From the NCBI GenBank assembly GCA_040757695.1, contig JBFLWK010000019.1, positions 1-32,431 on the forward strand: a stretch of DNA of 32,431 nt. Reading direction: 5' to 3'. Below the pieces are notes generated by a model. The model saw only the letters and a program-made list of their open reading frames with translations. It ran no database searches and was not told the DNA's origin. The first letter of the stretch is position 1. Every line of letters begins with the position of its first letter. Made by a program: the position numbers and the translations under genes. The stretch comes from Elusimicrobiota bacterium (GTDB taxonomy: Bacteria > Elusimicrobiota > UBA8919). Below, piece after piece: positions 1 to 32,431 of the stretch.

Positions 1-138
1 GCAGAAGTTTCACTATTAGTGAAGGTTGTGCAGGACTTATTTTTTCCCGATTATTATACATATTAGTCGTCGGTAAATCAATAATACTATGAGTCAAAAA
101 ACAGCGTTTTCACGCATTTTTCAGGTTAAAAAGTATAT

Positions 139-226
139 GGAGAGGTGGCCGAGCGGCTGAAGGCGCAGGTCTCGAAAACCTGTAGAGTCTTTTAGGCTCT
201 CGTGGGTTCAAATCCCACCCTCTCCG
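139..226 (+). tRNA. tRNA-Ser (anticodon CGA)
   Basis: A type II tRNA folds cleanly. The acceptor GGAGAGG (139-145) pairs with CCTCTCC (219-225), with discriminator G226. The anticodon stem CAGGT/ACCTG encloses the loop CTCGAAA, giving anticodon CGA, which reads UCG serine codons. A long variable arm follows at about 183-201, and the T arm is GTGGG/CCCAC around TTCAAAT. No CCA is encoded, so the 3' end must be added by nucleotidyltransferase. The long variable arm and G discriminator are serine identity features. Confidence 0.96.
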
Positions 227-265
227 GGTAATAGGTAAGTTTTGCTGAAATTTGTAAGTTGTAAG

Positions 266-289
266 CGTGCTCCGACAAATTGGAGCACG
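266..289 (+). terminator. Stem-loop downstream of tRNA-Ser
   Basis: CGTGCTCC (266-273) pairs perfectly with GGAGCACG (282-289) around an 8-nt loop. No run of T follows, so it may be a transcript-end or processing hairpin rather than a standard intrinsic terminator. Confidence 0.35.
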
Positions 290-375
290 ACTAAATGGTG
301 ATTAAAAATCATCGACTACAAAAACTGAACTGTTTCCTTGACATTTACATATGAATGGGGCTGACCAGATATTAG

Positions 376-403
376 GATTTCACAATTTCAGAAAAGTGAA
401 ATC
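376..403 (+). repeat. Inverted repeat before ackA, related to the 9377-9408 palindrome
   Basis: GATTTCAC and GTGAAATC form perfect 8-bp arms around 12 nt. The run TTTCACAA then TTTCAGAA (378-393) is identical to the first half of the 32-bp palindrome at 9377-9408. It ends 17 nt before the ackA start and could be an operator or a member of the repeat family of this window. Confidence 0.6.
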
Positions 404-420
404 GTCAGACGGAGGCGAGT

Positions 421-1611
421 ATGAAAATCCTTGTGTTGAATTGCAGAATCTATTCTATTGAGTATGAGGTTTTTGAAATGCCGCAGGAAAAAGAATTGTG
501 TAAAGGTATCTTGAACCATATCGGGTTTGATGATACAATACTTACACATACTGTTGGCAATAAAACCGAAAGAATTGTTCAGCAGGTGCTTGACCATCAG
601 AAAGGGCTTGAACTTATTATAGCCACAGTTACAAATTCTAAGTACGGTTGCCTTAAATCCAAAGATGAAATTGATGCTATTGGGCACAGGGTTGTTCACG
701 GTGGATGGACATTCAGAAGTTCTGTGATTGTTGATGAGAATGTAAAAAAAGAGATTTACAAAGACTTTGAACTTGCACCACTTCATAACCCGTATAATCT
801 TAAAGGAATAGAAGTAGCAGAAACACTTCTATCAGGTAAAAAAAATGTTGCAGTATTTGATACTTCATTTCATCAGACAATACCTGAAGTTGCATTCCGA
901 TATGCACTGCCTGAACGGTTATATCAGGAATATAAAATCAGACAATACGGGTTTCATGGTATTTCGCATAAATATATTGCTGAACGAACCGCACAACTCT
1001 TAAAGAAAAAATCGGCTACTTTAATTTCGTTCCATCTTGGTGCCGGCTGTTCTGCATGCGCAATCAGAGATGGGAAATCTGTAGATACTTCTATGGGATT
1101 TACACCGCTTGAAGGGCTTGTTATGACTGATCGTCCTGGTGATGTCAGTTCTGGCGTTATTCTGTATCTTTTGAGAAGTGGCTGGACATTGAGCGAACTT
1201 GAAATGTGTCTGAATAAAGAAAGTGGCACCTTTGGGCTTTCAGGAATAAGTACTGAGATGAAAAAAGTGGTTGAATCAGCCCAGAAAGGCAACGAAAATG
1301 CGAAACTTGCAATAGATGTGTTTGTCTATAGAGCAAGAAAATATCTCGGCTCATACTGGTTTGTATTAGATGGTGAAGTTGAAGCAATATCGTTTACCGG
1401 TGGTATTGGTGAAAACTCGCCGCTTATTAGAGAAAGAATACTTGCAGAACTTGATAAATTCGGAATAAAAATTGATTCAAAAAAAAATGAAAAAGCAATC
1501 GGTGTAGAAAATGAAATAAATGATAGCGACTCAAAAGTCAAAGTATTCGTTTTACCGAGAAACGAAAAAATTTTAATCGCAAAAGAAACAATGGAAATAA
1601 TAAAAGGTTAA
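421..1611 (+). CDS. ackA: Acetate kinase homologue with altered phosphate loops
   Basis: Acetate kinase makes ATP and acetate from acetyl phosphate and ADP in the cytosol. The 396-residue length is normal. Conserved signatures include GHRVVHGG, APLHNP, VFDTSFHQT, YGFHGISHKY, DTSMGFTPLEGL, TGGIGENS and a late PRNE, covering the catalytic Arg, His and Asp positions and the late Glu. Two parts are unusual. The first phosphate loop, normally NAGSSSLKY at residues 7-15, reads NCRIYSIEY, and the second, normally HLGNG, reads HLGAG (205-209). The GTR(S/C)G motif reads TDRPG. Family membership is clear, but activity with ATP is uncertain. The start has GGAGG 7 nt upstream. No phosphotransacetylase gene is in the window. 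Confidence 0.88.
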   Translation: MKILVLNCRIYSIEYEVFEMPQEKELCKGILNHIGFDDTILTHTVGNKTERIVQQVLDHQKGLELIIATVTNSKYGCLKSKDEIDAIGHRVVHGGWTFRSSVIVDENVKKEIYKDFELAPLHNPYNLKGIEVAETLLSGKKNVAVFDTSFHQTIPEVAFRYALPERLYQEYKIRQYGFHGISHKYIAERTAQLLKKKSATLISFHLGAGCSACAIRDGKSVDTSMGFTPLEGLVMTDRPGDVSSGVILYLLRSGWTLSELEMCLNKESGTFGLSGISTEMKKVVESAQKGNENAKLAIDVFVYRARKYLGSYWFVLDGEVEAISFTGGIGENSPLIRERILAELDKFGIKIDSKKNEKAIGVENEINDSDSKVKVFVLPRNEKILIAKETMEIIKG

Positions 1612-1670
1612 AAGCAGGTGAAAGGTAAAAGGTTAAAATGTTCCTATAAAGAGTCAAGCGAAGGATGTTT

Positions 1671-1698
1671 GGAGTTTGGAGTTTGTCGTTTGTCGTTA
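1671..1698 (+). repeat. 4 x 7 bp tandem repeat arm before acsE
   Basis: Units are GGAGTTT twice, then GTCGTTT and GTCGTTA, all in 7-bp phase. Another loose purine heptad run (AAAGGTT-like units) lies at 1603-1634 and overlaps the last codon and stop of ackA. Confidence 0.75.
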
Positions 1699-1713
1699 TA
1701 TTAGGAGGTTTTT

Positions 1714-2502
1714 ATGTTCATTATCGGTGAAAAGATTAACGGGATGTTTAAAAATGTACGGGAAGCAATCCAGACAAAAAATAAAACAATAATTCAGGAA
1801 CTGGCAAGACAGCAACTTCTAGCTGGTGCGGATGCGCTTGATGTAAATGTTGGTCCTGCATCCGCGGAACCACTAAAAGATATGGAATGGCTTATTACAA
1901 CAATTCGGGAAACTACTGATAAACCGCTCGCTATTGACACAACAAAATTAGATGTTATGGAAAAAGGGCTTTCAATCGCCGGTGCGGGCTCGTTTCTAAA
2001 TTCAACTTCCGGTCAAAAAGAAAAATTGGATTTACTTCTGCCACTTGCCAAAAAATATAATACAAAAATAATCGCATTAACAATGACGAAATCCGGTGTC
2101 CCAGCAAATGCCGAATCACGACTGGAAATAGCAGCGAATATTGTTGCCGCAGCAATAGAACATGGGATAGAACCTGAAAATCTTTATATTGATGCGGTAA
2201 TACTACCTGTAAATGTTGCGCAAGACCATTCCCGCGCTGTTTTGGAGACAATCAGACAGTGCAAACTTATCTGTGACCCGCCACCCAAGACAATTCTTGG
2301 TTTGTCAAATGTTTCGCAGGGAACACTTGACCGTCCGCTGGTTGATAGAACATTTCTCGTAATGGCATTAGCAGCAGGACTTGATGCTGCGATATTAAAT
2401 CCGCTTGATAAAGAACTGATGGATGCAATGATAACAGCGGAACTTTTACTTGGCAAACAACTTTATTGCGATTCATATCTTGAGGCATACCGAAAAAAAT
2501 AA
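1714..2502 (+). CDS. acsE: 5-methyltetrahydrofolate:corrinoid/iron-sulfur protein methyltransferase
   Basis: AcsE (MeTr) moves the methyl group of methyl-THF to the cobalt of the corrinoid iron-sulfur protein, the last step of the methyl branch before CODH/ACS. The 262-residue TIM-barrel length matches characterised acetogen enzymes. Visible pterin-binding family motifs are IIGEKING at the start, GADALDVNVGP (about 38-48), PLAIDTTKLDVMEKGL, and GLSNVSQG (about 196-203). AGGAGG lies 7 nt before the ATG. The partner CFeSP and CODH/ACS genes are not here and should lie elsewhere. The assignment is firm because this short, stand-alone form differs from MetH. Confidence 0.93.
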   Translation: MFIIGEKINGMFKNVREAIQTKNKTIIQELARQQLLAGADALDVNVGPASAEPLKDMEWLITTIRETTDKPLAIDTTKLDVMEKGLSIAGAGSFLNSTSGQKEKLDLLLPLAKKYNTKIIALTMTKSGVPANAESRLEIAANIVAAAIEHGIEPENLYIDAVILPVNVAQDHSRAVLETIRQCKLICDPPPKTILGLSNVSQGTLDRPLVDRTFLVMALAAGLDAAILNPLDKELMDAMITAELLLGKQLYCDSYLEAYRKK

Positions 2503-2518
2503 TATAGAAAGTATGAGT

Positions 2519-2585
2519 GATACGGTGATAAGTTGATAAGTTGATATGTAAAAACATATTCCGTATTATCGTATAAACATATCAC
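2519..2585 (+). repeat. Paired 4 x 8 bp repeat arms between acsE and the nuoF-like gene
   Basis: The left arm has units GATACGGT, GATAAGTT, GATAAGTT and GATATGTA (2519-2550). The right arm (about 2554-2585) has four looser 8-nt units rich in CGTATTAT and CATATCAC, roughly inverted to the left. The rest of the 179-nt gap (to 2681) is AT-rich, with no promoter I can support. Confidence 0.6.
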
Positions 2586-2681
2586 ATACAGATGTATGGA
2601 CACTTGGCTGATAGATTTAAAATTTCAAAATTGTTGAAAATATCACAAACCAAAATTTTTTCTGTAGCAAGTTTTTAGAAA

Positions 2682-4346
2682 ATGGATTTCACAGAATTGA
2701 AACAAATTGCTTACAAAGAGTGGGAAAAAATTGTAAACCCGTCAAAGATTCTGATATTCGTAGGGCTTGGAACCTGCGGGAAATCTGCCCAAGCAGAAGA
2801 AGTAGAAGCAGTATTGTCCGCACTGTGTAAAAAGAAAAAAGTTGATTTTGAAATAATCCAGGTCGGTTGCATCGGGCTTTGCTATTTAGAACCATTAGTT
2901 GAGATAATTAAACCTGCCCAAACACCTGTATACTTTGGTAATCTCACAGTTAAAGAAGTTCCTAGGATTGTTAATTATATTTTGCATAATAAAATTCCAC
3001 AGAAACTTATTGTTGATGTAAAAAAATTACTGAAATATCAAACCAGAAGAATTCTGAAAAGATGTGGACTTATTAGCCCGGAAAATATCTATCATTACAT
3101 TGCGAACGATGGATACAGCGGGATAGATTTAGCATTGAAAATGTCGCCGGAAGGAATTATCAACGAAATAAAAAAATCCGGGCTTCGCGGTCGTGGTGGT
3201 ATTGGTTTCCCGACGGGTAGAAAATGGGAATTATGCCGAAACGCGAATACATACGAATTAGAAAATACGAATAAACACGAATTAAAAAGTATTCGTAGAA
3301 ATTCGTGTTGTAATTCGCACAAATTCGTGATTTGTAATGCTGAAGAAGGTGAACCTGGCACTTTTAAGGACCGGCTTCTGTTGGAAAGCGACCCGCATTC
3401 TGTTATTGAAGGTATGCTTATCGCAGGTTATGCGGTTGGTGCTGAAACTGGCTATATCTATATCAATCATAATTACACAATTGCGATAGATAGAGTCAAA
3501 AAAGCAATAGAAGAGGCAACAAAATATGGACTGCTTGGTAGAAATATTTTGGGCTCCCAATTTAATTTCCAGATTTTTGTCACATCTGCCGAAGGCGGTT
3601 ATGTTTCCGGCGAAGAAACAGCACTTCTGGAATTGCTTTCAGGTAAAAAAAGTATTCCGCGTTCAAGACCGCCATATCCAGTTGAAAAAGGTGTATTCAA
3701 TATGCCAACAGTTGTGAATAATGTTGAAACATATGCTAATGTGCCACAGATTATATTATATCATACAGAATGGTTCAGACAATGTGGGAATGTAAACAGT
3801 AGTGGGACAAAATTATTTTCAGTTTCAGGCGAGGTAAATAGACCAGGTGTAGTAGAATTACCATTAGGTATCCGCTTGAGACGGCTAATTTTTGATATTT
3901 GTGGTGGCTTACCGAAAAATAAAAAATTGAAAGCTGTTTCCGTCGGTGGACCTACCGGTGGCTGTGTGCCTAAAAAATATATTGATATATCAGTGGACTT
4001 TGATTCACTTTCCGAAATTGATGCTGCGATGGGTTCAGGCGGTATTATTGTTATAGATGAAACACAATCTATGGTTGAACTATGTAAATATTTTGCAAAA
4101 TTCAATATGAACGAATCCTGTGGAAAATGTAGCCCTTGTAGAATTGGCACGGTGCATTTATTCAATATCTTGAAAAAGATTACAGATGGTAAAGGCACAA
4201 CCGATGATATAAATAAACTGCAAGAACTTGCAAAAACAATTAAACTAACTGCTTTGTGCGGGTTAGGTCAGTCCGCACCGAATCCGGTAATATCAACATT
4301 AAAACATTTTTATTCTGAATATCAAAAAGTTCTATGCCACAAATAA
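2682..4346 (+). CDS. NuoF/HydB-like NADH-binding flavoprotein subunit
   Basis: This subunit should bind FMN and NAD(H) and pass electrons to the formate dehydrogenase encoded next. A thioredoxin-like [2Fe-2S] domain comes first (Cys32, Cys63, Cys67). The FMN/NADH domain has GLRGRGGIGFPTG (about 166-178), AEEGEPGTFKDR and EGGYVSGEETAL. An SLBB region follows, then ESCGKCSPCR (about 477-486) and a later Cys for the [4Fe-4S] cluster. It lacks the C-terminal ferredoxin domain of bifurcating HydB. About 18-20 extra residues at roughly 187-208 come from an inverted repeat element. It overlaps fdhA by 13 nt, so the two are probably translated together. No NuoE-like gene is adjacent. Confidence 0.88.
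   Translation: MDFTELKQIAYKEWEKIVNPSKILIFVGLGTCGKSAQAEEVEAVLSALCKKKKVDFEIIQVGCIGLCYLEPLVEIIKPAQTPVYFGNLTVKEVPRIVNYILHNKIPQKLIVDVKKLLKYQTRRILKRCGLISPENIYHYIANDGYSGIDLALKMSPEGIINEIKKSGLRGRGGIGFPTGRKWELCRNANTYELENTNKHELKSIRRNSCCNSHKFVICNAEEGEPGTFKDRLLLESDPHSVIEGMLIAGYAVGAETGYIYINHNYTIAIDRVKKAIEEATKYGLLGRNILGSQFNFQIFVTSAEGGYVSGEETALLELLSGKKSIPRSRPPYPVEKGVFNMPTVVNNVETYANVPQIILYHTEWFRQCGNVNSSGTKLFSVSGEVNRPGVVELPLGIRLRRLIFDICGGLPKNKKLKAVSVGGPTGGCVPKKYIDISVDFDSLSEIDAAMGSGGIIVIDETQSMVELCKYFAKFNMNESCGKCSPCRIGTVHLFNILKKITDGKGTTDDINKLQELAKTIKLTALCGLGQSAPNPVISTLKHFYSEYQKVLCHK
3244..3330 (+). repeat. In-frame inverted repeat element inside the nuoF-like gene
   Basis: Four CGAA cores start at 3244, 3254, 3268 and 3278, and four TTCG cores follow, with Cs at 3294, 3304, 3316 and 3326. 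The arms contain CACGAATT and AATTCGTG, so they are inverted. Spacing is 10/14/10 on the left and 10/12/10 on the right. It encodes a hydrophilic insert before the conserved KFVICN motif. Confidence 0.75.
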
Positions 4347-7027
4347 AAGTAATTATTGATGGTAAAAAGATAGAAACTTCTAAAGGGCTAACTGTGTTAG
4401 AAACAACGAGACAAAACGGGATTTATATACCATCTGTTTGCTTTCATCCCGACCTTGCACCTTACGGTGGTTGCCGACTGTGTATCGTGGAGATTGACGG
4501 TATAAAAGGACTGCCAACAGCATGCACCACATATATTGAAGATGGTATGGTTATCAGAACAAATACTGAACAACTCCAAAATTTACGCCGTCAGGTTTTT
4601 GAACTGATTCTGACCGAGCATGATAAATCCTGTACAACCTGTCTGAAAAATTTAAGATGTGAATTACAAACAGTCGCCGCTTATCTGGGAGTTGAATCTT
4701 TGTCTTTGCCTTATATAGAAGAAAAAGAAAAAAAATTAACCGTTTTTATAGACGAGCCGTTTTTCAACCGCGATTATAATTTGTGTATTCTTTGTGGAAG
4801 ATGTGTTCGTATCTGCGAAGAAGTAAGAAAAAACAATGCAGTAGATTTCATATCACGCGGGATTAAAACAGTGCCGGGTACGGCATTTGCCAAAAGACTT
4901 CAGGATTCGGATTGCGAATTCTGTGGTGCATGTGTGGATATTTGCCCGACGGGCGCACTTTTAGAAAAGGATTTTTACGAAACATTAAATCCGGACAGAA
5001 CTGTGACAACAATCTGTCCCTACTGCGGTGTCGGATGTTCAATAAAACTGGAAATAAAAAATGAGAAAATTATCAGAGTCACACCTGACTTAAACGGTCC
5101 GGTAAACAAAGGGCAGTTATGTGTGAAAGGGCGATTCGGTATAAAAGAGTTCGTGCATCATAAAGAACGGCTTACAAAACCACTTGCGAAACAACCTGAT
5201 GAAAGTTTTAAGCAAATTTCATGGCAGGAAGCACTGAATTTGGTTGCTGAAAAAATTCCAGAATATAAAGGTGATAAAATCGCAGTTATGTCGTCAGCAA
5301 AATGTACAAACGAAGAAAATTATATAATACAGAAATTTACACGAACGGTATTGAAAACCAATAACATTGACCACTGTGCCCGACTCTGTCATGCACCGAC
5401 TGTTGTAGGTTTAGCGCAAACACTCGGCTCAGGTGCGATGACCAATTCAATTTCTGAGATTGCGGATGCTAAAACTATTCTGTCAATTGGTTCTAATTCT
5501 ACATCTACTCATCCTGTGATTGGCTTAAAAATAAAAAAAGCAGTTGATAACGGTGCCAAACTGATAGTTATCAATCCAAAAAAAATTGAATTATGCCAGT
5601 TTGCGTATCTTTCGTTACATCATAAACCCGGAACCGATGTTGTATTACTCAACGGTATTGCAAAAGTTATAATTGACGAGAATCTGCAGGATAAAAAATT
5701 TATCCATGAAAGATGCGAAAATTATGAAGAATATATCAAACATATAAAAAGTATATGTTTAGACGAAGTAGAAAAAGTTACCGGTATTAAAAAGGATTTG
5801 ATAATAGAGACAGCAAGGATTTATGCAACCCAGAAGCCCGCATCCATTTTGTACGGTATGGGCATAACACAGCATTCGCACGGTACCGATAATGTATTTT
5901 GTATTTCTAATCTGGCGCTTTTAACCGGCAACATAGGAAAACCATCAACTGGAATAAATCCGTTACGTGGCCAGAACAATGTTCAAGGTGCGTGTGATAT
6001 GGGTGCGTTGCCGAATGTTTTTCCAGGCTATCAAAAAGTAAATGATAACACTGCAAGAGAAAAGTTTGAAAAATTTTATGAGACAGAATTAAATTCTCAA
6101 CCCGGTTTAACTTTAACAGAAATGTTTGAGAAAGCACATAAACGGGAAATTAAAGCGATGTATATTATCGGCGAAAATCCGGTATTGAGCGAGCCCTGTT
6201 CAAAACATACAGAATGTTCATTAACTGAACTAGACTTTTTGGTAGTTCAGGATATGTTTCTGACTGAGACAGCAAGATACGCAGATGTTGTTTTGCCTGC
6301 ATGCAGTTTCGCTGAGAAAGAAGGAACATATACAAATACCGAACGACGAGTCCAACTCTTAAATAAAGCAATAGAGCCGCTGGGCGAATCAAAACCCGAC
6401 TGGCAAATTGTCTGCGAACTTGCAAAAGAAATGAAATCAGGATTTGATTTTGAGAATCCGTCTGAGATAATGGATGAAATTGCAAGTATTGTTCCGATTT
6501 ACGGCGGTATTTCATATAAGCGGTTAAAACAAAATTCATTGAAGTGGCCCTGTCCTGACGAAAATCATCCCGGAACTGATATACTGCATAAAGATAAATT
6601 TACACACGGGAAAGGTAAGTTAATGCTCGTAACATATAAGCCGTCAATAGAAATTACTGATGATAAATACCCGTTTATACTTACAACTGAACGGCTTCTT
6701 TATCATTATCATACTGGAACACTTACCCGAAAAGTTAACGGGCTAAATAAAATCAAACCGGAAGAACTGCTTGAGATAAATCCGTTAGATGCTGAAAAAC
6801 TTGATATTAAAGATGGTGAGTATATTAAAATTGTTAGCCGGCGGGATGAACTCCAAGTTAAAGCGAAGATTTCTGAAAATCTGCCTGAAGGCGTTGTATC
6901 TATGAGTTTCCATTTTGCTGAAATACCGACGAATACATTGTTTAATCATACTGCAACCGACCCGCTCTCAAAAATACCGGAGTTGAAGATCTGCCCCGTC
7001 AGGATTGAGAAACTAATAAATGAATAA
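4334..7027 (+). CDS. fdhA: Formate dehydrogenase catalytic subunit (NuoG-type N-terminus, Mo/W-bisPGD, Cys form)
   Basis: It reduces CO2 to formate, or the reverse, and feeds the methyl branch. The 897 residues begin with a NuoG-like module: a [2Fe-2S] domain (Cys set in about 35-65), the HxxxCxxCxxxxxC motif, and two [4Fe-4S] ferredoxin motifs, CILCGRC and CEFCGAC. The molybdopterin part starts near residue 226 with CPYCGVGC. The metal ligand is Cys352 in ARLCHAPTV (codon TGT, 5387-5389), where many acetogen enzymes have selenocysteine. The C-terminal guanine-dinucleotide domain has the LTTERLLYHYHTG region. With the preceding flavoprotein it resembles NAD(P)-linked clostridial FdhAB. It overlaps mobA by 8 nt. 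Confidence 0.92.
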   Translation: MPQIKVIIDGKKIETSKGLTVLETTRQNGIYIPSVCFHPDLAPYGGCRLCIVEIDGIKGLPTACTTYIEDGMVIRTNTEQLQNLRRQVFELILTEHDKSCTTCLKNLRCELQTVAAYLGVESLSLPYIEEKEKKLTVFIDEPFFNRDYNLCILCGRCVRICEEVRKNNAVDFISRGIKTVPGTAFAKRLQDSDCEFCGACVDICPTGALLEKDFYETLNPDRTVTTICPYCGVGCSIKLEIKNEKIIRVTPDLNGPVNKGQLCVKGRFGIKEFVHHKERLTKPLAKQPDESFKQISWQEALNLVAEKIPEYKGDKIAVMSSAKCTNEENYIIQKFTRTVLKTNNIDHCARLCHAPTVVGLAQTLGSGAMTNSISEIADAKTILSIGSNSTSTHPVIGLKIKKAVDNGAKLIVINPKKIELCQFAYLSLHHKPGTDVVLLNGIAKVIIDENLQDKKFIHERCENYEEYIKHIKSICLDEVEKVTGIKKDLIIETARIYATQKPASILYGMGITQHSHGTDNVFCISNLALLTGNIGKPSTGINPLRGQNNVQGACDMGALPNVFPGYQKVNDNTAREKFEKFYETELNSQPGLTLTEMFEKAHKREIKAMYIIGENPVLSEPCSKHTECSLTELDFLVVQDMFLTETARYADVVLPACSFAEKEGTYTNTERRVQLLNKAIEPLGESKPDWQIVCELAKEMKSGFDFENPSEIMDEIASIVPIYGGISYKRLKQNSLKWPCPDENHPGTDILHKDKFTHGKGKLMLVTYKPSIEITDDKYPFILTTERLLYHYHTGTLTRKVNGLNKIKPEELLEINPLDAEKLDIKDGEYIKIVSRRDELQVKAKISENLPEGVVSMSFHFAEIPTNTLFNHTATDPLSKIPELKICPVRIEKLINE

Positions 7028-7610
7028 AAACATTTCTGCGGTTGTTTTAGCAGGCGGAAAAAACGGACGGTTCTCTGGCTTTAATAAAGCGTTTCTTAAA
7101 ATAAACGGCAAAAGAATTATTGATTCAACACTGGATATTCTAAAGAATATTTTTCGTGAAATAATAATTGTCACCAATAACTATGCAGATTTTGCCGAAT
7201 TCCATGATATAACAGTTGTCAGTGATATTGTAAAAAATTGTGGTCCTGTAGGCGGTATTTACACAGGACTAAAAACGATAAATACCGATTATGCTTTTTT
7301 TGTTGCCAGTGATATGCCGTTTATAAATAAAAATCTGATAGAACAAATTCTGAAATTAGCGTATAAAAAAAATACAATTGCTGTTATGCCATGCTCTGAA
7401 AAAGGGTTGGAACCGCTTTTTGCCGTGTATAACAAAAAAATTATAACAGGTCTTGAAAAAGCGATAGAAACAGAAAAATTATCAATTACCAAAATAATTG
7501 AAAAAATGGATTATGACCGTCTAAAACTGACCGAAGATGAAACGCAGTTTTTGATAAATATAAATACTGCTTCTGATTTTTACCGCTATTCGCGTCCGTT
7601 CGCAATATAG
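7020..7610 (+). CDS. mobA: Molybdenum cofactor guanylyltransferase
   Basis: MobA joins GMP to molybdopterin to form the dinucleotide cofactor that FdhA needs. The 196-residue protein has the nucleotidyltransferase signature VVLAGGKNGRF near the N-terminus followed by the conserved NKAFLKI Lys, GPVGGIYTGL (about 80-89) and ASDMPF (about 97-102). It overlaps the end of fdhA by 8 nt, so the cofactor gene is probably coupled to its client enzyme. The stop is followed at once by the fhs promoter, so this is likely the end of the fdh transcript. Confidence 0.9.
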   Translation: MNKNISAVVLAGGKNGRFSGFNKAFLKINGKRIIDSTLDILKNIFREIIIVTNNYADFAEFHDITVVSDIVKNCGPVGGIYTGLKTINTDYAFFVASDMPFINKNLIEQILKLAYKKNTIAVMPCSEKGLEPLFAVYNKKIITGLEKAIETEKLSITKIIEKMDYDRLKLTEDETQFLININTASDFYRYSRPFAI

Positions 7611-7613
7611 AGA

Positions 7614-7641
7614 TTGACATAACCCAATTTTTTTGTATAAT
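7614..7641 (+). promoter_or_regulatory. Sigma-70-type promoter for fhs
   Basis: TTGACA (7614-7619) and TATAAT (7636-7641) are separated by 16 bp, a full consensus match. Transcription would start near 7648, inside or just before the GGAGG at 7648-7652, leaving a leader of only about 14 nt before the fhs ATG at 7662. Confidence 0.85.
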
Positions 7642-7661
7642 ATCAGTGGAGGTAAAAAACT

Positions 7662-9374
7662 ATGGCTAAAAATGTGCCGTCAGATATTGAGATTGCACAA
7701 TCAATCAAACTGGAACCAATTATGGAGATTGCAGAAAAAATCGGAGTAAGAAAAAACGAACTTGAACTACATGGCGACTACAAGGCGAAAATAAAACTGG
7801 AAATTCTTGAGCGGCTCAAAGATAAACCACAAGGCAAATATATTGATGTAACCGCAATCACACCAACACCATTAGGTGAAGGAAAAACAGTAACAACAAT
7901 CGGGCTTTCACTCGGGCTTAATAAAATTGATAAAAAGGTTATTACTACTATCAGACAGCCATCATTAGGCCCTGTTTTTGGTATTAAAGGTGGCGCAGCA
8001 GGAGGCGGATATTCGCAGGTTTTACCAATGGAGGACTTCAATCTGCATCTTACCGGCGATGTCCATGCGGTATCAATCGCTCACAATTTGTGTATGGCAT
8101 TTCTGAATAATGCACTTTACCGACGACAAATAAATATAGACCCCAAAAAAATCTTATGGCGGTATGTTGTTGATGTCTCGGAACGGTTTTTAAGAAATAT
8201 AATTACAGGGCTTGGTCCCGGTGACGACGGTGCACCACTCTATACCGGTTTTGATATCTCGGTTGCTTCAGAAGTGATGGCGATTCTGGCATTAACAAGT
8301 TCACTGCGGGATTTAAGAGAACGATTAAGAAAAATAGTGGTTGCATTCACATATGATAACAGACCTGTAACCGCAGAAGATATAAAAGTTGCTGGTGCGA
8401 TGGCGGTACTCTTGAAAGATGCAATCAAGCCTAATTTGTTGCAGACGACAGAAGGCACACCGTGTTTTGTTCACGCAGGACCTTTCGCAAATATCGCACA
8501 CGGGAATTCATCAATCATTGCGGATAAAATTGCATTAAAACTGACTGATTATGTGGTTACAGAAAGCGGATTCGGTGCGGATTGCGGAATGGAAAAATTT
8601 ATGAATATCAAATGCAGATATTCCGGGCTTATACCGAATTGTGTTGTGATGGTTTGCTCAATCAGAGCGTTAAAAATGCATTCAGGTAAAATAAATGTTG
8701 TTGCCGGTAAATCGCTACCGGATGAACTTGCAAAAGAAAATTTAGAATTGGTAGAACAGGGTTTGTGTAATTTAGAAAAACAGATTGAAAATGCAAAATT
8801 GCATGGTGTGCCAGTAGTGGTTGCAATCAACAGATTCACAACAGATACCGATAGAGAAATAGAACTTGTCAGAAAAAAAGCAGTTGAATTTGGTGCTGAA
8901 GATGCTGTTGTTTCAGATGTTTGGGAAAAAGGTGGCGAAGGTGGTAAGGAACTTGCAAAAGCAGTTGTAAAAGCATGCGAGAAAAAAGAAGGCGGACGAC
9001 AATTCAGGTTCCTATATGAACTGAACTGGCCTATCAAGAAAAAAATAGAAACAATTGCAACAAAAATTTACGGTGCAAAAGATATACAATATCTTCAACC
9101 TGCAGAAGAAAAAATTAAACTCTATACCGATTTAGGCTGGGATAAATTACCGATAAATATGGCGAAGACGCATCTGTCACTTTCACACGAGCCAAGTTGG
9201 AAAGGTAAGCCGAAGGATTTTATATTGCCGATTCGTGATATTCGCGCATCAGTCGGCGCCGGCTTCCTGTATCCGCTTTGCGGCGAGATGAGAACAATGC
9301 CAGGACTGCCATCAGTCCCCGCAGGTACCAGAGTTGATATAGACAAAGATGGTAAAGTCATCGGCTTATTTTAG
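7662..9374 (+). CDS. fhs: Formate-tetrahydrofolate ligase
   Basis: It uses ATP to join formate to tetrahydrofolate, giving 10-formyl-THF, the second step of the methyl branch. At 570 residues it is slightly longer than the usual 556. The P-loop region TPTPLGEGKTVTTIGL lies near residues 68-83, then RQPSLGPVFGIKGGAAGGGYSQ with residues typical of the family, NLHLTGD, and FADI-type folate-site sequence. The C-terminus PGLPSVPAGTRVDID is also conserved. A perfect promoter and GGAGG precede the start, so it is probably transcribed separately from the fdh genes. A 32-bp palindrome begins 3 nt after the stop. Confidence 0.96.
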   Translation: MAKNVPSDIEIAQSIKLEPIMEIAEKIGVRKNELELHGDYKAKIKLEILERLKDKPQGKYIDVTAITPTPLGEGKTVTTIGLSLGLNKIDKKVITTIRQPSLGPVFGIKGGAAGGGYSQVLPMEDFNLHLTGDVHAVSIAHNLCMAFLNNALYRRQINIDPKKILWRYVVDVSERFLRNIITGLGPGDDGAPLYTGFDISVASEVMAILALTSSLRDLRERLRKIVVAFTYDNRPVTAEDIKVAGAMAVLLKDAIKPNLLQTTEGTPCFVHAGPFANIAHGNSSIIADKIALKLTDYVVTESGFGADCGMEKFMNIKCRYSGLIPNCVVMVCSIRALKMHSGKINVVAGKSLPDELAKENLELVEQGLCNLEKQIENAKLHGVPVVVAINRFTTDTDREIELVRKKAVEFGAEDAVVSDVWEKGGEGGKELAKAVVKACEKKEGGRQFRFLYELNWPIKKKIETIATKIYGAKDIQYLQPAEEKIKLYTDLGWDKLPINMAKTHLSLSHEPSWKGKPKDFILPIRDIRASVGAGFLYPLCGEMRTMPGLPSVPAGTRVDIDKDGKVIGLF

Positions 9375-9376
9375 TA

Positions 9377-9408
9377 TTTCACAATTTCAGAATTCTGAAA
9401 TTGTGAAA
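9377..9408 (+). repeat. Perfect 32-bp palindrome between fhs and arsR-like gene
   Basis: The left half is TTTCACAA then TTTCAGAA, and the right half is its exact reverse complement with no spacer. It lies between the fhs stop and the arsR-type start. It may be the regulator's operator, an fhs transcript-end hairpin, or a repeat element with 8-bp units. Relatives are at 376-403 and 9719-9750. Confidence 0.85.
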
Positions 9409-9424
9409 AAGAGAGGTGATGTAT

Positions 9425-9718
9425 ATGTCACAAATTTTATTAAGAGTTTTAAAGGCAGTATCTAACGAAAGGAGAATAAAAATAATAGAACAATTGTTAA
9501 GACACAAAAAAATAGGATTAGCCAAAATTGCTCAAATAACAAATATACCAGTTTCATCAACTTGCCGACACTTAAAGATGTTAGAAACTAATTTGATGGT
9601 GCAGCATCAAATAAAAAATGGTAAAGTATATTATTCATTAAATCCTAAGAGACCCCTACGGTTCAATAGAAACATTATTAGCCTTTTGAAAAAGCAACGA
9701 AAGAGATATAAATATTAA
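9425..9718 (+). CDS. ArsR/SmtB-type winged helix regulator
   Basis: A 97-residue winged helix protein. It opens LLRVLKAVSNERRIKIIEQLL, typical of ArsR helices 1-2, followed by the recognition region IAQITNIPVSSTCRHLKMLE and a wing at GKVYYSLN. The metal-binding motif ELCVCDL is absent, and a single Cys lies in the recognition helix, so it is unlikely to sense metals in the classical way. I chose ATG 9425, with GAGAGG 9 nt upstream, over GTG 9416 and ATG 9419. It sits between C1 genes and hydrogenase genes and is flanked by related palindromic repeats, so a role in controlling them is plausible but unproven. Confidence 0.82.
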   Translation: MSQILLRVLKAVSNERRIKIIEQLLRHKKIGLAKIAQITNIPVSSTCRHLKMLETNLMVQHQIKNGKVYYSLNPKRPLRFNRNIISLLKKQRKRYKY

Positions 9719-9750
9719 ATTTCACTTTTCTGAAATTCTGAAATTCTGAA
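9719..9750 (+). repeat. 4 x 8 bp repeat arm before hydrogenase small subunit
   Basis: Units are ATTTCACT, TTTCTGAA, ATTCTGAA and ATTCTGAA in 8-bp phase, directly after the regulator stop. It shares TTTCAC and TCTGAAA with the palindrome at 9377-9408. Confidence 0.7.
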
Positions 9751-9777
9751 AAACTGGAATTCCTATTTGAGGGTTAA

Positions 9778-10587
9778 ATGCCGAAAGAATTTCCTGTTGT
9801 ATGGTTTCAGGGCGCTGCGTGTAGCGGGTGTGCGATTTCTGTCCTGAATTCGTTAAGTCCGACAATAAAAAATGTTTTGCTGGATGAACTGGTTCCAGGT
9901 AAACATATAAACTTGAAATTTATGCCGACGATAATGACCGGCTCGGGAAAAATTGTTATGGATATCCTGCTTGAAACCCAAAAAGCGAAAGATTATATTT
10001 TGATAGTTGAAGGTGCAATTCCTGAAAATGGTTTTGGTGATATCGGCGAAAAATCAATGGAAAGTGTTGTTGAGGAATTGGCAGAAGATGCATCTGCAAT
10101 AGTATCGCTCGGGAGTTGTTCGGCGTTTGGTGGTATTCCCAAAGGGAATCCTAATCCGACAAAAGTAAAAAGTGTTGAAAAATTTCTGGATTTTAAAAAC
10201 ATAAAAAAACCCGTGATAAATATTCCCGGCTGTCCACCTCATCCGGATTGGTTTGTTGGAACTGTTGCAAACATATTGCTGTTTGGCATACCTGAATTAG
10301 ATGAACTTTCAAGACCCAGACTTTTCTATGGAAAACTTATTCATGAAAATTGCGAACGAAGACCTTATTTTGATAAAGGTAAATTTGCCAAAAAATTTTC
10401 AGATGAGGGATGTCTTTACGAACTTGGGTGCAAGGGACCCTATACAAACGCTGACTGTCCGATAAGGAGTTGGAATTCCGGGGTCAATTGGTGTATCCAA
10501 AACGGTTCACCTTGTATCGGCTGTGTAGAGCCGGAATTCCCTGATTTAGAAGCGATGTATAAAAAAACAAAATGGAATAACAAATGA
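9778..10587 (+). CDS. [NiFe] hydrogenase small (electron-transfer) subunit, no Tat signal
   Basis: It carries the iron-sulfur relay of a [NiFe] hydrogenase whose large subunit follows. The 269 residues start directly at the catalytic fold, with Cys15 and Cys18 in AACSGC, then LGSCSAFGG and IPGCPPHPD, giving four ligands for the proximal cluster. The C-terminal domain has HENCERR, CLYELGCKGP, NADCP and PCIGCVEPEFPD for the medial and distal clusters. These motifs resemble group 1/2 uptake enzymes more than F420-non-reducing MvhG. There is no twin-arginine leader or membrane anchor, so a cytosolic enzyme is expected. The physiological electron acceptor is not shown by the sequence. Confidence 0.9.
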   Translation: MPKEFPVVWFQGAACSGCAISVLNSLSPTIKNVLLDELVPGKHINLKFMPTIMTGSGKIVMDILLETQKAKDYILIVEGAIPENGFGDIGEKSMESVVEELAEDASAIVSLGSCSAFGGIPKGNPNPTKVKSVEKFLDFKNIKKPVINIPGCPPHPDWFVGTVANILLFGIPELDELSRPRLFYGKLIHENCERRPYFDKGKFAKKFSDEGCLYELGCKGPYTNADCPIRSWNSGVNWCIQNGSPCIGCVEPEFPDLEAMYKKTKWNNK

Positions 10588-10599
10588 ATTTGCGGAATG

Positions 10600-10680
10600 A
10601 CAGGTTTTAACCTGTTGTTAATGGAGTAAATTCACACACTAATGTAGCCGAGGTTTCAACCTCGGTGAGCGGAGCGAAAC
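10600..10680 (+). repeat. Two hairpins and a GTGAGCGGAGCGAAAC tail between hydrogenase subunits
   Basis: ACAGGTT/AACCTGT (10600-10615) and CCGAGGTT/AACCTCGG (10648-10665) are perfect stems with 2-nt loops. The second is followed by GTGAGCGGAGCGAAAC (10665-10680), which recurs beside another palindrome at 27205-27239. The GGAG in the tail (10671-10674) lies 11 nt before the large-subunit ATG and may act as its ribosome binding site. Confidence 0.75.
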
Positions 10681-10685
10681 AAAAT

Positions 10686-12179
10686 ATGTCAAAAATAGTG
10701 ATTGACCCGGTAACCAGAATAGAAGGACATCTGAAAATTGAAGCAATTATTGATAATGGTATTGTAAAAGATGCGAATTCATCAGGAACTCTTTTTAGAG
10801 GATTTGAAATAATCTTAAAAAACAGGGACCCCCGCGATGCTTCACAAATTACACAAAGAATCTGCGGTGTCTGCCCAATCTGTCACGCCACTGCTTCTTC
10901 TTTAGCGCTTGATTCTGCCTTTGGTATTGACGATAAAATAACAGATAACGGTCGTATAATAAGAAATTTAATACTCGGTTCAAATTTTTTACAGTCACAT
11001 ATTTTGCATTTTTATCATCTCGCCGCACTTGACTTTGTTAAATCACCAGATATCCCCCCCTTTATTCCAAGATATGAAGGTGATTATCGTTTTTCTGAAA
11101 AGGAAAACGCTGAACTTACACAACACTATTTGAAAGCACTTGAAATAAGACGAAAAGCACATGAAATGCTTGCAATTTTTGGTGGTAAAATGCCGCATAA
11201 TGTCGGAATCATTGCAGGTGGGGTGACGGAAAAACCAACAACAGATAAAATTACAAATTTTTTATGGCGACTGAATGAAATCAGAGAGTTTATAGACAAT
11301 GTTTATATTCCCGATATTATTGCGGTTGCAAAAAAATATTCCGATTATTTCAGGATTGGTGCCGGCTGTAAAAATTATCTTGTATATGGTGTTTTTGATT
11401 TAGACGGTAAAGAAAAGGATTTACTTAAAAGAAATCGGCTTATTAAATCGGGCAGGGTATCTGCAGATTTGAGATGTGATATTGTAGATTCATTAAAAAT
11501 CACCGAGGATGTAAAACATTCATGGTATGATGATTCGCAATCGCATAAACAGCCGGCACAAGAAGAGACAATCCCGAAATATGGAAAAAAAGATGGCTAT
11601 TCCTGGATTAAATCACCAAGATACGCTGATATGGTTTATGAAGTCGGTCCATTGGCAAGAATGCTCGTGAACTATGTTTCCTGGGACGAAACCGTAAAAA
11701 AACTTGTTGATTCGGTTCTTACAGAATTTAAAGCAAAGCCCGATGTGTTATTTTCCGTGCTTGGTCGGCATGCCGCAAGAGCGCTGGAAACAAAATATGT
11801 TGCTGATAATATGGCTAACTGGATTTTACAATTAAAACCTGCCGAACCGGTTTATACTGATTATAATATTCCAGAAGAATCTGAAGGAATGGGGCTAACA
11901 GAGGCACCTAGAGGTGCGTTGGGACATTGGATAAAAATTAAAGAGGGGCGAATTGAAAATTATCAATGTGTGGTACCAACAACTTGGAATGCTTCGCCAA
12001 AAGACGATAAAGACCAACCCGGTCCGATTGAGCAAGCAATTATCGGTACAAAAATTAATGATGAAAATAATCCGTTTGAAATTGTCCGAATAGTGCGTTC
12101 GTTTGACCCGTGTCTTGCCTGTGCAGTTCATCTTGTTGATTTGCGAGGTAATGCAATTGGAGAATTCAAAGCTACATAA
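10686..12179 (+). CDS. [NiFe] hydrogenase large (catalytic) subunit
   Basis: This is the NiFe active-site subunit, 497 residues from ATG 10686. A GTG at 10665 is in frame but lies in a repeat, so I prefer the ATG opening SKIVIDPVTRIEGH, which is conserved. The L1 motif is RICGVCPICH with Cys60 and Cys63. The L2 motif is DPCLACAVH with Cys476 and Cys479. The 15 residues after His482 match the extension cut off by a maturation protease, and that protease is encoded next. A FLQSHILHFYHL segment is typical of group 1/2 enzymes. The hyp assembly genes are not in the window. Confidence 0.93.
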   Translation: MSKIVIDPVTRIEGHLKIEAIIDNGIVKDANSSGTLFRGFEIILKNRDPRDASQITQRICGVCPICHATASSLALDSAFGIDDKITDNGRIIRNLILGSNFLQSHILHFYHLAALDFVKSPDIPPFIPRYEGDYRFSEKENAELTQHYLKALEIRRKAHEMLAIFGGKMPHNVGIIAGGVTEKPTTDKITNFLWRLNEIREFIDNVYIPDIIAVAKKYSDYFRIGAGCKNYLVYGVFDLDGKEKDLLKRNRLIKSGRVSADLRCDIVDSLKITEDVKHSWYDDSQSHKQPAQEETIPKYGKKDGYSWIKSPRYADMVYEVGPLARMLVNYVSWDETVKKLVDSVLTEFKAKPDVLFSVLGRHAARALETKYVADNMANWILQLKPAEPVYTDYNIPEESEGMGLTEAPRGALGHWIKIKEGRIENYQCVVPTTWNASPKDDKDQPGPIEQAIIGTKINDENNPFEIVRIVRSFDPCLACAVHLVDLRGNAIGEFKAT

Positions 12180-12669
12180 AATTGCTGTTGTTGGTTTTGG
12201 AAATATTTTGATGGGTGATGAAGGTGTTGGTGTCCATGTTATAAAAGAATTACAAAACCCTTCTACTTTCTACCGTCTACCTTCTACCGTTGAGTTAATT
12301 GACGGTGGAACTGCATCATTTGATGTAATTTTATCGCTTAAAAATGTTGACAAACTAATAATTATTGATGCTATAAAAAACGGTGGTATTTCTGGAGAAA
12401 TTTATAAATTTCAGAATTTCCAAATTTCCAAATTTGGAAATTTGGAAATTGAAAAATTATCTTTGCACGATATAAATATAATTGATGCGTTAAAAATTGC
12501 TGGAAAAGTTGGACAACTTCCAAAAGAAATTATTTTTATTGGGATTGAACCCAAAGAGATTCTGCCCAAATTGGAACTTTCCGAAGAAGTTAAAAATAAA
12601 ATACCGGAAGTTATAAAAATGGTTATGTCGGAGATAAATCATGATTGTCTCACAGCAAAAGCCAATTGA
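12151..12669 (+). CDS. Hydrogenase maturation endopeptidase (HyaD/HybD family)
   Basis: It removes the C-terminal tail of the large subunit after nickel insertion. Conserved features are VVGFGNILMGDEGVGV with Glu24, the LIDGGT Asp, and LSLHDINI with the metal-binding His. The start is uncertain. ATG 12151 gives 172 residues and a 29-nt overlap with the large subunit gene, while TTG 12157 sits at better spacing from GAGGT (12145-12149). Two segments are repeat-derived: NPSTFYRLPST, from 12260-12287, and a 16-residue stretch from 12408-12455 before LSLH. The core motifs are intact, so the enzyme is probably active. Confidence 0.88.
   Translation: MQLENSKLHKIAVVGFGNILMGDEGVGVHVIKELQNPSTFYRLPSTVELIDGGTASFDVILSLKNVDKLIIIDAIKNGGISGEIYKFQNFQISKFGNLEIEKLSLHDINIIDALKIAGKVGQLPKEIIFIGIEPKEILPKLELSEEVKNKIPEVIKMVMSEINHDCLTAKAN
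12260..12287 (+). repeat. 4 x 7 bp repeat inside the maturation protease gene
   Basis: Units CTTCTAC, TTTCTAC, CGTCTAC and CTTCTAC in 7-bp phase. It is the same unit as the two tracts inside the antiporter gene at 25969 and 26330. Confidence 0.8.
12408..12455 (+). repeat. 6 x 8 bp inverted repeat inside the maturation protease gene
   Basis: Left units are ATTTCAGA then ATTTCCAA twice. Right units are ATTTGGAA twice then ATTGAAAA. The halves are inverted, and the 48-bp length keeps the reading frame (16 codons). Confidence 0.8.
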
Positions 12670-13309
12670 CGAAATTCTAAAAATGCTTGAAGGCGAAAAA
12701 AGCGTTTTTGTTGTTGGTTGTAACGGTTGTGCCGAGGTTTGTGAAACCGGTGGCGAAAAAGCATGTGTTGAGTTAAAACAGAAATTGGAAGCATCAGGTA
12801 TAAAAGTTGCAGGATGCACAGTTGTTGATTTTATGTGCAACAAACTTTTGGATTCTCTAAAAATTCTAAGACATAAGAAAAAAATTGATAGTGCAGATTC
12901 AATTCTTGCTTTGACCTGTGGAATTGGGGTTCAAGCAATTGCCTCGGTAATAGATAAATATGTTCATCCAGCAAACAATACGATTTATCTTGGTGGATTT
13001 CAAGGGCTCTGGCCATCAATAGAAAAATGTGCTGAATGCGGGGATTGCGTTCTGGATTTAACAGGTGGAATTTGTCCAGTTATAAACTGCTCAAAATCGT
13101 TATTAAACGGGCCCTGTGGTGGTACAAAAAATAGTAAATGTGAGATTGACAAAGAACTGGATTGTGGCTGGGAAAAAATCTATAACCGACTTAAAAAACT
13201 GAACAGACTTGAAAATTTTCAGAAACTTGTAAAACTTCGTGACTATTCAAAAATGTTTCCATCTGCTGAACTAAGAAACACTGGTTTTTACGATATTGAA
13301 AAAGAGTAA
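12641..13309 (+). CDS. metV: Methylenetetrahydrofolate reductase iron-sulfur/zinc partner subunit
   Basis: MetV partners MetF in acetogen methylene-THF reductases. The 222-residue protein has a Cys-rich N-terminal domain (VVGCNGCAEVCETGG, about 24-38) and a C-terminal set of Cys (CAECGDCVLDLTGGICPV, NCSKSLLNGPCGGTKNSKCEID, DCGW) that matches the MetV family. It overlaps the protease gene by 29 nt and is followed, after a 59-nt gap with a palindrome, by metF. The overlap ties hydrogenase maturation and folate reduction into one transcript, which hints that hydrogenase and MetFV are used together. Confidence 0.9.
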   Translation: MIVSQQKPIDEILKMLEGEKSVFVVGCNGCAEVCETGGEKACVELKQKLEASGIKVAGCTVVDFMCNKLLDSLKILRHKKKIDSADSILALTCGIGVQAIASVIDKYVHPANNTIYLGGFQGLWPSIEKCAECGDCVLDLTGGICPVINCSKSLLNGPCGGTKNSKCEIDKELDCGWEKIYNRLKKLNRLENFQKLVKLRDYSKMFPSAELRNTGFYDIEKE

Positions 13310-13336
13310 AAAAAGGTACAGTAGAGAGGAGGACAC

Positions 13337-13360
13337 TTGCTCATTTAGCTAAATGAGCAA
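13337..13360 (+). promoter_or_regulatory. 24-bp perfect palindrome between the ribosome binding site and start of metF
   Basis: TTGCTCATTTAG and its exact complement form a spacer-free palindrome. GAGGAGG (13326-13332) lies 36 nt from the ATG at 13369, and an in-frame TGA at 13354-13356 rules out an earlier start. Folding the palindrome would bring the two to about 12 nt apart. Confidence 0.7.
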
Positions 13361-13368
13361 CTAAGAAA

Positions 13369-14247
13369 ATGAGACTGACAGAATTATTTTCTAAAAAGTT
13401 TGTTGTTACTTCTGAAATTGGACCGCCAAAAGGTTGGCAGATTGAAAAGTGTTTACAGGAAGCAGAACACCTTAAAGGCAAGGTAGATGCGATAAATGTT
13501 ACTGATAATCAATCCTCAGTTATGAGATTCGGTTCGCTTGCGACCTGTCATTTCCTAAAAGACAGAGGAATTGAGCCTGTTTATCAGGTTGTCTGTCGTG
13601 ACAGAAACAGAATTGCGTTGCAGTCGGATATTTTAAGCGCTGCCGCATTTGGTATTGAAAATCTGCTTTTACTAACAGGTGACCACACGAAACTTGGCGA
13701 CCATCCGCAAGCAAAACCGGTTTTTGATTTAGATTCTGTTTCACTGATTTATGCTGTGAAGAAACTTGAAGAAGGTCAAGACCTCGCTGGGAACAAACTT
13801 GAAAGTGAACCACCCAAATTTTCAATTGGTGCGGTTGTTTCGCCGTGTTCTGACCCTGTTGAGCCACAACTCATAAAGATGGAGAAAAAAGTTAAAGCAG
13901 GTGCACAATTTTTTCAAACCCAGGCGGTTTATGAAACAGACAAATTTGTAAAGTTTATGGAAAAAGCAAAACAGTTTGGTGTTCCTGTAATGGCTGGTAT
14001 TGTAGTTTTGAAAAGTGTTGGTATGGCGAGATATATGAACGAAAATGTTGCAGGTGTTTATGTGCCTGATAATCTTATAGAAGAACTTAAAAAAGATAAA
14101 GAAAAAACGAAATCAGGTCAGACAGGGATAGAAATTGCAGCAAAACTTATCAAAGAACTCAAGCCATACTGTCAGGGTGTTCACATAATGCCACTCGGCT
14201 GGGACGACAAAGTTCCAAAAATCATAGAACTTGCCGGGCTTTCCTAG
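13369..14247 (+). CDS. metF: Methylenetetrahydrofolate reductase catalytic subunit
   Basis: MetF reduces methylene-THF to methyl-THF on an FAD-containing TIM barrel. The 292-residue protein shows FVVTSEIGPPKG at the N-terminus, a DAINVTDNQSS segment, LLLTGDH (about 103-109), GAVVSPCSDP and FFQTQAVYE, all typical of the family. It works with MetV encoded just upstream. The electron donor is unknown; candidates in the neighbourhood are the soluble hydrogenase and the flavoprotein pair at 16095-17992. Its ribosome binding site is separated from the ATG by a palindrome. The next small gene starts 1 nt after the stop. Confidence 0.93.
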   Translation: MRLTELFSKKFVVTSEIGPPKGWQIEKCLQEAEHLKGKVDAINVTDNQSSVMRFGSLATCHFLKDRGIEPVYQVVCRDRNRIALQSDILSAAAFGIENLLLLTGDHTKLGDHPQAKPVFDLDSVSLIYAVKKLEEGQDLAGNKLESEPPKFSIGAVVSPCSDPVEPQLIKMEKKVKAGAQFFQTQAVYETDKFVKFMEKAKQFGVPVMAGIVVLKSVGMARYMNENVAGVYVPDNLIEELKKDKEKTKSGQTGIEIAAKLIKELKPYCQGVHIMPLGWDDKVPKIIELAGLS

Positions 14248-14248
14248 A

Positions 14249-14512
14249 ATGTTCACTATTGATAATTTTCAAATTATTATTGGTGCGATAAGTTTTATTA
14301 TAATTCTGATTGTTCTTGGTAAAATCAGTCGGCAATTGGACAATATCAGCAGTTGTCTTGGATATATCCAAAAAAAAGCAAAAGATACAGAGGATACAAC
14401 AAAATGGGCTTGGGATATTATTAAAGCCAAATTAGAAATTTTAATTAAAGAACTTGAAAAAGAAAAAAAAGAAAAAAAGGAGATAAAAAACAACGATATA
14501 AAATGGGTATGA
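14249..14512 (+). CDS. Small single-pass membrane protein with coiled coil
   Basis: I do not recognise the family. From ATG 14249 it has 87 residues: one hydrophobic helix (IIIGAISFIIILIVLGKI, about 8-25), then a charged segment and a Lys/Glu-rich helix (about 57-78) likely to form a coiled coil. An earlier start at TTG 14231 would overlap metF and has no support. It lies 1 nt after metF and 4 nt before fchA, so it belongs to this operon. It might tether soluble C1 enzymes to the membrane, but nothing in the sequence proves that. Confidence 0.65.
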   Translation: MFTIDNFQIIIGAISFIIILIVLGKISRQLDNISSCLGYIQKKAKDTEDTTKWAWDIIKAKLEILIKELEKEKKEKKEIKNNDIKWV

Positions 14513-14516
14513 TAAG

Positions 14517-15122
14517 ATGCAAGAAAAATATATCAACAATTCTATAAAAAAATATCTTGACGATTTATCTGCGAAACTGCCAGCACCGGGCGGTGGAAGT
14601 GCGGCTGCATTAGTTTCCGCAACAGGTGTTTCCTGTCTTTTGATGGTAGCCAATTTTAGTATCGGCAAAAAGGGGTATGAGCAGTATCAGGATGAGTTAA
14701 AAAAAATCGTGGTGGAACTGTCAACTTTTAAGTGTCAATTGTCAACCTTAATTGATGAAGATGTAAAAGCATACACAAATCTTTCAGAAGCGTATAAAAC
14801 CAAAACAACTGACAAAATACAGGATGCGTTAAGAAATGCGCTGGCGGTTCCTTGTAAAATTTTTGAGATTTCAGTTGAAGCAATTCCCTTGGCAGAAAGG
14901 CTTTCTGAAATCGGCAACAGGAATCTGATAAGCGATGTTGCCTGTGGGGTTTCAATACTCCGTGCAGGGATTGAATCGTCAAAGTTCAATATAGACATAA
15001 ATCTGAAATTTATTACTGATGCTAAATTCGTAAAAGAGACAAAAACAAAATACGAAAAAATGTTAAAAGTTGCGGTTGAGAATATAGAAACAATAATCAA
15101 AAAAACAGGCGAGAAACAATGA
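14517..15122 (+). CDS. fchA: Methenyltetrahydrofolate cyclohydrolase (FTCD cyclodeaminase family)
   Basis: FchA interconverts 10-formyl-THF and 5,10-methenyl-THF. The 201-residue all-helical protein has the family hallmark LPAPGGGSAAALVSATG (about 21-37), then an LIDEDVKAY segment and a VACGVSILRAGI segment near the C-terminus. TGTCAA-type repeat fragments occur at 14717-14746 inside the gene without an obvious change of length. The ribosome binding site is weak. It overlaps folD by 4 nt (ATGA). Because the FolD here lacks a key cyclohydrolase residue, FchA is probably the only cyclohydrolase of this cluster. Confidence 0.9.
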   Translation: MQEKYINNSIKKYLDDLSAKLPAPGGGSAAALVSATGVSCLLMVANFSIGKKGYEQYQDELKKIVVELSTFKCQLSTLIDEDVKAYTNLSEAYKTKTTDKIQDALRNALAVPCKIFEISVEAIPLAERLSEIGNRNLISDVACGVSILRAGIESSKFNIDINLKFITDAKFVKETKTKYEKMLKVAVENIETIIKKTGEKQ

Positions 15123-16036
15123 CTGCGAAAATTATTGATGGCAACAAAATTGCCGAAGGAATAAAAGCAGAAGTAAAAGCAGAAATAGAAAGATTGAAAG
15201 AAAAACCGATGCTTGTCGCGATACAAGTTGGCGATAATCCTGCAAGTCAGGTTTATATAAAAAATCAAAAGTCATCTTGTGAAGAAGCAGGTATAATATA
15301 CAATCTTGTCCAGTTTGACAATAGTATAACAGAAGACAATTTGATTGCTGAGATAGAAAAAATAAACCGAGATGAGAAAGTTACCGGGATAATTTTACAG
15401 ATGCCGCTACCCACACATATCAATTCAAGACGGATTCAGATGGCACTCTTGCCTGAAAAAGATGTTGAAGGTGTTTCACCAGTCAATCTTGGCAAACTTT
15501 TATATGCTGATGTGAAACCAATTGTTGCGCCCTGTACTGCACTTGCGGTTATGGAATGTATAAAATCAACCGATGTAGAACTCAAAGGCAAAGAGACAGT
15601 AATTGTCGGGCATAGCGAAATTGTTGGTAAACCAGTTACACTTATGCTTTTGTCTTCACTTTTAGAATCTGCGACACCAACAGTTTGTCATATAGCAACA
15701 AAAGATTTAGCAAGCCATACAAAACGAGCGGAGATTTTGATAGTTGCTGTCGGAAAGGCAGGACTTATCAAAGGTGATATGATAAAAGAAGGTGCAATTG
15801 TGATAGATGTCGGAATAAATCGTGTTCCTGTAAAAAAGGGGGGAGATGAAAAAGGCGAGCCAGTAATTGACGAAAAAACAGGTAAGCCAAAAATGAAAAC
15901 AGTAGGCGATGTTATTTTTGCTGAGGCGGTGAATGTTGCAGCATATATCACACCTGTTCCAGGTGGTGTTGGTGCAGTTACAACATCAATGCTATTAAAA
16001 AACCTGTTAAGTCTCTATCTTCAAAAGAAAAAATAA
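15119..16036 (+). CDS. folD: Methylenetetrahydrofolate dehydrogenase (FolD) lacking the cyclohydrolase lysine
   Basis: FolD reduces methenyl-THF to methylene-THF with NAD(P)H and is normally also a cyclohydrolase. The 305-residue protein has VGDNPASQVY, ILQMPLP with Gln94 kept, KDVEG, VIVGHSEIVGKP and TPVPGGVGAVT. The catalytic Lys (E. coli Lys54, human Lys56) is replaced by Gln50 (CAA, 15266-15268), and the Asp of KDVDG is Glu117. The folate-side motif PCTP reads PCTA. It is thus probably a dehydrogenase only, paired with FchA. A charged insert near 240-262 (GGDEKGEPVIDEKTGKP) is longer than usual. It is the last gene before a new promoter. Confidence 0.9.
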   Translation: MTAKIIDGNKIAEGIKAEVKAEIERLKEKPMLVAIQVGDNPASQVYIKNQKSSCEEAGIIYNLVQFDNSITEDNLIAEIEKINRDEKVTGIILQMPLPTHINSRRIQMALLPEKDVEGVSPVNLGKLLYADVKPIVAPCTALAVMECIKSTDVELKGKETVIVGHSEIVGKPVTLMLLSSLLESATPTVCHIATKDLASHTKRAEILIVAVGKAGLIKGDMIKEGAIVIDVGINRVPVKKGGDEKGEPVIDEKTGKPKMKTVGDVIFAEAVNVAAYITPVPGGVGAVTTSMLLKNLLSLYLQKKK

Positions 16037-16054
16037 AAAAAAATCTTTTTCCAC

Positions 16055-16083
16055 TTGACAAATTTTTGTCAATTTGATATACT
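16055..16083 (+). promoter_or_regulatory. Sigma-70-type promoter with overlapping palindrome
   Basis: TTGACA (16055-16060) and TATACT (16078-16083) are 17 bp apart. TTGACAAA and TTTGTCAA (16055-16072) form a perfect palindrome with a 2-nt centre covering the -35 box, which suits a repressor site. The expected start near 16090 is only about 5 nt before the ATG at 16095, so the transcript may be nearly leaderless. Confidence 0.8.
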
Positions 16084-16094
16084 TAACGAAGTTT

Positions 16095-17108
16095 ATGGAA
16101 ACTAAATATATCAACAACCAAAACTGGCAGAACTTTTTGTTAAATCAGATAGAAAAATATGATATTTTTTCGCTTTTTGTAGCCGACGAGAATAACTATA
16201 ATTATTCAAAACTATCTTCTAAAAACTTAAATGAGACAGTTATTGGTAAATATCGTGCCCAGGTACCGATTAAAACATTTTTCTTTCCACCAGTCGAAAA
16301 AATAATTCCTGCTGCTGAAAAAAAACCAAAAATTATAATTGGCATAAAAGCATGCGAACTGGTTCATCTTCGGTTGTTTGACAGTATATTTCTGGGTGGT
16401 GAATACAGAGACACTGTTTATGAAGAAGCGAGAAAAAACACAATAATAATTTCTGCTGATTGCACATCTGCGAAGGAATGTTGTTTCTGTTCTGTTATTG
16501 ACGGTCAGCCATATGCGACATCAGGTTTTGATATAAATCTTCGGCCTGTTGGAAACGGGTTTGTTGTTGAAATTTTAAGCGAAAAGGGTAAAGAACTCGT
16601 TAAAAAAAATGAACATCTTTTCCAGGATATAGTTCAAAACTACATAATTGAATCCGAAAGAAACAGAAGAAGCGTTAACGAACAGGTTATAAGAATAAAT
16701 ATAAAGAAGAATATAAATTTTACAAAGCGACTTAACAAGGCGGTTAATTCAGTCAACCCAGAATTCTGGAATGAGGTTTCTAAAGAATGCGTTGAATGTG
16801 GTGGCTGCAGATTTGTCTGTTCAAGTTGTTATTGTTTTTTGCTTGGTGAGCTTCCGGATTTTGAGAAATATCGGTTATGGGATGCCTGTCAGTTTAAGGG
16901 CTATGCGCGTGTAGCAGGTGGTGCTAATCCTAAGCCGACAAAAGAAAAACGGTATAAAAACTTGTATTCTTGCAAGTTTGATTACCGGTATACAAATTTC
17001 GGTTTCTATGCCTGTAGCGGGTGTGGTAGATGTATTGAGGTTTGTCCTGCAGAAATAGATATAAGAGAAGTAATAACGCAGATTTCCGCAGATGAAGTAC
17101 GCAGATGA
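16095..17108 (+). CDS. Sulfhydrogenase beta / AsrA-like iron-sulfur protein
   Basis: This family (hydrogenase HydB/ShyB, sulfite reductase AsrA) carries electrons between an FAD/NAD(P) subunit and a catalytic partner. The 337 residues include FFFPPVEKI, IIGIKACELVHLRLFDSIF and ADCTSAKECCFCS in the N-terminal part, then two [4Fe-4S] motifs near the C-terminus: CVECGGCRFVCSSC and CSGCGRCIEVCPAEI. The upstream TTG at 16074 lies inside the promoter, so ATG 16095 is the start. The gene is paired with a gamma-type FAD subunit. Its hydrogenase partner is not of the usual group 3b, so it may serve the soluble hydrogenase or MetFV; this is inference. The last residues are encoded by a repeat. Confidence 0.85.
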   Translation: METKYINNQNWQNFLLNQIEKYDIFSLFVADENNYNYSKLSSKNLNETVIGKYRAQVPIKTFFFPPVEKIIPAAEKKPKIIIGIKACELVHLRLFDSIFLGGEYRDTVYEEARKNTIIISADCTSAKECCFCSVIDGQPYATSGFDINLRPVGNGFVVEILSEKGKELVKKNEHLFQDIVQNYIIESERNRRSVNEQVIRINIKKNINFTKRLNKAVNSVNPEFWNEVSKECVECGGCRFVCSSCYCFLLGELPDFEKYRLWDACQFKGYARVAGGANPKPTKEKRYKNLYSCKFDYRYTNFGFYACSGCGRCIEVCPAEIDIREVITQISADEVRR

Positions 17109-17158
17109 CCGCGGATAGAAAACGCAGATGACCGCAGATTTATCAGCGGTCATCTGCG
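17077..17158 (+). repeat. 23-bp repeat x 3 plus inverted copy between the beta and gamma genes
   Basis: CGCAGAT-like units start at 17077, 17087, 17100, 17110, 17123 and 17133, alternating 10 and 13 bp. CGCAGATGACCGC (17123-17135) pairs with GCGGTCATCTGCG (17146-17158), giving a 13-bp stem and 10-nt loop. It encodes the end of the upstream protein and reaches the next start region. Confidence 0.85.
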
Positions 17159-17173
17159 ATGTTATCAGCGATT

Positions 17174-17992
17174 ATGAAAAATATTTATCAACCTATTAAA
17201 TCAGAAATAATAAAAGTCAGCGATGAAAGCCCGAATATAAAAACATTTACATTAAAACCATCGGAAAGGATTTCGTTTGCAACAGGACAGTTCATAGAAT
17301 TAGCAGTTGACGGTATCGGTGAAGCGCCGTTTACACCTTCGTCATCGCCTTTTGAAACAGAGACAATAGATGTTACAATAATGCAAGTCGGCTATGTCAC
17401 CGAAAAAATACATCAATTAAAAAAAGGTGATATTGTCGGTATCCGCGGTCCATATGGCAAGGGCTATCCTATAGATCAAATGTTCAATAAAGAAGTATTG
17501 ATATTAGGTGGTGGTGTTGGTATGGCGCCGCTTCGCTCATTTTTGTTAACTTTAATTAATCAAATTGATAAATTCAGAAAAATTATTTTATGTTACGGTG
17601 CCAAAAGTCCAGAAGATATAATTTACAAATTGGAATTTGAAAAATGGAAAAAAATAAAAAAACTGGAAATATTGCAAAGCGTAGATAAGTGTCCAACAGG
17701 TGTATGGAAAGGAACGATTGGTGTTGTGACCTGTCTTTTGGATAAAGTAAAAGTTGACCTAAAAAATGTTGTTTCGGTTGTATGTGGTCCACCTGTTATG
17801 ATGAAGTTTGGCACGAAAAGACTTTTAGAATACGGTTTTGTACCTGAACAGATTTATCTTTCTATGGAAAAGAATATGTCCTGCGGTTTAGGGAAATGCG
17901 GGCATTGTCAGTTAGGACCTTATTTTGTTTGCAAAGACGGTCCTGTTTTTACTTACGATAAAATAAAGGACTTTGAAGAAATCTGGGATTAA
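17174..17992 (+). CDS. Sulfhydrogenase gamma / AsrB-like FAD-NAD(P) reductase subunit
   Basis: A ferredoxin-NADP reductase-type subunit that should bind FAD, NAD(P)H and one [2Fe-2S] cluster. From ATG 17174 it has 272 residues; ATG 17159 lies in the repeat stem and is less likely. Motifs are GIRGPYGKGYP (about 93-103), GGGVGMAPLRS for nucleotide binding, CGPPVMMKF, and the C-terminal CGLGKCGHC with a later Cys. It forms a pair with the preceding iron-sulfur protein, as in sulfhydrogenase and anaerobic sulfite reductase. No ribosome binding site is visible. Likely role: a diaphorase module linking NAD(P) to hydrogenase or folate reduction. Confidence 0.85.
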   Translation: MKNIYQPIKSEIIKVSDESPNIKTFTLKPSERISFATGQFIELAVDGIGEAPFTPSSSPFETETIDVTIMQVGYVTEKIHQLKKGDIVGIRGPYGKGYPIDQMFNKEVLILGGGVGMAPLRSFLLTLINQIDKFRKIILCYGAKSPEDIIYKLEFEKWKKIKKLEILQSVDKCPTGVWKGTIGVVTCLLDKVKVDLKNVVSVVCGPPVMMKFGTKRLLEYGFVPEQIYLSMEKNMSCGLGKCGHCQLGPYFVCKDGPVFTYDKIKDFEEIWD

Positions 17993-17995
17993 AAT

Positions 17996-18190
17996 ATGAA
18001 CAAAAGACAAAGAGAGTTTATTGTAAATATATGTGAGAAAATTATCGTTTATGTGCTAACCATTGCTATTATTGGACAGGCGTTAGAAAAAGGAGTTTCG
18101 GTCCGAGGATTTATAATTCTTTTTATATTATCTACAATTTTGTTTATTATTGGATTAATTGTATCGTCGGAAATAAAGGAGGAAAGATGA
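17996..18190 (+). CDS. Small two-helix membrane protein
   Basis: The family is not recognised. The 64-residue product has two predicted membrane helices (about 14-28 and 36-57) joined by a short loop with KGVSVRG, and a charged tail. It starts 3 nt after the FAD subunit and overlaps the next 34-residue gene by 4 nt (ATGA), so it is part of the same operon. It may be a small subunit or anchor. Confidence 0.6.
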   Translation: MNKRQREFIVNICEKIIVYVLTIAIIGQALEKGVSVRGFIILFILSTILFIIGLIVSSEIKEER

Positions 18191-18291
18191 GTTTTGAGAA
18201 TACTCTAATTTTTGTTATGGGATTTTTTGTGGTTTTATTTGGTTCCATAGTAATAATTGATTACCTGAAACGTAAAAAGGCAGCAAGATAA
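18187..18291 (+). CDS. 34-residue single-pass membrane protein
   Basis: A micro-gene with one hydrophobic helix (about residues 7-25, LIFVMGFFVVLFGSIVII) and a basic tail KRKKAAR. The start overlaps the stop of the previous gene (ATGA), AAAGGAGGAAAG lies just upstream, and the stop is 2 nt before the next ATG. This tight packing supports real translation. The shape recalls small accessory subunits such as CydX or KdpF, but no homology is claimed. It resembles the micro-gene at 25596-25706 in design. Confidence 0.6.
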   Translation: MSFENTLIFVMGFFVVLFGSIVIIDYLKRKKAAR

Positions 18292-18293
18292 CA

Positions 18294-18788
18294 ATGTCTA
18301 AAAAAATTCTTATTGATTTAGAAAAATATTATAAAACCAAAAACTTTTTAGCAGAGTGCAGTTATTTTTATCATCAACTAACTGCCAATGATGCCCCTAA
18401 AAACAACGGGGTTGAAAAACTACTGTCAAAAGCGGCACAATTTGTTATTTGCCGTCAATGCAAAAGAGCTGATTGCATCCTTGCCTGTCCAAATGAAGCG
18501 CTTGAAAAGAATAAAGATGGTATTTTAGAAAGACATAATTTCAGATGCACATCATGTAAAAGTTGTTCGGTTGCATGTCCATTTGGCACAATTTATCCGG
18601 AAATTTTGTCGTATAAGACCGCACAATGCGATTATTGTATTGATAGATGCAACGGTAAACCGCCAAAGTGTGTTGAGACAGACAAAACGGGGATTTTGAG
18701 TTGGGTTGATATAGAAGCAGACGAAACAAAAAGCATTTACAAAATTTCAGATAAACTTTTGGTATATTCGTTGAAGTGGCACAAATAA
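18294..18788 (+). CDS. Ferredoxin-like electron-transfer protein (HycB type)
   Basis: A 164-residue cytosolic protein with several [4Fe-4S] motifs: CRQCKRADCILACP (about 53-66), CTSCKSCSVACP (about 83-94), and a pattern CDYCIDRCNGKPPKC (about 109-123). The arrangement is that of HycB/HydN/CooF proteins that link dehydrogenases to membrane hydrogenases. It is the last gene before the membrane hydrogenase operon, separated from it by an 82-bp repeat element. It could connect formate dehydrogenase or the diaphorase pair to the membrane complex. Confidence 0.85.
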   Translation: MSKKILIDLEKYYKTKNFLAECSYFYHQLTANDAPKNNGVEKLLSKAAQFVICRQCKRADCILACPNEALEKNKDGILERHNFRCTSCKSCSVACPFGTIYPEILSYKTAQCDYCIDRCNGKPPKCVETDKTGILSWVDIEADETKSIYKISDKLLVYSLKWHK

Positions 18789-18790
18789 CA

Positions 18791-18872
18791 GTTTAGAGTG
18801 TAGAGAATTTAGTTTAGAGAAAACTCAAAAACTCTAAACTCTAAACTCTAAACTCTGAACTCTAAACTCTAA
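18791..18872 (+). repeat. Empty inverted repeat element (4 x 7 and 5 x 7) before the nuoH-like gene
   Basis: Left arm 18791-18818 has units GTTTAGA, GTGTAGA, GAATTTA and GTTTAGA. Right arm 18832-18866 has five CTCTAAA-type units plus a partial one, inverted to the left. The final A is the first base of the nuoH-like ATG, so there is no separate ribosome binding site. The left arm is nearly the same as those at 29083 and 30787. Confidence 0.9.
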
Positions 18873-19765
18873 TGAAATTACTTTTTGAATTTATTATTTT
18901 TCCGGGATTTTTATTCACAGCTGCTGTTGGAATGGTTTTTTCTTGGATTGACCGCAAGGTTACTGCACGGGTTCAATGGCGGAAGGGGCCGCCTTTCTTT
19001 CAGCCGCTTTATGATTTCGTAAAACTTCTTGGTAAAGAAACTATTGTGCCATCGTCGGCGAATTCAACAGTTTTCCTGTTAACACCGCTTGTCGCAATCG
19101 CATCCACGACACTTGCATCATTTATTCTATGGAAAGCGCTTTTGAATCCGCAATCACTTTTTGTCGGCGATTTAATAGTTGTAATTTATCTGTTGGCAAT
19201 TACACCAATCGCTGTGATTTTAGGCGCTTCTTCTTCTGCTAATCCGATTGCTGCACTTGCTGCATCAAGAGAGATGAAACTATTCCTATCATATGAATTA
19301 CCATTTGTGTTTTCAGTTTTAGTACCTGTAATAAAATTACAAACAATAAAACTTGGCGAGATTGTATCATATCAGCAAATATCAGGCATAGTTTTTAATT
19401 CATTTTCAGGCATTATTGCATTTATTATATTTCTTTTAACAATTCAAGCGAAATTAGGGCTTGTGCCGTTTGATGTCGCGGAAGCCGAGACGGAAATCGC
19501 TGGTGGTGTTTTTATAGAGTATTCCGGTGTGCCACTTGCATTACATAAATTAAATCGGATAATGCTGCTGTTTGTGATACCAGTTTTTTCAGCAGTGTTG
19601 TTTTTTGGCGGCAAAATTTTAGGCGCTGTTGCAGTTCTGGTTTTAATAATTCTGATAAGGAACACAAACCCGAGAGTAAGAATAGACCAGGCGATAAAAT
19701 TTTTCTGGCGTAGTTGCCTGATTTGTTCAATTTTTGCAGTAATTCTGGCGACGGTCAGATTTTAA
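18872..19765 (+). CDS. Membrane hydrogenase NuoH/EchB/MbhM-like subunit
   Basis: A 297-residue polytopic protein of the complex I NuoH family that anchors the hydrogenase arm to the membrane arm. Conserved sequence includes WIDRKVTARVQWRKGPPFFQPLYDFVKLLGKE in the first cytoplasmic loop, ASREMKLFLSYELP, and PFDVAEAETEIAGGVFIEYSG with its acidic residues. The length fits Ech/Mbh forms, which are shorter than respiratory NuoH. It opens the operon, yet the next hydrogenase subunit gene is 1.5 kb downstream because a CsgG-VWA gene intervenes. A heptad repeat abuts its start codon. Confidence 0.92.
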   Translation: MKLLFEFIIFPGFLFTAAVGMVFSWIDRKVTARVQWRKGPPFFQPLYDFVKLLGKETIVPSSANSTVFLLTPLVAIASTTLASFILWKALLNPQSLFVGDLIVVIYLLAITPIAVILGASSSANPIAALAASREMKLFLSYELPFVFSVLVPVIKLQTIKLGEIVSYQQISGIVFNSFSGIIAFIIFLLTIQAKLGLVPFDVAEAETEIAGGVFIEYSGVPLALHKLNRIMLLFVIPVFSAVLFFGGKILGAVAVLVLIILIRNTNPRVRIDQAIKFFWRSCLICSIFAVILATVRF

Positions 19766-19779
19766 GGAGAAAAACCTTT

Positions 19780-21333
19780 ATGAATAAATCAATGAAGTTG
19801 GCATTCTTTGTCCTTTTAATGGCATCGCAAACCGCATTTTCGGCGGAGTTGGAAAAACTTGCATTAAAACTTGAAGAAGGAATAAGAGATTATCAGAATA
19901 TAAAAATGGCTGTGCTTGAATTTCCATATACAAGCCATAAACCGTCGGAAGGGCCGATAATCATACAGGAAAGATTAACGACTAATTTTGCACAAAACAA
20001 GAAAATAACCCTAATAGAGAGAAATTTATTGAAGAAAGTTCTTGTTGAATTAAACCTGCAATCCTCAGGTGCTATAGATGAAGATACTACGAAGAAATTA
20101 GGCAAGATTTTAGGTGCGGATGCCGTGGTTACGGGAACTTTGAATGACTTGGAAAATGAGGAAGTTGAAATAAACGCAAGGATAGTTCAAACTGAGACAG
20201 GTAAAATACTCTCGGCTGCAAACACAACAATAAAGAAAACATGGAAAGATACAGCCGCCCCACCCCAACCACCATCAACAACTTATTCTAAAAAACCGCT
20301 TGTACAGGTAGCGATTCTGCTTGATACTTCAGGCAGTATGGATGGACTTATAAATCAGGCGAGAACACAATTATGGAAAATAGTAAACGAACTTGTTTCA
20401 TCTGAAAAAAATGGAAGTCAACCTACTATTGAAGTTGCACTTTATGAATATGGTAATTCAGGATTATCACCGCAGAACGGGTATATAAGACAGGTTCAAA
20501 CTTTTACAACTGATTTGGATAAAATCGCCAGTGAACTTTTTGCACTCAAAACAAACGGTGGTGATGAGTACTGCGGGTATGTTATAAAAGAGTCAGTCAA
20601 CAACCTTAAGTGGAGTAAGTTTGACGATGTTTATAAAACAATTTTTATTGCAGGGAATGAACCGTTTACACAGGGTGCTGTTGATTTCAAACAGGCGGTT
20701 TCGTTAGCCAAAGCAAAAGGAATATTTGTGAATACGATTTTCTGTGGCAGAAGACAGGAAGGCATTGCAACGCAATGGAAAGCCGGCGCTGACCTTGCTG
20801 ACGGTGAGTACACGAACATTGACCAATCGGCACCCGTAGCGACAATTACGGCGCCCCAGGATGATAAAATAACAGAACTTGGTATGGAGTTAAACAAGAC
20901 ATACATTGCTTATGGTAAGGAATCGCCGAAAGCACTGGCGAAGCAAAAGAAAGTAAACCAATTATCTAAATCTGCAGGTCCGACAGTTATGGCTGAAAAA
21001 TATGTGGCTCAGGCAAAATCTGTCGGTTCCAGTTCTTCTTGGGATTTGGTATCTGCAATAGAAAGCGGTGCAATAAAAAAAGATGACATAAAAAAAGATG
21101 ATCTGCCTGAAGAATTAAGGAAAATGAACAAAAATGAGATTGATAAATACATAGACCAGAAACTTGATGAAAGAAAAAAAATAAGAGAACAAATTTCTGA
21201 ACTTCAAGAAGAAAGAAAAAAATATATTGCTCAGAAAGAAAAAGAAACGACGGGTGCTCCGGCTACTCTGGATAAGGCCGTCATAGATGCAGTTCATAAA
21301 CAAGCATTAAATAAAGGATTTAAGTTTAAATGA
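19780..21333 (+). CDS. Secreted CsgG-like / von Willebrand A domain protein
   Basis: From ATG 19780 (AAGGAGA 10 nt upstream) the 517-residue protein has a signal peptide ending near AFSAE. A CsgG/FlgO-like domain (about 38-150) contains IKMAVLEFPY, ITLIERNLLKKVL and LGADAVVTGTL. A VWA domain (about 175-370) has the MIDAS sequence LLDTSGSMDGLI and a later IAGNEPFTQG. The C-terminal third is charged with probable coiled coil (about 450-500). It should act in the periplasm. It overlaps the NuoB-like gene by 4 nt (ATGA), so it is coupled to the hydrogenase operon, which is not a usual partner. Its function here is unknown. Confidence 0.85.
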   Translation: MNKSMKLAFFVLLMASQTAFSAELEKLALKLEEGIRDYQNIKMAVLEFPYTSHKPSEGPIIIQERLTTNFAQNKKITLIERNLLKKVLVELNLQSSGAIDEDTTKKLGKILGADAVVTGTLNDLENEEVEINARIVQTETGKILSAANTTIKKTWKDTAAPPQPPSTTYSKKPLVQVAILLDTSGSMDGLINQARTQLWKIVNELVSSEKNGSQPTIEVALYEYGNSGLSPQNGYIRQVQTFTTDLDKIASELFALKTNGGDEYCGYVIKESVNNLKWSKFDDVYKTIFIAGNEPFTQGAVDFKQAVSLAKAKGIFVNTIFCGRRQEGIATQWKAGADLADGEYTNIDQSAPVATITAPQDDKITELGMELNKTYIAYGKESPKALAKQKKVNQLSKSAGPTVMAEKYVAQAKSVGSSSSWDLVSAIESGAIKKDDIKKDDLPEELRKMNKNEIDKYIDQKLDERKKIREQISELQEERKKYIAQKEKETTGAPATLDKAVIDAVHKQALNKGFKFK

Positions 21334-21764
21334 ATTCTACTTCCATAAAAATAAAGGCGTTAACAAAATCAATCTGGGTATTTCATGTAGCGTGCAGTCC
21401 GTGTAACAACTGTGATATTGAGATTTTGGATGCACTTACTCCGAGATACGATTTGGAAAGATTCGGTATCCAACTTGTCGGTTCTGTTCGCCATGCGGAT
21501 GCCTTGCTTGTTACCGGTATGGTGAATAAAAAAGTTGTAGATAGAGTAAAACGGTTGTATGAACAGGCACCTAAACCATGTGTTGTAATTGCTGTTGGCG
21601 GTTGCGCCTGTTCAGAGACGATATTCAGGGATTCATATAATGCCTGCGGACCTATTGATAAAATTATTCCGGTGAACGCATATATTCCCGGATGTCCGCC
21701 AAAACCGGAAGCAATAATAATGGGTGTTGTAAAACTGGTAAAAGCGTTGAAGGGAGAAAGTTAA
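21330..21764 (+). CDS. Membrane hydrogenase small subunit (NuoB/EchC/MbhJ-like)
   Basis: It carries the [4Fe-4S] cluster next to the NiFe site. The 144 residues contain ACSPCNNCDIE (about 21-31), GGCACSET (about 90-97) and IPGCPPKPE (about 122-130), which supply the cluster ligands. The short length without a ferredoxin extension is normal for group 4 hydrogenases. The start overlaps the VWA gene. The stop codon TAA lies in a 4 x 7 repeat that fills the gap to the NuoC-like gene. Confidence 0.92.
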   Translation: MNSTSIKIKALTKSIWVFHVACSPCNNCDIEILDALTPRYDLERFGIQLVGSVRHADALLVTGMVNKKVVDRVKRLYEQAPKPCVVIAVGGCACSETIFRDSYNACGPIDKIIPVNAYIPGCPPKPEAIIMGVVKLVKALKGES

Positions 21765-21787
21765 AAGTTAAAGGTTAAAAGTCAAAA
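21760..21787 (+). repeat. 4 x 7 bp repeat between NuoB-like and NuoC-like genes
   Basis: Units GTTAAAA, GTTAAAG, GTTAAAA and GTCAAAA in exact 7-bp phase. It supplies the upstream stop codon and ends 3 nt before the next ATG. Confidence 0.85.
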
Positions 21788-21790
21788 TTT

Positions 21791-22231
21791 ATGGATGTGA
21801 TTGAGAAAATAAAAGAGAAACTTGGCAACAAAATCAAAAAATTTGTAGAATATAATCCACGCAGGTTTTATATTGATGTTTTACCATCGGATATTGTAGA
21901 AGTTGCCAGAATTTTATTTAATGACTTTGAATTGAGATTTATTATTGCATCGGGTGTTGACAGACGAGACGGGCTTGAGATACTTTACCATTTTTCAGAA
22001 GATAAAACTGGAAAAATTGTATCAATTCGCGTTTTAATTCCTGATAAAGAAAAACCGGAAATTGAAACAATCTCAAAAGTGATAAAAGGTGCTGAGTGGA
22101 TTGAAAGGGAAATGTGGGAACTTCTGGGTATAAACTTCAAAGGTCATCCGAATCTAAAACATCTTTTGTTGCGCGACGACTGGCCAAGTTGCAATTATCC
22201 GTTAAGGCAAGGTCAGGGTGAGAGAAAATGA
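21791..22231 (+). CDS. Membrane hydrogenase NuoC/EchD/MbhK-like subunit
   Basis: A 146-residue structural subunit of the peripheral arm. The family signature is near the C-terminus: AEWIEREMWELLGINFKGHPNLKHLLLRDDW, followed by a YPLR motif. The order NuoB, NuoC, NuoD matches the usual hydrogenase/complex I order apart from a coiled-coil gene inserted before NuoD. No ribosome binding site of normal strength is visible because a repeat lies just upstream. Confidence 0.9.
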   Translation: MDVIEKIKEKLGNKIKKFVEYNPRRFYIDVLPSDIVEVARILFNDFELRFIIASGVDRRDGLEILYHFSEDKTGKIVSIRVLIPDKEKPEIETISKVIKGAEWIEREMWELLGINFKGHPNLKHLLLRDDWPSCNYPLRQGQGERK

Positions 22232-22258
22232 GAAAACCACACGGAAGGTGAAATCAAG

Positions 22259-22615
22259 ATGAGTGTAGCCGATATAGCCAAGGCATTAGGTAAAGTTGTT
22301 CAGAACTTGATTGTGCCTGAACTGCGTGCTATAAGAACCGAGTTAGAACATCATAATGAACAGTTCGGACAAATTGATAAGCGGTTTGAACAAGTTGATA
22401 AACGGTTTGAGCAAGTTGATAAACGGTTTGAAATGGTTTTTGATGAATTAAAATCTATGCGAAAAGATATGGAAGAAATAAAAGTCGGTCAAGCACAAAT
22501 ACTTGCCAAACTTGAGTTAGACCATCGGATGACAAGAATAGAAACAATAATTGAAAAAGCAGGATTATTCACAGGAATTGCTAGAGAAAAGACGGAAAAC
22601 TACAAACCAAAATGA
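22259..22615 (+). CDS. Coiled-coil protein with 21-bp internal repeats
   Basis: The function is not known. The 118-residue protein opens VADIAKALGKVVQNLIVPEL, then has a long coiled coil (about 30-80) with the 7-residue unit DKRFEQV repeated three times. Those heptads are 21-bp near-identical DNA repeats (about 22375-22430), so length could vary by slippage. There is no membrane segment. It overlaps the catalytic hydrogenase subunit by 4 nt (ATGA). Similar small coiled-coil proteins are common in candidate-phylum genomes, sometimes beside toxin-antitoxin genes, but no such partner is present here. Confidence 0.7.
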   Translation: MSVADIAKALGKVVQNLIVPELRAIRTELEHHNEQFGQIDKRFEQVDKRFEQVDKRFEMVFDELKSMRKDMEEIKVGQAQILAKLELDHRMTRIETIIEKAGLFTGIAREKTENYKPK

Positions 22616-23811
22616 CTGATAAAAAACGAACTGTTATACCAATAGGTCCGTATCATCCGCTGCAGGAAGAGGCGGAATTTTTCAAGTTATATGTTGAAGG
22701 CGAAAAAGTGGTTGATATGGATATAGAAATCGGCTACAACCACAGAGGAATTGAAAAACTTTCTGAATCACTGCATTGGGACCAATCCACATTTCTGGTG
22801 GAAAGAATTTGTGGTATATGTTCCACAAGCCATCCGTTTGCATATGTTAATGCAGTTGAAGATTTAGCAGGAATAGAAATCCCTGTCCGTGCAAAATATA
22901 TTCGTTCAATCATAGGCGAACTGGAAAGATTTGAATCGCATCTGTTATGGCTTGGGCTTGCAGGACATTTTCTTGGCTACAATACCGTCTGGATGTGGGC
23001 GTGGAAATATCGTGAGATGGTTGAAGATATGTGCGAGTTTATAACAGGAAATAGAAATCACTATGCAATGATGAAAATTGGTGGTGTGCGTTTAGATATT
23101 GAGAAGAAAGATATTCCACAAATAGAAAAAATGTGCGATAGTTATATTCCTGTGCTTGATATGTTCAAAGGTGCGGTGATGGACGACCCTGTGATTCATG
23201 CAAGAACAAAAGGTGTGGGAATATTACCGAAGGAAGTTGCTATTGATTATTGTGTTGTAGGACCTACTGCACGAGCAAGTGGTGTAGATATTGATGTCCG
23301 GCGGGATGACCCACAAAACAGTGCGTACAATTTAGTTGATTGGAAAGTTATTGTTACACAAAATGGCGATGTGTTTGATAAACTTATTGTAAGGATTCTT
23401 GAACTGTATGAATCAGCAAAAATAATAAAAGGTTGTCTTGAAGGACTCAAAAAGGAGCCGGAAGGCAATTTTGACTTAAATGTAAAAGAAATTCCCGTCG
23501 GTGAAGGGATTGGACATTATGAGGCACCCCGTGGCGAGGTGTATCACTATGTTCGGTCTGATGGTTCTTCTCGGCCTGTTCGTCATAAAGTTAGAGCACC
23601 AAGTTATGTCAATGTTCCATCAAACCAGTATGCTGTCCGAGGGCAGACCATTTCCGATGCTGCGATAATTCTTGCAGCGGTTGACCCGTGTTATTGCTGT
23701 ACAGAACGGGTTGCTGTGATAGATAAAGCAAAAAACAAAAAACTGATGAATGGTTTTGATTTGATTAAACTCTGTCAAAAGAAAACAGAAAAAATTAAAA
23801 GCAAAATATAA
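22612..23811 (+). CDS. Group 4 [NiFe] hydrogenase catalytic subunit (NuoD/EchE/MbhL-like)
   Basis: The catalytic subunit of the membrane hydrogenase, 399 residues. It keeps both NiFe ligand pairs: RICGICSTSH (Cys66 and Cys69 region) and DPCYCCTER near residue 360. It is thus a real hydrogenase rather than a quinone-reducing NuoD, which has lost these Cys. There is no cleavable C-terminal tail after the L2 motif beyond the usual group 4 ending, so the protease at 12151 need not process it. PIGPYHPLQEEAEFFKL at the start and HYEAPRGEVYHYV are family motifs. Expected reaction: proton reduction with ferredoxin electrons. Confidence 0.94.
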   Translation: MTDKKRTVIPIGPYHPLQEEAEFFKLYVEGEKVVDMDIEIGYNHRGIEKLSESLHWDQSTFLVERICGICSTSHPFAYVNAVEDLAGIEIPVRAKYIRSIIGELERFESHLLWLGLAGHFLGYNTVWMWAWKYREMVEDMCEFITGNRNHYAMMKIGGVRLDIEKKDIPQIEKMCDSYIPVLDMFKGAVMDDPVIHARTKGVGILPKEVAIDYCVVGPTARASGVDIDVRRDDPQNSAYNLVDWKVIVTQNGDVFDKLIVRILELYESAKIIKGCLEGLKKEPEGNFDLNVKEIPVGEGIGHYEAPRGEVYHYVRSDGSSRPVRHKVRAPSYVNVPSNQYAVRGQTISDAAIILAAVDPCYCCTERVAVIDKAKNKKLMNGFDLIKLCQKKTEKIKSKI

Positions 23812-23835
23812 AACGGATTGAATAGGTAAAAACAA

Positions 23836-24195
23836 ATGACCTGGTTACAGATATTAGCACAGGCAGGTGTGATGGCTACATTTGTTGGAGTAGCGATAGC
23901 AGTAGCAGCGTATTTCAACGGGAAACATATTAAAGAAGGTGTTGGACAATTAGGAAAGATGATTGAAGGATTAGGAAAGCTGATTGAAGAAGGGCATAAA
24001 GAATTAGCAGAGATTATTAGAGAAGAAGGAAGACAGACCCGGGAACTTCTTGCAAAAATGGATGAGAAAATGGATAAAATGGCTACAAAAATGGACGAAA
24101 GGACTGAAAAAATTGCCGAACTAATTGCTATGATACCACAAAAGACAGTAATGTTAATAAAGGAAAAAGGAACGGAATACAAAACGGATAAATAG
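23836..24195 (+). CDS. Single-pass coiled-coil membrane protein
   Basis: Not a recognised family. The 119 residues begin with a membrane helix (about 6-27, LAQAGVMATFVGVAIAVAAY) and continue with a long amphipathic helix rich in Lys and Glu (about 33-92) containing MDEKMDKMATKMDER heptads. It lies between the catalytic hydrogenase subunit and the first antiporter-like subunit, and its TAG stop touches the next ATG. Together with the 22259 gene it brackets the catalytic subunit gene with coiled-coil proteins of the same size. Confidence 0.65.
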   Translation: MTWLQILAQAGVMATFVGVAIAVAAYFNGKHIKEGVGQLGKMIEGLGKLIEEGHKELAEIIREEGRQTRELLAKMDEKMDKMATKMDERTEKIAELIAMIPQKTVMLIKEKGTEYKTDK

Positions 24196-25599
24196 ATGGG
24201 AACATTAGTTTTATTATCAATCGGAATTCCATTTTTTGGTTCATTTGTAAATTTGATTATTAGGAAAAAACAGGCATTGCTTTCTACAATATTTATATTT
24301 GCAGGTTTTGTTACTTCTGCTTTCCTTGTTTCACCAATACTGTCAGGAATAACAAAATATTTTTACAAATATTTTACTGACTTTTTCTCAACCGCATTTG
24401 TGATTGACGGCCTTTCTGTATTTATGGCGGTTGTCTCTTCGTTTATCGGATTTTTAATAGCAATTTATTCAGCAGGTTATATGCAAAATTACCAGCATCT
24501 TAAAGAATACTATTTCTATATTACTTTATTTGTCGGCTCTATGCTTGGACTGGTTTTTTCGGCGAATCTTTTGTTACTTTTTATCTTCTGGGAAATTACA
24601 GCGCTCTGTTCCTGGCGATTGATTGGTTTTTACAGAGATGAGAAAGGGCTTTTAGCGGGCGACCGCGCGTTTCTATTAACATTTCTTGGCTCGGGATTGA
24701 TGCTCGCCGGGTTTGCACTGGTTTTTGCTGAATATAGTACATTAAACATTTTAACATTGCACGGTAAAACGATACCACTCTTTGCGATGGTTTTAATTTT
24801 TTGCGGGATGCTCGCTAAATCCGCCCAACTGCCGTTTCATTTGTGGCTCCCTAATGCAGGTGTTGCACCATCACCGGTTACCGCATTTCTTCACGCTGCT
24901 GTTTTGGTAAAAATAGGTGTGTATGCGTTTGCACGGCTTTTTGTGTTCACATTCCCAATGATTCCTGATTTTCAGAATATAGTTGCGATTATTTCAGTAA
25001 TTACGATACTGGTTGCAGGTGCCGCTGCTTTTGTAGAACACGATATAAAAAGAATACTTGCATATTCTACAATTTCACAAATTGGCTACATATTTTTGGG
25101 ATTTAGTACAAATGTACTAATTGGAATTACCGGCGCTATTTTTTATATTCTTGTTCACGGACTTGGTAAGGCAGGCCTGTTTTTAGCCGCAGGGATTGTA
25201 GAGCACAACACACACGAAAAAGATATCAGGAAACTTGGCGGGCTTGCGAAAACGATGCCGTTGACATCAATTGCGTTTCTTTTATGTGCATTCTCAATTA
25301 TAGGTTTCCCGCCATTTGGTGGCTTTTTTGCCAAACTTTATGTAGTGATGTCAATAGTGCAATCAGGAAAAATTTGGCTTGCAGCACTTGCTATTTTAGG
25401 TGCTGTATTTACGCTACTGTATCTTTTCCGTCTGTATAATGCTGTATTTTTAGGAACGCAGATTACGCTGAAAAAAAACGCAGATTACGCAGAAAAGACA
25501 AAGTCCATGGTTGTTGTGGTTTTACTCTTTGGTATTCTGTCACTTTTGACTGGACTTCTGCCACAGATTCCTTTGGCATTTATTGAACTAATAAAATGA
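24196..25599 (+). CDS. Antiporter-like membrane subunit 1 (NuoL/NuoM/MrpD family)
   Basis: A 467-residue polytopic ion-translocation subunit. The conserved acidic residue is in LLFIFWEITALCSW (near 135) and the conserved Lys in GMLAKSAQLPFHLWLPNAGVAPSPV (near 205), with LVKIGVY following. IKRILAYSTISQIGY and FPPFGGFFAK are further family signatures. A repeat at 25457-25497 adds a hydrophilic segment near residue 421-435. It overlaps a 36-residue gene at its end. It is the first of three antiporter-like subunits in this operon. Confidence 0.92.
   Translation: MGTLVLLSIGIPFFGSFVNLIIRKKQALLSTIFIFAGFVTSAFLVSPILSGITKYFYKYFTDFFSTAFVIDGLSVFMAVVSSFIGFLIAIYSAGYMQNYQHLKEYYFYITLFVGSMLGLVFSANLLLLFIFWEITALCSWRLIGFYRDEKGLLAGDRAFLLTFLGSGLMLAGFALVFAEYSTLNILTLHGKTIPLFAMVLIFCGMLAKSAQLPFHLWLPNAGVAPSPVTAFLHAAVLVKIGVYAFARLFVFTFPMIPDFQNIVAIISVITILVAGAAAFVEHDIKRILAYSTISQIGYIFLGFSTNVLIGITGAIFYILVHGLGKAGLFLAAGIVEHNTHEKDIRKLGGLAKTMPLTSIAFLLCAFSIIGFPPFGGFFAKLYVVMSIVQSGKIWLAALAILGAVFTLLYLFRLYNAVFLGTQITLKKNADYAEKTKSMVVVVLLFGILSLLTGLLPQIPLAFIELIK
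25457..25497 (+). repeat. Four CGCAGAT-type units inside antiporter gene 1
   Basis: CGCAGATTA units with a related CGCTGA/CGCAGA half start at 25457, 25466, 25479 and 25488 (spacing 9/13/9). The unit resembles that at 17077-17158. It encodes a polar loop and keeps the frame. Confidence 0.7.
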
Positions 25600-25706
25600 A
25601 AGACCCGCTTACTATTTTGTATGGTGTGATGTCAATTATTGCACTTGTCGGTATTGTATGGGTTACAATTCATGATAAAAAGATGAGGAAAGCAAAACAG
25701 CAATGA
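25596..25706 (+). CDS. 36-residue single-pass membrane protein
   Basis: This micro-gene overlaps its neighbours by ATGA on both sides: its ATG at 25596 overlaps the stop of antiporter gene 1, and its TGA at 25704 overlaps the start of antiporter gene 2. The product has one hydrophobic helix (about 7-25) and a basic tail ending KMRKAKQQ. This double coupling is strong evidence that it is translated and probably a small subunit of the complex. It resembles the 34-residue product at 18187-18291 in layout. Confidence 0.68.
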   Translation: MKDPLTILYGVMSIIALVGIVWVTIHDKKMRKAKQQ

Positions 25707-27694
25707 GCATCCTACTTTACCCGATTTTTTTACCAATTGTGATTGGTATTGTAATGTTATTGATAGGTAGACGCGGCCTTAAGGCCTCACTACCTGTAAT
25801 TACGACATTTATCGTTTTAATTTTAAGTATTGTATTATTTTCAGCAGGTGAGATAAATTATACGATTCCATGGCTTTCTTTTGGAATTGATTTTTCTCTT
25901 CGGGCTTATTCATTTTCAGCAATGTGTGTTTTGTTTTCGTCATTATTTGCATTTTTAATCTGCCTTTACCTTCTACCTTCTACCTTCTACCTTCTACCTT
26001 CTTTCATACTCATCAATCTCGGAGTTGTTAACGGTGCGCTTCTTTCAAACAATTTTGTAATTTTTGTTTTATTCTGGGAACTCGCTGCGATAATGTTGTA
26101 TTTATTAATAAGAACACAGAACAGATACGAAATCCCGCAAGCGAGGCACGGAACAGACACGGAAAGTTCTGTTTCAGTTCCGTGTAAAGTTCAGAGTCAG
26201 TTCTGTGATTCCTACAAAACAGCGACGAAGGCGCTTTATATTATCGGGTTTTCAGATTTCTGCCTTTTACTCGGAATCATTTTATTGTGGAATTTAACAA
26301 AAACATTTAATATGTCCAAAATCCATAATCTTCTACCTTCTACCTTCTACCTTCTACCTTTTACCTGCCTTTGCATTGGTGCACTTGCAAAGGCAGGTGC
26401 GATGCCGTTCCATACATGGATACCGGATGCGTCTAAAGATGCGCCGGTTGAAGTAATGGCATATCTTCCCGCATCTCTGGACAAACTTTTAGGAATATAT
26501 CTTCTTGTCAGAATTTGTACCGACTTCTTTAACTGTCAACTGTCAATTGTCAACTGTCAACTTGTTTTGATGTTCCTCGGCGCTTTTACAATCATCGCTG
26601 CCGTATTTATGGCACTTGTTCAGCATGACTTAAAAAAAATGATTGCGTATATGAATATATCAGGTGCAGGTTATATGGTTTTAGGTATTGGAACTAATAC
26701 CCCTATTGGTATTGCAGGTGGACTTTTTTATATGTTAGGCACAGTTTTATGGACATCGTGTTTGTTTTTATGTAGTGGTTCGGTTGAAAAACAAACAGGA
26801 ACAACGGAATTAGATAAACTTGGTGGACTTTCAAAAGTGATGCCAATTACTTTTTGGGCAACCCTAATTGCTGCACTTTCAATTTCAGGTGTCCCACCGT
26901 TTAATGGTTTCTTCTCAAAATGGCTGATTTATCAAGGGCTGATACAGCAGATAGCAGATAGCAGATGGCAGATAGCAGTTGTTTTGTTTTTAGTAGCAGC
27001 GATGTTTGGTTCTGCACTTACTTTAGCGTCATTTATAAAATTGATACATTCAACATTTTTGGGCAAACCGTCAACCGTCAACCGTCAACCGTCAACCGAT
27101 GTCTCATGGACGATGTGGTTCCCGACGGTAATTTTAGCAGTATTGTGTATTATTTTCGGCATTTTCGCCTATCAGATTCCATTGAAACATTTCATCTTTC
27201 CTTCCATTCGCTTCGCTCACCCCCCAATAAATTGGGGGGCATTTAGTGGATTATGGCATCCTGATTTAGCAACATTGTTAATTATTGTCGGCATAATTCT
27301 CGGCTTGATAATTTATCTTTTGGGAACGATAAAAACTATAAGAAAAACGGAAACATATATCTACGGTGAATCACCTGAAATTTTTACAGAGGGCTTCCAG
27401 GGAACGGAATTTTATCTTACGATTTCTAACTCAAAACCATTCGCTTCAATTTATAAAAAAGCAGAAAAGGGAATATTAGATTTCTACAACTGGGCATTTA
27501 ATATCGCAAAAATGGTTGCCAATAGTTTCTTTATATGTATTGACAGAATGCTTGAAAATATTTATATTGGTATAGACCGTTTGACAGCGATTGTTTCAAC
27601 ATTTACTTCGGAACTTCAGGGCGGGCTTTTGCAGATTTATCTTTATTGGTCACTGTTTGGATTGATGATTCTTTTATTTATGCTTTGCAGGTGA
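25703..27694 (+). CDS. Antiporter-like membrane subunit 2 (HyfB/NuoL-like) with many repeat insertions
   Basis: A 663-residue polytopic subunit. It keeps the key Glu in FVLFWELAAIML (near 130) and Lys in ALAKAGAMPFHTWIPDA (near 231), then LKKMIAYMNISGAGY and VPPFNGFFSKW. The C-terminal extension (about 545-663, with GFQGTEFYLTI) ends in further helices, perhaps like the lateral arm of NuoL. Seven repeat elements lie inside the gene, all in frame, mostly in predicted loops. Without them the length would be roughly 580-600. The reading frame is open throughout, so the gene seems functional in spite of the insertions. Confidence 0.9.
   Translation: MSILLYPIFLPIVIGIVMLLIGRRGLKASLPVITTFIVLILSIVLFSAGEINYTIPWLSFGIDFSLRAYSFSAMCVLFSSLFAFLICLYLLPSTFYLLPSFILINLGVVNGALLSNNFVIFVLFWELAAIMLYLLIRTQNRYEIPQARHGTDTESSVSVPCKVQSQFCDSYKTATKALYIIGFSDFCLLLGIILLWNLTKTFNMSKIHNLLPSTFYLLPFTCLCIGALAKAGAMPFHTWIPDASKDAPVEVMAYLPASLDKLLGIYLLVRICTDFFNCQLSIVNCQLVLMFLGAFTIIAAVFMALVQHDLKKMIAYMNISGAGYMVLGIGTNTPIGIAGGLFYMLGTVLWTSCLFLCSGSVEKQTGTTELDKLGGLSKVMPITFWATLIAALSISGVPPFNGFFSKWLIYQGLIQQIADSRWQIAVVLFLVAAMFGSALTLASFIKLIHSTFLGKPSTVNRQPSTDVSWTMWFPTVILAVLCIIFGIFAYQIPLKHFIFPSIRFAHPPINWGAFSGLWHPDLATLLIIVGIILGLIIYLLGTIKTIRKTETYIYGESPEIFTEGFQGTEFYLTISNSKPFASIYKKAEKGILDFYNWAFNIAKMVANSFFICIDRMLENIYIGIDRLTAIVSTFTSELQGGLLQIYLYWSLFGLMILLFMLCR
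25969..26001 (+). repeat. 4 x 7 bp CCTTCTA tract inside antiporter gene 2
   Basis: Four exact CCTTCTA units (25969-25996) plus a partial one. It encodes YLLPSTFYLLPS and shares its unit with tracts at 26330 and 12260. Confidence 0.9.
26114..26207 (+). repeat. Nested inverted repeat with about 11-bp units inside antiporter gene 2
   Basis: CACAGAAC (26114-26121) pairs with GTTCTGTG (26200-26207), and CACGGAAC (26147-26154) with GTTCCGTG (26177-26184). The right arm has four TTC-led units of 11-12 bp. It encodes a polar insert of about 30 residues. Confidence 0.75.
26330..26365 (+). repeat. 4 x 7 bp CTTCTAC tract inside antiporter gene 2
   Basis: Four exact CTTCTAC units (26330-26357) followed by a degenerate fifth. 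Same orientation as the tract at 25969, so the two are not an inverted pair. Confidence 0.9.
26531..26561 (+). repeat. 4 x 7 bp AACTGTC tract inside antiporter gene 2
   Basis: Units AACTGTC, AACTGTC, AATTGTC and AACTGTC (26531-26558) plus AAC. It encodes NCQLSIVNCQL between membrane helices. Confidence 0.88.
26946..26978 (+). repeat. 4 x 7 bp AGCAGAT tract inside antiporter gene 2
   Basis: Units AGCAGAT three times with GGCAGAT fourth (26946-26973), then a partial unit. It encodes QQIADSRWQIA. Confidence 0.88.
27069..27098 (+). repeat. 4 x 7 bp CGTCAAC tract inside antiporter gene 2
   Basis: Four exact CGTCAAC units (27069-27096). It encodes STVNRQPST in a loop. Confidence 0.9.
27205..27239 (-). 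repeat. Palindrome with GTGAGCGAAGCGAA tail inside antiporter gene 2
   Basis: CCCCCCAAT and ATTGGGGGG form a 9-bp stem (27220-27239). Read on the minus strand, the palindrome is followed by GTGAGCGAAGCGAA, nearly the same tail as at 10665-10680. The palindrome sequence itself differs between the two copies. Confidence 0.75.
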
Positions 27695-27698
27695 ACAA

Positions 27699-28238
27699 AT
27701 GTCTGAAATAATTTTAATTTCAAGTTTAATTTTTGTTCTTATTATGGCGGTTGTTGCGGTTCAGATAAGAGATTTGTTATCTTCGGTGATGGCGCTTGGT
27801 GGTGTTGGCTTCGGGCTTGCGATTATTTTTATGTTCTTGGCAGCGCCTGAAGTTATGACTGCACAACTTGTCGTAGAGGTTATCTGTTTTACAATAATGG
27901 TAGCGGTTGTATTTAAGACATCTAAAATTGATAAAACGAGAAAATACTCGGTGCAAGAAATTTCACCTGCGGCTGCGATGTTTTTCTTTGGTATAATTTT
28001 TGTTATTTTTGTTATTTGGGGAATAAAAGAACTACCCATGTTCGGTTCACCACTGATGCGGACTTCATCGTTACAGATTAGTAAAACGGTTTCAGAAATC
28101 GGCGCTACAAATATCGTCACTGCGATTCTTCTGGACTTTCGTGCATGGAATACATTGATTGAAGCAGTTATTATTATTACAATGATTATTGGTGTTGCGG
28201 TGATTTTGAGGAAGAAAGGGAAAAAGTTGATTAGATGA
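27699..28238 (+). CDS. MbhD/MbhE-like fused subunit (MrpA C-terminal type)
   Basis: A 179-residue membrane protein. The first half, RDLLSSVMALGGVGFGLAIIFMFLAAPEVMTAQLVVE, matches MbhD/DUF4040. The second half, ATNIVTAILLDFRAWNTLIEAVIIIT, matches MbhE. Both correspond to the C-terminal part of MrpA, so this gene plus an antiporter-like subunit replaces MrpA. The conserved acidic residues in both parts are retained. Its last codons and stop lie in a 4 x 8 repeat. Confidence 0.88.
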   Translation: MSEIILISSLIFVLIMAVVAVQIRDLLSSVMALGGVGFGLAIIFMFLAAPEVMTAQLVVEVICFTIMVAVVFKTSKIDKTRKYSVQEISPAAAMFFFGIIFVIFVIWGIKELPMFGSPLMRTSSLQISKTVSEIGATNIVTAILLDFRAWNTLIEAVIIITMIIGVAVILRKKGKKLIR

Positions 28239-28299
28239 TTAGATGATTAGTTGATTGGTCATTTTATCTAATTAACTGTTCAACTAATTAACTTTGCTA
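28229..28299 (+). repeat. Paired 4 x 8 bp inverted repeat element before mrpB
   Basis: Left arm 28229-28260 has GATTAGAT twice, then GATTAGTT and GATTGGTC. Right arm 28268-28299 has CTAATTAA, CTGTTCAA, CTAATTAA and CTTTGCTA. The arms are inverted around 7 nt. The element includes the upstream stop codon and ends 4 nt before the mrpB ATG. Confidence 0.85.
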
Positions 28300-28303
28300 A
28301 ATT

Positions 28304-28735
28304 ATGGATAAAACAATAAAAATTTTGACAAGTTATGTTATTGGACTGATTTTGGTTTTTGGGTGCTATGTTGTTATTTACGGTCATATTCTTCCTGGTG
28401 AAGGTTTTGATGGCGGGATGCTGATTGCGTCTGCATTTATTCTGTGTATGATTGTCTATGGTAAAGATGAAGCAAGAAAGCGGATAAATTTTTCAACTGC
28501 ATTGGTTGTTTCAGCGATTTCAGGGCTTTTACTAATCGTTATAGGATTTATAGGGTTAGTGGGTTACAGGGAAGGACACAAATTTTTCTTTGATAATTTT
28601 TTGCCACAAGGTAATCCACATCAGTTGTTTTCAGGCGGGATTGTGCCGATATGTAATGTTTTGCTCGGGTTTTTAGTCGGGTTTGGTTTTTACGCGCTGT
28701 TTGGCTATTTGGTTGTGTTTAGAAACGAACGTTAG
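28304..28735 (+). CDS. mrpB: MrpB/MbhF-like antiporter subunit
   Basis: A 143-residue, four-helix membrane protein of the MnhB domain family. It has YVVIYGHILPGEGFDGGM (about 22-39), matching the signature HxxPGGGFxGG, and LPQGNPHQLFSGGIVPICNVLLGFLVGFG near the C-terminus. It is part of the Mrp module that exchanges Na+ for H+ in Mrp and Mbh complexes. No ribosome binding site is evident because the repeat element ends just upstream. Confidence 0.9.
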   Translation: MDKTIKILTSYVIGLILVFGCYVVIYGHILPGEGFDGGMLIASAFILCMIVYGKDEARKRINFSTALVVSAISGLLLIVIGFIGLVGYREGHKFFFDNFLPQGNPHQLFSGGIVPICNVLLGFLVGFGFYALFGYLVVFRNER

Positions 28736-28747
28736 CGGGCAAACTTT

Positions 28748-29083
28748 ATGATTATTTATCTATCAAGTATTTTATTGTTTTTAATCGGGCTTTACTGTAT
28801 AGTCAGTAAAGAGAATCTGCTTAAAGTAGTGATTGGTATAAAAATTATGGGTTATGGTGTATGTTTGTTTTTTATACTTTTGGGCTGGGAAACGGATGCG
28901 CAGGCACCGATAATTGTTGAAGGAACTCAAAAAATTTTTGTTGATCCGTTACCGCAGGCGTTAATTCCTGCTATTATGATAATTTCGCTTGCCGCTACAA
29001 TTCTGATGCTTGCGACCTGTGTGCGTCTGTATGAAAAATACGGCACATTTGATATCAGTAAGATAAAAGAACTAAAAGGATAG
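28748..29083 (+). CDS. mrpC: MrpC/MbhG-like antiporter subunit (NuoK family)
   Basis: A 111-residue, three-helix protein homologous to NuoK. KENLLKVVIGIKIMGYGVCLFFILLG includes the conserved helix 2 region, and DPLPQALIPAIMIISLAATILML is the hallmark of helix 3. It belongs to the Mrp module. Normally mrpD follows directly, but here a four-helix-bundle gene with repeat arms lies between them. The stop codon region touches the left repeat arm at 29083. Confidence 0.91.
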   Translation: MIIYLSSILLFLIGLYCIVSKENLLKVVIGIKIMGYGVCLFFILLGWETDAQAPIIVEGTQKIFVDPLPQALIPAIMIISLAATILMLATCVRLYEKYGTFDISKIKELKG

Positions 29084-29488
29084 TTGAGAGTTGAGAGAGA
29101 TTAGTTTAGAGATAGATTAAAAGACTGATGTTTAATTTTGAGAAATTAATAGTTTGGCAAAAAGCAGTAAAATTTAGTGATGAAATATATGAAATGACAA
29201 AAAGATTCCCAAAAGAAGAAATTTTTGGAATTACAAGCCAATTACGACGAGCAAGTATATCTATTGCATTAAATATCGATGAAGGGGCAGGTAGAAAATC
29301 AAAAAAAGAATTTTCTCATTTTTTAGCTATGGCTTATGGCTCTCTATGTGAGGTTATTACAATATTGAAAATATGTTTGAGCAGAAAATATATTGATGAA
29401 AAGATATACGTGAAATTTTATACTGATGGTGAAGAAATTGCCCGTATGATAAGCAGTATCTCTAAACGCTAAACTAAGTTCTCTAAAC
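29083..29488 (+). mobile_element. Putative mobile unit: four-helix-bundle gene bounded by inverted 4 x 7 bp arms
   Basis: The left arm 29083-29110 has units GTTGAGA, GTTGAGA, GAGATTA and GTTTAGA. The right arm 29461-29488 has TCTAAAC, GCTAAAC, TAAGTTC and TCTAAAC, inverted to the left. TTAGTTTAGAGA (29101-29112) and its complement with flanking bases (29480-29492) form 13-bp inverted ends. Only one gene lies inside. Elements with nearly the same left arm but no gene occur at 18791 and 30787. The unit splits the usual mrpC-mrpD order without damaging either. No transposase is present, so the mobility is inferred. Confidence 0.6.
29128..29472 (+). CDS. Four-helix-bundle protein (S23 / 23S rRNA intervening-sequence type)
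   Basis: A 114-residue protein matching the family known from 23S rRNA intervening sequences and related in fold to Avd of diversity-generating retroelements. Signatures: FEKLIVWQKAVKFSDEIYEM, FPKEEIFGITSQLRRASISIALNIDEGAGR (about 27-56) and FLAMAYGSLCEV. The usual NIAEG reads NIDEG. Related proteins form pentamers, and the role of the stand-alone copies is unknown. The gene has no link to the hydrogenase. The last three codons and stop are within the right repeat arm, so the gene and arms seem to form one unit. Confidence 0.9.
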   Translation: MFNFEKLIVWQKAVKFSDEIYEMTKRFPKEEIFGITSQLRRASISIALNIDEGAGRKSKKEFSHFLAMAYGSLCEVITILKICLSRKYIDEKIYVKFYTDGEEIARMISSISKR

Positions 29489-29492
29489 TAAT

Positions 29493-31037
<1,545 letters not shown>

Positions 31038-31056
31038 TAAATGAAAACTGAATAAA

Positions 31057-31518
31057 ATGAAAAAATTCTCACTATTTGCATTATGTTTTATATTCTGGCT
31101 GCTTTTAGTATGGCGGGTTGACTGGCAGAATACTGTTGTCGGACTTGTAATATCTATTTTTGTATCAGCGCTTTTTGGTAATATAGAAAAAAGTGGAGAA
31201 AAAACACGCCCGATTTATTTTGTTTTATTTTTCGTAAGAGTAGTCTGGTTATGGATAAAAGCGTCAGTTATAGAGGTTTATCTTGCGCTTTCACCACAAG
31301 AAATAAAGGCAGAGGAGATTGAAATTGAGATTAATAATAATAATGAAAAAAGCAAGGCATTCTTAATTATGGCGTTGAATCTATCACCAAATATAACTGT
31401 AATAGATGACAGAGAAGATAAAATACTAATAAATTCACATGGCAGAAACAAGGAAGATATTGTAAAAGATGTAGAAAAATTAGAAAAACTTATTGAAAAA
31501 ATAGTCAGTAGTCAATAG
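31057..31518 (+). CDS. mrpE: MrpE/MbhA-like antiporter subunit
   Basis: A 153-residue protein of the MnhE family: two N-terminal membrane helices (about 5-45), then a third hydrophobic segment (about 52-75, FVLFFVRVVWLWIKASVIEVYLAL), and a cytosolic domain with ALNLSPNITVID, equivalent to the LTPGT/ITLTPGT region. The family normally has TPGTxxxD there; here SPNITVIDD is a modest variant. The stop codon lies inside a heptad repeat at 31504-31548. Confidence 0.87.
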   Translation: MKKFSLFALCFIFWLLLVWRVDWQNTVVGLVISIFVSALFGNIEKSGEKTRPIYFVLFFVRVVWLWIKASVIEVYLALSPQEIKAEEIEIEINNNNEKSKAFLIMALNLSPNITVIDDREDKILINSHGRNKEDIVKDVEKLEKLIEKIVSSQ

Positions 31519-31548
31519 ACCATAGACCATTGACTATTGACCATTGAC
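31504..31548 (+). repeat. 6 x 7 bp repeat between mrpE and mrpF
   Basis: Units GTCAGTA, GTCAATA, GACCATA, GACCATT, GACTATT and GACCATT in 7-bp phase (31504-31545). TCAATAG and CTATTGA segments are inverted, so it is a compact two-armed element. It contains the mrpE stop and ends just before the mrpF start. Confidence 0.85.
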
Positions 31549-31551
31549 GAT

Positions 31552-31815
31552 ATGTATATGCTAAACATTGCATTATTGATATTAGTTGTTGCCTGTTTTT
31601 TGTGTCTATGGCGGTTTGTTAAAGGACCTAACGGCTCCGATAGATTTCTATCAATAATACTTTTGACACATATTGCAATGGGTTTTTTAGGGATATATGC
31701 CGTAAAAACCCAATCGGAATTCCTGATTGATTTAACGATAGATACTGTGATACTTGCATTTATTGGCACACTTGCAGTAAGCAAATACTTGCAAGGAAAA
31801 GAGTTAGACGAATAA
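31552..31815 (+). CDS. mrpF: MrpF/MbhB-like antiporter subunit
   Basis: From ATG 31552 the product has 87 residues with three membrane helices. The family signature RFVKGPNGSDRFLSII (about 21-36) and IDLTIDTVILAFIGTLAVSKYL are present. A TTG at 31537 is in frame but lies in the repeat, so it is not used here. The order mrpE, mrpF, mrpG is standard. There is no clear ribosome binding site. Confidence 0.89.
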   Translation: MYMLNIALLILVVACFLCLWRFVKGPNGSDRFLSIILLTHIAMGFLGIYAVKTQSEFLIDLTIDTVILAFIGTLAVSKYLQGKELDE

Positions 31816-31822
31816 AAAGGCA

Positions 31823-31905
31823 GGTTAAAGGTAAAAATAAAAGGTTAAAATTAAAGGTATAAACTAAAATTCAGAAATTTTAACCTTTAACCTTAAACCT
31901 TTAAC
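31823..31905 (+). repeat. Inverted heptad element between mrpF and mrpG
   Basis: The left arm (about 31823-31857) has GGTTAAA-like units, and the right arm 31878-31905 has four CTTTAAC-type units, inverted to the left. It fills most of the 101-nt gap. Confidence 0.8.
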
Positions 31906-31916
31906 TTGATTTTATT

Positions 31917-32189
31917 GTGGTTGAAATAATAATTGTGATTGGTTCACTGATAGTTCTGATTGGCTGTATTGGATTTGTTCGGTTCACTGATTTTCATACT
32001 CGTGCACAGATTGTTGCAAAATCAGTCCCGTTTGGCATATCTATTATTCTGTTGGGTGTATTTGTATATCTTGGGTTTGATGAAATGGGAATAAGAGCAC
32101 TAATTGCAATTCTGCTACTTTTATTCCTTGTGCCAATAATCAGTTATGCAATATCAACGGCAATTAAAAATGTAAAATGTAAAATGTAA
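31917..32189 (+). CDS. mrpG: MrpG/MbhC-like antiporter subunit
   Basis: A 90-residue, three-helix protein of the MnhG family. GCIGFVRFTDFHTRAQIVAKSVPFG (about 17-41) matches the RFPDxYTRLHAxTKxxTxG signature. It starts with GTG at 31917; no in-frame ATG occurs before the conserved part. The last codons come from TGTAAAA repeats that run into the next gene's start codon. Confidence 0.88.
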   Translation: MVEIIIVIGSLIVLIGCIGFVRFTDFHTRAQIVAKSVPFGISIILLGVFVYLGFDEMGIRALIAILLLLFLVPIISYAISTAIKNVKCKM

Positions 32190-32191
32190 AA
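32171..32191 (+). repeat. 3 x 7 bp TGTAAAA tract across the mrpG stop and next start
   Basis: Three exact TGTAAAA units supply the mrpG C-terminal codons and stop, and the last A is the first base of the following ATG. Confidence 0.85.
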
Positions 32192-32431
32192 TGAGATACC
32201 CAAAATTACGAGAGTTAAAAGAAGCAATCAAGGCGTTAATCAAAGGACCTTATACTACAAAGTTCCCGTTTGAACCGCACACGCCATTTCCGCGCTTTCG
32301 CGGGAAGCCGGTTCCTGATGAGAAAAATTGTATCGGCTGCGGTGCCTGTGCAGAGGTCTGTCCAACTCGTGCAATAGAAGTTATTGACCCTGATATTACA
32401 CTCACCCGCTCACCCACTCACCTGCTCACCC
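32191..32431 (+). CDS. Ferredoxin subunit of membrane hydrogenase (NuoI/EchF/MbhN-like), cut by window end
   Basis: The first 80 codons of a gene that runs off the window. The product opens MRYPKLRELKEAIKALIKGPYTTKFPF, as in NuoI/EchF proteins, with KNCIGCGACAEVCPTRAIEV as the first [4Fe-4S] motif (about 45-64). The second motif should lie beyond the end. It completes the electron path from ferredoxin to the NiFe site. An 8-bp CTCACCC repeat begins at 32401, inside the gene. Confidence 0.88.
   Translation, partial: MRYPKLRELKEAIKALIKGPYTTKFPFEPHTPFPRFRGKPVPDEKNCIGCGACAEVCPTRAIEVIDPDITLTRSPTHLLT
32401..32431 (+). repeat. 8-bp CTCACCC-type repeat inside the ferredoxin gene, cut by window end
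   Basis: Units CTCACCCG, CTCACCCA, CTCACCTG and CTCACCC (31 of 32 bp of a 4 x 8 arm). It is translated as TRSPTHLLT. Confidence 0.8.

Follow-up and report, generated by a model that had tools for sequence, protein, structure and literature searches.

Introduction

Heptamer arrays are already known in bacteria and their origin is unexplained. Repeats with a seven-nucleotide unit are over-represented in many bacterial genomes and have been linked to the polymerase footprint and to slippage (Mrazek et al., 2007, as summarized in PMC4679880 and PMC4692102). In these summaries the heptanucleotide long simple sequence repeats (LSSRs) are dominated by heptamers and dispersed, like the arrays described here. 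As far as the summaries go, our arrays differ in being mostly genic by number, in using many units and in replacing sequence while the length stays approximately constant, and also in that orthologous loops hold the period despite unrelated units. The TAACTGA repeats of Beggiatoaceae, Cyanobacteria and Bacteroidetes are likewise 7-nt direct repeats, some of them intragenic, with an orientation limited by stop codons; however, they use one unit and are mostly intergenic near start codons, whereas here dozens of units are found, mainly in coding sequence (PMC4679880). The GGGAATC/GGGGAYT repeats of Xanthomonas and Nostoc share the heptamer and the preference for four units, but are G-rich, quadruplex-forming and mostly intergenic, and the units found here are not based on G runs (PMC4692102).

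Repeats inside genes that are read through in frame are known as well. Intragenic REPs, among them the GTAG and CGTC types, and the Rickettsia palindromic elements (RPEs) are described in-frame insertions (PMC3733652), and two of the tracts reported below resemble a GTAG REP and an in-frame palindromic insertion, respectively. These known elements are palindromes and real insertions (PMC3733652), and the five heptamer arrays of the same gene are neither. Finally, template switching at inverted repeats causes multi-base changes and homogenised arms in yeast genes (PMC8604942). It has in common with the present case that several bases of coding DNA are replaced at once without adaptive cause, but it acts between inverted repeats (PMC8604942), whereas direct copies of 7 or 8 nt are found here, for which a copying mechanism would have to be assumed. 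In open-licence papers we found no report on such arrays in Elusimicrobia, none on heptamer arrays in signal peptides and no description of orthologous loops occupied in a length-neutral manner by heptamer arrays of changing unit.

Results

The antiporter gene and its operon

The window, a stretch of 32,431 nucleotides, is contig C19 from the genome of an uncultured Elusimicrobiota bacterium (G000; 2.89 Mb, completeness 99%), which has Elusimicrobia bacterium UBA4817 among its relatives. The single intact reading frame that had been proposed from the sequence alone was confirmed (Table 1), and its product matches Pfam Proton_antipo_M at 6e-50. This domain together with many transmembrane helices identifies the protein as HyfB/NuoL-type, with NuoL, HyfB, MbhH-like subunits and formate hydrogenlyase subunit 3 as its kin. 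Since it stays below every NCBIfam equivalog cut-off, the subunit is named by type only. The gene is accompanied by nuoD-, nuoH- and Mrp-like genes, and the operon resembles one for an energy-converting hydrogenase that includes Mrp-like subunits. The NuoD-like protein retains the motifs RICGIC and DPCYCC (compare the large subunits of group 4 [NiFe] hydrogenases). A search of viral contigs for relatives of the antiporter gave none.

Table 1. Features of the window discussed in the text; positions are those of the window.
Feature	Position	Strand	Type	Remark
Antiporter gene	25703-27694	+	HyfB/NuoL-type	663 aa, one uninterrupted frame, inside a hydrogenase/Mrp-like operon
E1	25967-26002	+	heptamer array TTCTACC, about 5 units	codes for residues 89-100, at the loop connecting helices 70-89 and 98-114
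E2	26114-26210	+	nested inverted repeat, CACRGAAC/GTTCYGTG arms, no heptamer array	27-aa in-frame insertion
E3	26330-26366	+	heptamer array CTTCTAC, 5.3 units	loop 211-216
E4	26531-26562	+	imperfect heptamer array AACTGTC, 4.6 units
E5	26946-26978	+	heptamer array AGCAGAT, 4.7 units
E6	27066-27098	+	heptamer array AACCGTC, 4.7 units
E7	27206-27239	+	palindrome with tail, degenerate GTAG-type REP, no heptamer array	minus-strand form CCCCCCAATTTATTGGGGGGTGAGCGAAGCGAAT
NuoD-like gene	22612-23811
nuoF-like gene, repeat	3244-3338		CACGAAT-type inverted repeat
MrpD-like gene, repeat	30779-30882		compound inverted heptamer array
Inverted array pairs	18783-18872, 12398-12458, 9368-9410, 31815-31913		7/8-nt, perfect or imperfect hairpins	intergenic and coding

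Seven tracts of different kinds

The sequence-only reading had described seven repeat elements within the gene, which is partly confirmed: five of them are 7-nt tandem arrays, whereas E2 is a nested inverted repeat and E7 a REP-like palindrome. The arms of E2 pair as CACAGAAC...GTTCTGTG and CACGGAAC...GTTCCGTG, one pair nested in the other. The element is absent from all eight antiporter homologues and adds 81 nt. E7 is made of ATTCGCTTCGCTCA and the palindrome CCCCCCAATAAATTGGGGGG. We regard it as a degenerate REP-like element because its minus-strand form resembles copies in G006 (ATGTAGCCCCCGAATTTATTCGGGGGTGAGCGAAGCGAAT), G007 and G004; similar copies are also found in G000. The GTAG tag has decayed in E7 (ATGCCCCCC), whereas the copies in G006 show ATGTAGCCC. 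Y1_Tnp genes, putative RAYTs of the kind expected alongside a GTAG-tagged REP, are present in G000, where the Y1_Tnp profile has six matches over the cut-off. Compared to most homologues the net length effect of E7 is about zero. Thus, of the two properties of RPEs and REPs, a palindrome or stem-loop is found in E2 and E7 but not in the five heptamer tracts, which are direct repeats, and lengthening of the host protein is found for E2 (+27 aa) but not for the arrays (median 0 aa in the nine-loop set described below). In-frame GTAG-type palindromes with the tail TGAGCGAAGCGAAT or a similar one were also seen at three loci of G007 and G004 (L221, L228 and L231), in etfA and in an AIR-synthase-like gene.

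The placement of the tracts in loops between membrane helices, likewise proposed beforehand, agrees with an AlphaFold2 model of the protein. The model was built from 13 sequences and its confidence is modest (mean pLDDT 63); in it, each of the seven tracts lies within or overlaps an inter-helix segment (90-97, 143-162, 211-216, 276-282, 420-422, 454-468 and 492-519). Residues 138-170, encoded by E2, form a low-confidence loop in it.

A population of 7- and 8-nt arrays seen in one family

In 412 kb of G000 tracts above a fixed length were counted by period, with a Markov shuffle as control. Period 7 accounts for 77 tracts, period 8 for 22 and period 9 for 4, other periods being nearly absent, whereas the shuffled sequence held no tract of period 7 or 8; a chance origin of this class of arrays is excluded. 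A broader survey covered 27% of G000 (792 kb) together with 1149 kb from G006. In the G000 part, 130 seven-mer arrays were detected, mostly four units long, with 58 units, and 92 of the arrays lie within genes. Their density is higher in intergenic (45 per 100 kb) than in coding sequence (13 per 100 kb); by number they are mostly in genes because coding sequence makes up 93%. With tandem 7-nt units beyond chance and an intergenic density above the genic one, the arrays show two properties of LSSRs.

By the strict test the antiporter gene holds four arrays where 0.33 are expected for its length (nominal P = 4e-4), which bears out the unusual repeat density noted in the sequence-only reading. 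Only one further gene of 631 has at least four arrays, and that one is 16 kb long. The antiporter gene probably carries so many arrays because it has many tolerant loops.

Fourteen other genomes of the phylum, sampled over about 75 kb in total, showed no 7- or 8-mer array. A 22-nt array built from TTCTACC, the unit of E1, occurs in three of 60 genomes, all three from the source family. Within the sequence tested the arrays are thus restricted to one family of the phylum. Units are reused at distant loci (53 distinct ones among 102 versus 87 expected); local copying from one array to a neighbouring one was considered and rejected, its signal being weak in G000 (P 0.02) and absent in G006.

The window also contains inverted pairs of 7/8-nt arrays (Table 1). 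The loop with the inverted repeat in the nuoF-like gene exceeds that of G006 by 16 aa; the G006 loop carries an octamer array (GCCCAATC). The compound array of the MrpD-like gene accounts for about 20 aa more than in G006, whose MrpD-like gene has an array of its own in a loop that differs by at most 2 aa from array-free homologues.

Arrays replace loop sequence

The antiporter loops were compared codon by codon with those of eight homologues. The loop of E1 falls short of that in the nearest homologue by 3 aa, and of those in homologues by 3 to 10 aa, thus there is no net insertion at E1. The E3 segment has 29 aa versus 27 to 33 in homologues without arrays. For E4 the segment has 27 aa, and 26, 27, 27, 26, 27, 30, 22 and 24 aa in the eight homologues (26, 27 and 27 in the array-free ones); for E5 it has 28 aa, and 30, 27, 27, 28, 30, 30, 27 and 30 aa in the homologues (27, 27 and 30 in the array-free ones). 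The E6 segment has 28 aa versus 29 and 29 in array-free homologues.

As loops with and without arrays are of similar length, the five tracts did not call for any repair of the frame. The sequence-only reading had assumed that each element was inserted and the frame repaired afterwards, or that the insertion length was tuned. Insertion holds for E2 with its 27 aa, but the five arrays sit in loops of about homologue length and give no support to tuning. Nor do homologues carry the same residues, as ancestral protein sequence would require: they show other residues at equal loop length. The tracts therefore represent neither of these two outcomes but a third one, replacement. The hydrogenase antiporter gene has stayed intact because the tracts mostly replaced old loop sequence. 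As a whole, the interpretation given in the sequence-only reading is partly supported. No observation calls for a removal of the tracts from the transcript.

The same was seen in other genes. In nine loops of six genes from family genomes, a list that is not fully independent, since one loop enters it twice, and that includes a truncated allele (-27), alleles with an array differ from array-free ones by a median of 0 aa, to be set against about 10 aa if the arrays were insertions. Palindrome-bearing alleles (n=3) are longer by 12, 19 and 26 aa. The loop of etfA has identical length in eight genomes, four with arrays (CGACTTC, GGACTTC, CGACTTC and GACATCG) and four without. In the AIR-synthase-like gene the loop has 14 aa with arrays (two genomes) and 14 aa without (three genomes), although other members of the family tolerate 19, 26 and 40 aa, and an RsmG-like gene shows 42, 42 and 41 aa with arrays versus 41, 41 and 41 aa. 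Length is not conserved everywhere, the shorter loop of E1 being one departure. Where arrays stand opposite array-free loops in pairs from G000 and G006, the difference ranges from -16 to +19 aa, and in two of these empty-site pairs the difference is exactly +21 nt, i.e., three units (for example TTACTCTCAACC versus TTACTCTCAACTCTCAACTCTCAACTCTCAACT), so that some arrays have the appearance of expansions. For one of the two, match lengths across the family indirectly suggest a deletion in G006 instead.

Same place, same period, different unit

Reciprocal best hits between G000 and G006 (median identity 73%) gave 285 variable loops, of which 21 and 12, respectively, contain arrays. Eight loops have arrays in both genomes where, given the set of variable loops, 0.9 would be expected (Fisher P 9e-8), and in seven of the eight the period is equal, being 7 in both. 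Despite this, the units of these seven 7-mer pairs are no more similar than permuted ones (3.4 of 7 positions, P 0.69); unrelated units at orthologous loops are, e.g., CAATCTG/CTTACCA and AGATACA/CAGAGTT. Near-identical units occur in pairs outside this set (ACTTACT/ACTTACT, CGACTTC/GGACTTC and AAAAATC/AAAAATG).

The antiporter loops show the same change of unit. Opposite the array of E3, G006 has TTACCCG and G005 a degenerate array, and opposite E5 an ACTTCCA array is found in G004. In the E6 loop G004 and G001 have octamer arrays and G006 a palindromic element, and for E4 short-period tracts of other units were recognized by eye in the homologues L002, L005 and L006. A 36-nt array tract in the G000 gene at C11:4381-5788 is identical in the G006 orthologue, the two proteins being 69% identical.

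Selection for an open frame and arrays in signal peptides

Of 97 coding 7-mer tracts, 83 are free of stops on the sense strand and only 28 on the antisense strand, which supports the selection for function that the sequence-only reading had considered. Where a unit contains a stop triplet, it is out of frame or altered in coding arrays; in E5 the sole junction with an in-frame TAG reads TGG. Arrays are also concentrated at gene starts: 47 of 121 fall within 35 codons of the N-terminus, versus 11 expected, and there they build signal-peptide-like stretches such as MKKFFYLLPFTFYLLPFTCLYS. Many G000 genes have such N-termini consisting largely of heptamer arrays and often ending in CLYA, with purine-rich arrays encoding a lysine-rich start and pyrimidine-rich inverted arrays the hydrophobic core. 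The factor common to array sites may be tolerance of sequence change.

Discussion

The five heptamer tracts belong to the 7/8-nt array population that extends across the G000 genome and its family, E2 being a separate in-frame insertion and E7 a REP-like palindrome. Starting from the observed period, family restriction in the tested sequence, median length neutrality, stop avoidance and recurrence in the same loops, we put at about even the chance that the arrays arise by a lineage-specific and largely length-conserving process and that selection then retains those that leave the frame open. In such a process a heptamer near or within the region would be copied repeatedly over the adjoining sequence, and because neighbouring sequence is copied over, ancestral bases would be replaced and not pushed apart. 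Replacement is the observed pattern; a template switch over a short distance, or misaligned synthesis with subsequent realignment, would be the most likely molecular route, as a direct-repeat counterpart of quasipalindrome correction. Selection would then retain arrays without in-frame stops at tolerant sites, i.e., inter-helix loops, linkers and signal peptides. Against pure length-conserving copying stand the two +21 nt cases and the genome-wide reuse of units, the latter because local copying does not predict reuse across distant loci.

The main rival remains insertion by slippage or duplication, often of 21 nt, with the loop length restored later by separate selected deletions. It explains the two +21 nt pairs, and equal length is also found in 159 of about 260 variable loops without arrays, but it fits poorly with the AIR-synthase-like gene, where array alleles keep the array-free length in spite of the tolerated longer loops, and with etfA, which has no allele of deviating length at all; we consider it rather unlikely. 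That the arrays are old and ancestral to the family, their units mutating and homogenising by concerted evolution while period and place persist, would account for the array state common to orthologous loops far beyond chance, for the equal periods and for the near-identical pairs. However, these pairs lie outside the seven-pair set, whose similarity is that of permuted units, and the etfA array is missing in G004 and present in its congeners G006 and G007, so array gain and loss must be frequent, and such an origin appears improbable.

The view of the sequence-only reading, inserted repeat elements brought to a multiple of three by tuning or repair of their length, is true of the 81 nt of E2, but the absence of lengthening at the five heptamer tracts and array-free orthologues of about equal length contradict it, making it very improbable for the arrays. 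Hardly credible is a family of mobile elements moved by a transposase such as RAYT. Unit reuse within the genome beyond chance, Y1_Tnp genes in all eight family genomes and the motif ATARAGGCA before arrays in 20 of 50 occurrences could be read in this way, yet the arrays lack common conserved ends, Y1_Tnp genes are also present in five of 14 control genomes and the known partners of such transposases are GTAG palindromes (PMC3733652). The motif itself consists of signal-peptide codons (...CLYA) in one fully translated copy and in the listed N-terminal proteins. As an element terminus beside purine-strand arrays, AGGC/ATARAGGCA was therefore rejected, since it codes for signal peptides in the copies read.

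The alternation of unrelated-unit arrays with array-free loops of equal length makes the origin of such arrays directly testable: slippage predicts changed length, copying by template switching predicts none. Tentatively, and at less than even chance, we suggest that the family has an active, length-conserving rewriting of weakly constrained DNA, codons included, into 7/8-nt arrays, in which the unit is renewed from species to species and place, period and gene length are kept. If true, this would be a mutational route that alters about ten adjacent amino acids in one step, leaves the frame unshifted and acts mainly on signal peptides and loops, and it would caution against taking such clusters of changes for adaptation or for insertions.

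Follow-up and report, generated by a model that had tools for sequence, protein, structure and literature searches.

Intervening sequences (IVSs) of 23S rRNA lie in helix 9, 25 or 45 of the molecule, and RNase III removes them from the transcript. In Coxiella burnetii, the 23S rRNA IVS is 428 nt long, has 28-bp terminal inverted repeats and carries an S23 open reading frame (ORF), upstream of which stand two to four tandem GACAGAT heptads with a strain-dependent copy number (PMC4990558). The authors noted that a role of the ORF in mobility had once been proposed, and called the origin and function of the IVS unclear (PMC4990558). Two other kinds of heptad repeat have been described. The cyanobacterial STRRs are 7-bp tandem units that form hairpins between operon genes and have no known function (PMC2670836), and the GGGAATC heptads of Xanthomonas often come as four units, with 70 of 186 arranged as convergent inverted pairs (PMC4692102).

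The locus described here lies in an Elusimicrobiota genome, within a stretch of 32,431 nt that was analyzed as a whole (the window). It has the same anatomy as the Coxiella IVS, i.e., an S23/PF05635 ORF, inverted ends and heptads, and like an IVS (about 430 nt), it is a short insertion, of 406 bp, with inverted arms of ~28 bp. Unlike the 23S rRNA IVS, however, it sits between mrpC and mrpD, outside the rRNA genes. Elements of this kind further differ from the IVS in having many copies per genome, gene-less relatives, arms that differ from element to element, and filled and empty sites in ordinary operons and plasmids. From the comparison of genomes, the locus is very likely a copy of a mobile element that is widespread and self-contained and spans ~400–430 bp. 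In this element, an S23/IVP gene is flanked by inverted arrays whose purine-rich units measure 7 or 8 bp, and the gene-less versions would be its non-autonomous relatives. The initial annotation of this DNA had read gene and arms as a mobile unit; that interpretation is supported and widened, since the arrangement recurs across about 15 phyla.

The insertion between mrpC and mrpD

The left arm (29083–29112, forward strand) is built of purine-rich heptads, GTTGAGA (twice), GAGATTA and GTTTAGA, followed by GA; its boundary is given by the empty sites of relatives, and its G completes the TAG stop codon of mrpC. The four-helix-bundle gene (29128–29472, forward strand) encodes 114 aa, and the right arm (29461–29491, reverse strand), inverted relative to the left one, contains the gene's stop codon (29470–29472). 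The gene is thus bracketed by inverted repeat arms, with its stop codon in the right arm, as had been annotated. The sequence TCTCTAAACTAA (29480–29491) is the exact reverse complement of TTAGTTTAGAGA in the left arm (29101–29112), and this left-arm 12-mer recurs at 18809 and 30805 within gene-less elements, which also agrees with the annotation. By comparison with the orthologous empty site, the insertion is exactly 29083–29488 (406 bp), with an ambiguity of 1–3 bp.

The arms had been described as 28 bp each, in four units of seven. They are real, but that register is not the best one: it gives 16 of 28 identical positions, equalled by 20 of 32,021 windows at the same spacing, whereas a shift by one unit gives 18 of 21 (Smith–Waterman score 15, shuffle P 0.0005, random-position P 0.0016). 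The right arm is also longer than described, reaching ~3 bp beyond 29488, to about 29491. Nor does 4 × 7 hold as a set architecture, as the number of units varies between elements and the unit length is either 7 or 8.

A profile search assigns the gene to PF05635 (S23/23S_rRNA_IVP) with E = 2.6e-38 and 130.9 bits, compared with a gathering score of 33.8. The AlphaFold model of the protein has four helices and a pLDDT of 95.9. In a structure search with this model, the closest PDB structures are 2gsc (TM 0.94) and 2rld, which are four-helix bundles alike. The entry 2gsc, with five chains of a single sequence, is XCC0516 of Xanthomonas campestris; the Xanthomonas heptads, compared by their description, thus belong to a host that encodes the closest solved relative of the window protein. 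The next matches are Avd of diversity-generating retroelements (DGRs) and the DGR reverse transcriptase (RT)–Avd complex (TM 0.75–0.82), and Pfam ties PF05635 to bAvd. Avd shares the four-helix-bundle fold (TM about 0.8) at about 10% sequence identity. However, Avd sits beside an RT and has no repeat arms, and a DGR also has template and variable repeats next to the gene, whereas the present gene has arms, and a profile search for an RT in the window genome found none above the cut-off, which places the element outside the DGRs. The gene evolves under purifying selection, with a dN/dS of 0.12 as the median of 63 pairs. It is the only gene of the element and codes for no known nuclease, transposase or polymerase.

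Arms of other gene copies

The window genome (2.89 Mb) contains 13 PF05635 matches, which represent 12 genes. By eye and by alignment, all 12 are flanked by inverted arrays with a unit of ~7 or 8 bp, which answers positively the question of the initial annotation whether other copies in the genome have such arms. The unit sequence varies from copy to copy (AGAAGCA, GTGTAAT, GGGTGTA, AGATAGG, GGTTAAA, the octad GTGGTTAA and others). The arm's own partner is the best or joint-best match in nine of the 12 elements; in the exceptions, L001, L005 and L008, it is outscored by an arm of another element. Matched arms are likewise found in most of seven family-mate genomes and in 80 loci of named organisms, among them Omnitrophota, Atribacterota, Bacteroidota, Planctomycetota, Nitrospirota and Patescibacteria. 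At two copies on contig C10 of the window genome (L008 and L009), the four-helix-bundle ORF runs in frame through the right arm into a downstream secreted-protein gene, and in this read-through the right arm makes up a hydrophobic, signal-peptide-like stretch.

A survey of 209 PF05635 genes from about 15 phyla scored inverted arms by Smith–Waterman alignment with a threshold of 14. This score was reached at 180 of the 209 genes (86%), compared with 5.6% of cross-paired arms from different loci and 4.2% of random placements in the same loci; at a score of 20, the values are 57%, 0.6% and 0.3%, respectively. About 14% of the copies have no arms detectable at the threshold of 14, and a search for 23S rRNA around 20 weak-arm loci found none. 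The best joint period of the arms is 7 in 138 cases, 8 in 55 and another value in 16, and the left and right arms agree in period by 111 to 4. Related elements at unrelated sites have DNA in common only over arms and gene. Two further measures carry a bias of their own: the identity of the two arms is 0.83 in register vs. 0.73 shifted, a comparison that we set aside because the alignment itself selects the best register, and the left arm lies at a median of −3 bp from the upstream stop codon (80 of 104 within 30 bp), a distance biased by the stop codons inside the arms, so that a position near the stop codon is suggestive.

The unit length (7 or 8) tracks the protein tree, with 18 changes vs. 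38 when the labels are shuffled. When labels are shuffled within taxonomic groups only, the value is 32.1 changes and the minimum 24, and none of 500 shuffles is as low as 18. The arm sequence follows the protein as well: between different taxa, arm similarity grows with protein identity (Spearman 0.154 vs. 0 ± 0.027 in permutations), and the arm 5-mer cosine rises from 0.04 at <45% protein identity to 0.33 at 65–80% and 0.83 at >80%. Gene and arms therefore share their inheritance across phyla, the unit length being conserved for longer than the unit sequence. The protein may recognize the unit length, and the co-variation could also reflect common descent, in part or instead. The speculation of the initial annotation that an oligomer is linked to the number of units is unsupported, because that number varies; it is the length of the unit that follows the protein. 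One pair of elements, L192 and L003, has proteins that are 79% identical and a common unit core, AGTGGTTA, yet a period of 7 in one and 8 in the other.

Filled and empty sites

The annotation had suggested comparing orthologous mrpC–mrpD junctions. The junction is filled by 29083–29488 in the window genome and empty in four family-mates (G001, G003, G006 and G007); G002 has gene-less heptad arrays there, and G004 and G005 have another palindromic array insertion at the same point. At further intergenic sites, an element is present in one genome, and relatives have nothing or an unrelated array hairpin.

The cleanest cases of movement come from plasmids of the Nostoc group. At a site in a VirB10 operon where the flanks are 97.4–97.8% identical, Trichormus variabilis and Scytonema have the element, whereas Nostoc linckia, Tolypothrix, Microchaete, Aulosira and N. 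carneum lack it; Nostoc C052 retains a shortened remnant of the element at this site. In Nostoc ATCC 53789, the same gene neighborhood occurs on three plasmids: pNsp_a has an element at one junction, pNsp_c has a different one at the adjacent junction, and pNsp_b has none. No constant target-site duplication was found at the filled/empty pairs; the candidates are TA, TTCTA and GTAATTAA. The comparison of genomes at these sites shows mobility of the element, and the joint insertion of gene and arms at sites empty in relatives, together with their joint travel across phyla, shows that they form a unit, as had been proposed.

In six Flavobacterium species (L077, L088, L099, L100, L101 and L105), the element is kept at one place with a dN/dS of about 0.02, and may be a domesticated copy. 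Palindromic insertions made of a second repeat type, ~11–23 bp long (CCACAGATTAACACAGATTAA, CGCAGATTACGCAGA), are seen in comparable positions, i.e., at the mrpC–mrpD junction of G004 and G005 (L120 and L121) and at 17075–17139 and 25455–25496 of the window; this repeat type possibly represents another element family.

Gene-less arrays and hairpins

Besides the gene-bearing element, the window contains four gene-less inverted elements. One with AGTTTAG/AGTTGAG heptads (30786–30877) lies in frame within mrpD; its site is occupied by a heptad array, (ACTTCCC/G)4, in G004 and G005 and by nothing in G006 and G007. The second, with AGTTTAG heptads and a 12-bp loop, is intergenic (18790–18872), and the others are built of GGTTAAA heptads (31824–31905) and of octads, TGATTAGA (28225–28293). 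Single heptad arrays also occur inside a hydrogenase/NADH-dehydrogenase-like gene (25703–27694): TTCTACC (25967–26002), CTTCTAC (26330–26366), AACTGTC (26531–26562) and AACCGTC (27066–27098) on the reverse strand, and AGCAGAT (26946–26978) on the forward strand.

Across 418 kb of the window genome, only periods of 7, 8 and their multiples are enriched, with 116 period-7 and 49 period-8 arrays at a score of 14 vs. at most one in a Markov simulation. Heptad arrays occur at ~0.6 per kb. They are strand-polar, the inverted partner of a purine-rich array lying downstream in 29 cases and upstream in three, and many are single, with no inverted partner. Within the inverted pairs of the 418 kb, the spacing is bimodal, with loops of 12–92 bp or interiors of 228–406 bp. 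All credible long interiors hold a PF05635 gene or a remnant of one, with the exception of an ArsR-like regulator gene (9416–9718), which stands between inverted octad arrays (ATTTCAGA) at 9368–9394 and 9734–9762 of the window.

Gene-less arrays resemble the arms of their own genome's elements (at least 0.7) in 44% of cases, vs. 13% (maximum 28%) for control sets of 12 elements from family-mates, 2% for the phylum and 3% for other phyla. This resemblance to resident arms supports the view, already put forward in the annotation, that the empty elements are non-autonomous relatives. Array density was compared between genomes with and without the gene, N runs being excluded. Within the phylum, where the samples are phylogenetically clustered, 346 kb from genomes with the gene contained 28 arrays, and 365 kb from genomes without it contained none; within one family, likewise clustered, six arrays in 142 kb stand against zero in 159 kb, bar one tetranucleotide run. 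Pooled over these clustered samples, 34 arrays stand against 0 in about 0.5 Mb each. Within 13 kb, L149 has four gene-less hairpins that are nearly identical to one another, at 4288, 6024, 8500 and 17291; they consist of AATGAAA/AATTAAA heptads with a 21-bp loop.

Mechanism and competing explanations

In the mechanism that we infer, an oligomeric four-helix-bundle protein would bind the arms with one contact per unit, the arms probably being bound as a folded single strand or hairpin, and would bring the two ends of the element together. The strand chemistry would be left to host replication or repair enzymes rather than to a transposase or RT of the element, and the gene-less versions, i.e., arms with a loop of ~20 bp, would be its non-autonomous relatives. 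The element would be tolerable to the host because it inserts between genes or at a stop codon and has stop codons inside its units. The 23S rRNA IVSs encoding S23 would be its rRNA-resident form. The element encodes no known joining enzyme, the window genome has no RT above the cut-off, the gene is present in genomes with neither RT nor Y1 transposase, and the Avd of a DGR is armless; together, these make an arm-bound oligomer with joining by host enzymes the most likely mechanism, one that we nevertheless advance tentatively and put at somewhat below even.

An RNA intermediate would have the protein act like Avd, with an RT supplied in trans. The modelled fold and the Pfam connection to bAvd agree with this, and the four-helix-bundle gene and RT co-occur overall and in two families. 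However, the window genome has no RT above the cut-off despite its 13 PF05635 matches, and within its family the RT is missing from seven of eight genomes, all eight of which have the gene. Moreover, the gene occurs with neither RT nor Y1 transposase in 13 genomes of the phylum, including a single-contig one, and the negative control, a true Avd gene next to the RT of a phage DGR, has no arms; an RNA intermediate is therefore unlikely. Hairpin ends are the kind of substrate used by Y1 enzymes, and a host Y1 transposase (IS200/IS605- or REP-type) could move them in trans, with the four-helix-bundle protein as an accessory only. Y1 genes are present in all eight genomes of the window's family and are associated with the four-helix-bundle gene overall (odds ratio 4.4). 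This association is not significant within families, however, and Y1 is absent from 20 of the 84 genomes with the gene, while the arm sequences are far too variable for a single hairpin-specific enzyme. We regard a Y1 enzyme as unlikely too, if slightly less so than an RNA intermediate.

The abundance of heptad arrays in the window genome could also suggest ordinary slippage-prone simple repeats, between which the gene came to lie by chance or in repeat-rich intergenic space, and bacterial heptamer repeats have been attributed to polymerase slippage (discussed in PMC4679880). Yet matched inverted arms stand at 86% of the genes vs. 4–6% in the controls, long interiors almost exclusively hold the PF05635 gene, and arms and gene are joined both in insertion and in inheritance, the latter across phyla. 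These tests refute slippage-prone repeats as a full explanation, a chance origin of the arms is rejected by the shuffles, cross-pairs and random placements, and we consider this reading highly improbable. A host function, in which the hairpins regulate neighboring genes of an mRNA or keep them apart and are bound, as RNA, by the protein, is compatible with a mobile element. It has in its favor the insertions between operon genes, the purifying selection on the gene, the conserved Flavobacterium loci, and the proposal that the STRR hairpins found between hupS and hupL act on translational coupling or on the stability of the transcript (PMC2670836). However, the patchy and recently changing presence on near-identical plasmids and the occupation of one site by different elements suit a selfish element, and a host role as the main explanation seems improbable, a little more so than an RNA intermediate.

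Relation to described elements

A DDE/IS-type transposon has a transposase in its autonomous form, fixed end sequences and a constant target duplication. Such a transposon, or a MITE derived from one, was rejected for the present element: its only gene is PF05635, its arm sequences differ per element, and no constant duplication was seen. MITEs and REP/RAYT systems similarly pair short, non-autonomous elements that have inverted repeats with a relative that codes for a protein; unlike them, the present elements have no transposase, and their ends are tandem 7/8-bp arrays that change between elements. We find no known kind of mobile element that contains this class, with its four-helix-bundle gene, inverted 7/8-bp array ends, gene-less relatives and lack of a joining enzyme; the class would include the rRNA IVS, not the reverse. 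In the literature searched, mostly without subscription papers and preprints, no paper was found that links the STRRs to the four-helix-bundle gene or that brings the IVSs, the STRRs and the Xanthomonas heptads together, and an earlier description is possible.

A broader proposal, on which we are evenly divided, is that of an element class with no transposase, recombinase or RT, in which an Avd-like four-helix-bundle oligomer alone sets the ends by reading the unit spacing (7 or 8 nt) in repeats whose sequence is otherwise free. The S23 IVS, the cyanobacterial STRRs and the Xanthomonas heptads would then be its copies and remains, as would many "simple" heptad repeats, along with the junk peptides that these give rise to in bacterial proteins. 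If true, a single origin would account for the 23S rRNA IVSs, the heptanucleotide STRRs, the G-rich heptads and the overrepresentation of 7-bp simple repeats in bacteria, and the PF05635 four-helix-bundle family (about 15 phyla here) would be assigned a function. It would also imply a mobile element without a known DNA- or RNA-joining enzyme, its ends set by repeat length rather than sequence, and the link between S23 and Avd would become directly testable.

STRRs have been described as gene-less repeats, whereas the present elements carry a four-helix-bundle gene. The arms of cyanobacterial four-helix-bundle genes are nevertheless of STRR type, with GGGAGTA, GGGAACA and AGGTGAC-type heptads, and such genes lie between nrdB and nrdA, between cas6 and cas4 (on two plasmids) and elsewhere. 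The two cas6–cas4 insertions, L310 and L308, are different four-helix-bundle elements, and each lies in a type I-D CRISPR locus of its cyanobacterial plasmid. At L201, a group I intron (RF00028, 1166–1398) adjoins a four-helix-bundle gene.
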